The translations under genes were made by a program, and so were the position numbers. The notes under the pieces were generated by a model. That model saw nothing but the letters and a program-made list of their open reading frames with translations, was not told the DNA's origin and did no database searches. Positions 1 through 64,000 of a DNA stretch of 64,000 nt are shown piece after piece. Origin of the DNA: Coptis chinensis (lineage: Eukaryota; Streptophyta; Magnoliopsida; Ranunculales; Ranunculaceae); contig CM027380.1 in the NCBI GenBank assembly GCA_015680905.1, forward strand, positions 37,440,001 through 37,504,000. Direction: 5' to 3'. Numbering within the stretch: the stretch's first letter is position 1; every line of letters begins with the position of its first letter.

Positions 1-315
1 GTCAACCCAAAAGGCATCACAGAAAACTCATACAACCCATACCAAGTTCTAAATGCATTCAAAGGAATACTCTTCTCTTCAACTCCCATCTGATAATAAC
101 CAGTCCTTAAATCAAACTTTGAAAATATCTGACCCCCTTTCAACCGGGTCCAACAAATCATCAATCCTAGGAAGCGGATACTTATTTTTTATAGTCACCG
201 GTTCAAATCCCCTCAAGTCAATACACATCCTCAAAGTACCATCCTTCTTGGAAACAAAATAGCGGTGCACCCCATGGTGAAGTTGCTTCGGTCGTATGAA
301 CCCGGTCATACACAC
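1..315 (-). pseudogene. Ty3/gypsy reverse transcriptase, N-terminal part
   Basis: Read on the minus strand, 112-315 encodes the start of a Ty3/gypsy reverse transcriptase: a KKDG-LRMCID segment, then [16 protein letters not shown], the conserved first blocks of the RT fingers. The frame is interrupted before and after, and the rest of pol lies beyond the left edge of the window. It belongs to the same minus-strand element as the protease, gag, primer-binding site and LTR between 499 and about 5270. It is a decayed transposon gene with no host function implied. Confidence 0.85.
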
Positions 316-498
316 CTTAAAAGATTTAGACCCATATACTCAAAAAGATATGGTTAAGCCAAAAAACAAAATCACTAAACATTAAACTCTTACCCCCTTC
401 CCCGAGTAATTCCTCGACTTGCACTTTCATTTTCGGCCCAAAAGCTTAGGTGCCAACCGTAAGCCGACTTTGAAACCGGTGCAGTCCCCAGAATAAGT

Positions 499-1366
499 CT
501 ATACTGAAACTCCACCTCCTCTTTTGGGTGGCAACCACGGAATCTCCTGAAAAACATCTTTGAAGTCTCTCACTACTTCCACATCATTGATATCCCTCGT
601 GGGTATCTCTATAGAACACGTGAAACTAGACATCACCAAGTCCTCCTTACTAACAACCGCGGTGTGAATCAACCTCGGCATGCCAGGTGTATTCACTATA
701 ACCTCCTTCCTCGCACAATCCAAGGTAACATGATAATGCGTCAACCAGTCCATACCAAGTATGAAATGGAAACCCTCAAACCCCAACACAATCAAGTCTA
801 CCATAAAGACACGGTCTAAGAAACACAACTTAAAACCTTTGCACTCGTCATATAAGGTAACAGAACCTCCTAATGGTGTCTCAACACACAAGGGCTTAGA
901 TAAAAGGGTAGTTTTAAAACTTTCTTTCTCAACATACTGACAAGATATAAAGGAATGTGAAGCACCCGAATCAAACAAAACTTTGAATATAAATTGAGAT
1001 GAACTAGGTACCTTCAACATTCCCAAGTCCTGGCATAGCTGCATAGGCTCTAGCACGAGTGATTGGTGTTGGTGCTCTGTTCTGCTGATTACCCTGCTTG
1101 GTAGGGCAATAACGAGATAAATGACCCACCTGCTTACACTCGGCAAGAAGCCCTTTTCAACAGAAACTATGGCTCGACGGCCACCGGGTGTCCGGTGCTG
1201 GTAAAAGCAATGCTGCTGGTCGATACGGAAAAGCAGGAGCTCAACCCTGAAGCTGGGGACCCTGCCTCTACCACTGATTCCCCTAAGGTCTATAGCCTCC
1301 AGTCTGCCCCGGTGGCCTATAACCACCCTGCTGTGCAAATCCTCCCTGGGGTCGGAATACACCCTG
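499..1366 (-). pseudogene. Ty3/gypsy zinc knuckle and aspartic protease
   Basis: A long minus-strand reading frame contains a retropepsin. The catalytic DSGASHSFIS motif is encoded near 958-985 and the downstream LGMDWL flap-type motif near 737-760. Just upstream, in another frame, the codons for C-QVGHLSRYC (about 1100-1145) are the remains of a CCHC zinc knuckle, so the gag-protease junction is frameshifted. In an intact element this enzyme processes the gag-pol polyprotein. Here the breaks between RT, protease and gag mark a dead copy. Confidence 0.82.
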
Positions 1367-2294
1367 CTAATGAAATCCTCCCTGAAACCCCTGGGATGGT
1401 GGTCTCTGAAATGGACCCCTCTGAGGTATATCATAAGGCCTAAACCTATTCTGCTGCCTGCTCTCAAAAGGCCTAGGACCAACAACTGGTATCTCACCAA
1501 ACTTCTTCTTCCCCCTCGACTCTCTTAGGGCTGCATTCTGTTCCTCATATCTCAATGCCAAGTCCAACTCACGATCAAAAGTGTCCCCGTCAAAAGGAAT
1601 CAACTTACTGGACAAGTAACTCTCTAACCCATGTATGAACTTTTGGTTTTTCTTCTTGTCAGTATCCACAAGATAGGGAGCAAACCTCGATAACTCATTA
1701 AACTTGGTCACATACCGATCCACGGACTTCCCGTCTTGAAATCAACTCGAGAACCTGTTGAGCCAACCGCTTTTTTATCGCCTCGGAATGAACTTACTCT
1801 CAAATCTAATCTTGAAGTCTTCCCAAGTCAAAGTTCTAGTGTCGGACTAGGGGTGAGAGCTCACCACCAAAACCTAGCCACGCCATCAAGTTGGTGAGTC
1901 ACCAACTCCTCGCTTTGAACCTCGAGAAGCTGCATACGCCAAATACATTTTCACAACTTTGAATCCAAGACTCACTGCAATCGCGATTCCCAACACCAAT
2001 GAAATCGCTGCCCACCAAGAGTACCAAACTCCTTATTAAGCTTTAGCAAAAGGATCTCCCCGAAACGGATGGTTATTCTGCATATAGCCCGCAACAACTT
2101 ATTCAACTGTCCTCCCGGACATCTCAGACGAGTGTTCACCGCAGTCCAAGAGTACCATTATTCGTGTCTCAACTATGATCTACAATTCAAACAAAACTCC
2201 CATTAATATTCACATATATCAAAAACTCTCAATCACTATAACCCATATTCCACATCCGAGGATCACTAAGACTTTCTAAATCTAAGCTAGCCTA
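1367..2294 (-). pseudogene. Ty3/gypsy gag (retrotransposon gag domain)
   Basis: The minus strand of 1367-1723 encodes the typical plant gag segment: V-KFNELSRFAPYLV, then KFIHGLES, then an ALRYEEQ stretch, followed by a basic, Gln/Pro-rich tail. Further upstream (1724-2294) only short frame-disrupted pieces of gag can be read. The gene sits directly inside the primer-binding site and 5-prime LTR, the normal gypsy order. It is a decayed capsid gene. Confidence 0.8.
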
Positions 2295-2307
2295 GGCTCT
2301 GATACCA
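2295..2307 (-). other. Primer-binding site of the gypsy element
   Basis: The minus strand reads TGGTATCAGAGCC, the standard plant retrotransposon site complementary to the 3-prime end of initiator tRNA-Met. It lies 3 nt inside an LTR that ends in ACA at 2311. This fixes the element's orientation (minus) and its internal LTR boundary. Confidence 0.9.
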
Positions 2308-3324
2308 AAATGTCATAGCCCGAATTTCTAAACAATAACAAAGCGAATATTTGAAATATACATATCTCAAACATCCCTATGTTCACTTGTTTAAAAACCC
2401 AGACTATGACAGGGTGGATACAACACACACAAAACCCTAAAAGCCCTATCATAAAAGAAACAACTTAAACTACACAATCCCCAGAATTATCCGCCATTAC
2501 TTTATTAAGGTATCATCCCGTCCAAACAAAACATCAAACAGACTCTCTGAATAATAGTCCTTACTACCATGTTCTCATGTCATGCTGAAAATATAAACTA
2601 CGTTATTACATCCTTTCAATAAGAATCAGACCTAACAAAAGAACTAACGGATTGCTCTAGGCAAGAATCCAAATCATACGCCGCGGTTCCACTGCTTTCC
2701 ACCTATGTTCCCAAGAACACACCCACGTTGCCAAAACAAAACAAACATGGATCAACAAAATGGAATTTGCTGGTATGAGTAGACTAACCACATATAAATA
2801 TTTCCAATCTTTACTTATCCAACTAACACTTTAAATCTATCATAACCTAATCATTCTCAGCTTGGAAGACAGGTAGTTCCGTCATCTCAATCGGCATAGT
2901 TTCTTCCCAAGCAAAACTTCTATTATAATAACTCATTCTAATAACTCGCTTTACTATCTAAATAATTGAAGTAAAACTTACCGATATCCACTGCTGTATA
3001 AGGGTAGGACCGCGTCCCTGCACAAAATATTATTAAGTCCTACCCTCCTGCAAAAGAAAGTTAGAAATTTTATATAACATATGTAGATATCCTTTTGGTA
3101 TTCGAAAGCAAGCCCAAACACACTTGCAGAATCAAATCAATTTATCTTCTCAATTAATCAATTTCTTTTCTTATACACCCACCCTTTAGTACCTATTCCA
3201 CGATTTTCACTCCACACATTTGCCAAATCACACATTCCCTGTGCCTCTCTCCCACAATCAATACCACCATATCATAGCCACCTCTAGGCTTTCATACACA
3301 TATTTCCATGACCTCTTTGGGCAC

Positions 3325-3660
3325 ATATACTCGAGTCATTCATGGCACATTCAATGAATACCTTAGGTCATTCCCCGCCACATTCAAGGAATACCTATCA
3401 TATCACTAATCCGCCATTCATGGCACATTCAATGAATGCCCCGGGTCATTCCCGCCACATTCAAGGAATACCCAACCCTACATTTCCGTTACCCAAGGAA
3501 TACAACTAACCCCTTAGTTAGTTCCTCTTTAGGGCGTAGTCCAAACAATCTGTAATTCATGGTACATTCAATGAATACTCAGGTCATTCATGGCACATTC
3601 AATGAATACCCATATATAACGCTAATGGGCCATTTATGGCACATTCAATAAATGCCCACC
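3325..3660. repeat. Imperfect repeat array in the gypsy LTR
   Basis: Units built on ATTCATGGCACATTCAATG and TCATTC-CCGCCACATTCAAGG alternate about eight times over 330 bp. Each half-unit carries ATTCA...TGAAT, so units are partly self-complementary. Confidence 0.75.
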
Positions 3661-4000
3661 TAACATATGACATTATCAGTCATAAAACTAAATTCCAAAA
3701 CTTGAGGCGTGGAGAGTTCTAAAAGGGTGCGGTAAATTTTGTTTACGCATTATTGAACTTTATTGCATAAATTATTTCAGAGAACGATGAAATATCTTGA
3801 TTCATGTATTTTTGGTTTACGCGTTATTAATTTCATAGATGTATAAGTGTCATAACGTTATATATCATAAAAGACTGAAATATCACAGAGTAGTAAATAC
3901 ACATACACAAGTATATTTAGAAAGGTCTTAGCCTAAAGTCCAGCATGATAATAGTCCTAAACCTATCCTAATAGACCGAATCATAATCCAAGTTAAAAAT

Positions 4001-4075
4001 CAACTCTGGTCAACTAGTCAAAGTCAACTCTTGTCAACAATCAAAGTCAACTCTGGTCAACAGTCAAAATCAACC
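4001..4075 (-). promoter_or_regulatory. Cluster of W-box-like TTGAC cores in the LTR
   Basis: Seven GTCAA pentamers (TTGAC on the element's coding strand) occur in 75 bp as three near-direct repeats of CAACTCTGGTCAA. TTGAC is the core of WRKY-bound W-boxes, and such clusters occur in stress-responsive plant LTR promoters. Any regulatory role here is inferred. Confidence 0.4.
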
Positions 4076-5270
4076 AACCCCAAACTCCTCTAACCCAAAA
4101 GCCCAAAACCAAAGGCCCAAAGTCAAAAACTTAAGGCCAAAAGAAAATCTAAAATTTAAAACACATAAGCCCACCCACGATTTGGCCCAATCCCAAATCG
4201 AAATTCACTGTTCATCTTCTTCCTCACAACAACTCCACCACCACAGCCACCACCATTGAACCCAGCGGTTGGGTTCCTTAAGAAAACCCCTACACACCTA
4301 TACCAACAAATCGTGATTCCATTATACGATGAAAAACTCGAATCGACGCCATTAATGGCTTCTCCGAGCTTCAAATGTACCCCAACCCACTACTTAAATC
4401 AACTCTCCAACTAATGTAAATTAACCTACAACAAAACCCCTACTACTTTAATTCATACCATAAACCCAATTCATTGATTCACAATTTTGTCCCTCCCAAC
4501 TGGACCTCCATTAACGCGCCTGTTCCAAAGCTTCCCCTCACCCAATCAAACCAAACACCAATTCAATACCCAACACTTCACCACCACAACCAAACATCAT
4601 CAATCAAAATTCAAACTAACCAGTACAACATCACCACAATGTTCCAACAAAACCAACATTCCAACACACAAGAAAATAGGACGTTTTGGGTTCTGAGGTT
4701 GACGCCATTAACAATCGGTGTCAAGGCTTCGACAACTCAATGCTAAAATTCGTCATAGTTTATTTACTGTAGTATTTTAAAGTTTTGTATCTAACAGCCG
4801 ACACCATTATTAACAGAGTTTACAATATCTCAAATATGGAAAACAGTATTCCTGATATGATTAGCATAAACAAATAATTAAACAAAATAAACATCGTCAG
4901 ACTACTCACTGTTTATAAACCGAACAGCTTTCCGAAAGCGGGAAAAATCCCGAAAGACCGAAGTCGACTGTTGCGCGAAAGGACAATCTTTCTCGTTCAA
5001 AACCTTTTCTTCTTTCAGTAAAACTCCCATTTTTTTTTTTCTAAAACTCTCGCTGTGTTTTTCCCTAAAAACTCTACGTGAGAAACCCCTTTTTATTTTT
5101 TGTTTTAAAAAAACTAACCGAAAAACAAGGATAACACTTATCTAGTTACTTACGGGACTTTTATCCCTAAGCTGATAGTTATCCTATATATGTTTTATCT
5201 ATTTTCATTATTATTATTATTATTATTAATATTACTATTATTATAGGAAAAGCAAATAAAAGACTGGGTG

Positions 5271-5394
5271 TTATATTAATGGTCATGACCTCAGAGGCCG
5301 GTTATTAGTAATGAAGGAAATGATAGAAAAGAATAACAAACACCCTTGTGTCGTCTAATGTCGTGGTGCAGTGTTCACCTATCAGTATCACTTG
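5271..5394. other. Unassigned junction sequence
   Basis: This lies between the gypsy LTR and the duplicated CSLE 3-prime flank. No coding or repeat signal was recognised, and copies B and C do not share it. Confidence 0.4.
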
Positions 5395-5735
5395 GTCTCC
5401 CCCTTCAAGTGGTTGGCTTACTCTAAACAGAAATGGATCACTTAGGCGGAATGCTGCTGGGTATGAGGTGTGATAACGATGAAACTGGTGACTCTTCATT
5501 TCTTTTACTTTGGTTGTACAGAGCGAGATATCACTGTTGTTCGTTTATATGGTAGCAATTCTGAAAGGAACTGAAGCTTCTGTGCAGTAGGAATAACAAG
5601 TTAGGGATCTACTATGATTCATTATCATCTGTCTGAATCAGGACTTTGGCACATGATGTTAATGACAATGAAGTATGTGTTGTAGAATTCAGGGATGTGC
5701 TCATTAGAACATATATTGACAAGGCAACTTGGTAG
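5395..5735 (+). pseudogene. RNase H-like (RVT_3) pseudogene, copy A
   Basis: This matches the clearer copy at 50190-50590, where GWLTLNRDESLRRNAAGYGG and a following GEFLIS segment can be read. Those are the opening of the plant RNase H-like domain found in LINE remnants and stand-alone genes. Copy A has several indels and no usable frame. It is part of a unit (this pseudogene plus a CSLE 3-prime end) present three times in the window. Confidence 0.65.
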
Positions 5736-6097
5736 ATGATCATCTAGCTAACGTAAGTAGCAATGAGGATTGTATTTTGTTTCTGTGCTATTTATTAGCA
5801 AAAGAGGATCTGAAGTTTAAATTTATTAGTTTGGTACAACGCTTTGGGCAAGTATATACACTCCAATTTGAAGTCACTAGAAAATTGATTTGTACGTAGT
5901 CGCCGCTTGCTTCTGCCACACCAATCATTTGTCCAGTTCCTACTACTCGGAAAATGCAAATCAGTGTTGTCAGCCATAACATTTACATCACTTTTTCATA
6001 AGTACTCAGTAACTGTCTCTTTCAAGTTTCAAGAATTGAACGCCCACTCAAATTTTACAACTTCTCTAATTTAAAGAAAACTAAATCAAAATGTAGC
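5736..6097. other. CSLE A 3-prime flank, shared with copies B and C
   Basis: This sequence downstream of the CSLE A stop recurs at 50590-50988 and 62590-62950, including GGTAGATGATCATCTAGC and TTTGGTACAACGCTTTGG. It probably holds the 3-prime UTR and downstream region of the duplicated gene. No separate gene was seen. Confidence 0.6.
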
Positions 6098-9000
6098 TTA
6101 GTACAAGATTAAGAAACATACTGTCAGAGATAAAACAATAGATTTAACCGTGACAGAGGTTGGCATGCGGCCATTGTCTTTGCGGAAGAAAAGTCCCCGG
6201 TATAAAGGTTGATTGAGAATAACTATAAGCCCAGTTAGAAGTATTTGCAAAAACATTGATTGCAAATCATTGATATCTCTAGTTTTAATTATTCTGTTGA
6301 GTCCCCCAGCTAAGCTAAACAAGTTGAGCAGTGCGAGGGTTGCTAGGATTGTGAACATGGGAGAAGAGTTTCCGAACTCAAAGATATCTTTTTCATACCT
6401 CTGGGACACATCCTGGTCAGACACCTTGGCAGTGATCTCAAATGCTGAATTCGTATACCCAAGCAACTTTAAGCAGGTGTCAACGAAGCTGAAGAAATAA
6501 GAAGTTGTTCTTTTATACATCCACATTCTTTGTTCATTCCACCAACTTTGAAATGTGCCGCCACACAAAAGGAATTCAATTAAGCTATACGTGTTTTCAG
6601 TTATGATCACATATGCGAATGGTAAAAACCATGGGCTTGAAATCTGAAGGAAGAATGCACGTAGATTGATTAGTTTATTAGCCTTGACCTAAGTTTCAAC
6701 ATTCGGATATTAAAATTAAAAGAATACGAAGAAGCAACAGCACGACCAGAACAAGCTTCCTATCTTAATAATTGGTCGAAAAAACAAAAACAATCTTTTA
6801 GATGGTAGCAGTTACCCTAACAGTTGCTTATGTGCACTTGCATGTTAACATATAAATACACAATTATGTATGTAAGTGAAACCTAAAATTGATTAACCCA
6901 AAAAACTTAAACCAAAGGAAAACAGAAAAGATGTACGCTTACCCTTGGAAACAAGGAGACACCCTTGAGGAGAAAAAGGGGTGGGACGACACTATAAAAT
7001 AAGGTTGGTAAGCAGTTTGGGGCCCATAAGCAGTAGCTACAATATCCCATCAGGAGTCCTAGTTTGATCCTTCCAACACCCTGTGATAAGGGACCATACT
7101 TGGATAGTATTATTTGAAAGTCACCTTCAGACCATCTCTTGTGTTGCACAAGTGTCTGTGCTAATGTGATCGGAGCGATACCAAAGAATCCCGTCCTTGT
7201 TGGATAGAAATAGACAGACTTCCATCCACGACATTGAATTGCTAGCCCAGTTATCACATCCTCAACAGGACAGCCATACTTTAATCCCATCTGTATAAAG
7301 TTTTACCAAGTCAAAAGAAAGTATCATTCTACTGTGTGCGAGCCTTAAGTATGAAATATAGACAGATATACTGACCTCTTTCCCCCATTCAGTACCCTTC
7401 TCAGAGGTGCAATCTGCAAGGATCTTTGTCTGCTCTTCTAGTTCATTTATACTTTCTTGTACTCTGTTGTCAATACTTTTCACAAATTCAACTTTATATT
7501 CCTTGCTGTACTTCCTCCCGCAGAGTGTCTCTCTCCTGTGAAAGCACCCTGTGCCAATATAGAGTGGTCCTCCAAAACCATCTAGACCCGGAAACTCCAT
7601 CTTTTAAAAAATAAATAAAACAATAACAGTTCAGAGACGCACCAAACAAAAACCATAGAAGTATGAAAGCTCTTCATGGTACTAACTTCCTGAATTACAA
7701 TCAATGTTGGAAACTAAACCAAATGAAGTGTACTAGTCTGATGCAGGTGCAACATACCTCTGGGTTAAACACACCATCTGAAATCACTGAAATTTAATAA
7801 TCAATGGAGGGGCAAAACAGTCATAAAAAAGTTAAGGGCAATATCGTCATAAAAATTGGACCAAGAGTCACACATAAAAAAATATTATAGTGCTATTGCA
7901 GTACTGTAGGTGAGAGCCGGAACTTTTAAAGTAGTTAAGATTGGTGTTTTTAGAACCTATTATCTGTGTGTGCATGTATTAGTAGTTAATGAATGTACCT
8001 AGATAGTCTAAGACTGTGTTGCATGGGTACGGGACGGAGTGTCTGGTTTGGACACGGGTATGACAATTTGGACACGGCGAGATCTGAGAATTAGGGTCTG
8101 TTTTGCTTGTGTCTGGATGTCCGTGTCCGTGTGTCCGTACCGTGTCTGCACGCAATACAAAGGAAATTAGAGCGTACCCATGCAACAGAGGTCTAAGAGT
8201 GAAGAGTCTAAGTTATTTTCTAAGCTATAGAGTAACCTAAGTAATCATGTCATATGTATAGAGTGAAGTTTCTAAAGGAATTAGAGTTAAAGACACTTCT
8301 ATAGTGAGTAATCAGAAACTCACCTTCATTCCAACAATCAAAGAACCGCCATAGGTATCATTGTTGGTCAGATTGTTGAAGCACTGAGGATATTGTACGA
8401 AAGCAATCTCATGGCCTTGTTTTTCATCCATGAAGAAACACAATGCATCTCTCACCGATTCAGAGTTGTTGGAATACATGTCACAGTCAACGTTCAGAAT
8501 AATTGTCCCATTACTTATCTTTGATGACACCCTTATCTACATAAAAATGTTATCAAATGTGAACTTCTAAGCATGTGTTAACCATGAATTGTAACTACAA
8601 ATGGTGTATTGATTCTAAAGCTTATATTACCAACGCATTCATTGCTCCAGCTTTAAAGTTATGAGGGTGACTGGGTCTCTTCTCTCGTGCCAAGTAAACC
8701 AACGTTGGCAAAGGAACTCCATCAATATCAATGGCAGAAGGATTTCTTCTGTCAATTAGTACCTAAAGGAATAAAATAACATTTACGAGTATGCTAAGGA
8801 AGTATGTTCATATCTACCGTGAAGCTGTCTATTGGAATATGTATGGTCTGGTACCTGAAGAATTGTTTGGTGGTCACGTGGAGATGAAACTGAGTCCCAT
8901 TCAGAGAATCCTTTGTGTTTTATTCGACTATCTTCTGGAATTCGACCCAACTTAGATGCTGTTTCAATTTGATGCTCCATTGACTCGTACAATTTCTATA

Positions 9001-11644
9001 ATATCCAAAGGAAAAATGTATGCAAATGAAAAAATAAAAATAAATAGTACAACACAGTACGTACAGTAACACACTAGAGGTGTCAACTCTTGCTAATTAA
9101 GAATGAAGAATTATTTTGTGTAGACATTCATTTTAAAAAGCAGTGTGCTTGTCATCCATTTATTCTGTTTCTGGGTTGACACTTAATCTTTTATGTAGAT
9201 TACTAAAAACACAATCAAATAAAAGAAATAATACAAATAAGGGTGAACTAGTATTACCCCCACTAGATGAGCCAATTAGAATTTCCCCCCACTAGATGGG
9301 AAATTAGGGTCTCCCCCCTAAATACACACAAAAAAAATTCGGTCAACCCACTTTGACTTTTTTTTTGTGTGTATTTAGAGGGGAGACCCTAATTTCTCAT
9401 CTAGTGGGGGGAAATCCTAATTGGCTCATCTAGTGGGGGGTAATACTAGTTAACCCTACAAATAATACAGAAGGTGAAAATGCACACTTTTTCAAAAGTT
9501 TTTTGAAAAATGTCAAGGGAAAGGATGATTTACTAGTCGTCTCTCATGTCTCTCGCGAATTGAGAATGTGCACCTTGCTGCAGTATGCCATCATATAATA
9601 ATAAGAATAAGAATAATACTACAAAAAACGTACCTTAATGGATGACAAAACCTTATTATCAACAGGTGGGTCAGACTTTGTAGAGAAATAAGCAGCCGGG
9701 GACCTTGGTTCGATGTTGAACTTCTTGCTGAAAGGTATCCAATGCTTGGCGAACTGAGCGGCCTCGAGGAGAGCATAGAAGGTCAAATCTGACCCACCGT
9801 CGTCGGATACATACACACTCAACTTCTCAGTCGGGTAATTGTACGCCATAACTGATAAGACGGTATTGATCACCATCATAGGTGGCTCTATCGTTGGGTC
9901 CGCAGTACATACAAATATGTCCACCCCCGGCAACTTGTCCTCGTATCTGTTTCATCAACATTTGGGGTCTTCACATTTTTTTTAATTTTCATTTTTGAAC
10001 AACACTTGAGGAGCGTTTTTCTTTTTTTTTGTTTTTCAGCCTATCTTCAATTTTCCGACATAACTAATTAATAATTAGGTGCAATAATTACTAATAAGTT
10101 GATGAGCACACCTTTAAAAAAAAAAAAAAAAAATGGGACCATCTGCAAAAACATGTAGCTGGCTTACTAAGAATGGTAAATTTTAAGGCTGCTTGGAGAT
10201 TCAATTATGGCAGCGGTAATGGAGCCAGATGCTTGACCAAATGAGCATAAAATTGTTGAAACCATAGTATAAAATTTTGGGATATGAGTATTTATCGATA
10301 TTTAATTTTTTGATATGTATCGTAAATATATCTTTTTGTTTGGAGATATTTTATATTGTTTCATATTTAAAATATCGACAAATATTGTGAATATTTCTTG
10401 ATATATTACAATATATCATTTATATTTATTTGAAATATAATGATAAATATTAAATAAAATTGTTACCTACATCAAATATCTCCAAATATCAACAATATTT
10501 TCAATATTTTCAATATTTATAGTCTTATATATCACAATATTTATATATCTTTTGCTGAAATCTAAATAAATATCATCATATTTTGTACTCCAATTTGAAA
10601 CAACACTAAATGACAAACAAAATTACAGTAAAAGAAATCTCACTACCATAGTATCATCCAAAGATGAGTTGTTGCCTTTGGCATATGGTACTTTGGTGCA
10701 ACTTGATTTTGTTGTTGACTGGTTAGTGTCAGGCACTCAGGTCACACCACTGCCAAACCTACGGCCTACAGTCCTACACACATAAACCTAAGGCTACACA
10801 CATAAACCGAAGGCCTACAGTCCAACACATACCCTCACAGATCTCTCATTCTCTCATCCTAAAAGCCACCACCGAATCACTGATATTAGGGGTGAGAGTC
10901 CAGTTGATCAATTGGATTTGGAAGATGCGGGACTATTTATTCGGTCCACACACCCAAGTTGGGTATTTGGTATCTTAATGCGACCTATTCCAGGCAAACT
11001 CTGTATTTTAATCTAGAATAATCTTGGACAACTAAACGGATTCACATGCTTTTTCCTCAAACGACATTGGTTTATACTTTATAGTTTATAGTCTCTCAAA
11101 GGCTGATTAGCATTTGGGACTTGTCGGTAGAGTCAACGACATAGATAATCTAATCCTTAATGATTAGTGAGTAAACTTAAGGCGAAAAAAAAAAAAAAAA
11201 AATAATCACATATTCACATCGTATAGACTTCTGGAAATCATCTATCAAACTCTTGCCTTCAAAATTAGTTATGTAAAGAGAACGAGTGTCAAAAAAAGTA
11301 GCTAGCCTACCTAGGAAGAACTTTGAACTGAGTCTGAGCAGGCAGAGTAGTTTGATTGGTTACCTGTGAGAGAGTCTGTCTCTGAAGGTATAACGATATA
11401 CACGATTCCAACGAACAGATTGAGTCAAGACCCAGTAAAGACCGAACCACAGTTCTGCCAGGAACATGAAGATCCAAACCCATCTTTCTTCAATTTTCAC
11501 TGGTACATGAGTTATTCTATAGACCCATATCATGCTGATACCAAGGAACATGGAAATGGAAAACAATCTGTATGCATTTTTACCCTTCCCTTCCTTTGTC
11601 TCAAAGAGTGGAAGATATCCTTCTCCCTCACTCCCACTTCCCAT
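6098..11644 (-). CDS. CSLE: Cellulose synthase-like protein E, copy A (8 exons)
   Basis: Membrane glycosyltransferase of family GT2, cellulose synthase superfamily, E subgroup. It is expected in Golgi or plasma membrane and its product is not firmly established. Exons on the minus strand: 11644-11364, 9946-9634, 8995-8855, 8762-8631, 8536-8324, 7600-7376, 7290-6943, 6643-6098. All introns are GT-AG and the total is 2199 nt, 732 aa, the usual length. Two N-terminal membrane helices lie in exon 1. Catalytic motifs are VSDDGG (about 140-145), DCD (306-308), VED (444-446) and QHKRW (484-488). The C-terminal membrane helices are in exons 7-8. I chose [15 protein letters not shown] as the start because family members begin this way; an in-frame Met lies 13 codons upstream. 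Oddity: a solo LTR sits inside exon 5, so the last four exon-5 codons (V-G-M-K) come from LTR sequence and its GTGAGT donor. Copy B has V-I-Q-E. Confidence 0.92.
7705..8336. mobile_element. Solo LTR inserted in CSLE A exon 5
   Basis: A 632-bp insertion starts TGTTGGAA and ends TTCCAACA, the inverted TG...CA ends of a copia-type LTR. It is flanked by the 5-bp duplication ATCAA (7700-7704 and 8337-8341). Copy B has the uninterrupted site near 52680-52690. No internal retrotransposon region remains. On the gene strand, the LTR's last 13 nt (8336-8324) are read as exon and followed by GTGAGT, while the ancestral donor GTTAGT persists at 7686-7681. Confidence 0.85.
8008..8197. mobile_element. MITE nested in the solo LTR
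   Basis: About 190 bp with imperfect terminal inverted repeats that share GTTGCATGGGTACG, and possible 3-bp duplications AGT (8005-8007, 8198-8200). The interior is rich in GTGTCCGTGTCC-type repeats. It is nonautonomous and the family is not assigned. Confidence 0.55.
9241..9456. mobile_element. Fold-back MITE in CSLE A intron 2 (9-bp TSD)
   Basis: A 216-bp, almost perfect hairpin. Two arms of about 90 bp start with GGGT-AACTAGTATTACCCC and meet at a short loop around 9340-9365. It is flanked by identical 9-bp duplications TACAAATAA (9232-9240, 9457-9465), which points to a Mutator-type transposase. CSLE B intron 2 lacks the element. Confidence 0.88.
10263..10593. mobile_element. AT-rich hAT-type MITE in CSLE A intron 1
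   Basis: This 331-bp element starts CATAGTATAAAATTTT and ends ATTTTGTACTCCAA, with 7-of-8 matching duplications GTTGAAAC/TTTGAAAC. The interior is dense in ATATCGATA-like words. The equivalent site in CSLE B intron 1 (around 60930-60945) is empty. The element at 37139-37507 is the same family in opposite orientation. Confidence 0.7.
10594..11363. other. CSLE A intron 1, distal part
   Basis: Intronic sequence largely collinear with 60930-61544 in copy B. It includes a poly-A run at 11187-11202. No gene was seen. Confidence 0.6.
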
Positions 11645-11843
11645 CTCTCTCTCCTTCTTCCTTTCCTTCTCTGAAACAAACATGTACTACATATATGTGC
11701 ATTATTATCATTTTTTTTTTGTTTATTATTATTTATCTCTGACACTTTTTGTATTACTCCATTGACTAGCGCGACTGCGCAGGGAATGACGTCCAGACGT
11801 CCAGACGTCCAGGTAAGGAACTAGTCTATATCCCCTATATCAA
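11645..11843 (-). promoter_or_regulatory. CSLE A proximal promoter and 5-prime UTR
   Basis: About 200 bp upstream of the ATG is conserved with copy B (61826-62010). It includes an AG/CT-rich leader just upstream of the ATG and an AT-rich ATAAATAATAATAAAC block (about 11725-11740, minus strand) that could act as TATA region. Beyond 11852 the sequence is inside a transposon, so copy A keeps only a short native promoter. Confidence 0.5.
11788..11813. repeat. Tripled GACGTCCA in the CSLE A promoter
   Basis: GACGTCCA occurs three times in tandem, the first within TGACGTCC. Copy B has one at 61961-61968. TGACG and ACGT cores are binding motifs of plant bZIP factors. It lies about 145-170 nt upstream of the ATG. 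Confidence 0.7.
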
Positions 11844-11896
11844 AATCTAAAGGGTGCTGTATTGGGCGCCACTTATATTAGATCGGGCAGCCTCCG

Positions 11897-14303
11897 CCCA
11901 AGCCCAAACAACAAAGCCCAAACAATAAAGCCCAATACACCCCCCCACCAAATCGAAACCGGCAACAACCTACCATTACCGGTCGTCTCTTTCGCCCAAA
12001 CCCTTCGAAACCCTAACCCCAAATTCGAATTTCAAATCTCCAACAAATCTCCAACAATCCCGATTCGAGTTTCTCCAACAAATCTCCAACAATTCGAATT
12101 AAGAACGGTTGTTGTTTTGGCCAAAACAACAACAAATCTCCAACAACTCGAGTTTGCAAAGTCTTCGGCTGGGTTTGTTTGTGAGGATTGCTGCTGATCC
12201 GTGAAGAGGCTGGACGCAGTTTCCGTTCTTATCAAGTTAATAAAAAGGAGTACCAATTGGAGAAATCTGAAGTGTATAACCATACTAAAGGTACTTTCTT
12301 GATAGAGATTTCCTTGGTTATCTATAATTGGGATAGTATTCCAATGCAGCTTAACCCGACACACAATGATCTTGATTACCCTTATTATGCAGAGCGGATC
12401 AAGATGGTGCAATCCAACCATGAGTTCGGCACCTGAGAACGGTACATCTTGCAATAATATGAACCCTATTAGGTTATGTTAGTGTGAATATATATCAATA
12501 ATATGAACCCTACTATTAGGTTATGTTAGTGTGAATATATATCTCAATTATACTGTATCTGAATGTAAATTTATTTGTCTAAGATACTAAGCTACCGACC
12601 ATAATGTTGGATTAAATCTTGTTCTAAGAACATCTGCCGGTTTGATTTAGTCGTAGTCTTGATGTGCCCAACTCATGTCACAATAATGTTAACTCTTATT
12701 GCCTGAAAGTAGCTAGAGTTTATACTAATATAGTAATACACTCATTTTATTTTCAGTTTACCTACTTGAGTGTTGATTATACTGAAGAATTGATAGAGAC
12801 GAACTACCAAACATCTCATGGAGGAATCGCCTTTGTGCCCATCTACAGAGGTACTTGTTGAATTTCTCCAAAAGCATTGTGTGCCCAACTATGGACTTGA
12901 GTGTCGTAATTTTCTTTATTATACAGTTCAATTATATGAAACCATCTGTGTTTTAGTCTGGTACAACGCAACTAATTGTCATTTTGCAAAATGAAGATAA
13001 AGTTTGTTTATGGAGTAAAACTATAAGGAAGAAAATGTAAGAAGAGATAACAGGAAAAATTCAATAGTTAGTTAAACTGGTATTATAGCATGACATGTTC
13101 ACTTATAGGATCTGTTGTGTCTTTTACTGATTGTGTGTATTCTAGGCTTCCATGCTGTTGATATGTATTTGGGTTTCCTCGAATTTCCAAATATTGTTTG
13201 ACACGGCAAGTCGGCAACAGTGTGGACTGAATAAGTTACGTTCTTTTTAGTTGAACGCATTTGGCCATTGGTGTAGGTGCATGTCATGCTAGTTCCATCT
13301 GCATTCAGAATGTGGATTAATGGCTTGAGTCATTGTTGTTTCATTATTGTTTACCTTGGAATAAAAACCTTGTTATATTGATTACTTGATGATTAATGGT
13401 GGAGAGCTAGAGATATTGATTCTTTGAAGTTATCTCGTGTTTTTGTTAATGAGGGTTAGTTGGGTATTATGTTTAGGGCCATTGCTCTCTTTCTACTTTT
13501 AGTGTTGTAAGTTGTGAATATTTAATTCTTAATGGAGGAGAGTACTATGAATGTGAGGAAAGCTTCGTCTTGGCTATAAGATTGCTTTCTTCAGACTCTT
13601 CTGGTCATTTGTAGGAACTCTACGCACATCTTAGTGTAGCTATGTTGGTCGGTGTGAGGTCCACTGGGAGGCCATAGCAAAACTTTAGAACGGTCTCAAA
13701 TGTTTCTACTCCTCTCTCGGAAGTTGTCTAGTTTGAAGTCGTAGCCATTATCCGAACTATGAGACCCACGATTGAGTTGACTCAGGTACTCGCTTCTTGA
13801 AATCAAAGGAAGCTGCGTCATCATCACAGAGAGGGAGGAACTGAATTATGTATCGCCCTTGAAAGTTTCATTCATTGAATATACTGTGTGGTCAAGTTTA
13901 AGTCTGGCCAAATGAGTTCAAACTTGAATATCTAAATCTAGTGTATTATCATGTGTTAAAACAGAGAAATGCGAAATGCTCTTAGTTAACCTTGTGATTT
14001 TCTCAAGTGGGCATTGATTTTGTAGGTTCATTTTATAGGATGCCAAAACAGACAAATTTGAATTAGTAAAGCGTTTAACCTATTTTTTTTCTAGAGGGTT
14101 AGCTTCCTAGCATATTTTATTTTGTAGGTATAATTTCATTTTGCCCAACAAGACTGTTTCTTTTCATGTTTTTCTTATAATTTCTTAAAGTATTGTATAT
14201 TTTATGCATCTCTGCTTGAAATCTTTCTGAACTTCATAATGTAAAGGCACCAATTTCCTATCAATATCACACCAATTTTATGCATCACATTATTGATTTC
14301 CAG
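11897..14303. other. MULE left subterminal region, no recognised gene
   Basis: The first 300 bp contain repeated CCAACAAATCTCCAAC words. Open stretches at 12188-12436 (82 codons, containing PTHNDLDYPYYAERI) and about 12750-12861 (VDYTEELIETNYQTSHGG) could be exons of a captured gene, but I recognise no family. A 56-bp word around AATATGAACCCTA-TATTAGG is directly repeated at about 12456-12545. The remainder shows nothing coding. Confidence 0.4.
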
Positions 14304-14395
14304 GTTATGACAGGTTTAAGTATACGAAATGTTGACTAAACAAAGGAAACTCTGCCCAAAATTCGATAGAATTTGGATAGTGTAACGCCTCGTAT
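14304..14395. repeat. Dispersed repeat, copy 1
   Basis: About 90 bp from GTTATGACAGGTTTAAGTA to the GAATTTGGATA block recurs with small changes at 16991-17085. Its first 15 nt also resemble 26173-26200. It may be a transposon end, but I cannot define its borders. Confidence 0.6.
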
Positions 14396-14419
14396 AAACT
14401 AAAGTTGTTTACAACCTAT

Positions 14420-14690
14420 ATTTTGTGAGATAAATTGATGGAACACGATGACGGTTCACAACCAATCGAAGATTTCTTGTATAAACTAACAAACGAGAAA
14501 CCAAAATCATTTTCACTTGATGAACTTAAGAGATTTACGTCAAATCTCGAGAAGAATGTAGGTGCTTGGTGGGTTTGGAGGCGTCTACACAAAGCCGAAT
14601 TCCTAATGGTGTCAAAATAGCAGTGAAGGTACTAAAAGACAACAATAACACAAAGGAATTTTTACCAACCTAAGAATTTACAAGAATTGG
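14420..14690 (+). pseudogene. Receptor-like kinase fragment captured in the MULE
   Basis: Three overlapping frames spell the start of a plant protein kinase domain. KSFSLDELKRFTSNLEKN is followed, after a frame change, by LGGFGGVY (glycine-rich ATP loop) and, after another, by VKIAVKVLKDNNNTKEF, which includes the VAIK lysine. This order is typical of membrane receptor-like kinases of the LRK10-like type. Only the N-lobe is present, with at least two frameshifts and a stop after TKEF. It is best read as a captured, non-functional piece of host gene inside the MULE. Confidence 0.72.
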
Positions 14691-16990
14691 AAAAGATTGT
14701 ACAAGATGCTAATGATAAAAGTTTAAAATTCCCAATTGGGCTCTGGGCTTTTAGCCCTAATGGGATTGGGTTCTGAGGAATGGGATGGTTAATTTGGCTT
14801 TAATGGATAAGATATTGAATGTACTTGGAAAAAGGTTAACAAATAAATGACCGCTCAAACGATTCTCGCTTTTGGGAACCGAAATTTACTAATAAAATGA
14901 CGACGAAGTCCTTCTAAGTTAGAAACGTGAGTCAGAAATTAAGCTATTTGAGTTTGTGGAATTTGAGTTTACCAAACATTTTCATTTTTCTTGCCTTGAT
15001 TACCGGGATAAGAGTGAAGCTAATGAGATGCATAGAAGTATGAGTCCGGCTACCACGAAACTCGATTCTTTCGGGATCAAATCCCAAAGAACCATTACAA
15101 GTTCTTTGTTGGTAAAATTCCCATCATCTCATCTAAGGGCGTACATCTAAAATCGACTGAATATGATGTTTAAGCACAATAATGTAACTCATATAGCTTA
15201 TCTAGAACAGCTGATCCACACTACGATACATAATCCTCAAAATCAAAGACAATACAAGATCCGATCCACGTTTTGCATTTTTTTTTATTGGTACAAAATC
15301 TGATCAGGTTGAGAGTTGAGACATAAATATCAACAACAGGCCAATAAGGTCTAACTTATAGGAAGCTTAAGGGTTCCATATATGGCCCTCTAGCATCATA
15401 TACCAAGCACAAAAAAACTCTTGCATGGTTATCCCAAAGTCCTTATTTATCACTAAAATGTGTCCGCACACACGATGCATGTTGAAATGTCCCCGCAGAA
15501 GGCTGAAAATTCCACTCAACTTCCTTTGAACAACTACGTGCAAGAAGAACTCCCAGATTGCACTCTCATTACTCGGCTAGGACACATTTACAAAACTTTA
15601 ACCTTAGGAGCATCCTCGTCCCCATCCCTAAAGCACTCTTTCTATGGCACCTTATCTGCCTCACGGTACCGTCGAGAACAAATATTCCTGGCGAGATTGT
15701 CTAGTCAATGAGTTAAGATTCAGGGTAGAAAAGTACAATGACATATTGACATGGACTACATCGACTCGATTGTTGGATTTGACTTAAGGGTATCCTATAC
15801 TCGATTCAACAATTCAATATGCATGTTGATGTCATGAGCAGAAATTGACAAAGAAGTTCACCAAGAATGGTCGGGAAGCCCCGCAAATATTGACCTTCGA
15901 AACATCTTGCAAATGAACGAAGAATTGAAAATGAAGAAATAGCTAACTCAATGTTCTTTTTCTTTCAAAACGTTGATTGATAAAAATTCTGCGTGACAAA
16001 AGTAACTCAAATGTGACATTTCAAGGATAAGTAGAATAACCAAAATACTCTGAATAACGTTAGAACAGCTGAGCCTACAAGATACCAAGATACATTCACC
16101 TTTTTCCTACACTATAAATATCTCTACCAGTTTGTATTTGGTGCTAATTTGGTAGTGTATCTCTACCAAGATACACTGAATGTTTTTTGTTAGTACTAGT
16201 TGAATGTACTGTTATGCTTATTTGACGATTTATAGGTAGATGTTGGTTTTGAGAGAAATATGAATGTGAATATATGGGTTTCGAGTTTGGACCTAAAAGT
16301 TTGAACAATCTGTATTGTGTAGGAATTGATAGGTTTAAAAGGTCACATTAATGGATAAAGGAAACCGCTTGCTAATTAAGATCATTATATGTAATTTGTA
16401 ACATGTTATTATGGATTGAACATTTTGTATTTTATTGATCCAAAAAGAAAGAATGACTATGATAAAATACCATGTATTTAGGAGTAGTGCTCATCTTTCA
16501 TACCTAGTATTTTCCTTTAGGGCCTGATGTTATAAGAGAAGATACTTTTACCATTTTATGATTAGTGTTTCTATACATTCTTTTACTCACCTTTCATACT
16601 GCTTATGTTCTTGAGTCTTGACTAATGAGTAATGACCTTGATCACATGCAACTTTTACGAAGTACTTGCTTAAGGTCCGATCTGGGAACAAAAAACTAAA
16701 GCGGTAAAGCATTATAGGTGAGAAGCTTTCTTTGGTTTTCAAACTTACTGAATGTATGTTATCAAGGTGGTTTTTTTGGGTGGTTTCCCCTATGCTTGAC
16801 GAGGGACAGAGTCAAGTTCATTTTGTTGTAGAGAGAGTCCAGTTATTTTGTTGTAATACTTGATGTACATAAATGACGGTTCATACGTAAACAGATCTTG
16901 TATATATATACATTTTTGCAATTTGTCGTGTAAAAGTTAGGGTTATATGTACATATGGTTGTTGGAAGGATGTTATTATTGATTTCCGTG
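14691..16990. other. MULE internal sequence with no recognised gene
   Basis: AT-rich sequence. Short open frames at 14956-15150 and 15460-15711 have no recognised motif and no splice context. An imperfect repeat of ATCTCTACCA lies near 16120-16165. Confidence 0.4.
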
Positions 16991-17085
16991 TTATGACAGT
17001 TTAAGTATACTGAAATGTTGACCAAACAAAGGAAACTCTACTTCCCAAAATTCGATAGAATTTGGATAAATAACACCTCATTCTA
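16991..17085. repeat. Dispersed repeat, copy 2
   Basis: Second copy of the 14304-14395 repeat in the same orientation, about 2.7 kb away and just upstream of the PMD gene. Confidence 0.6.
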
Positions 17086-17231
17086 TTTCTTCATATATAC
17101 TTGGAGTTATCATAGCAAGCTTATAAGTCTATTAGTTTTACTGAGATGATCTCTTTTTTCTAGTGGTTTTCTTTGTACATTGTTTATTTAAATATGGTTT
17201 ACTAATACTTGTTTTATTTTTCTTTGTAGCG

Positions 17232-19590
17232 ATGGGTCCTCGATCAAAGAATGTGAAGAATGTAGCGAAAAACTACATTAAAGGGTGTTAAGAAATTGTT
17301 TGGTGGCGGTTCCTCTAGCGGTGATGCAGTTGGAAGAAAAAGACATAGGCGCACGGCTTAACGGCATCGGTAGCGTAGGGACCATTTGGAAAAAGAGGTT
17401 CTTGAGGTTCCCGAGGTTGATTAGTTTAGTGAAGATAGTGTAGATAGTGTAGATAGTGATATTAATGTAGGTTTAGATGTAGGTTTAGATGTAGGTTTAG
17501 ACAAAGGGAAGAGTATAGTAGAAGAGGAGAGTGAGGAGGAGGAGGGAGAGGAGAGGAGGGAGGATGAGCGGGGATGATGATGTTGAAGAATATGTGGTAG
17601 AAGACGCGTACCACCGATGGAAGAAAGCACCTCCAAGATTGGATTTCGTAAGAAAATCCAATGATGATTTGGAGTTTCAAAGAGGTGTGTATGGGGAGGC
17701 CCGTATGAGTCGAGTTGTTGTATGACTATCACGTGCATGTCATTTCGATGTTTGGGAGAGAAGGGTATTATTTTGTTTTTCTTGTGTACTTTGATTTTCT
17801 TTTACAAAATATTTTGTTTCGCTCATATATATCTAATGCGTGCTCGGTTGTTTCGGAGGGATCGCGAGGCGTTGAAGTGTGTTTCACACTTAGCGGGTTA
17901 TCCCAATGGAATTTCAAAATGAATGTGAAAGGTCTCCGAGATTTGCCGTGCAGTTGAGAAGGACTGGGTTGTTTGATCTCGTGGAAGGTTATCACGAGCA
18001 TATGGATCCACCATTGATCTTGGCGTTTGTGGAGAGATGGCATCCGGAGACCAACACCTTCCATATGCCAGTTAGGAGATGATCGACTTTGGACGATGTT
18101 GTCCAAATCTGTGGAGTCACAGTTAGAGGAAGAGCGGTGCAAGGGGACAGTGAGCTGAACTTACAACAATCGATAAATCTCTTACATCTTGGTCTGGGGC
18201 TCCCTATTGATTTGATTAGGGCGGAGATGGAAGCTAGCAGGTTCACTTCAAAAGTAAGGCTAGAATTCATCCGGAAGCATTTTGCGAACAAGATTCATGA
18301 TAGCCCTATATGTGACGCTTGAATGTGGTAGAAAGGCCTCGAGTTTCCAGGATGTTCAACGGACTGTTAGAGCTTTTATTCTGTTTTTCTTTGGATGTGC
18401 CGTTTTTATTGACAAGTCTGGGACTGGAGTGCCTATATGTTATCTGAGGCCGTTGTTGAAATTCAGTGAGATAGAAGAGTATGCATGGGGTGCAGCAATT
18501 TTGGCGTTTTATATAGAGGTCTCGGGGCTGCCATGTGAGGAAGGTGAAAGGGGTTACAGGGCTATATGACTCTTCTACAGGTAAAATTTGAGTATTTTAG
18601 AGTTTATTTTTTTTAATGTTAATTTTATTACTCTATCAATATGTTAACTATTTGTGTATATCTAGGCATGGATCTATGAGTATTTTCCGGTATTCATGAC
18701 AGTCCCAAATTTCAACTATATCTCGTCTCAGCCGCGTGCTCATAGACACATCCCAGTCGCTCCACACTATTACGACACAACGTATGCATTGCAGTTTTAT
18801 CGAGCGATAATTGATGATTTGAATGAGTTCAATGTAAGTATTAAATTCAATGACAATTTGGTATTTAAGTTTGTTTATATTTATTTTTTAGTAATTGATC
18901 ATTAGAGTTGTTAATGACACATTTGATTTTGTTTCAGTTGTTTGGCATCCCTACAAAAATATCGAGATACAAACCCGATCGATGACATTGCATTTTTGAG
19001 GGATTGCTATGTTTTTTCAACATTGTCGAGCTTTTACTTGTCGCAAGGGTGGTGCGTCGGTTAGGTCCGCGTGCAACTTGTACCTAAAGATCCTCCAATG
19101 CCAAATTGGAGAACAAGAACCGTGGCGGGACGCGGTATGAGGTGAGCTGGACCAATATTGGGCCACTTTATCGAGTCGTGGCGGCAGAATCACGTGATTC
19201 AACTCTGCAACCGAGGACCTATTTCGTCTTATCCATGGGAGTGTCATCAAAACTACATGACTTGGTATGCGAGGAATTCTCATGTAGTTTTGGTGAACCC
19301 TGAGCTTCTTCCGATTCATCCCTCCCTGGAGACACTGCCTAACTGTTCACCGATTGTAAGTATTGTGATTTTTAATTGAGTTTTCTCTAACTGTGATTTT
19401 TTGCATTCGATTGGTAACTTATCTTGATTTTTCTTTTTTTACGTAATCCATCGTCATCGATGAAACCAGTCGTTTGCTAGAGAGAGGTCTGCAATTGGTC
19501 GGAATGATATGCCGGAGGAAGCAAGGTCCTCCTTCGAACAGGCGTACAACTTGACTAGGTGCAAGTACATTGGTGGGCGCTATAGTTGAT
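17232..19590 (+). pseudogene. Plant mobile domain (PMD, MAIN-like) gene
   Basis: PMD proteins occur as host factors (MAIN, MAIL1) and inside transposons. The ATG at 17232 opens a short basic N-terminus, then an acidic stretch. The PMD proper starts near 17948: GLFDLVEGYHEHMDPPL, AFVERWHPETNTFHMPV, then, past a break at 18080, LDDVVQICGVTVRG. Later exons give an AWIYEYFP segment (about 18664-18690) and YMTWYARNSHVVLVNPE (about 19255-19305), both standard for the domain. Introns are plausible at about 18582-18665 and 18834-18938. In-frame stops and frameshifts (for example TGA at 18081) make it a pseudogene. It converges on the transposase gene, consistent with PMD-carrying MULEs. Confidence 0.75.
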
Positions 19591-19599
19591 TTGTTTCAG

Positions 19600-19910
19600 T
19601 TTAGGGTTTGTAGAATGTGTTTGTAACTTTGTAGTTTAGTTTGATGGATGTAATTCATACATTGATGGATATGATGTTTGCATGAATGTTTGAATGGAAT
19701 TTAATGTTTAGGGTTTAGGGTTTAATGTTTGAATGTAATTTGTTTCAGTTTAGGGTTTAATGTATGAATGGAATTTTATGTATGGATGAATGTTTGATAT
19801 CTGATGAATATGGAATTTGATGTATGGAATTTGATGTATTGATGTATGGTTTAATGTTTGAATGTTTGATATCTGATGAAAAGTGGAATTTGATGAATAT
19901 GAAAGTGTTG
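19600..19910. repeat. Degenerate GTTTAGGG/AATGTTTGAATG repeats
   Basis: Downstream of the PMD gene, TTTAATGTTTGAATG, TTTAGGGTTTA and GGAATTTGATGTA words recur many times with no fixed period. Confidence 0.6.
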
Positions 19911-19964
19911 TAAAAAACAAAACAAATTTTGAAATTTTTTCTTCCAAAATCGACCCGCCATTAT

Positions 19965-20160
19965 CGTTTGGCATAAAGGCCAAACGACCTCGCCAGATCG
20001 TTTTCCTTTATACCAAACGACCACGGCAGATCGGTCACTTTAAATCTCAAACGACCCATGCACATCGTTTGGTCTAAAGACCAAACGACATGACGACATC
20101 GTTTGGTCTTTAGACCAAACGATCTGGCTGGTCGGTTTTGTATTAAAGCCAAACGACTTC
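19965..20160. repeat. Palindromic CCAAACGA array
   Basis: Five to six units of about 35 bp in which CGTTTGG...CCAAACGA face each other, for example CGTTTGGTCTAAAGACCAAACG. Words such as AACGAC, CATG and GTCGTTTG also occur in the arrays at 29195-29430 and 30650-31380 near the other MULE end. Confidence 0.75.
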
Positions 20161-20204
20161 ACCGTGTAGTTTCGGTCATTATTGACAACATACGAACGTT
20201 ATTT

Positions 20205-20560
20205 CAAATCATTCGATTGCGGTCCGAATCAACTAGTCGATCACTCAATTGCCATCCGAATCAACTTAGTCGATCATTCGATTTCAAAATCACTCGATTG
20301 ACGTCCGAATCAACTTAGTCGATCGCTCTATTTCCAAATCACTCGATTGCCGTCCGAATCAACTTAATCGATCACTTGATTTCCAAATCAAATCAAATAA
20401 AAGCCCTAACATTATTTCCAAATAACAATAAAATAAAATAAAATTACATTTGTTCCAAATTACATCAAAATATCAAATTATATCAATATATCACTTAGTC
20501 GATCGCTCGATTTCAAAATTTGCCGTCCGAATCAACTTAGTCGATTACTCGATTTCCAAA
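20205..20560. repeat. Tandem array with CCGTCCGAATCAACTTAGTC units
   Basis: About six units of 45-60 bp with ATTCGATTGC or CACTCGATT, then the quoted core, then GATCGCTCGATTTC. They are separated by AT-rich spacers that contain duplicated AAATCAAATAAAAGCCCTAA words (20385 and 20560). Confidence 0.72.
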
Positions 20561-20646
20561 TCAAATCAAATAAAAGCCCTAACATTGATAACATAAAATC
20601 AAATCAAATTACACTTGTTCCAAATTACATCAAAATACAAATTACA

Positions 20647-21938
20647 TCAAAATATCATATCGACAACATACAAACAACTTAGTCGATAACATGTATCGTT
20701 GGGGTCTTCAACGAGCTCATTTTCCCATATTAAATTGGGAATGTTCAATGCCATAAATTGCAATTGCCTTCTTGTCAAGGCCAAATTCCAACTTTCAATA
20801 ATATCATATCGAGCTCTAAGCCATTGATGACATCTTGGAGGAACGGACAATCTTCAACAAGTTCAACATTGACAAAATGATTTCCACCAACATGTGCTAC
20901 CCAACACTTGGGTCACTCTCTCGGATTTGCTTGGGTTCTCGGCGGCATGAGAAGGAAGCACCGACTCTCCTAAATGCATAAGGACAACATTAAATCTTGA
21001 AGCAAATAAGTATCCAAAAAAAAGGCATGCTCATCCACTTATTTAAGGGTGCATAACCTTCTTCATGTAGGATTTCCTTCATCGAATATAAAACCTCACT
21101 TTGATTGTACAAAGTACAATAAAGGGGGAGTTGTCGATAAAGCTCTTCGACAACTCCCTTCTCATCCGGCCATTCTTCTTGACTTCTTCCTAATGCAATG
21201 CAGAAAGCTCTATAACCGCAGTTCCATCGCCAACAAAGGTCATGGACTCTAACAATGTATTTATGCATTTCTTCAGAATATCCAACCCGTAATCCTTAGG
21301 ACCCTTCGTCTTTCCAAAGTCTAAGCCATCTCTCACATTTCGTGGTGTGACTGTTTTGGAGAAGGCTTATTTAGTGGTGTGGTTGTTTTGGTGTTTTGGG
21401 AGAAGGTTTATTTCTTGGTGTGGTTGTTTTGGTGTTTTGGAGAAGGCTTATTTGTTGGTGTGGTGTGGATGTTTTGGGTTGGTAGTTTTGGAAGACTTCT
21501 TTCTTGGTGTAGTGTGGATGTTTTGGGTGGGCTTAATGTTTGGTTGTGACGAGACCCACTCTTCATGGTCACGTTGAGAATGTTCAAAATGAGATGGATC
21601 TCGCTTTGAAGAGTTATCATCTCCAGTTTGAAGCTTTCTCACGCAGCCTACCTTTCGGCCGACCTTTGGTTTTGCTTCCTCACAAGGCGGTACTAGCCAT
21701 GTACTTTCCGCACGGCAATCTCCATAAGCTTCCTAATCATAACCCTCTGCTCTTCTTCAGAAACCATTGCAAACCTATTCATGAACAAGTCCATCGAAGG
21801 TGCAACATCGGGACCAACACCCACTGACACATTGGGAGAAGCAGACAATGTTTTCCAAAAGGGGTCGATAGCAGTCAAAGGGATGGACCGCTCTTGCTCT
21901 TCAAACTCAATTAATTCATGAGCACATGGCAGTCCATG
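20647..21938 (-). pseudogene. MULE transposase C-terminal half: SWIM end and OTU-like domain
   Basis: On the minus strand the HGLPCAHEL ending of a SWIM zinc finger is encoded at 21938-21905, directly at the CACTA insertion point. After a spacer comes an OTU-like cysteine protease segment (21268-20990) with NCGYRAF around the expected catalytic Cys, ALGRSQEEWP and a WMSMP motif. The segment at 20850-20647 (PPRCHQWLRARYDIIESW) resembles the usual tail of these proteins. A minisatellite at 21347-21540 disrupts the spacer. OTU proteases normally remove ubiquitin; the purpose in MULEs is unclear. Together with 27470-28930 this forms one gene split by the CACTA element. Confidence 0.72.
21347..21540. 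repeat. Minisatellite GTGGTTGTTTTGGTGTTTTGG
   Basis: About five imperfect 45-60 bp copies of a T/G-rich unit containing GGAGAAGGCTTATTT. It lies between the SWIM and OTU parts of the transposase gene. Confidence 0.75.
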
Positions 21939-21959
21939 CACTACTACAGAATAACACAT

Positions 21960-22160
21960 TTACCACGGTAAGGAAGAAGTTTTATACCACTGTTCTACCA
22001 AAAATAGTGGCTAATATAGTTATACCACGGTCGAAATTTTGTTTGTTATTTGTTTATTAGTTTACACCACTGTTTCGTGTAAACCGTGGGGTCTAGTTTG
22101 CCATAAGCCACGGTTCCAATTATTTATGTATTTTAAACTACATAACCGCACTGTTTCCCT
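21960..22160. repeat. CACTA left subterminal repeats
   Basis: Several copies of TACCACGGT, ACCACTGTT and CCACGGTTCC in both orientations. Such subterminal repeats are the usual binding sites of CACTA accessory proteins. Confidence 0.7.
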
Positions 22161-24220
22161 CAAACAATGATTTATAACTTTTTTTATTTTGGGCAAAATA
22201 ATTAGCTACCGTGGCTTTTGAAGTTTTACACCAAAAAACCTCACTCTCTCAGAACCGCCTTGCGCTATTCACTCTCCATTTCTCCAACTTCTACTATTCT
22301 TTTTAGAAACCATTTTAATTTAACTGTGTTGAGCATCTTTCAATCGTCGATTGAAGTGGTTCTGGAGAGACGAAAGCAGAGGCTCGAATCCCACTAATTT
22401 AATTTACCTCTCAACTGGAGCTTCAAAGTGAATCAGAAAGGAATTGAATCGGTTAAGCCTTATATCTCGAACTTGATTTCTATCTCAAATTCTCTTCCGC
22501 CAAGGCAAGCTATTCTGGGTTTCTCGTTTCTAAATTCATATTTGTTTTTTTTTTAATTGTGATTATAAAGTCTATCTATTAAATTTCTGAATTTTACCTC
22601 AAAATTCATGCTTATTTGTTCTTTTGAGGAAACCTCATGAGTCTTCTTAGCGCTTAAATTAAATAGGGTTGGATACTTAATTAGGGTTTTCTCTCTGTTC
22701 TTCCTTGTTGCTTTCTAGTGATTTATTTTAGCTATACCAATCTGCAAGTTTGATTATATGTACTCTGAAGTTGCTTGCCTTAAAACCGCTTTTGATTGAA
22801 CGAGTATGTTGGTTGGATGATGTGTGTCTCGAGCAACAAATAACAACGACCAAGTAGCAGCTTATATCTGTGTTTTCGGTTTATTGTCGATATATAAAGT
22901 GTTTGATAAAATGTCGCAATAATGGGGATTTTATTAAGGGTTAATAAATTGTCTCCCCAAGGTCTTTGATTAATCATTTCAGCACAAATTTAGAAGCAAG
23001 ATTTAATCAATGGTTTAATTATCTTTGATACTAGTATTGTTTTGCATAAAGCTTTCGCTTTGCATCGTAAATTTTTATATGGATATAGTAGCTCAGTGAA
23101 ATAAAATCTACTGGCATATCAACTTTGCCTAGGATGATAACCTATTACTTGTCGGTTTCGTCTTTATACCTTTTGCGCCTCTATTACATTTGACTATAAA
23201 TGGCCCCACTTATAATTGATTTTGGCATGTAGAAGCCCACCTGTGCTCATTGTTAGCCAATATTGTAATTGCTTAGGATTAGACTATATAAAGTATTTTC
23301 TTTGGACTTAAGGTTATGTAGTTTAAAATCTAAGTTGGTAGATTTGTGTCTTAGCATGTGGTATTAGTGTTTTTGTTAATCATTGGTATTAACATAAAGG
23401 CTTTTGGGTGTAAAAGTAAATCACTTCACCTGTTTAGTTTAACTGAAACTAATTAGGGAACTTCACTATTTTTTTAAGCAATTTCACAATTCACAAATAC
23501 CTTTAACTGGTTATCTTATTGTTACTTTAGATTGTTCCTCTTGTTACCTCGATCTGTCCTTGTGTATCTTGTACTTAAGCATAGTATAAATTGCTTTGGG
23601 AATGTCTAAGCGACTTCCCTGCAGTATGCATTTGGCTATGTGGCTTACATTTTGCTGATAGAGGTATGTGAAGTGTTATTGGATTTCCTTCCCTTTCATC
23701 AGTATCTTTACTGTTTTCTGGTTTTTATTTTTTGTAGTACCTGTATAAGCTCGACCTTTGTGATACTTGTATCTATGCAGAACTTGAAGGTTCACGAAAA
23801 ACATAAGGCAATTGTTTTCCTCTTACGCTTCAAAAGATTCCGCAAGTCCTTTTTGTTCGACAACGCCCAATCGGGCCAAGACAAATCAAATGCCTTAAAC
23901 CCCCTCCTCCCCATGGGCCTATGGGTCAATGTCATCATCCAATTAATTATTTCTCGTAAGTGCATGTTCTTTCCTTTTAAATATTTTAGTAGATATTAGC
24001 AACTAATGAGAAAGTATCTTACGTTCTTAGTTTTAATTGAGCCATTTGAGGGTTGTAGAGGACTAGGACCACTTTATCGATAAGTAATCTTGATACATAT
24101 GACTTTGGTTAGTTCATGACTTTGGTTAATCTATATTACAAGTACATATGGTTGTAGGCTTTGGTAATTGGTATGTGTGTTGTGTTGTGTAGTCTTTGGT
24201 GCAAGTGCAGGTGTGTTGTT
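22161..24220. other. CACTA interior, left part
   Basis: Promoter- and 5-prime-UTR-like sequence (CT-rich tracts at 22240-22310 and 22480-22510) is followed by long AT-rich introns or spacers. An open stretch at 23778-23970 (NLKVHEKHKA, then RFKRFRKSFLFDNAQS) looks exon-like but I do not recognise it. Confidence 0.4.
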
Positions 24221-24400
24221 TTTGCGAAGGAAGAATTTGTCCACATTCTTCATCGCCATGCATAGCTTGGATTCGCAAGGGGGGAGCTCCAAATACATAG
24301 GTGTCACGCTTCACAAATGTGGTCGTTGGGAAGCTTCATATGGGACCTGTTCCTCGGCAAGAAGTAAGAAATCTCCAACTCGACTCCATACATTTCTGAG
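24221..24400 (+). pseudogene. AP2-domain gene fragment captured by the CACTA
   Basis: The DNA encodes KEEFVHIL in one frame, then after a 1-nt insertion in a G run SSKYIGVTLHKCGRWEA, then in a further frame residues matching FLGKK. This order reproduces the linker and start of the second AP2 DNA-binding domain of the APETALA2/TOE subfamily of transcription factors. The usual Arg in SKYRGV is Ile, an in-frame TAG interrupts the linker, and the domain stops after FLGKK. It is a decayed exon, which I interpret as host sequence picked up by the CACTA element. Confidence 0.8.
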
Positions 24401-27084
24401 ATGTCTCCAGATGTAGCTATTAGGCCTAGCTATTGGGCGAGCTTAGCAATAAAAGAGGGTTTTGTTGTTGGTGTTGTTCTTGGTGGGATAAAAATAAGAA
24501 GGAAATAGAGTTCTTGCAAAATACTAGAATTTCATTTGTGGGTATTGTTGTATGTAGCTGTTGTTGCAATTGTTGCTGGTGCTTATTATTTCCACTTTTC
24601 CAATTCAAAGGTATATAAAACCACTATTCTTGAGCTTAATGTTGTTATTTCCTTATTTTGGTTTGTTGAAATGTTGTGTATGGTAGCTAGAATTCTGAAT
24701 GTGTTTTTTATTCAATTAATTAATTGCATTTGCAGCATTACCTTTCATTTGGGGGAATTTTATTTTATTTTTTTTAAAAGAAATCGATAGACTATAGGCT
24801 ATGGACAATTTGTTTTGAAGTCTCATTGTGAAATTATGCAAACTCATTCTAAACTTTTATTTAACTTTCCAAGCATTGAACTACAAATAACTTAGTTTTC
24901 CCCACCATGCAGTTACTTTTAAGTGAGATTTTATACTAAGAAATGACCACGCACTTAACCCCCTGGAAATAATCTATTACTTTATACTAAACCTATAGGA
25001 ATTGAATTTATAGGCTCTCGAAAGACGGGATACTAAGCCTATAGGAATTGAATCTCAAGAGTACATGTAGGTATTACATAACTCTTTTCGTTGTCGATCA
25101 TTTTTTACTGGTTATATGTCGTGACTTGCCTTGTTATAAATCATTAAGGCCTTTCTTGTATTTAATTTTGTGGTGCAGATGGCAACTTGGATAGAGATGA
25201 AGGATACTTGAAGCAATTAGTAGTCGGTTAGGGTATACGTAATCCCCCTGGTTAGTGTTTTCTCTTAGCTATTTGAATAGGAACTTTTGGTGTATTTGCG
25301 TGATGCATGTGAGGTTCGCATAATTGGAATTTATTACTGTTATCGCCACTCATGACTATGAGAACACTCTGGTACATACTTTTTTCTCTTGCAATTCCTT
25401 ATTTATAAGATTGTACCATGGATCACTCTCTTTTATGATTTTCATATATAATTGGTTAAGTTAAAGAGGAGGCCGATGGCTATACTAGTCTTCTGTGTGG
25501 GCTATTTCTATTAGTGACTTGCTAATGCCTACCATAGAGGCAAAGCATCTGATTCATGCCCGGATGGAGGACAAGGTGAAAAAAAAAAAAAGATTAGTCG
25601 ATCACGGTAGTGTCTGCGAGCCCTTGTTTGCTATGTAAGTTTTTGCGGTCTTATGTTTTTTCATTGGCATTTTTCGGTCAAAGTATGTTGTGATGAGCTC
25701 GGCAAAGATCAATTTTTATAGTGCTAGCCCGGTTGTGCTTTCTTTTAAGATATATTGTTGCTAATAGAGCAGCGGGGTTTGTTTTAGCTTCCATCCGCAA
25801 ATTAAACTACTTAACTAAACTTAGGGGTGCTTAATATATTTTCTTAACCCATGCGGACATTGCATACGCCATTTATAGCAAATCTTGTGAGTGCAACTTC
25901 TTGTATACAATATCTTGTTCTTGCTTCTTTGGACCACGACTTCTCTTCATATTATTTAATTCTGTCCTTTCTTTTATATATTCATTCGAAGAGACTACCA
26001 TATGCATCCAAGAGCTTCAGTATGTTGTTTTTAAATTTATGAGAATCATGCATTTAAGTCTTAAGTGTTGTAGTGATCTCATTTTGCAAACCGTTACTTA
26101 ACCGCTTTCGGCATTGGTGAAACCGTTAAGTAGCTGGGTTAATCAATGAGAAGAATATTGCTTAAATTTTCAGGTTATGACAGGATTTTTATTTATGAAA
26201 TGTTGAAAATACAGATTCTCGCTAAAAATTTTCCGAAAAAGTCATGTATCTTAGGTATATATAGTTGTTTGAGATTTGGGGCGTGACACTTTCCTAGCTC
26301 GATAGATCATTTTGTTGTCGCTGAGTGTGTTGTGTAGGGGTATCAATTCGATGAAGGGGAAAAGCAAGAAGACCAAAAGAAAAAAAGAATTGCATGCTCT
26401 CCAATCTGACGATCATCACTGCTATTTGAGTAAGGTATTATCCGGGTTCTTTATGCTTATATTATCCGAGCTCTATGTACTTGTAGCATATTTATTTATA
26501 TCATGCATTCACTTACCTTCGTCTGTTAGAAAGGTGCCAAATGCTGCATTTTTTTTGTAAGCTTGCTTGTTAAAGAGTCCACAGGGGGATAAATTCCTTG
26601 AATGAATATATGCCACCGATTTTAATTGTTTTGATCCTTGAATGAGTACTTTTTTATTTTATTTTTTAATCACGACTATTTCTTTTTGTAGGGTGACCAA
26701 ATTTTGTTTAATCTTGGCTGAATGTTCTTGGGACGAGAATGCCAACATAGAGGAGGATGTTCTTGGTGAAGTTATTTCGAATACAAAACAAAATAGAATA
26801 AGTTGGTTTGGAGGTTTTTTATAATATATTTGTATTAATTATAATTTGGATTTTCGATTGGGAATGGATTGTTTTCAAATTGTGTTAGCAATTCAATGTC
26901 TTTGTGTTGGATGTGTAAATTTATTTCTTTTGTTTGTGTTGCACTATGAATTGTTTATTTGAGCAATGTGTTTTTAAATCCAGTGTGGATATATATGGTG
27001 AAAATGGGCAGGTTGCAGGTTGAATAAATATGATTGGAATCAAATAATTAGGGATTTTTATATAAAAAAATATATATATATACT
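24401..27084. other. CACTA interior, right part
   Basis: AT-rich sequence with a poly-A run (25579-25591). Exon-like open stretches occur at 25500-25615, 26342-26430 (basic: KGKSKKTKRKKEL) and 26695-26822 (ending RISWFGGFL). None was recognised. The GGTTATGACAGG word of the dispersed repeat occurs at 26173. Confidence 0.4.
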
Positions 27085-27420
27085 ATAAACCACGGTTTGA
27101 TAAGAACCGAGGTATAAGCAATTTATATAACCCACGGTTTGTAATGACTATACACCACAGTTTGATAAGAACCGAGATATAATCAGTTTATATAACCTAC
27201 GGTTTGTATCCAACTGTCGTATATATTATCACTATTTCCCACGGTTTGTAAATATAAGACCAAACTTTTCGGACTATTAACCACGGTTTGTAAATCCTAA
27301 TACCACTGTTTTACTTAAAACCGTGGTATATAAGAGGTACTTTTCCCCACGGTTTTGTTAGAAGTATTTGTCACGGTGGTTGTTACCACGGTATGAAAAC
27401 AGTGGCTAAAGGCTTTTTAC
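27085..27420. repeat. CACTA right subterminal repeats
   Basis: About ten copies of ACCACGGTTTG and its variants (CCCACGGTTTG, ACCACAGTTTG), several adjoining GATAAGAACCGAGGTATAA. This mirrors the left subterminal motifs. Confidence 0.78.
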
Positions 27421-27469
27421 CACCGTGTAATAATAAAGATATATGAGCTTTTCTGTAGTAGTAGTGATG

Positions 27470-28930
27470 GCTCGTCTAAATAGCACCAACACCTTATCTC
27501 TCCATCTTTAACACGCTTTTACGCGGGTATCTATTTCTTCAAATAACAAGTCTAAACACTTGCGTGAGACAAGGCCTCCGAAGTTCACGAAACAAAGGAA
27601 TCCGGTGGTGGTGCTGAAGTTACAATCATACTTCTCTCGAAGGTAGCTCTAATTTCTGACATCCGGATCTCTAGAATCGGGTGGATTAAGCTAAACATAC
27701 TCAAAAAATCATGACAGGTTTGCATTTCCTAGTACACGCTTCACCGAGCATGAGACCCTTCAACTCTATTGGTCGTTGTACTCCCAAAGTGAATGTGTTG
27801 GTCGATCCAACAACATACGATCGATCCCCGTGAGAGGAAACCAAGTCTCTCGCAAATAACAAACAAAATTGAGTACTCAACCCCGTAATATTTTTCCAAA
27901 GCATCCCATCTACTTTGAAAATAACCTCTCGCTCTTTGATTTGACTACGTTGTTCCACGAAACTGGGCCTTCTACAAGTTCAGAGTTGGAAAAATATCGT
28001 AACATTTTGAAAGGACGACGTAGCGATATGCCATCTACATAGATGCTTGTGTGCGTTAGGAAAAACTCGTCACGCACTCATCATCGGGGCTAAGTCCCCG
28101 CCGCATTAACGATCACGGATGGACTTATGTCACCAAGCAAGCCACTAAAATGATGCAGGGCCCACTCATAGTCGACCGTTGTTTCAGATCGGCAAAGACT
28201 GACACACGGTGAAAGATTTCCATGTTGAAGTCACCCCAACAAACCGCATTTAAAAGGCCACCGATACCGTTAGTTTTGTAGGTAGCGTCTAACATGAAAA
28301 TCGTTGGAAAAGTCCGAGCCAACTTAACACCTTCCTCGATGGGCCCATAACAATCCCGTTATCTCCTCGGTATTCTCATCCCGCCTCAACTCCTCAAAAT
28401 AATGTTCTTTTGCTAACAACTCACGCAATCTCAGAATTGTGTGAGACCGCTCATATCCAATTTCCTCTTCTTCTTGCGCGTGTAGACTTGGGATATACTA
28501 GAGATGTTATCATGATACCTATTCTTGATGGAATCCAATATTTGTTTAGGTTTTATTCCACACTTACTCATCTCCTCGACAAATACTTTCGAACTCGAAC
28601 GGTTAGTCGAAAGTAGCAAATGCATGTCCTTCAAGGGTCTTCGCCAATGGATGGTTGTGAACACCATTAAGAATCGACAATTTTCCAACTATCGACAATG
28701 CCGCGTTGGAAAATACCTTTTAACTTAAATGGACATCCCGATTTCTTGGTTCCCCGACCTTCTCTTATTAGCCTTCTCTTAGCCTTCCTTCTTGTGTGAC
28801 CGATACACACCCGAAAGCACTCACAAGCCAAATTCAATCTTGCTACTTTCGGTTTCCTTTGGCACACTCCGACTTTTCAATGACCACAACAACATTAACT
28901 TGTCTTCCTCTAGCGGTTGCCCAATCGATT
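27470..28930 (-). pseudogene. MULE transposase N-terminal half
   Basis: Minus-strand fragments in order. 28867-28667 is a basic DNA-binding segment (LACE, RKAKRRLIREGRGTKKSGC). 28688-28431 contains EEMSKCGIKPKQILDSI. 28322-28125 is the catalytic core start FPTIFMLDATYKTN, with the first acidic residue of the DDE triad. 27958-27701 follows. Then the gene runs into the SWIM finger, where the CACTA element interrupts it at 27469. Multiple frameshifts show it is inactive. The intact family cuts and pastes DNA with 9-bp target duplications, as seen at this element's ends. Confidence 0.8.
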
Positions 28931-29194
28931 GCCTCGCCACGCGTATGAAAGACCTAAACACATAAAAACAACAACTATTATTAATACACTAATAAAATTA
29001 TATTTAGAAAATTTTAAAAAAAAAAATGAAATCAATGCCTACTCAATCATACCTCTTTCAGAGTAAAAATTTCTGTTGTATCACTTAAAATCGGGTTGAC
29101 AATCCACATCATTCGAAGTTTGCGAAGATCGGTTCCCGGATAGCGGCAAAGAATTCTACATATAGAAAATAAAACAAGAGTCTCAAACAATGCA
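28931..29194. other. Non-coding upstream region of the MULE transposase gene
   Basis: AT-rich, with splice-like sequence near 28950-29050. No further domain was recognised. Confidence 0.4.
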
Positions 29195-29430
29195 TTTAGT
29201 TTCAAACGACCCAACCATGTAGTTTCATCAAGAGTCCAAACGACTTACATGTAGTTCTATAGTGTAATGAAACGACCGCCCATGTAGTTCTAGAGGTAAT
29301 GAAACGACCCACCATGTCGTTCAGAGTGTTCTCAAACTACACCGCCATGTCGTTCAGTAGTGTTCTCAAACTACAGGCCCATGTCGCTTGATAGTGTTAC
29401 CAAACGACCCACCATGTCGTTTGGGCTCGG
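29195..29430. repeat. Tandem array CCAAACGACC-CATGT units
   Basis: Seven or so units of about 32 bp combining AACGACCCACCATGT, AGTTCTAGAG or CGTTCAGTAG, and GTTCTCAAAC. The 3-prime end is followed by an ATTCATTC microsatellite (29446-29475). Confidence 0.75.
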
Positions 29431-29514
29431 TTTTGCATTCATTCATTTTGCATCCATTCATTCATTCATTCAATCAATCAAATGTTTTGTATTCATTTTA
29501 ATCAAGTGTTACCT

Positions 29515-29735
29515 CATTATTTAGGTTTGCATTTTGTCGCCGACGATTTCTCGAATTTCATTTGCTCGACTTGTCGATCTTCAAATTCTTCTTTGACCTT
29601 CAACATTTTGTTCCACTTCTTCACTTTCAACATATCTTCTATTTTCTCCTTCTCTAATTTGTTGTTCTTCTCTAATTTGTTGTTGACATCAAACATTACC
29701 TCAAATACTTCTTCTTCATCTTCATGTTCCATTTA
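29515..29735. other. Simple-sequence CTT/TTC-rich block
   Basis: A T/C-rich low-complexity stretch. Its long frames on both strands reflect composition (Lys/Glu-rich on minus, Ser/Phe-rich on plus). A GAAAACTTGAGTATGTA minisatellite of four units follows at 29740-29800. Confidence 0.5.
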
Positions 29736-29884
29736 GAGAAAACTTGAGTGTGTAGAAACTTGAGTATGTAGAAAACTTGAGTATGTAGAAAACTTGAGTA
29801 TTCTATGTAAACCCTAAACTCTAAACCGAAAGTGAATGAGTATTCTATATATATTTGAAATTTTGATATATTTCGAATAATTGA

Positions 29885-30440
29885 GTGAAATATATTTGTA
29901 AACACCCCAAACTAGTTTATTATTTACAATTGAATAAAAAAAAATGGAAAATAACAAGTTTAGATATAAAACAGATTATTATTTTAGATTTGGATAATTT
30001 AGTGAAATATGTTTGAAATTAAAATTTTTTTTATGTCGGTACGAAATTTGTAAACCCTAAACCCTAAACCCAAACCCCAAACCCCCAAACTAGATTATGA
30101 TTCAAAATTTGAAAAAGAAAATAAAAAATAATAAGTTTATAAATAAAACAAATTATTATTTTGAATAATTAAGTAAAATTTGTTAGCACGAAATTTGTAA
30201 ATAACTCTAAACCCTAAACCCTAAACCCTAAATCTCAACCTAGTTTTATGATTCACAATTTTAAAAATAAAATAAAAAATAACAAGTTTAGATATAAAAC
30301 AAATTATTATTTCAAATAATTAAGTGAAATATGTTGGTACGAAATTTCTAAACCTTGAACTCTGAACTCTAAACCCCAAACTAGTTTATGATTCACAATT
30401 GAAAAAATAATAATAATAACAAGTTTAGATATAAAACAAA
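29885..30440. repeat. Tandem repeat of about 130-150 bp with telomere-like CCCTAAA runs
   Basis: Four units each contain AACAAGTTTAGATATAAAAC, an AATTATTATTT block, a GTGAAATATGTT-like word, a TACGAAATTTGTAAA word and then CCCTAAACCCTAAA or a degenerate version. The plant telomere heptamer is best preserved at 30055-30075 and 30210-30232. The setting is interstitial. Confidence 0.8.
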
Positions 30441-30639
30441 TTATTATTTTAGATTTTATAGCATGTTTGATTACATGTTTTAACTTGGTTATAAAGATAC
30501 TATGTCATAAATGGATAAAAAGAGTGTAGAGTGCATGTAGTTTTATTGATGTAATTGTGTTGTTTCTAACCCAATTTTTAAATCGGATTTCAATTTTTCT
30601 AATTCAATTGAAATCGCTTTGAGTGCATTTGGAATCGCT

Positions 30640-31380
30640 TTGAGTGCGTGTTCACGCCGTTTGAGTGTACACTCAAACACGTTTGAGTGTAAACTCAAAT
30701 TACATGTCCAAGTTTGAGTGTAAACTCAAATTACATGTCAAGTCGTTTGAGTGTTAATTTGAGTTTGAGTTACACTCAAACTAGATGGCCAAGTCGTTTG
30801 AGTGTATACTCAAACGATATGGACAAATCGTTTGAGTGTTACTCACACTAACACGAAACTACGCCACATGTAGTTTGAGTGTACACTGAAACTACGCGGT
30901 CATGTAGTTTGAGTGTACACTCAAACGACATGACCGTGTAGTTGAGTGTACACTCAAACGACATGGCCGCGTAGTTTGAGTGTTAGTGTGAGTAACACTG
31001 AAACTACGCGGCCATGTAGTTTGAGTGCACACTCAAACGACATGGCCGCGTAGTTTCAGTGTACACTCAAACTACATGGCCGCCAGTAGTTTGAGTGTAC
31101 ACTCAAACGACATGGCCACGTAGTTTCAGTGTACACTCAAACTACATGGCCGCGTAGTTTCAGTGTTAGTGTGAGTAACACTCAAACGACTTGGTCATGT
31201 CGTCCGAGTGTACACTCAAACGACTTGGCGAAGTCGTTTCGCTTTCACTTAAACGACATTGTCAAATTGTTTACGTTTACACTCAAACGACATGACCATG
31301 TCGTTTGAATGTAAAAAACAACGACTTCGCCAAGTCGTTTGAGTGTACACTTCGCATCGTGTGGTCGCTGTCGTTTGAAA
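30640..31380. repeat. Palindrome array GAGTGTACACTC with AACGACATGGCCG linkers
   Basis: About 20 units over 740 bp. The core TTTGAGTGTACACTCAAA is a perfect palindrome. It is flanked by ACGACATGG or CTACATGGCCGCGTAG linkers, themselves partly palindromic. It lies just inside the right end of the MULE and is much more regular than its AT-rich surroundings. Confidence 0.9.
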
Positions 31381-31548
31381 TAGAAAACGTAAAAAACGAC
31401 CGGGGTTCGTTTTGGCAATACCGTTGAATTGGTTCTTTGGGCTTTTTTATGGCAAATTTGTAATATGGCAAATTTGTAAAATTTCTTTTTTTTTGAGGGG
31501 TTGCCCAATCCAATTTGATGAGTGCCCAATGGAATCACCAATCTAAAA

Positions 31549-31730
31549 GACACAATTTTAGGCCAATAGGGGAATAGTTATATTAAATAAAGGCTCACAT
31601 TTTTCAAGTCGCGAACTCGCGATGGTGCGACTGAAATGTTTTTGTGGTACCCACTTCTTCCAACTGAAGGGCCTATGGGCATATGGTAATTGTCTTTGTG
31701 ATACAGAGTCATATATGACGCACATTTGAC
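31549..31730. other. Native CSLE upstream flank, segment 1
   Basis: From GACACAATTTTAGGCC this matches 62018-62172 closely. It shows that the MULE inserted between the CSLE A promoter and this flank. No gene was seen. Confidence 0.8.
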
Positions 31731-32146
31731 CAAGGTTCAAAATATCGATATCGATAAATATATCGGTGTACCCAAAAACCGATATATATCGGATATATCG
31801 GAAATATCGGATATATATATTTTTTTGGTGATCAGTGCAAACTATTTAAAATATCGGATATATCGGAAATATAATATCGGAAATATCGGAAATATATCGA
31901 AAATATATTGGAAATATCGGATTTATATTAAAAAATGGTCAAAAAGTCAAACGATATATATCGTAAATATCGGATATATCAATTATATCGGCAATATAAA
32001 CTTTTATATCGGAAATCCCGATATATATCGGAAAAATAAGGGTACTATATTCGGTGGATATATATCGGAAATATCGATATCGGTGTACCAAAATACCGAT
32101 ATATATCGGCGATATATCGGATATATCGTCGATATTTTGAACCTTG
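31731..32146. mobile_element. hAT MITE made of ATATCGG repeats
   Basis: Perfect 18-bp terminal inverted repeats CAAGGTTCAAAATATCGA, with 8-bp duplications CATTTGAC at 31723-31730 and 32147-32154. The empty site is visible at 62168-62180. The interior is almost entirely degenerate AAATATCGGATATATCGG. Confidence 0.93.
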
Positions 32147-32154
32147 CATTTGAC

Positions 32155-32254
32155 TATGACATATCTTGAAAAAATGGTCCTGCAGGCTGCAGCCAGAGTT
32201 AAATAGTTAATATATCGATGAAAAAATGGTACTCCATAAGAATCATTCTAAGAA
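32155..32254. other. Native CSLE upstream flank, segment 2
   Basis: The part with CATATCTTGAAAAAATGGTCC matches 62179-62215. The junction to the hAT element near 32255 is approximate. Confidence 0.55.
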
Positions 32255-32861
32255 CTTAAAATCGGTTTTCAGCAGTAATCGGTCGAGGAGGCGAGATGCG
32301 ATTAATCGGTGATTTAATTGGTTGAATCGGTATATATTATAATATACAAAATTTCAATTATACCTTTAAAATATATAATATAAACAATAATATTAGGTCC
32401 AATAAATAAGAAATATTTTAATAAAACACAAATTGTTAATGTTAATATCTTATATCTAACTACTTTAAAGGGAACGATTCTATAAATAGTCTCTTTCCAA
32501 TTATACTTCTATATGGTTTTAATTATTACGACCACCGTCAAAAGAATATGGTGTAATAATATAGGTGAGTGAGGGGTAAAACTGTCAAGTAAAATTCAAA
32601 TGTTTCTCCTGAAAATTAGTACACTACTCTCAATTTTATAAATATTTGCAATATTATCACTGCCCATACACATGGTGTAGACACGTGTTAGAAAACTAGT
32701 ACATTCAAAAATAAAAAGTAAAGGTAGCAATTTACAAGTACAAAATAACAAAAACATGTCTCCATACTTGACATATTCACATCAAACAATCAAAACATGA
32801 AATCCTTGAGACTAAAACAAAGATTAAGAACATGTCATATGTTCATATGAGACTAAAAAAC

Positions 32862-35800
32862 TCAAAAGGCGCTCCTATCATCAATGTTGAAATCTTCATC
32901 CAACACATTCCTTTCAATTTCACCCTCCCTTCCAAGTGTCAAATCTTCTATGTGGCATTCTAAATCTCCCTCCCTTTCAAGTGTCAAATCTTCTATATGA
33001 TCTTGTAAATCTGGTGCATCATCATGTAAGGAATACGACGGCGACACGTTGGTGTTTGACTGTTGAATTGGTGGTTCTATTGCCGCCTCAACTTGACTCC
33101 AAGTAACATTGTCAGCATCTCTTACAAAACCTTGAAGCTCCTCGTCTATTGGAATGACCCAATCATCATTGTCATCCATATCCATTTCAGTTAGAATCAT
33201 TGGATTTGGTGTAGCCTTGTTCACTTGGGCATTATATCGTCGCTCCAATTTTTTATTGTACTGGATGTAGACGAGATCATTCAACATCTTTTGCAACAAA
33301 CAATTCCTCTTCTTTAAGTGTACCTACAATAGATATAAAGAACAAAAGAAATATAAACTAGACTTTATAAAAGATTGAATTCAAAAAATGAAGTATGTTA
33401 TTATGTTTGTCCGTTAAGTACCTGGACAAAAAGAGGTAATTAACAATTAGAAAAAAGCAAAGAACCTGAACAAGTAAAGGTGCACCTAAAAAATTATAAA
33501 CAGAACTCTCACTGAAACAAGAAATACTTGAAAGAATGCTAACTCCCTAAAGAGTTATCCCACTTGAAAAGTGTGATAAGCGTGAATGTCTTCTTAAAAC
33601 TATTAGCCACCTGCCATTTTCTCCACCTTAATGCCCCAAATGTCTGCAAAAGTAAGAAGTTTGGATGTAACAAACTTGAGAATATTCAGGGAACTATGTT
33701 CCATAATTTCGTAGACCAAAGACTACCTAAAACATCTTAACAACAACCTCATATTATAGCTTCACAGGTAGAATGTTAAGATATAAACAATGTTCAATAG
33801 GAAGTTAACTTTCTCAATAATAGATACGAAAAGCAGTATGAGTTAACATGCGGCAACAATGCAACTTAATTATTATAGCACTTAATTACATTGTCAAAAG
33901 CACTCCAATTGCATTCGCACGGCGAGGCACTACAAGTTTGACTCAAAACCATTATTGCCAGCTTTTGGAGAGTCGGCGCTGAGCTTCCAAATGTTATCCA
34001 CCATTGCACTATGCAGCACACATAAAAGGTTAGAAAGAAAACACCTAAACGGATATTTACATAGAAGGTACTTGTTAATAGAGTTTAGCTTTTAACAGGT
34101 GACGTCCCTCGACACCTTTTAGCCATTGGCTCTCCAAATCTCAACAATGCATCTCTATAAAAGCTCCACTTCCATAGCGAGCTTAAAGTCCTCATCAAAA
34201 TCAAGAACAAGCTTATCAAAAACTTTTGTAAGCCCTGCCCTAATATATTGATCTCCCTCAACAGCCAATGCATTACCAGCTTCCGATTGCTTGTAATAGA
34301 ACTCAAGATTCAGGTACAAACCAGCTAGAAAGCAAAAAAAAAACATGGATTTAAAACACTAAGAAATAGACCAACTAAGACACAAATGAAGTAATCTAAA
34401 AGCTTCATATGTACAATCTAAAAAAATTACCTGCATGTAAATGACGATGGAGTTGATCCACCCATCTATCATCGATAATCTTGAACACTACTTTTCTCAA
34501 CTGGTATCGTTCCATCTTTACAACTTGGGTTGATGTTGTGTCCTCACCAATGTTAATTTTTATTTGCTCATTTGCCTTGCTTATTGCTTCATATATATTG
34601 CCCATGCAAGGCTTTTCAGCATCAACCAATCTAAGCACTTCAACTAATGGACCCAGAATTCCACAAGCAAAATTTACACTTGACCAAAAGGAATTTCTGC
34701 AAATAATATTTTCGACATTCTTTCCTTCAACCTTTTTTGCAAATCTACTAGTAGTCCACTTCCCATAAACAAACATCATTCTCAATGCACTCTTGCTTTT
34801 GGCAATGCTTTCTAAGGTGTAGAATTGAGTTGCAAATCGAGTCACGCAGCTCCTATGCAGCTCACACTTTGTGCACTTACGCATCCAATTTACAACTTGA
34901 TTATGGTTATATATGTAAACAACAATAGTCCTTTGTTTCGCCCATAACCTTTTTAATGTTAGCTATATCCTTTCCAAACTCTTGCAAAATGAGATTCACA
35001 TAATGGGTAGCACAGGGAGTCCATAACAACTTCGGATACTTGTGCTCTAAAATAGTTCTAGCAAGCTTATAATTGGAAGCATTGTCGGTGATAAACTACA
35101 TACAAAAATAATAATAATAATAAAATAAAAAATATAGTCTAGCCATCTCTAAGCTTGAATATTAAAAAATAACTAATTAATTAATAACAAACCACTTACC
35201 TGAACAATATTCTCTACTCCTACATCCTTAATCACATCTTCAATCATTCCCACAATTAGATTTGCATCTTTAATATGCTCTAAAGCATCAATAGACTTTA
35301 AGAAGACAGTTCCTTTTGGACAACTCACAAGAAAATTTATCAGACTTCGCCTTTTACAATCAGTCCAAAAATCTGACATAATAGAGCATCCATACTTCTT
35401 CCAATGAACTCTAAAGCTTTCAACAAACTTAGTTGTATCATCATATACATCTTTCAACAATGTAGTCCGCATATGACAGTACCTAAAAGGTAAAAGAGAC
35501 AATCATAAGATAACAAATGATATATCAACTATCAAACAAAAACTAAAGTAGATACAAAATAAAATGCAATACCATTTATAGTACCGTATAAAAAAAAATG
35601 AGTAGTAAGCTTGAACAATACCTTTTTCATATTTCCCAATTGCATAAATCATGGTTTGAAAACTAGGCACACGCACGGCATTAAAAGATAAGCCAACTTC
35701 ATATGCCCATTCAGCAATAGCCTTCCAAGCATCCTTTTTCTCTTTTTCTTTGTATGGATTACAATGCTCAATTTGTTTTTGCTTCATTTTATCGTGATCC

Positions 35801-36363
35801 GGTATCAAAATGGAATCCATTGGACCTTTATGAGTGTTAGCCGTCTTCCTCTTCTTACTAGTAGTGGGCAATGGACCCCCACTCCCACTCTCTCCTAAAA
35901 TTTAGATTTCTTCTTCATTCATTATCTCCGCATCCTGAAACCTTTCATGCCCTTCTAAAATACTATTAAGTCTACTCTTGTCAGACTTTTTCTTGGTCTT
36001 ACATTGTACAAATAACTCACTAATTCTTTTCATTATCTCAATCGTAACCTTAGGACATGCCGTAACTTGACTTGACTTATGCAAAAGATGTTCTTTCGCT
36101 CTTGAAATCCCTCCATAAAAGTTTTTAAGACATAGCCTACATGTTACGTTATTTTTATTGTTGGAATCTGGACAAAACATGTAGTCCCATGCTGGATCAT
36201 GGAACTTTCTAGAGTTCACACCTCCAATGGGATTTGCAGAAGCTCCAAAAGAATTCATTGGATTTGTAGAGTCTACTGGAGTACTAATTGGAATAGTTGA
36301 AGGTCCCAAAGTACTCATTCTGTAATCTGTATATGCATAAGTCATATCAACATTTAGAGGCAC
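32862..36363 (-). pseudogene. hAT transposase (BED zinc finger, DUF659, dimerisation domain)
   Basis: Minus-strand exons. 36363-35902 is a BED-type finger: DPAWDYMFCPD, CRLC and the HLLH region. 35871-35503 has a Lys-rich segment then WAYEVGLSFNAVRVPSF. 35502-35173 is the DUF659 core with SDFWTDCKRRSLINF. The 35090-34930 region encodes FITDNASNYKLA and TPCATHYVNLILQEF, with a catalytic acidic residue. 34884-34405 and 34346-34085 are the helical middle. Around 33990-33890 LQKLAIMVLSQTC and SASPCECNWSAF mark the C-terminal dimerisation domain. 33299-32862 is an acidic tail. Exon order is complete, but an in-frame stop near 34155 and non-canonical joins suggest decay. Confidence 0.78.
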
Positions 36364-36852
36364 ATTTCATTAATTTTTAAACATTCATAAATATTTAAAC
36401 TGTGGGCAGAAAACCCATCAATATGCATACATTTGGTCATGTGGATGCGTCATTCAATTATCAAACAAGGACTTCTTTAAATGAATTAAAAAAAAATAGT
36501 TTTCTTTAACCAAACTTAAAGAATTTGTTTGAGATTTTATTTTATTAAAAGGTTAATATTTTATGGTGTTATGCTAAGTGCTAAGTTGTTTGTTCCATCA
36601 AAATATAATAATATCTACCCTACAAACAAACAATATTACCCTACAACAAACAAACAACAATGGAAAAGACAAAAGAAAATAGGGGAGAAAGGAGAAGAGG
36701 AAACAAAGAGTCAAAGAATAAAGAATAACAAAAAATAATACATGTTTACTTGATCACTTCATAGTTGAAGAAGAGAGAGAGGACTGAGGATATGAAGACA
36801 AGCTCTGGAATTGGAAGTGTTCAATACTTCACTACTTCGTGAGTTCGTGGGG

Positions 36853-36878
36853 TTTTTTTTTTTTTTTTTTTTTTTTTA
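36853..36878. repeat. Poly-T tract
   Basis: About 26 T in a row close to the right subterminal region of the hAT element. Confidence 0.9.
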
Positions 36879-37037
36879 ATCTAATTCTAGTTGGGTTCCG
36901 ATAATATCGGCGCTGTTTTATTCTCAGTTGGCCCGATAAATTGGTCGAAAACATCTCGCTCCAGTCCCGATATACGATTACTCACCGATTAAATCCGATT
37001 TTAACTGCTTAGAGCAGATAAGCTGATTATATATATA

Positions 37038-37038
<1 letters not shown>

Positions 37039-37068
<30 letters not shown>
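37039..37068. repeat. (TG)n microsatellite
   Basis: About 14 GT dinucleotides next to a TATATA run. They sit where the native flank resumes and are absent from the equivalent place near 62257. Confidence 0.9.
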
Positions 37069-37138
37069 CCTTTTGGACAAGGGTCGCGTCCAAATCACGT
37101 TGTCCAGATCGCCAATACTTCAAGAGGGTGGACTATAG
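37069..37138. other. Native CSLE upstream flank, segment 3
   Basis: GCGTCCAAATCACGTTGTCC and the following GAGGGTGGACTATAG match 62274-62330. This completes the flank interrupted by the elements to the left. Confidence 0.8.
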
Positions 37139-37507
37139 CATAATACAAAATATCGCGATATTTGTCGATATTTATCGAGATTTCATATAAAGATATATAA
37201 ATATTATGATATGTTTAGAGATATATACGACTGTAAATATCGGCGATGTTTTGACGATATTTGGTGATATTTTGTGTATGTAACAATTTTATTTAATATT
37301 TACCATTATATTTTAAATAAATATAAATAATATATTATGATATATCAAGAAATATCCACAATATCCATGATATTTGTCGATATTTTGGATATATTCACGA
37401 TATTTGCATGTGAAACAATGTCAAATATCCCCAAAGAGAAAGATATATCCATGATACATATCGAGAAATTGAGTATCGATAAATACCATGATATTTTGTA
37501 CTATCTT
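37139..37507. mobile_element. AT-rich MITE, same family as 10263-10593
   Basis: It starts CATAATACAAAATATC, and the right end read inward is AAGATAGTACAAAATATC. Flanks ACTATAG and ACTATATAG suggest a target duplication. The reverse complement aligns along most of its length with the CSLE A intron-1 MITE, including AAATAAAATTGTTAC. Confidence 0.72.
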
Positions 37508-37570
37508 ACTATATAGAAAAATCTGGGGGTTGATGAACAGTGTTTTCATGTACGTCACAGGATCAATTTA

Positions 37571-38002
37571 GGGTGTGTTTGTTAAATTTTAACTCACGGA
37601 AAGGAAAGGAAATAAAATGGGTGGTCCACTATAAAATGGAATGGAAAGGAAATAATTTTAAATGGTATGTGTTTGGTAAACTGGGGAAAGGAAAGTAAAA
37701 ACTGGGAAAATGAATAATCATGTTTGTTTGTAAAAGCTATGGAAAGGAATAATTGTATTGTTGGGTCATGGGTGTATTAGTAGTAAGTCCCTATCTATCT
37801 ATTTCCTTTCCTTTCCTTTCCACAAAATTTTCAGGAGTTAGCTAAGGACACAAAACCTTTTCCATTTCCATGATTTTGTTTCCATATGGAAAAATCCATT
37901 TCCTTTCCATGGGTAAACAAACGCCTTAAAAACTATGGAAAAGGTGGACCACTCTTATTTTCCTTTCCTTTCTATAGTGTTTCCATCATAACAAACACAC
38001 CC
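37571..38002. mobile_element. Tourist-like (PIF/Harbinger) MITE
   Basis: 432 bp with terminal inverted repeats GGGTGTGTTTGTTA...TAACAAACACACCC and TTA duplications at 37568-37570 and 38003-38005, the hallmark of the PIF/Harbinger superfamily. The interior has GGAAAGGAAA and its complement as longer inverted repeats. Confidence 0.92.
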
Positions 38003-38049
38003 TTAGTCTTTTCACTATCTATTGTGGGGTATTTTGGTCTTTTTAAATA

Positions 38050-39061
38050 GACTGGAAAGATTATCTCAATGGTTCTCGATTATTCGTCTCTCTCTGTGGC
38101 ACAGTCTCCTCCTACGTCTCCGGCTTTCACTCTCTCTTCAATCTTCGACCCATACTATTTAAGAGGACTCTATACAGTTCACGAATTCTCGCCTCTTTCT
38201 CTCTATGTTTATTTCTTCTATGTGATTGATGATCTTGAAGCTGAATGCATCAGTAGAGAATCGATAATATTGGTTCTAGATTATGATGTTCAGGTAATTC
38301 ATTGATTTATTATTCCGATAACTTTGTTATGTCTGGATTGGTTGTTGTATTTTGCAAAATATATAAGCTTTCGGATGAAGTAATAAATAGTGAAAGGAGA
38401 GTTGGCGTTTGTGTAAGTTGTGGTTGTGTCTACTTCATGGATTGTCATCTTCATGGCTGTTGAGTGTTGACTACAGATGTTATTCTCACATGGTATGGTT
38501 GGGCATGGTAAAATGAAGGAAAACCTTAATTTAATTGTTAAATTGTTTGTTATTATTATTTTTTTTCGTAGCCAACACGCATGGATATAATTTTAAATTA
38601 CCATAACAGTAAGACAATTAAGTTTCATTCATCGGCATAAAGGTTTTTTATGCTAAGAAAACCGACAATTTGTCGAACTATTTTTGTAAAGGATAAGCTT
38701 CTCTTTTGCGAAAATGATCTGTCTGATATCGCTAATCCGTTGGAATGTACGCACAGAGTACTTTTATTTAGTGATTGTTACATCTACACTATTTCCTTTT
38801 CTTTATCGTAGTGTTTTCGTCTAATTTAGTTGAAATTGCTAAATGCAGATGCTACCATGGGAGAGTCTACCAGTTTTGAGAAATAATAAGATTTATCGTA
38901 TGCCTTCAGTTGGCAGCATATCTGCATTGGTGAATGTAAACTTTCATTGTCAAGAACAAACTGGGAGAGCCGAGGGAAGCTTTCCATCGATAGATCCTTT
39001 AGATGCATTTTATTTGCTGAATCCAAGCAATGACCTCGATGGCACACAAGTTAACGAATAG
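38050..39061 (+). pseudogene. Separase gene fragment (two exons)
   Basis: Exon 1 ends CISRESIILVLDYDVQ with a GT donor at 38294. After a 555-bp intron the acceptor at 38848 opens MLPWESLPVLRNNKIYRMPS, then VGSISALVNVN and FPSIDPLDAFYLLNPS. The order and splice phase match the C-terminal protease domain of plant separase, the cysteine protease that cleaves cohesin at anaphase. The frame ends at a TAG (39059) just after the NPS block, before the His and Cys catalytic residues. This is therefore a partial copy. No known transposon border was found around it except the Tourist MITE on its left. Confidence 0.8.
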
Positions 39062-39459
39062 AGCACTATTTTTCAATTATACACAAGTTTCCAGCATATC
39101 TTAAAAATCTTTCTCTTACTATATACCGCTTTCTATAGACCAACTCCCAGCCTTCTGTTATATATTTGAGAAAACGGTAAGATTTATGATTTTAGTGTCG
39201 TTTATATTTACTAATTTTTATGATATTTAGTTTGGTTATAATTTTAGTGGCATTTTTTGTATTCACTAAATAGTTGTATGCGTTCTTTTGACCGCCATAT
39301 AATTCAGTTGCATTCAAAATGGATAACTCTACCCAAGAGAGCTCATTATTACTTAATGACAATGCAATTCATACTCAAGCTTGGATCTCACCGCCATATC
39401 GTTGTCTCTGTGTATTTAAATTTCTTTCTCCCTAACTTCTCTCTCTTCGTTCTTCGTTT
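39062..39459. other. Spacer with a word shared with 45510-45600
   Basis: No gene was seen. The stretch around 39285-39345 (CATATAATTCAGTTGCATTC, then GGATAACTCTACCCA) resembles 45520-45580, so the two are probably duplicated pieces. Confidence 0.4.
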
Positions 39460-39671
39460 TGTTAGAGTAACAATTTATTACTATGTTTAGTATTAGCAAG
39501 TATCTTGTAGGATATAGATATATTAGCAAGTATCTTGTAATCTTAGTAAGTGTATTATCTTTTTCTAGATAAGTGGATCTAGGAAAAGATAATACTACTA
39601 GAAACATGTATATATACTATTAGAAACATCAATAAAGATTATCAGAAATATCCATTAAAACATCTTTGACA
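39460..39671 (+). repeat. Copia 5-prime LTR
   Basis: Compared with the 3-prime LTR it carries an extra duplicated TATTAGCAAGTATCTTGTA segment and an AATACTACTAGAAACATG stretch. TATATATACTATT near 39608 could be part of its promoter. Confidence 0.88.
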
Positions 39672-39858
39672 TGGTATCAAGAGCCAACTCCGATTTCCTT
39701 TCCACTACCCCATTACTATAGGAATCGGAGCCTTTTTTTTTTTTTTTTGTGTGTTTGGTTTCTTTTTTTGGTCATATATATCATACTATTTATTACCCTC
39801 TCCTACTTATCGTTCTTGTCTTTTTTGATCTAGTTCATTATTTGTGTTCTATATCATA

Positions 39859-40620
39859 ATGACCCACTTAACTACCAATAATAATTCTGTTGTTGTGCAT
39901 TTCAATAACGATTCCGCGGTCATGTCTAATCTTTATATGAAAGAGATGTCCTCACTAATTACTCCAGAACGACTTGATGGTACTAATTATATCGAGTGGT
40001 CATTGAATGCGCAGAACAAGATCAGGGGCAGAAAACGTTGGGGCTTTATCTCTAATATTAAGGCTGCTCCAACAAACATAAATTCTGAGGAATATGAAGC
40101 TTGGGAGAACGAGAATTGTCTAGTCAAGTCTTGGCTTCTTGATGCAATGACCAAGGACATCAAGTCAATTTTCCTTCACTTATCTTCGGCCAAGGAAATC
40201 TGGGATACTACAAAACAAACTTACTCTGTTAGCCAAGATGCATCGAAGGGTTATCAGCTATATTGTGAGGGAATTTTTGTCCACCAAAATAGAGGTTCTG
40301 TTATTCCTTATTTTGGAAAATTGAAAAAAAAATATGGCAAGAATTTGACGCTATTGAAGACTGCACTATGGAGTGTGCCAATGACATTAAGAAATATACC
40401 ACAAAGGTTAATTCTCAGCATGTGTATATTTTCTTGGCCGGTCTTGATTCTCATTTAGATGGGGTTCGTGGTCGTGTTCGTGTTCTTGCTATTAAGCCAC
40501 TTCTATACATACAGTCCGTTTATGCCATGGTTTGTGCTGAGGCGAATCGTCAGGATGCCATGCTTGGTGGGACATCCAATGAAGGGACTGCTATGGCTGC
40601 TCAAAAATCATTTGTTCATC
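39859..40620 (+). pseudogene. Copia gag region
   Basis: A UBN2/gag-type copia polypeptide: ITPERLDGTNYIEWSLNAQN, then KSWLLDAMT and AKEIWDTTKQTYS. A frameshift near 40368-40380 (IEDCTMEC region) moves the rest into another frame, where the gag continues and runs into the zinc knuckle. In an intact element it forms the particle that packages the RNA. Confidence 0.85.
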
Positions 40621-41510
40621 CTGATTCAAAGAAAGGAGTTCGTAAGTGTACCCATTGTAATGGTGATAACCATGTAGTTAACACCTGCTTTAAGCTACAT
40701 GCATGTTATCTAGATTGGCATCCAAAGGGTAAGGAGTCTCCCATGTCTTCTAACTCTAAGGCAAAGCGTTCAAGTTCGAAGAGTCACTTAGTCACTGCTG
40801 CCAGATTTGTTACCCAGTCAGGTATATCTAACTCTACTCTTATTGCTTTTACTGGAAATAGTGATTGGATAATTGACACTGGTGTCACTGATCATATGAC
40901 TTGCGATCGATATAAATTTAACAATTTCTCCTCTACTTGTCCCAAATCAGTCATTAATAATGCTAATGGTGTGTCATCTCCAGTTGTTGGTATTGGCACT
41001 CTACCTTTGTCCCCTTCTTTATCTATCCATGATGTTTTATTTGTTCCATCACTAAATTGTAACCTTCTCTCTGTTAGCCAATTAACCAAATCTAATAATT
41101 GTGTTGCCTTGTTCTTTCCCACTAACTGTATTTTTCAGAACACCCATGCCAAGGAGAGGATTAGCAGTGGTAAGCAAAGTGGAGGATTGTACTATCTGGA
41201 GGATGGTTTTCAACGGTCCAATCAAGGAGTACAAGCTCATGTTATGAGTGACGATAGGATTCATAAAAATAAAAACGAGATTTGGCTTTGGCATAGACGA
41301 CTAGGACATCCCTCATTTGGTTATCTTAGGAGATTATTTTCCTCTTTATTTAATGGTTGTAGTCTTTCTGATTTTGCTTGTGAAACATGTGTAATGGCGA
41401 AAAGCCATCGTACTGTTTTCCCTTCGAGTGATAATAAATCTGTTGCTCCTTTTTCTTTAGTTCATTCAGATTTTGGGGTCTTGCCCCACGTCTTACACAT
41501 AACGGGATGA
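40621..41510 (+). pseudogene. Copia zinc knuckle, protease and pre-integrase domain
   Basis: In one frame: a CTHC-GDNHVVNTC knuckle (about 40645-40690), the protease motif WIIDTGVTDHMT (about 40866-40902, Asp-Thr-Gly) and the HHCC pre-integrase domain WLWHRRLGHPS...CETCVMAKSH (about 41284-41407). The frame breaks at 41510 as the integrase core begins. Confidence 0.88.
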
Positions 41511-42207
41511 AATGGTCTATTACTTTTGTCGATGACTGCACTCGGATGACCTGGGTATATTTTTTAAAACATAAAAGTGATGTCTGTATAGTTTTTCCCC
41601 TTTTCCATCAGGTGGTGCTCACACAGTTTGGCATCTTGTAAAGGTTGTTCTCTCTAATAATGGGGGTGAGTATTTTAAAAAGGAATTGACTGGCTTTCTA
41701 CATTCGGTTGGTATTATACATCAAACCTCTTGCTCTTATTCCCCTCAGCAAAATGGGGTTGCAGAACGAAAAAACAGACATCTCTTAGAGATTACTCGGC
41801 CTTTATTAATTGGTGGTCATGTCCTATCTCACTTATGGGGCAAGGCTTTGAACTCTGATGTTTACTTAATGAATCGTACACCCTCTAGTGTTGTCTAATT
41901 TCGGAGACCCTTAGATGCGCTTTCTGATCACTGTATGCTTCCGCCCATTGTTCATTTAGCACCATATATCTTCGAGTGTGTGGTGTATGTTCACTTACAT
42001 ACACAACAACGCACCCAACTTGATCCATGTGCGCTGAAGTGTGTCCTTGTTGGGTATGGCTCAACTCAGAAGGGTTATAAGTGTTATCATCCATCATCTA
42101 AATTTTTTTTTTTGTCTCAATGGATGTCATTTTTCATGAACATGACCTTTTTTTATACAAAGATCATTGATTCTTCCCTTCAGGGGGAGAATAGATATGA
42201 AATGTAG
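41511..42207 (+). pseudogene. Copia integrase core, frameshifted
   Basis: FVDDCTRMTWVYFLKHKSD opens the rve core, with a catalytic Asp. After frame changes, NNGGEYF (about 41658) and SYSPQQNGVAERKNRHLLE (41741-41797, with the catalytic Glu) follow. The C-terminal segment (42018-42090) includes KCVLVGYGSTQKGYKCYHP. At least three frame breaks. Confidence 0.85.
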
Positions 42208-42222
42208 AATCATGATGATATA

Positions 42223-43443
42223 ATGGTCTTTGATTTATCGGGACCACAATCACTTAGTGATACAATAGAAGAAGTCGTTGATGCAACCTCCACTGAGTGT
42301 TCAAATGAAGGATGTGAAGATCAAATCCATGATAGTACATTACCTCCTACAACGGATCCACTAATCCAATCTTCTCCAGAAGACCCATTAGAGGTATCTC
42401 CTGACTCTATTATTGTTGATTCTAATATTCTTGATGTTAATCTACCCAGTCTTAATTCTGAACTAGTTCAATATCATCTTCCACCTCGATCTAACCGTGG
42501 CCAACCACCAATTAAATATGAACATGATCCTAAAGCTAAAGTGAAATATCCCATAAGCAACCATGTGTCATCTCACAAGTTGTCCAAGTCATATGCATCT
42601 TATGTATTCCAGTTATCATTTGTCTTTATTCCTAGTAAAGTGCATGAAGCTTTAGCAGATTCTAGATGGACCAAAGTTATGGCAGAAAAAATGGCAACAC
42701 TGAAAAAGAATGCTACTTGGGAACTTGTAATGTTACCAAAGGGAAAGAAGACAGTGGGGTGCATATGGGTATTTACAGTCAAGCTCAAAGCAGATGGGGC
42801 TATTGAGAGATACAAAGCTCGGCTGGTTGTGAAAGGGTATACACAATCTTATGGTGTAGATTATCAATAAACTTTCACACCGGTTGCTAAACTCAATACT
42901 GTGAGAGTACTTTTGTCATTAGCAACTAATAAAGATTGGCCTCTTCTTCAGTTTGATGTAAAAAATACTTTCTTGCATAGAGATCTTACTGAATAAGTAT
43001 ATATGGATCCTCCCCCAGGAATACCAGAATACTCAGATATAACAATGGTCTGTAAACTAAAGAAGGCATTGTATGGGTTAAAACAGTCCCCAAGAGCTTG
43101 GTTTGGCAGGTTCACCAAGTCTATGAAGAAGTTCGGCTACAAACAAAGCAACTCGGATCACACTTTGTTTTTAAAGCACAGAAGAGGTAAAATCACTGCT
43201 TTGATTATCTATGTTGATGATATGGTGGTGACAAGTGATGATCATGAGGAGATTTCTAGTTTACAACGGTATCTGGCTTCTGAATTTGAAATGAAACAAC
43301 TCGGAGACCTTAAATATTTCCTTGGGATTGAGGTAGCCCAATCAAAGAATGGTATTTTCCTATCCCATCGGAAATACATTCTTGATTTATTATCTGAGAT
43401 GGGAATGCCTGGATGTAAGACAGTTGATACTCCCATTGAGTAG
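42223..43443 (+). pseudogene. Copia reverse transcriptase
   Basis: RT begins with the ALADSRWTKVMAEKM block, then CIWVFTVKLKADG and ARLVVKGYTQ. A stop (TAA at 42868) interrupts it, and DVKNTFLHRDL carries a second stop (TAA at 42994). From 43003 the frame resumes with KLKKALYGLKQSPRAWF and the catalytic YVDDM (43210-43221). The polymerase is inactive by the stops alone. Confidence 0.9.
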
Positions 43444-43464
43444 AACCACAAGCTGTTTCTGTGT

Positions 43465-44166
43465 TTGAATGCAACTCCAACCGATAAGGGGAGATATCAG
43501 AAGCTTGTAAGGAAACTAATCTATTTATTGCATACCAGGCCAGATATTGCGTATGCAGTTAGTGTTGTGAGTCAATTCATGCATGACCCACGTAAACCTT
43601 ATATGGATGTTGTAGAGCGCATATTGAGATATTTGAAATCTGCTCTGGATAAAGGCTTATTGTTCTCGAAACATAATCACCTAAAAGTAAAAGGCTACAC
43701 TGATGCAGATTAGGTAGGTTCAGCCGACAACAGAAGGTCTACCTCAGGATAACCTTATGACTTGTGTAGGTGGAAACCTTGTGACTTGGAGGAGAAAAAA
43801 ATAGCCAGTAGTATCAAGATCAAGTGTTGAAGCTGAATATCTCTGGCATATGGGGTATGTGAGTTGCTGTGGTTGAGAAATTTGTTGAAGGACTTGGGTT
43901 TTAAACCAAGAGTGGAAATGAATCTATATTGTGACAATACGTCAGCTATAGAGATATCTCATAATCCTATTCAACATGATCGGACAAAGCATGTGGAGAT
44001 TGATAGACATTTTATCAAAGAGAAACTTGAAGCTGGAATTATTACTTTTCCATTTGTAAAGTTTGAAGACCAACTAGCAGATGTCCTTACTAAAGCAGTG
44101 GCTAGCAAGGTGTTTAATGATTCTCTTGTCAAGTTGGGTATGTGTGATATCCACGCACCAACTTGA
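43465..44166 (+). pseudogene. Copia RNase H
   Basis: Fragments read YLLHTRPDIAYAVSVVSQFM, ERILRYLKSALDKGL and YTDAD, then a stop (43711), a frameshifted middle, and finally LYCDNTSAIEISHNPIQHDR, KHVEIDRHFIKEKL and LADVLTKAV (44074). This is the complete copia RNase H order with several breaks. Confidence 0.88.
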
Positions 44167-44345
44167 GGGGGTGCTGAAATAAGGTAGGGCGCGGGGCGCG
44201 CCTTTGTCAAAGCATATCCAAGCGCGGGGCGCGCTCAACTCTCTGGAGGTTCATCAAGACAAGAGCGCGGGGCGCGCCTTAGCATAGGGCTCGTTCAACT
44301 CTTTTCAAGTTAGGCATGCGCGATATCCACACACTAACTTGAGGG
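44160..44345. repeat. GC-rich triplicate inside a duplicated copia 3-prime segment
   Basis: GCGCGGGGCGCGC occurs at about 44189, 44223 and 44265 in an otherwise AT-rich element. Around it, the end of pol (AAGTTGGG, then GATATCCAC, then CCAACTTGAGGG at 44135-44172) is repeated as 44308-44345. The second copy, not the first, abuts the 3-prime LTR. Confidence 0.85.
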
Positions 44346-44513
44346 TTAAAGTAACAATTTGTTACTATGTTTAGTATTAGCAAGTATCTTGTAATCTTAG
44401 TAAGTGTATTATCTTTTCCTAGATAAGTGGATCTAGAAGATCTCTGTATTCATATATACTACTAGAAACATCAATAAAGATTATCAGAAATATTCATTAA
44501 AACATCTTTGACA
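44344..44513 (+). repeat. Copia 3-prime LTR
   Basis: Starts around GGTTAAAGTAACAATTTG, in which the first T of the LTR appears changed to G. It ends TTTGACA, followed by CATTT. The polypurine tract is AACTTGAGG just upstream. Confidence 0.85.
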
Positions 44514-47500
44514 CATTTACTATTTATACGGCTTGCTGTATCACTAAACGAATGGTAAGCACACTCCATATATATAAAGATAAGCACACTTGATGTGAGA
44601 GGGTACGAATTAAACTGGGCAGAAAGTTTAACAACAAATAAGTAAAGAGAATTGGTGTATGTGGATTCATATGTTTGCCACTTGCCATATATGTTTTGGA
44701 CTTTTGTCTATCAAAACTCACGGGTTGCAAATAACAATCAGTGTTACCTACTTACCTTTGGGTAAGGTCATCATACTTATTTTGTACTTCTTCAATTCTT
44801 CCTTTCAAATTTATTTGGGTATCAATTATGTTGGAGAATTTTTTATTAATGAGTTTCATATGCTTTTATACACGAGGCACTATAGTTTCTTTGATTGGCT
44901 AGAAAAAAGGTGATCTGTGATGTGTCCCATTGATGGAACAACTTGATGTTCATTTTTATTTTTATTATTATTTTTTTGACAGCTTATTATTTTATTATTT
45001 TTGATTTAATGTAACAAAAGAGTCGTCGTTAGAGCATCAACCATGGCTTTTCTACTAAAGGGTGGTGGGGTGTCTACATACAAGATTGTTTGTGCATCGA
45101 CTATTGGAGGTTTGGGCAAGCATCTAAGTTTGTAAGATAATTCTACCTGATAACATTAAGCTTTGATATTGTATATCTTATCAGTGTATGTGTATGTATT
45201 CCATCGGTTTGCTTTTTAAAGCCTTTGTTAGACGTATTCTCTTCAATTGATCCCATAAAGGATGAATTTTTTTTATAATTGACTATGTATATATATATTT
45301 ATATGGGACTGTATATATTTATTGGGTCCAAATGCAATATCCATCTTCAGATGCAATTAGGGGAAAATGCAATATCCACCTCCAAATAAATTAATTGGAG
45401 AATTGTGAATGGGAGCTCAATAGTGAACCAATTTATGCTTTGGCAACTGATTTATGCTTCAGCAATTAAGCATATGGATTGCTTGATTTATGATATTAAT
45501 GTATTGATTGCATTCTCTTAGCAGCCATGTAATTCAAATCCGTTCAATATGGACAACTCTTCCCAGCCAAGCTACCATGTCAGCAACAATATATTGCGTG
45601 ATCATTGAGAACGACAATGACAGCAACAAAGAAACCGTCATCAACACATGACTGAGGAATAACTTTCCCTAAGCAGAGAATGCAATCGTCTTCGTCAACA
45701 AGATAGAAAACTGCAAATGACTGATGAACGACCCTTGGTGTCATGCTTCTTGGCCTCAGTGGATTGTGGATATATAGCCAACTACAAAATCTTTCCAAAG
45801 CAAGTAAATTATGTTGGCAAATCCACCTAACGTAAATAATTCTCAGGGTGTGAGATGGAACCTAGCTTCTTGCAATGGGAAAACTTGGAATGATCGCAAA
45901 AATTCCATTTATAATGAGAATTAGTGATATATGAAATTTCTTCATCATAGTAAACATTTTGTTGCTATGAGTAAACATTCATAATTGACTGATTTCCTTC
46001 TGTTTGCATACACAGAAAACAAAGATATCACCTAAAGTAGAAGAGAAATGGTCGCAGGTATAAATTTTTGTACATATATATCCTTTAACTTTTTGAGGCA
46101 ACATAATTTAATATTCTCATCTTGCAATGTAAATATATATAATGATAATTGTTTTCTTCACACTGATCCAGGGACCGCATATGCTCAAGCAACATCGAAC
46201 AAGCTAAAAAAGAAAAAGTAGTTGACTTCTCCATGCTTTTAGCTTATTAGAGGACCTACAAGGAAGTGAGATCGGCTACTGACATTATGATTTGAGACTC
46301 CTTGGAAAGGCCCAAAACTGATAGTTTAGGTACACATTTTCTAAATTTCTTCTCCCTAACTCAGTCAATTTCAAGTTTGTTTGTTTGCCGTTTTTTTTTT
46401 TTTTCGATTTTCTCATCAAACTATCACTTCTATTACTGAAATACTTGGACATCAGTGTTATATTGTTTTTATGGAGAAGTTGTGCCCAAATATTATTTAT
46501 GCACCTCATAAATTCTTTTTTTGGGCATGAATTGTGAGCATTGAGCAACAATACTCTCTTATTAACTGCACAGAGACTAGGCGACTCACACTAGGTTGGT
46601 AAAGGAGTGTGCATTGCTAGCTATCCAAGCAGGTCTTGCTGCGAATTGAAACTTCTATTGGTCATCCAGAGCGGTTGCAATCCTGTCCTAAAGCAATTGT
46701 CTATTGAGCTATTAAAGTTGCGTAGTTTAAATTGCATTGTCACTATCTTCATTGCAAAATTCAAGCTCACGAGAACAATCCAATGAAACTGAATTTGTAC
46801 TTGATTGTATACACTCGATCATCCCTTCAGGGTGGGATGACAAAATGTTTCAATACTAGGTTGACTCCGATAAAATTTTCAGTGCCAGGCTGCCAGATGG
46901 TTTGATTGAGCTAGGTGACTATTGGGAGACGGAACTATGGTACCTAGATTGTTCTCCTGTGTATACTAAAATCCTGAATTTTGTGTCAGAGAAATGTAAA
47001 GTTTGTGTGTGAAGTTGGAAGAAAGTGGGATGGATATGGTCATATTGCCGAAACATAAGAAGTTTTATTAGATAAGGGAATTTATTACCAGGTCCCAAGT
47101 GTGGCATTGCAAATTAGAGCTTCATGTGTAAATATTTTTTATTCTTTTTTTGAGGTTCGATTGGGTACTGTGTTTTTGAAGTTGCGAAGAGCTATTGAAA
47201 TTCAGGCGTTTGTTTTCCTATTGATCATTTGGGTCTTTTGTATATTTTCTGTCTTCACTTGGTTTTAATTTCAGTTGAGGATTTTACTCTTTAATTAATT
47301 ATGGGTTTCTGATTCAATGATTATGGTTAAGTAGTGAACTGAGAAAAGTCGAAAAGGAACTTTGTTTTTGCTCTAGTAGCGTGATGTTTAGACGTGCAAC
47401 GCACGTGCATGATGCTAGTAGACTATAGTGTATGTTGTTGGTTACTGTTATAGAGTTCCTGAAATATGAGTGTTTGAAGAGGTGCTCCTTCCAATGTCGA

Positions 47501-48190
47501 TCACTATTCACTAATGACCTCATTCACCGCAATAGTACCCTCTTTTATCTCAGTTGTGACCTCTATCTCTAAGTACGCCTTTATTAGTCCAAGACTCATT
47601 CCAGAATTTTGAATCCCTTCCATCTGTTATGAATGAGTGAAAGACTATTGTTAAGAGTTAACAAGGTTCAATTCAAAACAACTGTAGAGGACAGTGTTTT
47701 GTGATAATGACTCACAAAATCATTTTCATTAATGAAGTAACTCACGGACCCAATATCTTCATTTTAATAACCCTCAAGGACAAAATAAGTTGGCCCGATT
47801 TATTTTATATTTCTTAAATACCACTTTTACCTTTTCCTGTTAATAAACAAAATTACGAGTGAAAAAACCCAAAACCATTTCTTCTCCAACTGACCTGACT
47901 TTTTTATTCATGACGCACCTCATCAAACTACAAATCGAATCCCTTCCCTGTTTTAATCAAACGAAATTACGAGAGAGAAAACCCAAAACCCCTTCCCTTT
48001 TTTAATCAAACGAAATTACGAGAGAAAAAACCTAAAACCAAAGTCGAGAAATAGACGAAGTTGTGTGAAGTTTCAGTTATTTTAAAGAAGTTGAACAAAG
48101 ATGGCAACCATTATCCAAAAAATCAAAGACATTGAAGATGAAGTATCACACCATTATCATTTTATTTATTTATTTTTTTAATTAAACCCT
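44514..48190. other. Intergenic stretch without a recognised gene
   Basis: AT-rich, with poly-T runs (46391-46406). The minus strand at 45798-45580 gives an open stretch with QSFAVFYLVDEDDCILCLGK, faintly like the C-terminus of a tRNA thiouridylase, but it is too short and isolated to call. A plus-strand stretch near 46890-46965 (ELGDYWETELWYLDCSPV) also looks exon-like without a recognised family. The repeated word ACGAAATTACGAGAGA lies at 47963 and 48011. Confidence 0.4.
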
Positions 48191-48193
48191 GGT

Positions 48194-48267
48194 GGATCTT
48201 TAGCTCAAATGGGCGAGCACTTTGGAGATATCCAAAGGTGATGGTGGTTCGATTCCACCAAGATCCA
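48194..48267 (+). tRNA. tRNA-like gene with abnormal anticodon loop (likely pseudo-tRNA)
   Basis: A cloverleaf can be drawn. The acceptor is GGATCTT/AAGATCC (7 perfect pairs), then TA, D-arm GCTC-AAATGGGC-GAGC, a CTTTG...CAAAG anticodon stem, GTGAT variable region, and T-arm GGTGG-TTCGATT-CCACC (5 perfect pairs) with A as discriminator. A-box-like (TAGCTCAAATGGGCGAG) and B-box (GGTTCGATTCC) promoters are present. The anticodon loop has 8 nt (GAGATATC) and no T in the usual place before an anticodon, so identity cannot be assigned. It may be an organelle-derived or degraded nuclear tRNA or a SINE head. Confidence 0.55.
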
Positions 48268-48294
48268 CTAAAATTTTAATGTTAATCAAACAAT

Positions 48295-49675
48295 GATTGT
48301 TCATTTTTTACTGTTGAACACGTATTGTTCATATCTGTTTTGGGTATAAACATTTATTGTTCATATTTGCTTTGGGTTCATGTTTTTTTGTTGGTATGAA
48401 CACGTATTTTTTATATCTGTTTTGGGTATGAACAATCAATGTTTATATATGTTTTGGGTATGAACATTTATTGTTTATATATGTTTTGGGTATGAACAAT
48501 CAATGCTCATATCTGTTTTTGGTTCATGTTTTTTTAAGTAGGTATGAACAATCAATGTTCATATATGTTTTGGGTATGAACAATCAATGTTCATGTCTGT
48601 TTTGGGTATGAAAAATCAATGTTCATGTCTGTTTTGGGTATGAACATTTATTGTTCATATATGTTTCGGGTATGAACAATCAATGTTCATATCTATTTTG
48701 GGTTCATGATTTTTTTGGGTCTGAACACAGATTGTTCATACCTAAAGAAGGTATAAACAATCAATGTTCATATCTGTTTTGGGTGTGAACATTTATTGTT
48801 CATATATGTTTTGTTCATACCTATTGTTTATAACTAATGTTCATAATTTGGGGTATGAACAGTTATTGTTCATATCTGTTTTAGGTTCATGTTTTCATAG
48901 CCACAATCAATGTTCATAGTTGATGTTCAGCATGGGTAGGTATGAACAATCAATGTTCATAACTGGATCAATGTTCATATTTGTTTTTGACTCGATCATG
49001 TTTTTTTTAAGTAGGTATGAACATTCAATGTTAATATATGTTTTGGGTATGAACATTTATTGTTCATATATGTTTTAGGTATGAACAATCAATGTTCATG
49101 TCTGTTTTGGGTATGAACATTTATTGTTCATATATGTTTTGGGTATGAACAATCAATGTTCATATCTGTTTTGGGTTCATGTTTTTTTTGGATATGAACA
49201 CGGACTGTTCATACCTAAAGAAGGTATGAACAATCAATGTTCATATCTGTTTTGGGTGTGAACATTTATTGTTCATATCTGTTTTGTTCATACCTATTGT
49301 TCATAGCTAATGTTCATAATTTGGGGTATGAACAGTTATTGTTCATATCTGTTTTGGGTTCATATTTTCATAGCCACAATCAATGTTCATAGTTGATGTT
49401 CAGCATGGGTAGGTATGAACAATCAATGTTCATACGTATTGTGGATATGAACAATTAATGTTCATAACTGGATCAATGTTCATACATGGATAGATATAAA
49501 CAATGTTTGTTCATAGCTCAAATAGGTATGAACACTCATTGTTCATAACTAATGTTTATAATTTGGGTTATGAACAATCAATGTTCATAACTATTGTTCA
49601 TACATGGATAGGTATGGACAATCATTGTTCATACCTATTGTAGGTATGAACAATCAATGTTCATAACCGGGTTGT
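48295..49675. repeat. Minisatellite of hairpin-forming ATGAACA...TGTTCAT units
   Basis: About 40 imperfect units of 30-36 bp over 1.4 kb. Units alternate ATGAACAATCAATGTTCAT and ATGAACATTTATTGTTCAT, separated by ATCTGTTTTGGGT or similar. Each unit is an inverted repeat with a 3-5 nt loop. A larger block (48722-48940) is repeated about 473 bp downstream (49195-49435), so the array grew partly by large-segment duplication. Confidence 0.92.
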
Positions 49676-50189
49676 TTCAGTTGGGTCAGGCCATTTATTT
49701 TTTTTCTTCAGGGGTATACTTGACATTTCATCTACCCGAGCCGTTCTTATTTCGCGTCAAGAGTAAACTTGAACTTTCATCCACCCGGTCTTTGTGAGTG
49801 ATTACAAAAATAACGTGTCCTCTAGAGTTCCTCTTTCGGCCGATTTGTGCTCTAAAGTCGCTCCGAGTAAGAGTTAATGTCGGCGCTAAGCCCATGAGCA
49901 GTCAAGTGGTACCACGATATATAGTCCAAAAAAACTTCTTTTCGAAGAGACGTTTATTTACCCATTCTGCCCAGAAGGACATGTCTTTGCTGACAAGTAA
50001 GAACATATATTTGGCAACCGCGGCCTGGTTCGATGATTTAAAATTAGTCACACCTACATCTCAAAAATTGGTCTACAGATACTCCGGTAACTCTGCCATG
50101 TGACCTTGTTGCCTTTTCTTTTAGCTTCAGTGCCATCCCATAGGAAACACGCGCTAAGCTACAGTGCTTGTTGGTGGCTTTAATAGTAG
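49676..50189. other. Spacer upstream of the RNase H-like pseudogene B
   Basis: An open frame at 49798-50103 (101 codons) has no recognised motif. It may belong to the non-LTR remnant that continues with the RNase H-like segment. Confidence 0.35.
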
Positions 50190-50590
50190 GCTAGTAGCTT
50201 TTGTAGTACCAGCCCCTTCAAGCGGTTGGCTTACTCTAAACAGAGATGAATCACTTAGGCGGAATGCTGCTGGGTATGGAGGTGTAATAACGAATGAAAC
50301 TGGTGAATTCCTCATTTCTTGTACTTGTGGTGGTACAGAGCGATATATCAGTGTGTTCTTTTAGATGGTAGTCATCCTGAAAGCGATTGAAGCTTCTGTG
50401 GAGTAGGCATAAACAAGTTAGGGATCTACTATGATTCATTATCAGCTGTCTGAATCATTATAGGGGAGATAACACCTACTTGGCGATTCAGGACTTTGGC
50501 ACAGGATATTAATGGAAAATGAAAAATGGTGTGGTAGACTTCAGGGATGTGCTCATTAGAACATATATTGACAAGGCAACTTGGTAGATG
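50190..50590 (+). pseudogene. RNase H-like (RVT_3) pseudogene, copy B
   Basis: The best preserved of three copies. WLTLNRDESLRRNAAGYGGV then GEFLISCTCGG covers the first strand-turn of the RNase H fold, although the catalytic Asp-Gly is read as Asp-Glu. After frame changes come LDGSHPES-like and IYYDSLSAVRIIIGEI, readable best in copy C. It is probably a LINE-derived RNase H domain duplicated together with CSLE. Confidence 0.7.
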
Positions 50591-50988
50591 ATCATCTAGC
50601 TAGCCTAAGTAGCAATGAGGATTGTATTTTGCTTCTGTGCAATCCCCTGCAAGAGGATCTGAAGTTTAAATTTATTAGTTTGGTACAACGCTTTGGGCAA
50701 GAAAATTGATTTGTGTTCGACTAATCGCTACAATTTAAGGTCGCTAGAAAATTGATTTGTATTCGACTAATCGCTGCTTTGCTTCTGCAACATCACTTAT
50801 TTGTCCAGTTCTTACTACTCGGAAAATACAAATCAGTGTTGCGAGCCATAACATTTACATAACTTTATTTTTCATAACGAGCTTTTGTACTCAATAGCAG
50901 TCTCTATGACTACCAAGAATTGAAAGTTACTCAAATTTAATTTTACAACTTCTTCTCTAATTTAATGAAAACGAAATTGAAATGTTGT
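50591..50988. other. CSLE B 3-prime flank
   Basis: Matches 5736-6097 and 62591-62950. It contains a local duplication of AGAAAATTGATTTGT (50698, 50746) that copy A lacks. Confidence 0.6.
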
Positions 50989-53900
50989 TTAGTACAAGAT
51001 TAAGAAACATGCTGTCAGAGATAAAACACTAGATTTAACCGTGACAGAGGTTGGCATGCGGCCATTGTCCTTGCGGAAGAAAAGTCCCCAGTATAAAGGT
51101 AGATTGAGAATAACTACAATCCCAGTTAGAAGTATTTGCAAGAACATTGATTGCAAATCATTGATATCTCTACTTTTAATTATTCTGTTGAGTCCCCCAA
51201 CTAAGCTAAACAAGTTGAGCAGTGCAAGTGTTGCTAGGATTGTAAACATGGGAGAAGAGTTTCCGAACTCAAAGATATCTTTTTCATACCTCTGGGACAC
51301 ATCCTGGTCAGCCACCTTGGCAGTGATCTCAAATGCTGAATCCGAATACCCAAGCAACTTGAAGCAGGTGTCAGTGAAGGCAAAGAAATAAGAAGTTGTT
51401 CTTTTATACATCCACATTCTTTGTTCATTCCACCAACTTTGAAATGTGCCGCCGGACAGAAGGAATTCAATTAAGCTATATGTGATTTCGGTTATGACCA
51501 CATATGCGAATGGTAAAAACCATGGGCTTGAAATCTGAAGGAAGAATGCACGTAGTTTGATTAGTTTATTAGCCTTGATATAAGATTCAACATTTGGATA
51601 TTAAAAATGAAAGAATAGGAAGAAGCAACAGCACGACAAAACAAGCTTCCTATCTTAATAATTGGTCTAAAAAACATCTATTGGAGTATAAAACCAAAAA
51701 CTATCTTTTAGATGTTAGCAGTTATCCTAACAGTTCCTTATTTGCACTTCAATGCTAACATACAAATACATAATTACGTATATAAGTGCGCCTAACAACC
51801 AAAGAAAAATTTACAAACCCAAAAAATCTAAACCAAAGAAAAACAGAAAAGACACTTACCCTTGGAAACAAGGAGACACCCTTGAGGAGAAAAAGGGGTG
51901 GAATGACACTATAATATAAGGTTGCTAAGCAGTTAGGAGCCCATAAACAGTAGCTACAATATCCCATCTGGAGTCCTAGTTTGATCCTTCCAACACCCTG
52001 TGATAAGGGACCATACTTGGATAGTATTATTTGAAAGTCACCTTCAGACCATCTCTTGTGTTGCACAAGTGTCTGAGCTAATGTGATCGGAGCAATACCA
52101 AAGAATCCAGTCCTTGTTGGATTGAAATAGACAGACTTCCATCCACGACATTGAATTGCTAGCCCAGTTATCACATCCTCAACAGGACAGCCATACTTTA
52201 ATCCCATCTGTATAAAGTTTTACTAAGTCAAAAGAAAGTATCATTCTACTGTGTGCGAGCCTAAGTATGAAATATAGACAGATATACTTACCTCTTTCCC
52301 CCATTCAGTCCCCTTCTCAGAGGTGCAATCTGCAAGGATCTTTGTCTGCACATCTAGTTCAGTTATACTTTCTTGTACTCTGTTGTCAATACTTTTCACA
52401 AATTCAAATTTATATTCCTCGCTGTACTTCCTCCCGCAGAGTGTCTCTCTCCTGTGAAAGCACCCAGTGCCAATATAGAGTGGCCCTCCAAAACCATCTA
52501 GACCCGGAAACTCCATCTTTTAAAAAATAAATAAAACAATAATAGTTCAGAGACGCACCAAAAAAATATACATCTTTAAAAAAAAATCATATAAAAAAAT
52601 AGTTCATAGACAGAAAATAAGAAAAAAAAATTGACAAAAATTCAATGTATGAAAGCTCTTCATGGTACTTACTTCCTGAATTACAGTTAAAGCACCACCA
52701 TAGATATCATTTTGGGTCAGATTGTTGAAGCACTGAGGATATTGTACAAAAGCAATCTCATGGCCTTGTTTTTCATCCATGAAGAAACACAATGCATCTC
52801 TCACCGATTCAGAGTTGTTGGAAGACATGTCACAGTCAACGTTCAGAATAATTGTCCCATTACTTATCTTTGATGACACCCTTATCTACATAAAAATGTT
52901 ATCAAATGTGAACTTCTAAGCATGTATGTTATCCATGAATTGTAACTACAAATGGTGTATTGATTCTAAGGCTTATATTAATTACCAACGCATTCATTGC
53001 TCCAGCTTTGAAGTTATGAGGGTGACTGGGTCTCTTCTCTCGCGCCAAGTAAACCAACGTTGGCAAAGGAACTCCATCAATATCAACGGCAGAAGGATTT
53101 CTTCTGTCAATTAGTACCTAAAGGAATAAAACAACGTTTACGCGTATGCTAAGGAAGTATGTTCATATCTACCGTGAAGCTGCGCTTGGAATATGTATGG
53201 TCTGGTACCTGAAGAATTGTTTGATGGTCACGTGGAGATGAAACTGAGTCCCATTCAGAGAATCCTTTGTATTTTATTCGAATATCTTCCGGAATTCGAC
53301 CCAACTTAGATGCTGTTTCAATTCGATGCTCCATCTCCTCATACAATTTCTATAATATGCAAAGGAAAAATGTATGCAAATGCAAAAAGGAAATAAAAAC
53401 AAGTGCAACACAGTAACACACTAAGCTTGTGAACTATTGCTAAGAATGAAGATTGAATTTGTTTAGACATACATATTGAAAGGTAGTGTGTTTGTGAGTT
53501 TGTCATCCATTCGATCTGTTTCAAGGTTGACTACTCTTATTCTTTTATGTAGGTTAGTAAAAACCTAACAAACTAGTAAATGAAATAATACATGAGGTGA
53601 AAATAAATGCCCAATTCTTCAAAAGTTTTTTAAAAATTGTCTTAGGTGAAGGATGGTATAGTCGTGTCTCATGTCTCTTGAGAATTGAGAATGTGCATGA
53701 GAATTGAGAATGTGCATATTGGTGCAGGAGCCGCCAGGAGGTGAAAATGCACACTTCTTCAAAAGCTTTTTAAAAATGATATAGTCGCGTACTCGTGTCT
53801 TATGTCTCTTGTAAACTGAGAATGTGCACATTGGCGCAGTATACCACTATCTATTATCTATTTAGGACTATATAATAGATACTGTCCTAAATAGATTTTT

Positions 53901-56900
53901 AAAAAAATAGTATCTATTTAGGACCATATAATGACTACCGAAAAAAAGAAAAATTAAGACCATATAATAACATAAAAAGAGTAACACTAGCAATAATCCT
54001 CCAAAACACGTACCTTAATGGACGACAGAACCTTATTATCAACAAGTGGGTCAGACTTTGTAGAAAAATAAGCAGATGGGGACCTTGGTTCGATGTTGAA
54101 CTTTTTGCTGAAAGGTATCCAGTGCTTGCCGAACTGAGAGGCCTCGAGGAGAGCATAGAAGGTCAAATCTGACCCACCATCGTCGGATACATACACACTC
54201 AACTTCTCAGTCGGGTAATTGTACGCCATAACTGATAAGACGGTGTTGATCGCCATCATAGGTGGCTCTATCGTTGGGTCCGCAGTACATACAAATATGT
54301 CTACACCCGGCAACTTGTCCTCATATCTGTTTCATCAACATTCAGGGTCTTTACATTTTTTTCATTTTTATTTTGTACAACACTTGAGGAGCTTTTTACT
54401 TTTTTCGTTTTTAAGCCTATCTCCAATCTTCAAACGTAACTATTAATAATTAGGTGTAATAATTGGTTGATGAGCACCTAACTTTTGGCAAGCATCTCCC
54501 ATAGACTAATTGTCAATAAATAAATAATTAATTAATTAATTAAAAATTGAAAAATTGAAAAATAAATAAAGAAGAAGAAGAAGAAGGACTATCTGTAAAA
54601 CATGAAGCTAGCTTACTGTTGAAGTATGTAAAGTATCCCACATTTCTATAAGTTTGGATATGTTTTTAGTAGTTGCTGTTTTGAGTAGCTTGACACCCAA
54701 GTAAGTCAAATATAAATAGATGAAACTATAGGCAGAGTATTAATAACTCTCTAACTCTATTATTCTCTCAGTCTCTCCTCCATTCTTCTCCTTCTTGGTT
54801 CCCCCATTACAATCATGTTTAAACTCTCCTAGTATCACCACTAATACTTACTAAGAAGGATCAAATTAAGGCTGCTTGGAGATTCAGTTATGGCAGCAGT
54901 AATAGAAAGCCAGATTCTCGACTAAATGAGAGGGGTGGTCATCGAGCTCTACCCAAACTAAGCTTTGACATGCTCAAGCTCGACTCGCACTCGACTTAGA
55001 GTTTAATATAGGGCTCAAGCTCGACTCATCCAGTTGTATTAATAGTTCGAGCTCGACTTGGCTCGACTCGCTTGGCACTCGAGCTCAAGCTCAGGTTCAA
55101 GCTCAACCTCAGTTTTGCTCGTTTGAACTCTAATTCGAACTCGAGCTCAAACTCGAAAAAAAAAGTGTCAGCAAAGACTACAATATAGAATTTAAGAGCA
55201 TTCTACCTATTTTTGGGAAAAAAAATTAATAAACCTGCAAATGCCATTGCATTACAATTCTATTTAAGATGGGAGTGCAAAACTAAAACTAGTATAATAC
55301 TAAAATCCAATACCTTCGTTGCTTTTACATCCTAGAAACCAAAAGTATTTTTATACCGATGCATCATTCATTGTGGGCCTAGTTTGTAAGCGAGTTGAGA
55401 AAACCTTAAAGGTGATGAGTTTATATTGGCTCAGCTGAAAGACTCGCACACTGACACTTTTGCGAGCGTGTGTGGATTCATCTAAACTGGTGTTTGCTCT
55501 TCATACATGTCCACCGGCATACTTTAGCATAATAGTCAAGCATTTTGACACCACATACTTTGCTCGACTCTTCAAAACATTATTATCGTGTCTAAATGCC
55601 CTGATTCTAGGAATCTCCAATAGTGTTTGTCTACACATCCTTTGTGACATGGTGGTCTCAACATCTATTGTGCTACAGATCTCATTAGTTTTGCATTTAT
55701 AGCATCTTGAGTCTAGACTGAGGAGCTTCATAACCACATTCTTAGAACCTACAATAGTACTCCTATGGGTGATGACTATGACTGTGTCTTTACTGATTTA
55801 CAACTTTGTCTTCCCGATATTGATCTCAATACTCTAACCTTAAATGTTTTCACCCCCCCCCCCCCTCTAAACCACAACATGTGTTGGCTGAAGCATACTT
55901 TGGTAAGATTATTAGAGAATTTGAGTTGTCAGCTCATTAGAAGGATATGTTGTTGATTGTTCGAGGTCTGAACACGTGAAAGACTTCCTCATTGTTATCC
56001 CTATGGAGTCTTGGACATCGTATGTCTCCGATTGAATATCAAGCCATCATCTGTTACTGGCTCATGATCCCTTTGTATACAGATGACAATCATTGTCCTG
56101 TGTGCAAAATGAGTTGTCTTGATGCATTTGGGGACCACACAACTCAGTGCAGGTATTTCCCTAGATTTAAATACAGGCATGACCACGTGCGAAATGTTTT
56201 GTATGATGTGGTTTGGTGGGTTGGTATACAGGTGAAGAAGGAGGCTCCGATTAACTTCCTTAGCGACCTTAGAGAGGGCAGATCGATGCTCCGATCGACA
56301 AATGTGTTGATTTATAACTGGTTTGATGGTAAACATGCATGTGTTGACGTTATTGAAGTTTCTCCAATGGTGGGTTTGGGAATGGAGACTTCTGTGTAGG
56401 AGAAGCAACTAATAGCGCAGCTGTAGCAACAGGTGGTCTGGAGAAACACGAAGGAGCATGTATTGATCTGCTTAGGAGGGTGCAAAAAGTAATGGATAAC
56501 AATGTGATGACTGCTGGTTCCAATGAATATGTGTTTAGAAAGATTGGGTTTGCTATTCAAAAAGGTCTTGCAGCTCAATTCATTGCGCGCTTGACCTGCA
56601 CATCCTTTGTATGATTTATTTTGGAAATATAATTAATTATATTCTTTTGTCAAAAAAAAAACGTGTTCATAGTCCTTTTCGAGGCCGTCACGGATGCACT
56701 TATGAGATAAACGGTAGTGGGTTTACTATTCCCTATATTTTCATGCATTTCGATAAACAGCGCATGGATTGTCAGTTGAGTATCGATAGGATATGAAATG
56801 AACTTAGGATGACCGTGAACTATATTTGTCACTGGAGAACTCCTTAAAGTCATACGACAAATGGATTTGTTGTCTTTGACTTTGCAACCACGCACTTGGT

Positions 56901-59900
56901 ATACCGTGTCGTCATCTAGATGATACCATACAACCACCTGCTTTGATGGAGAATGGGGAACCCGCATCTGTCATTATTGTGGGCATACCAGAGCCACCCC
57001 CTAAGCCCAACACTACGGATCTTACACTCGCGACACATGAGGGTGACAATAATACCCCTAATCCGCTTGTTGTTGCTTCATCTCTTGATGAGACGTTACT
57101 TGATAGTGCATTCCGCATACCTTTTCGAAATGTGAAAAGTATACCACATGCTTGTCATTTGGCCTTTTCTGGTGTATTGAAATCTGCCCTCTGGGATATC
57201 ACGGCTAATCCTGGTTCAGTTATGCCTTGGGTTTGTCTCCTCCTTTTGTTGTGCTGTACTCTGCAAGTTTTTCAACCATAGAACCGGCAGGAACGTCGTT
57301 CTAGTACTAGGAAAAATCTTCAGCAGAAACATATTCTCCATGCTTTGACGACATGGAATGAGCCTGGTGGGATGTTTCGTCTTTTAGAGTTTGTACTAGA
57401 GCCTCATTCAATCAAGTTAACCATGAAATTCATCCCTACTCAGAATGTACGTCGATGCTTATAGAAAGTTGCTAATGGACATTTTGCTGCAGCGGTAAAA
57501 GTGTTGTCATCATCAGGGGTTGCCACCAATATTGTGGAAACTGTACACGTATTAGAGGAGAAGCACCCGATGCGACAACCTCCTATGAGACCAACTGTTC
57601 CTTTTGATATGATGAGCCCCCTTTATTGGTAGAGAGATACATTATTGTCATGCATTATATCACTTTTGAAAGGCACTTCTTGTGGTCGTGATGGTATCCG
57701 TGTTCAACACTTGTTGGATGCCATGAGTGGTGCTGCAACAATTATATTGTCTGACTTATTAGATGCATGCATTGACTCCTATAGTGAATCTTTGGTTACA
57801 GGGACGATGTCCACAGCCGTTAACGGAATTTATAGCGAGTGCTCCACTTCTTAAGTCGGATAATAGCATTCATCCCATGGTTGTGGGCATGGTTTGGCGT
57901 CATTTTGTTTCCAAGATTGCAATGAAAAGAGTTTCCAAAGATGTGGTAGGGTACTTGTAGGATTTCCAGTATGGGGTCGGTGTGCCTGGTGGAGCAGAGA
58001 CGATTTTGCATGCTATCAATTGCATGGTATATGCTAAAAGTGATAATATCTCTCGTTCTATGTTGCTGGTAGATTTCCAGAATGTCTTTAACATGGTCAA
58101 TCAGACTACCATGTTGAAAGAGGTTCGCATCCGATGCCCGGCTATTGCCCCTTGGGTTGAGTATTTGTATTGTCAACCTGCGACGTTATACTTAGGGGAT
58201 GATTACATATGATCTGCTACTGGGGTTCAGCAAGACGATCCTTTGGGTCCCCTTCTCTTTGCATTGGTGTTGCACCCTCTGATTCTACATATCTAGTCAT
58301 GTTGTCATCAGTTACTGCTCCAGGCTTGGTACTTAGACGATGGGACTCTGATTGGGGATACAAAACACATGGGGACAACTTTGCGCGCATCTGATTCAGG
58401 AAGTAGGTCCTTCTTATGGACTGGTTCTTAATGTGGGTAAAACTAGGATATTTGGCCAGGCCATCACTGGATCCACATCACTCCATTCCCGATTTTTTTC
58501 CTTCAGATTTATCCCGTCCTCTGCAGGGGGCCAGGTTGTTTGGAGGGGTGTGCAGTCATCACTGATTCATCTTTTGTTATGGGCCTTGCTCACAAGCGTG
58601 CTGAAAAGGCTACGACTCTAATTGACTGTTTAGCTGTATTGGAGGATCCACAGTGTGAGTTAGCACTCTTACGAGCTTGTGTTAGGATCTCTAAGTTGGT
58701 TTTTGCAATTTTTACTTGTCCACCATCCTTTTTTAGGGAGGCAGCTAAGAATTTTGACTGACATCTTCGTCGTGTTCTTTCAAGGTATTAATTATAGGTT
58801 ATGATGGTCCTAGCTTCAATGATCTGCAGTAGCGATTAGCGATGCTCCCATTACGTCTTGGTGGGTTAGATATCTATTGTGCCTTTGATGTCTCTACATT
58901 TGCTTTTGTGGCTTCTCGTTTTAAGACTTTTGAGCTTCAGAACCACATTCGTAGAAGTTGTGGTCCAATGCCTATGGGTGAGATCCTTGATGATGCTACC
59001 AGTGCATTGCGCCCATGTCTTCCCGATTTTGACCTTGATTCTCTAGCTGTGAATGCTACCGTCCTCTCAAAACCACCAAAAGTGTTGGCGGAAGCTTTCT
59101 ACAGTAAGATTGTTACTGATATTAAGAGGGAGTTTGAGTTATTTGCTCGTCAAAAAGCTGTCATTGGATGTTTGTAGTCAAAACATGCAAAAGATTTTCT
59201 ACTTGTTATTCCGATGGAGGGACTTAGAGGACAACATATGTCGCAAGTGGAGAATCGTGCTATTCTCCGGTATCGTCTTATGATCCCTTTGTACTATGAG
59301 GGTGGTCTTTGCCCTGTATGCAAAAAGAGTAGACTGGATGCTTTTGGGGACTATGCAGCACATTGCAGACATTTATTAGGTTTTAAATACCGACATGATA
59401 ATGTTAGAGACATTTTATGTGATGCATTTTGGAGGGCTAGGGTACAAATGAAGAAAAAGGCTCCTGTCAATTTTCTCACTGATCCAAATGAGGGCAGATC
59501 GACACTTCGGCTTGCGGATGTCTTGATCTACAGTTAGTCTGAGGGGAAGCATACATGTGTTGATGTAATTGGAGCCTCTCTGTTGGTAGGGCTTGGGAAT
59601 GGGGACTTTGAGGTGGGAGAAACAACTAATAGAGTAACAACAAGAAAGATTGTGAAACATGAGGAAGTTTGTAGGGCTAATTAACATTGTTTTATTCCAT
59701 TCAATTTCGACACTTTCGGTTTCTTGGCACAATAGTCGGTTGAGCTCTTTAAGAGATTGCATAAAGTTATGAACAATAATGTAATAATAGCTGGTTTGAA
59801 CGAGTTTGTATTTAGGAGGATATGATTTGTCATTCAGAAAATACTTGTGGCGCAGTTTGTTGCACGCTTATCTTATTATTTGTAAAACTCATTATTAATA

Positions 59901-61825
59901 AAATTTCCTCTTTATTTAAAAAAAAAACATATGACTCGTGTCTTGCAACACTGACAACTGCAACACTTTAATGCATGTTAATTGATCTTTTAATATTTTC
60001 CCTCTAAAATATCAACAAGACAACACCATCACTGATCGGTGAAGAGATGAGAGTTGAAGAAGAGATGAAAGAGAATCAACTGTTGTGTGTTAGGATTTAG
60101 ATCAGTGTTATCAGACTCGGCCCGGCTCAGCAATTTGACCCGATGAAGAGGTGACCCAGTCACCAAACCGAGTTGGGTCACATATTAGATCGTTTAAGCA
60201 GTTGATGCAGGCCAAACCCGGTTAACTAGTCCGGTTTTTTTATAAACCGCTTTAACCCAGACGGTTTAGTCCGAGCCGTCGATCCATAACTAACTTTAGA
60301 AATTATAAAATTTTAATTTGTTGGTTCTAAGACTCGAACCTTGGGTGACTATTAAACAAGCTAGGATCTCTACAAGTATATACTCGAACCTTAGTTTATT
60401 GGAAAATGAAATGACTCTAAAACCACTTGGGCCACTAATGAAGTTGTAAAAATGTATGTACTAAGTGAATTATATAATATTTTCAACTTAAGTATTGACC
60501 CACTGGTCGAATCGGTGACCCAATGACCTAGTTCTTTTGCTGGGTCAGTGTCCGGGCTGGATCTGATAACTATGATTTTGGGTCTGATAACTATGATTTA
60601 GATTGTTTATTTGTTTAGCAGTTTAGGGTTACGACTTACAACGTTAACTATATATGTTGGGCAATTGGGTATGGGTCATAGCTTTATGAATTGGAAAACT
60701 ACAAATTATATCTGGGTACGGGCATATAAAATGGTTAGCGCATGAGCTTGAGTTGGACTCAATCTAGAATGAGCTTTAAATGAACTTTAAGTTTGAGCTG
60801 GACTCATACTTTTGCACGGACGAATTCGAGTGGATCTTATGACGAGACGAGCTCGAGTTATCCGCGAGCAGCTCGGCTCGAGGCTCGAGGCTCGATGCTC
60901 GATGAACAGCCATAAATGAGCATGAGATTGTTGAAAAAGAACTAAATGACAAACAAGGTTGTAAAAGAAATCACAATACCATCCAAAGTAATTGGTACTT
61001 AGCGTCAGGCCACACCACTACCAAGCCTAGGGCCTACATGCATACTCTCACGTATCTCTCATCCAAGCCCCTGAGTGAGAGCCCATTTTATCAAAGTTGA
61101 GAGTAGCTTATTACTACTTTATGTGGGACTATTTTATTCGGTCCACACACCCAACAGTTAGCTGGTACTTTAAAAAAAAACAATAACTTCGTCATTGATT
61201 GATGATCACTGAATTACAATATGTCCATTAGTCCATTACAACCCAAGGTCGATATGACTTTTACCGGTCTCAGCCAACAAGTGAGCATGTTGTGTAACTG
61301 CTCTAGGGCAAAAGACAGTTCTACAAAACGCAAAAGACTCCTCGGTATTAGTTGGTACTAGGTATCTTAATGCGACCTATTCCAGGAAAACTATTATTTT
61401 TTCAGCAAAAAACAAGAAAAAGAAAAGAATAATCACATATTCACGTCATAATTAGCCATGTAAAAAGAACAGTGTCAGAGAAAGAAGTAGCTAGCGAGGA
61501 ACCTTGAACTGAGTCTGAGCAGACAGAGTAGTTTGATTGGTTACCTGTGAGAGAGTCTGTCTCTGAAGGTATAACGATATACACGATTCCAACGAACAGA
61601 TTGAGTCAAGACCCAGTAAAGACCGAACCACAGTTCTGCCAGGAACATGAAGATCCAAACCCATCTTTCTTCAATTTTCACTGGTACATGAGTTATTCTA
61701 TAGACCCATATCATGCTGATACCAAGGAACATGGAAATGGAAAACAATCTGTATGCATTTTTACCCTTTCCTTCCTTTGTCTCAAAGAGTGGAAGATATC
61801 CTTCTCCCTCACTCATACTTCCCAT
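50989..61825 (-). CDS. CSLE: Cellulose synthase-like protein E, copy B (8 exons)
   Basis: Second intact CSLE gene, nearly identical to copy A. Exons on the minus strand: 61825-61545, 54326-54014, 53349-53209, 53117-52986, 52885-52673, 52516-52292, 52207-51860, 51534-50989. Every exon has the same length as in copy A, for a total of 2199 nt and 732 aa. It keeps VSDDGG, DCD, VED and QHKRW, two N-terminal membrane helices in exon 1 and the C-terminal helices in exons 7-8. Exon 5 ends in V-I-Q-E with a GTAAGT donor, which I take as the ancestral state. Intron 1 is 7.2 kb because of a solo LTR and a nested hAT/LINE insertion. Equal exon lengths and preserved motifs in both genes suggest both have been functional since duplication. 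GT2 enzyme; exact polysaccharide not known from sequence. Confidence 0.93.
54617..54846. mobile_element. Solo LTR in CSLE B intron 1
   Basis: 230 bp starting TGTTGAAGTATG, with TATAAATAG (about 54710) as a likely TATA box. It is flanked by the 5-bp duplication CTTAC (54612-54616, 54847-54851). CSLE A intron 1 has the empty site (GGCTTACTAAGAATGG, about 10162-10175). The right end reads AATA, not the usual CA, so one end may be mutated. Confidence 0.75.
54931..55365. repeat. hAT left subterminal AAGCTCGA repeats
   Basis: Clustered GCTCGACTCG, CAAGCTCGACTC and TCGAGCTC words to about 55150, then AT-rich sequence up to the first LINE. Confidence 0.65.
55366..56661 (+). mobile_element. 5-prime-truncated non-LTR retrotransposon, copy 1
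   Basis: It aligns with 58570-59927 of the neighbouring longer copy. It reads LLRACVDSSKLVFALHTCPP, then after frame breaks the endonuclease-like part: CPVCKMSCLDAFGDH, FKYRHDHVRNVLYD, then RSTNVLIY and CVDVIEV. It ends in a poly-A run (56652-56661). Truncation at the 5-prime end and an A-tail are the normal signature of target-primed reverse transcription. Confidence 0.78.
57640..58450 (+). pseudogene. Non-LTR reverse transcriptase domain
   Basis: LLVDFQNVFNMVNQTTML (RT block with the first Asp), GVQQDDPLGPLLFALVLHPL (about 58227-58286) and WYLDDGTLIGD (58327-58359, catalytic Asp-Asp) follow the standard RT order. Stops at 58210 and 58294 and frame changes around 58395-58430 inactivate it. 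Confidence 0.83.
59205..59870 (+). pseudogene. C-terminal Cys-His and endonuclease-like domain of the non-LTR element
   Basis: LMIPLYYEGGLCPVCKKS, then DAFGDYAAHC and FKYRHDNVRDIL, then LRLADVLIYS, a stop (59536), CVDVIG and later FDTFGFLA. Cys-X2-Cys...His-Cys, followed by R-H-D/N and an (A/P)D...D pair, is the arrangement of the restriction-enzyme-like endonuclease of R2/R4-type elements. The assignment is inferred from motif spacing. Confidence 0.55.
60107..60575. mobile_element. MITE-like inverted-repeat element
   Basis: It begins AGTGTTATCAGACTCGG and ends with a related inverted sequence (GGATCTGATAACTATGA), each followed inward by GCCCGG and GACCCAG words. Target duplication is unclear. 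Confidence 0.5.
60921..61544. other. CSLE B intron 1, promoter-proximal part
   Basis: Collinear with copy A 10246-11363, except for a B-specific insertion of about 200 bp (61155-61355) between AGTTAGCTGGTACT and TTAGTTGGTACT. The nature of this insertion is unclear. Confidence 0.5.
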
Positions 61826-62010
61826 CTCTCTCTCCCTCTCCCTTTCCTTCTCTGAAACAAGCATGTACTACGTATATGTGCATTATTATCATTTTTTTTT
61901 TGTTTATTATTATTTATCTTTTTGTATTACTCCATTGACTTGTGCGATTGCGCAGGGAATGACGTCCAGGTAAGGAACTAGTCTATATTCCCTATAGAGC
62001 CCCTGTATCA
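61826..62010 (-). promoter_or_regulatory. CSLE B proximal promoter and 5-prime UTR
   Basis: Same leader and AT-rich block as copy A, with one GACGTCCA (61961-61968) where A has three. Unlike copy A it continues without interruption into the native upstream flank. Confidence 0.5.
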
Positions 62011-62330
62011 AAATCTAGACACAATTTTAGGCCAATAGGGGAATAATTATTAAATAAAACATTTTTCAAGTCGCGATGGCGCGCTGAAATGTTTTTGTGG
62101 TACCCACTTCTTCCAACTGAAGGGCATATGGTAATTGTATTTGAAATACAGAGTCATAGATGACACACATTTGACTATAACATATCTTGAAAAAATGGTC
62201 CTGCACCCAGAGTTAAATATGGTCCTGCATAATTTCTGATTTTGTTGATATTATATGCCTTTTTGGACAAGGGCCGCGTCCAAATCACGTTGTCCAGATT
62301 TTCAAGACTTCGAGAGGGTTGACTATAGTT
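62011..62330. other. Uninterrupted CSLE upstream flank
   Basis: This 320-bp stretch holds in one piece what copy A has dispersed over 31549-31730, 32155-32210 and 37069-37138. It is the empty-site reference for the MULE, the 31731 MITE, the hAT element and the 37139 MITE. Confidence 0.85.
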
Positions 62331-62590
62331 TAAGTGTTGTTCTTTTAGATGGTAGCCATCCTGAAAGCAAACGAAGCTTCTGTGCAGTAGGCATAAAAAA
62401 GTTATGGATCTACTATGATTCATTATCAGCTGTCCGAATCATTATAGGGGAGATAACACCTACTTGGCGATTCAGGACTTTGGCACAGGATATTAATGGA
62501 AAATGAAAAATGGTGTGGTAGACTTCAGGGATGTGCTCATTAGAACATATATTGACAAGGCAACTTGGTAGATGATCATCATCATCTTGC
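62331..62590 (+). pseudogene. RNase H-like pseudogene, copy C
   Basis: Reads LLDGSHPES and later KLWIYYDSLSAVRIIIGEI, with an Asp typical of the RNase H active site, then ending DINGK. The N-terminal half seen in copy B is missing. It lies immediately upstream of the CSLE B flank and beside the CSLE C remnant. Confidence 0.65.
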
Positions 62591-62950
62591 TAGACCAAGT
62601 AGCATTGAGGATTGTATTTTGTTTCTGTGCTACAAGAGGATCTGAAGTTTAAATTTATTAGTTTGGTACAACGCTTTGGGCAAGTATATACACTACAATT
62701 TGAAGTCGCTAGAAAAATGATTTGTGTTTGAACAATCGCTGCTTTGCTTCCGCAACATCACTCATTTGTCCAGTTCTTACTCCTCGGAAAATACAAATCA
62801 GTGTTGTGAGCCATAACATTTACATAACTTTATTTTTCATAACGAGCTTTTGTACTCAATAGCAGTCTCTATGACTCTACCAGGAATTGAACGTTACTCA
62901 AATTTTACAACTTCTTCTCTAATTTAATGAAAACTAAATTGAAATGTAGT
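62591..62950. other. CSLE C 3-prime flank
   Basis: Matches the flanks at 5736-6097 and 50591-50988. No gene was seen. Confidence 0.6.
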
Positions 62951-63212
62951 TTAGTACAAGATTAAGAAACATGCTGTCAGATATAAAACACTAGATTTAA
63001 CCGTGACAGAGGTTGGCATGCGGCCATTGTCCTTGCGGAAGAAAAGTCCCCGGTATAAACGTAGATTGAGAATAACTACAAGCCCATTTAGAAGTATTTG
63101 CAAGTAGTTTGATTAGTTTATTAGCCTTGATATAAGATTCAACATTTGGATACTAAAAATGAAAGAATAGGAAGAAGCAACAGCACGACAAACAAGCTTC
63201 TTATCTTAATAA
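62951..63212 (-). pseudogene. CSLE copy C remnant (end of exon 8 and part of intron 7)
   Basis: 62951-63104 encodes the last 50 or so codons of CSLE, including the TAA stop (62951-62953) and the MPTSVTVKS segment. At 63104/63105 the sequence jumps from the middle of exon 8 to intron 7, removing what corresponds to about 51141-51552 in copy B. It then ends at a copia LTR at 63213. It proves a third CSLE unit to the right; whether more of it exists beyond the copia element is outside the window. Confidence 0.85.
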
Positions 63213-63380
63213 TGTAAGCAATGATATTAATAATGGAAGCAATGATAGTATTGTTATTTCCTTTTGTTAATCTTGTAATTACCTTATTGCCTTTTTAGAG
63301 TTCCTCTTATATTAGAATAAATAGAAAGTTATGAGAAAAAACTCTCAAACACTTCATTTTCTCATAAATTAGCTTCTACA
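63213..63380 (+). repeat. 5-prime LTR of a second copia element
   Basis: Starts TGTAAGCAATG and ends TTCTACA, followed by TAGTATCGGAGCC, a two-mismatch version of the tRNA-Met primer site. It inserted in intron 7 of CSLE C after AATAA. It contains a short AGCAATGATA-TATT duplication near its start. Confidence 0.78.
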
Positions 63381-63638
63381 TAGTATCGGAGCCAAATTAT
63401 CTGAGATTGCGATTGCTTTTTTGATCTGATTTACACCGCCGCCGCTTTCTCTGGTTTCATTTTTCTCAGATATGTACAACTGTGTCTCATATCTCTCTGG
63501 TAATGCTGTTCTGATCGCAACCTAAGCTTCCGCACTTTCTTTTTTGTTTGTTTCTTGTTTTCCAGTCACAAGATGCGATAGATGTTGATCTAAATCTCAA
63601 ATCTGTTTATTATTGTTGATGTAATTTAATTTATCGAG

Positions 63639-64000
63639 ATGGCTACTGACGATGTGTCTAGTATCTCGACTGTTTCTTCGGTTGGAACAAGTGAAGATGT
63701 CCAATCCTTCCACTCTGTTCATGATAATCCGAATATCAAAATTACCTCACAGCTACTAGATGGCTTGAACTATGTTCGATGGGCACAGTCTGTAAAACTG
63801 TTTGTTGGCGGTCGTGGAAAGATAGGCTTTCTTTTGGGAACAGAGAAAGCACCTACAGAAACTGATTCAAAGTATGCTAAGTGGTTCTCAGACGATTCTA
63901 TGGTGCGGACTTGGTTGATTAATTCAATGCAACCAACGATTTCTGCTTGCTATTTATTTACAAACACTGCACATCTTATTTGGGAATCTTTTCGTAAGGT
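63639..64000 (+). CDS. Copia gag, partial (runs off the window)
   Basis: The ATG at 63639 opens 120 uninterrupted codons to the window edge. Motifs ITSQLLDGLNYVRWAQSVK, GFLLGTEKAP, VRTWLINSMQPTIS and HLIWESF are those of the copia gag (UBN2/DUF4219-like) N-terminus. No stop or frameshift is seen, in contrast to the element at 39460, so this one may be younger. The rest of the element lies beyond 64000. Confidence 0.82.
   Translation, partial: MATDDVSSISTVSSVGTSEDVQSFHSVHDNPNIKITSQLLDGLNYVRWAQSVKLFVGGRGKIGFLLGTEKAPTETDSKYAKWFSDDSMVRTWLINSMQPTISACYLFTNTAHLIWESFRK

Follow-up and report, generated by a model that had tools for sequence, protein, structure and literature searches.

Transposable elements that land in exons and are then handled by the splicing machinery have several precedents, the Ds insertions in the maize waxy gene among them. 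Four described systems come closest. In Bassia scoparia, the end of the LTR of Outlaw, a TRIM element in AUX/IAA16, swaps 16 exonic base pairs for 19, which was seen in cDNA (PMC12277486), while in Arabidopsis the Evelknievel element in CMT1 gives splice variants that were verified by RT-PCR and sequencing (PMC6238269). Insertions of ONSEN into Arabidopsis exons can also be spliced out as introns (PMC12112155, PMC8501995). Furthermore, Introners are exon-inserted transposons, mostly DNA-transposon-like, that are removed by splicing (PMC9860276). LTR-supplied splicing of exonic insertions is therefore already known, and the gene described below, termed copy A, adds a clean case, in which a solo LTR would have supplied a replacement splice donor for the one that it displaced.

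Two gene copies and an insert in exon 5

The window, i.e., the whole stretch of 64,000 nt that was analyzed (C4:37440001-37504000), belongs to an assembly of 935.6 Mb in 116 contigs, which is that of a plant to judge from the genes. It holds two cellulose-synthase-like genes, copies A and B, both on the minus strand and in the same orientation. Their features are as follows, with the last exons running to the end of the stop codon:

6098-11644, minus strand: copy A gene, 8 exons, 732 residues, Cellulose_synt family
11644-11364, 9946-9634, 8995-8855, 8762-8631, 8536-8324, 7600-7376, 7290-6943, 6643-6098, minus strand: copy A exons 1-8
8324-8536, minus strand: copy A exon 5, 213 nt (exon 5 of copy B is also 213 nt)
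7376-7600, minus strand: copy A exon 6, acceptor identical to that of copy B
50989-61825, minus strand: copy B gene, the same 8 exons, exon 5 with an empty site
61825-61545, 54326-54014, 53349-53209, 53117-52986, 52885-52673, 52516-52292, 52207-51860, 51534-50989, minus strand: copy B exons 1-8
52667-52672, minus strand: copy B exon-5 donor GTAAGT, at the empty site

Both reading frames are open, each with 732 residues and neither an inner stop nor a frameshift. The copy A protein matches the Pfam family Cellulose_synt (PF03552) with 463 bits, and plant CesA and CslF6 chains of the cellulose synthase superfamily match the gene product as well, while a search of NCBIfam returned only bacterial synthases, as weak matches below the cut-offs. 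The subfamily label CSLE comes from the first-pass annotation of this DNA; the Cellulose_synt domain supports an assignment at the superfamily level. For the comparison of the exon-5 end, six other gene copies were read (B, D, E, F, G, and H), more distant family members being set aside. Copy F is intact; D, G, and H are fragments, and H additionally carries a frameshift. In gene E (L069) the frame runs through all eight exons, interrupted by a single stop in exon 6, and a near-intact frame alone is accordingly a weak argument.

Several further observations concern these genes and their surroundings. Two gene-family fragments, on C5 (L071) and C7 (L072), span part of exon 2 to exon 5 and have identical breakpoints on the two chromosomes, which would fit capture and subsequent copying by a mobile element. 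In exon 1 (11364-11644 vs 61545-61825) copies A and B differ at 3 of 281 sites (1.1%), compared with 2.3-8.0% in the remaining exons, hinting at gene conversion or a later exchange. In copy B, about 7.2 kb separate exon 1 from exon 2. The 3' end of a third gene copy is present as a fragment at 62338-63213, followed at 63640-64000 by a copia-type LTR and the start of a gag region, as read by eye, cut by the end of the window. The intron between exons 2 and 3 of copy A contains, at 9257-9439, a MITE-like inverted repeat with 81-nt arms (96% identity) and a 21-nt spacer, in a stretch unmatched in copy B. Arrays of 32-nt and approximately 34-nt repeats, which also form long inverted repeats, are found at 48242-49701 and 30762-31346.

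Exon 5 of copy A is interrupted by an insert, the parts of which are listed here:

7705-8336, plus strand (LTR sense strand; antisense to the gene): whole insert, solo LTR and two nested elements, 632 bp
7700-7704: target-site duplication ATCAA, low-coordinate copy
8337-8341: target-site duplication ATCAA, high-coordinate copy; last exon-5 bases ahead of the insert
7687-7699, minus strand: displaced old exon-5 end, 13 nt, TGTAATTCAGGAA, intronic under the proposed splicing

The first-pass annotation had described TG...CA ends, an ATCAA duplication, and a position 13 nt upstream of the ancestral donor, and the sequence comparison bore this out: the ends read TGTTGG...CCAACA, the 5-bp duplication stands on either side, and the insertion point lies 13 nt before the ancestral end of exon 5. 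The range originally given, 7681-8341, does hold the insert, but it also spans the old donor and both duplications, the insert proper being limited to 7705-8336. Copies B, D, E, F, G, and H all lack an insert at this exon-5 site.

Composition of the insert

Searches of the genome with the whole insert and with its parts resolved it into three layers. With the nested parts subtracted, the outermost is about 239 bp long and is an LTR; it aligns end to end with single LTRs once these two parts are gapped out, and there is no internal region at the locus. One relative (L017) is a two-LTR element, with LTRs at 4605-4858 and 8622-8879 that are 96.9% identical (blastn) and TGTAT on both sides. Its internal region has, next to the LTR, a PBS-like sequence TGGTGTCAGAGCC, which we presume to match a tRNA, and a gag-type frame. 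Of four relative-element frames that were scanned, three contained zf-CCHC, then rve, then RVT_2, which is the copia order, and the fourth gave no match. The identification of the outer layer as a Ty1/copia-type solo LTR holds on these comparisons. The first-pass reading as a solo LTR was right as to the LTR; the insert is, however, not a plain one but consists of three elements, two of them nested in the LTR. Since relatives form a two-LTR element with domains in copia order, a plain DNA transposon was ruled out. The orientation of the L017 element, as given by its PBS-like site and gag-type frame, places the LTR of copy A antisense to the gene and rules out the sense orientation.

The two nested elements are the following:

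8014-8190: nested hAT-like MITE, 177 bp, with 8-bp duplications GTCTAAGA at 8006-8013 and 8191-8198
7733-7940, minus strand: nested Helitron-like element, 208 bp, TC...CTAG ends, inserted between A and T with no duplication

The MITE has terminal inverted repeats, an 8-bp duplication, many copies in the genome, and an empty site in the LTR relative L015; two other copies (L002 and L005), read by eye, are flanked by different 8-bp repeats. Its length of target-site duplication is one that we take to be typical of hAT elements, and the assignment rests on it. Helitrons begin with TC at the 5' end, finish with CTRR and a nearby hairpin at the 3' end, and insert between A and T without duplicating the target site. 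The second nested element has an empty site in the LTR relatives, and a hairpin of -8.8 kcal/mol near its 3' end, an energy that comes from a single fold without shuffles. The search with the whole insert gave at least 39 other genome matches, 37 of which cover the MITE part and two the Helitron part, and at least 45 further matches in the part search cover the latter.

Neither nested element was found within the LTR in any of the eight relatives that were aligned in full, so that both probably arrived after the LTR had reached copy A; it is less probable that the LTR came from a source in which the MITE and the Helitron-like element were already present. The two nested elements point, if not conclusively, to an insertion that is not very recent. 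The LTR of copy A is 23-28% diverged from all eight fully aligned relatives (72-77% identity), and none of them qualifies as its source. As this divergence stands against a dS of about 0.1 between copies A and B, the insertion cannot be dated, and dating by LTR divergence was ruled out for a solo LTR with such relatives.

The LTR edge as a probable replacement donor

The features on which the proposed splicing depends are these:

8324-8336, minus strand: LTR edge, 13 nt, TGTTGGAATGAAG, proposed new exon-5 end
8318-8323, minus strand: proposed new 5' splice site GTGAGT, in the LTR, best U1 match among 57 GTs
7681-7686, minus strand: original donor of exon 5, ancestral to the insertion; GTTAGT here but GTAAGT in all six other copies read
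8312-8314, minus strand: TGA, first in-frame stop if the insert is unspliced

In the gene direction, exon 5 of copy A ends ...TTGAT followed by TGTTGGAATGAAG/GTGAGT, the slash here and below marking the proposed splice junction. The gene models agree with the earlier claim that copy B continues for 13 nt after the equivalent point and then has GTAAGT, while copy A continues for 13 nt of LTR edge and then has GTGAGT. Exon 5 of copy A is thus composed of 200 nt before the insertion point and 13 nt of the insert, with the frame kept. Translation of the junctions likewise upheld the equal length of 213 nt in both genes and the replacement of I-Q-E by G-M-K as the only change: the exon 5-6 junction of copy B reads GALTVIQE/MEFPG. 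The replaced residues occupy a variable place, being IQE, ICE, or ITK in the paralogues and FFD at the aligned place in one plant CesA.

We propose that a Ty1/copia-type retrotransposon inserted into copy A antisense to the gene, 13 nt short of the end of exon 5, and was later reduced to a solo LTR, into which the hAT-like MITE and the Helitron-like element probably landed afterwards. On its antisense strand this LTR carries AG/GTGAGTTT at a distance of 13 nt from the edge. Most likely, the spliceosome now ends exon 5 at this donor and splices it to the exon-6 acceptor, which has not changed; a single intron of 723 nt would then take out the LTR together with the old donor and the 13 coding bases that the insertion displaced. 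With 13 bases exchanged for 13, frame and length would be kept with only I-Q-E changed to G-M-K, and copy A probably still makes a protein of normal length with three changed residues. We consider this account of the locus likely.

Donors were scored by a simple duplex energy to the 5' end of U1, in the form that we take this sequence to have, rather than by a trained plant splice model. On this scale the new donor reached -10.7 kcal/mol and ranked first among the 57 GTs between the start of exon 5 and the end of the intron; the second-best GT of copy A, at 8455 (-8.3), is in frame and lies in exon sequence also present in copy B. The exon-5 donor of copy B scored -7.0. The old donor, GTTAGT, which persists from position 7686 onward as had been noted (within the intron under the proposed splicing), scored -3.1, ranking 18th in copy A and being the weakest of 12 named sites of the two genes. 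With the insert in the opposite orientation, a single GT of -5 or better would occur within 100 nt, out of frame and past a stop. All six other copies read (B, D, E, F, G, and H) have GTAAGT at the old-donor position, and GTTAGT is found in copy A only. This change could be a chance event, as it concerns one base, and D, G, and H, which keep GTAAGT, are fragments without evident constraint. What remains of the old intron is 86 nt in copy A compared with 155-169 nt in B, D, E, and F. Both the A-only base change and the smaller remnant fit the use of the new donor, without proving it. The exon-6 donor of copy A, GTCAGT, is no sign of decay, since it is common to A, E, and F.

A chance test, framed after the case had been seen, used 40,000 random edges and 19,989 edges of real window DNA. 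A GT with a U1 energy of -7.0 or lower, the value of copy B, stood at exactly 13 nt in 54 of the 40,000 random edges and 27 of the 19,989 window edges, and a donor of the strength found in copy A (-10.7) did so in 3 of the 40,000 random ones. When any in-frame, stop-free donor within 60 nt was counted, the random edges gave 526/40,000 at the strength of copy B and 32/40,000 at that of copy A, and the window edges 353/19,989 and 30/19,989, respectively. The fitting donor at the edge of the insert is more than chance. Given a donor, the frame is retained with a chance of about 1/3, and the exact match of 13 nt for 13 nt is partly luck of the insertion position.

A search of the genome for other copies of the LTR, which had been recommended with the first-pass annotation, pointed in the same direction. 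All ten LTR copies read, i.e., that of copy A and nine others in seven places, carry AG/GTGAGTTT near the same edge, at a distance of 13 nt in eight and 12 nt in two. The match counts are lower bounds, and two partial matches that start past the edge (C2:74556556 and C2:73164898) are not part of the ten; copies C2 and C9c, with the ends TGCTGG and TGTTAG, were anchored by hand. Since the motif is kept despite an identity of 72-77% to the LTR of copy A, the donor was carried in by the element, and its origin by mutation at the copy A locus was ruled out by the nine other copies. A bolder proposal, that the family has a portable, near-consensus antisense donor, through which splicing tends to remove copies inserted antisense into an exon that is followed by an intron, is in our judgment quite unlikely; if true, the family would be self-buffering against gene disruption, as a retrotransposon counterpart of Introners. 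The constancy of the motif is explained equally well by conservation of LTR ends for integration or by an inverted repeat in U5. In C3 and C9c, the small inverted repeat to which the motif belongs has a different partner arm, and the opposite LTR end is likewise well conserved, which makes integration-based conservation as good an account as splicing.

The comparison of copies A and B, with the three junction codons left out, gave a dN/dS of 0.30 at a dS of about 0.1. When substitutions were assigned to branches with F as the outgroup (E where needed) and 10 ambiguous, 3 junction, and all gapped codons were dropped, 18 synonymous and 24 nonsynonymous substitutions fell on the A branch, for a ratio of about 0.37 that departs from neutrality with p = 0.0016, compared with 20 and 16, respectively, on the B branch (ratio about 0.22). 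These counts show purifying selection on the A branch, which includes time before the insertion and so does not isolate the period after it. The higher nonsynonymous ratio in A than in B could also mean that the LTR donor is used in only part of the transcripts, that most of the product is aberrant, and that copy A has little function beside copy B. Such partial use, which overlaps with the replacement donor and differs from it in degree, is supported by the case of Evelknievel, where intact mRNA was restored in only 25% of splicing events; the frame-restoring CMT1 variant, however, used a non-canonical GC donor (PMC6238269). The donor of copy A is strong by U1 energy, and we regard partial use as unlikely.

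A further reading is that copy A is a recent or silent pseudogene, with a poorly working LTR donor, transcripts that keep the insert or terminate within it, and decay to follow. Genes can be silenced by antisense LTRs and by nested elements, and among the relatives D, G, and H are fragments, H with its frameshift, while E has its stop. However, the frame of copy A is intact, its branch evolved under purifying selection, its donor is stronger than that of copy B by U1 energy, and the nested elements suggest, if they do not prove, an insertion that is not very recent, so that we consider a pseudogene unlikely. It is highly improbable that splicing runs from the donor at 8323 to an acceptor ending at 7714, includes a 27-nt exon (7713-7687, FPTLIVIQE), and then links the old donor with exon 6, for a protein longer by nine residues: of the seven frame-compatible acceptors at least 60 nt from the donor that give an exon of less than 400 nt, one yields this stop-free exon with a TTTGGTTTAG context, five meet stops, and one gives a 3-nt exon, but the path requires a 27-nt microexon together with an old donor that is the weakest named site and no longer reads GTAAGT. 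The replacement of the donor by the LTR edge, as first suggested, is thus supported by the strength of the donor, by its occurrence at the edge of the other LTR copies read, by the selective constraint seen along the A branch, and, weakly, by the base change in the old donor of copy A.

Comparison with described systems

Among the titles and abstract openings listed in the literature searches, none described a solo LTR whose donor takes over from the original one in frame and without a change in length, and no transposon insertion of this type in CSLE was found among the matches listed in the literature search. In copy A, a coding insertion has seemingly been made tolerable by the element's own splice site, with the empty-site paralogue B beside it, and the new intron would now hold two further transposons. 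As the donor is common to the LTR family, the idea of elements that arrive ready to be spliced out becomes testable in related plants.

The known systems compare with copy A as follows. Outlaw in AUX/IAA16 shares with it the 5-bp target-site duplication and the exchange of exon bases for bases of the LTR end. However, Outlaw sits at the start of an exon and supplies the acceptor side, whereas the LTR in copy A would supply the donor, which makes the two mirror images; moreover, Outlaw is full length, very recent, and adds one residue to the protein, while copy A has a solo LTR with nested elements and a predicted protein of unchanged length. In the SV1 variant of Evelknievel, just as proposed for copy A, a donor at the LTR end of an exonic element is joined to the natural downstream acceptor, but in SV1 the reading frame is lost, the variant that restores it relies on different splice sites, and the element is full length. 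ONSEN is similar in being an exonic LTR retrotransposon removed as an intron, although its insertions are new and experimental, whereas copy A carries a natural solo LTR. Finally, Introners create new introns, whereas in copy A, a single case, an existing intron would have been enlarged and its donor replaced.
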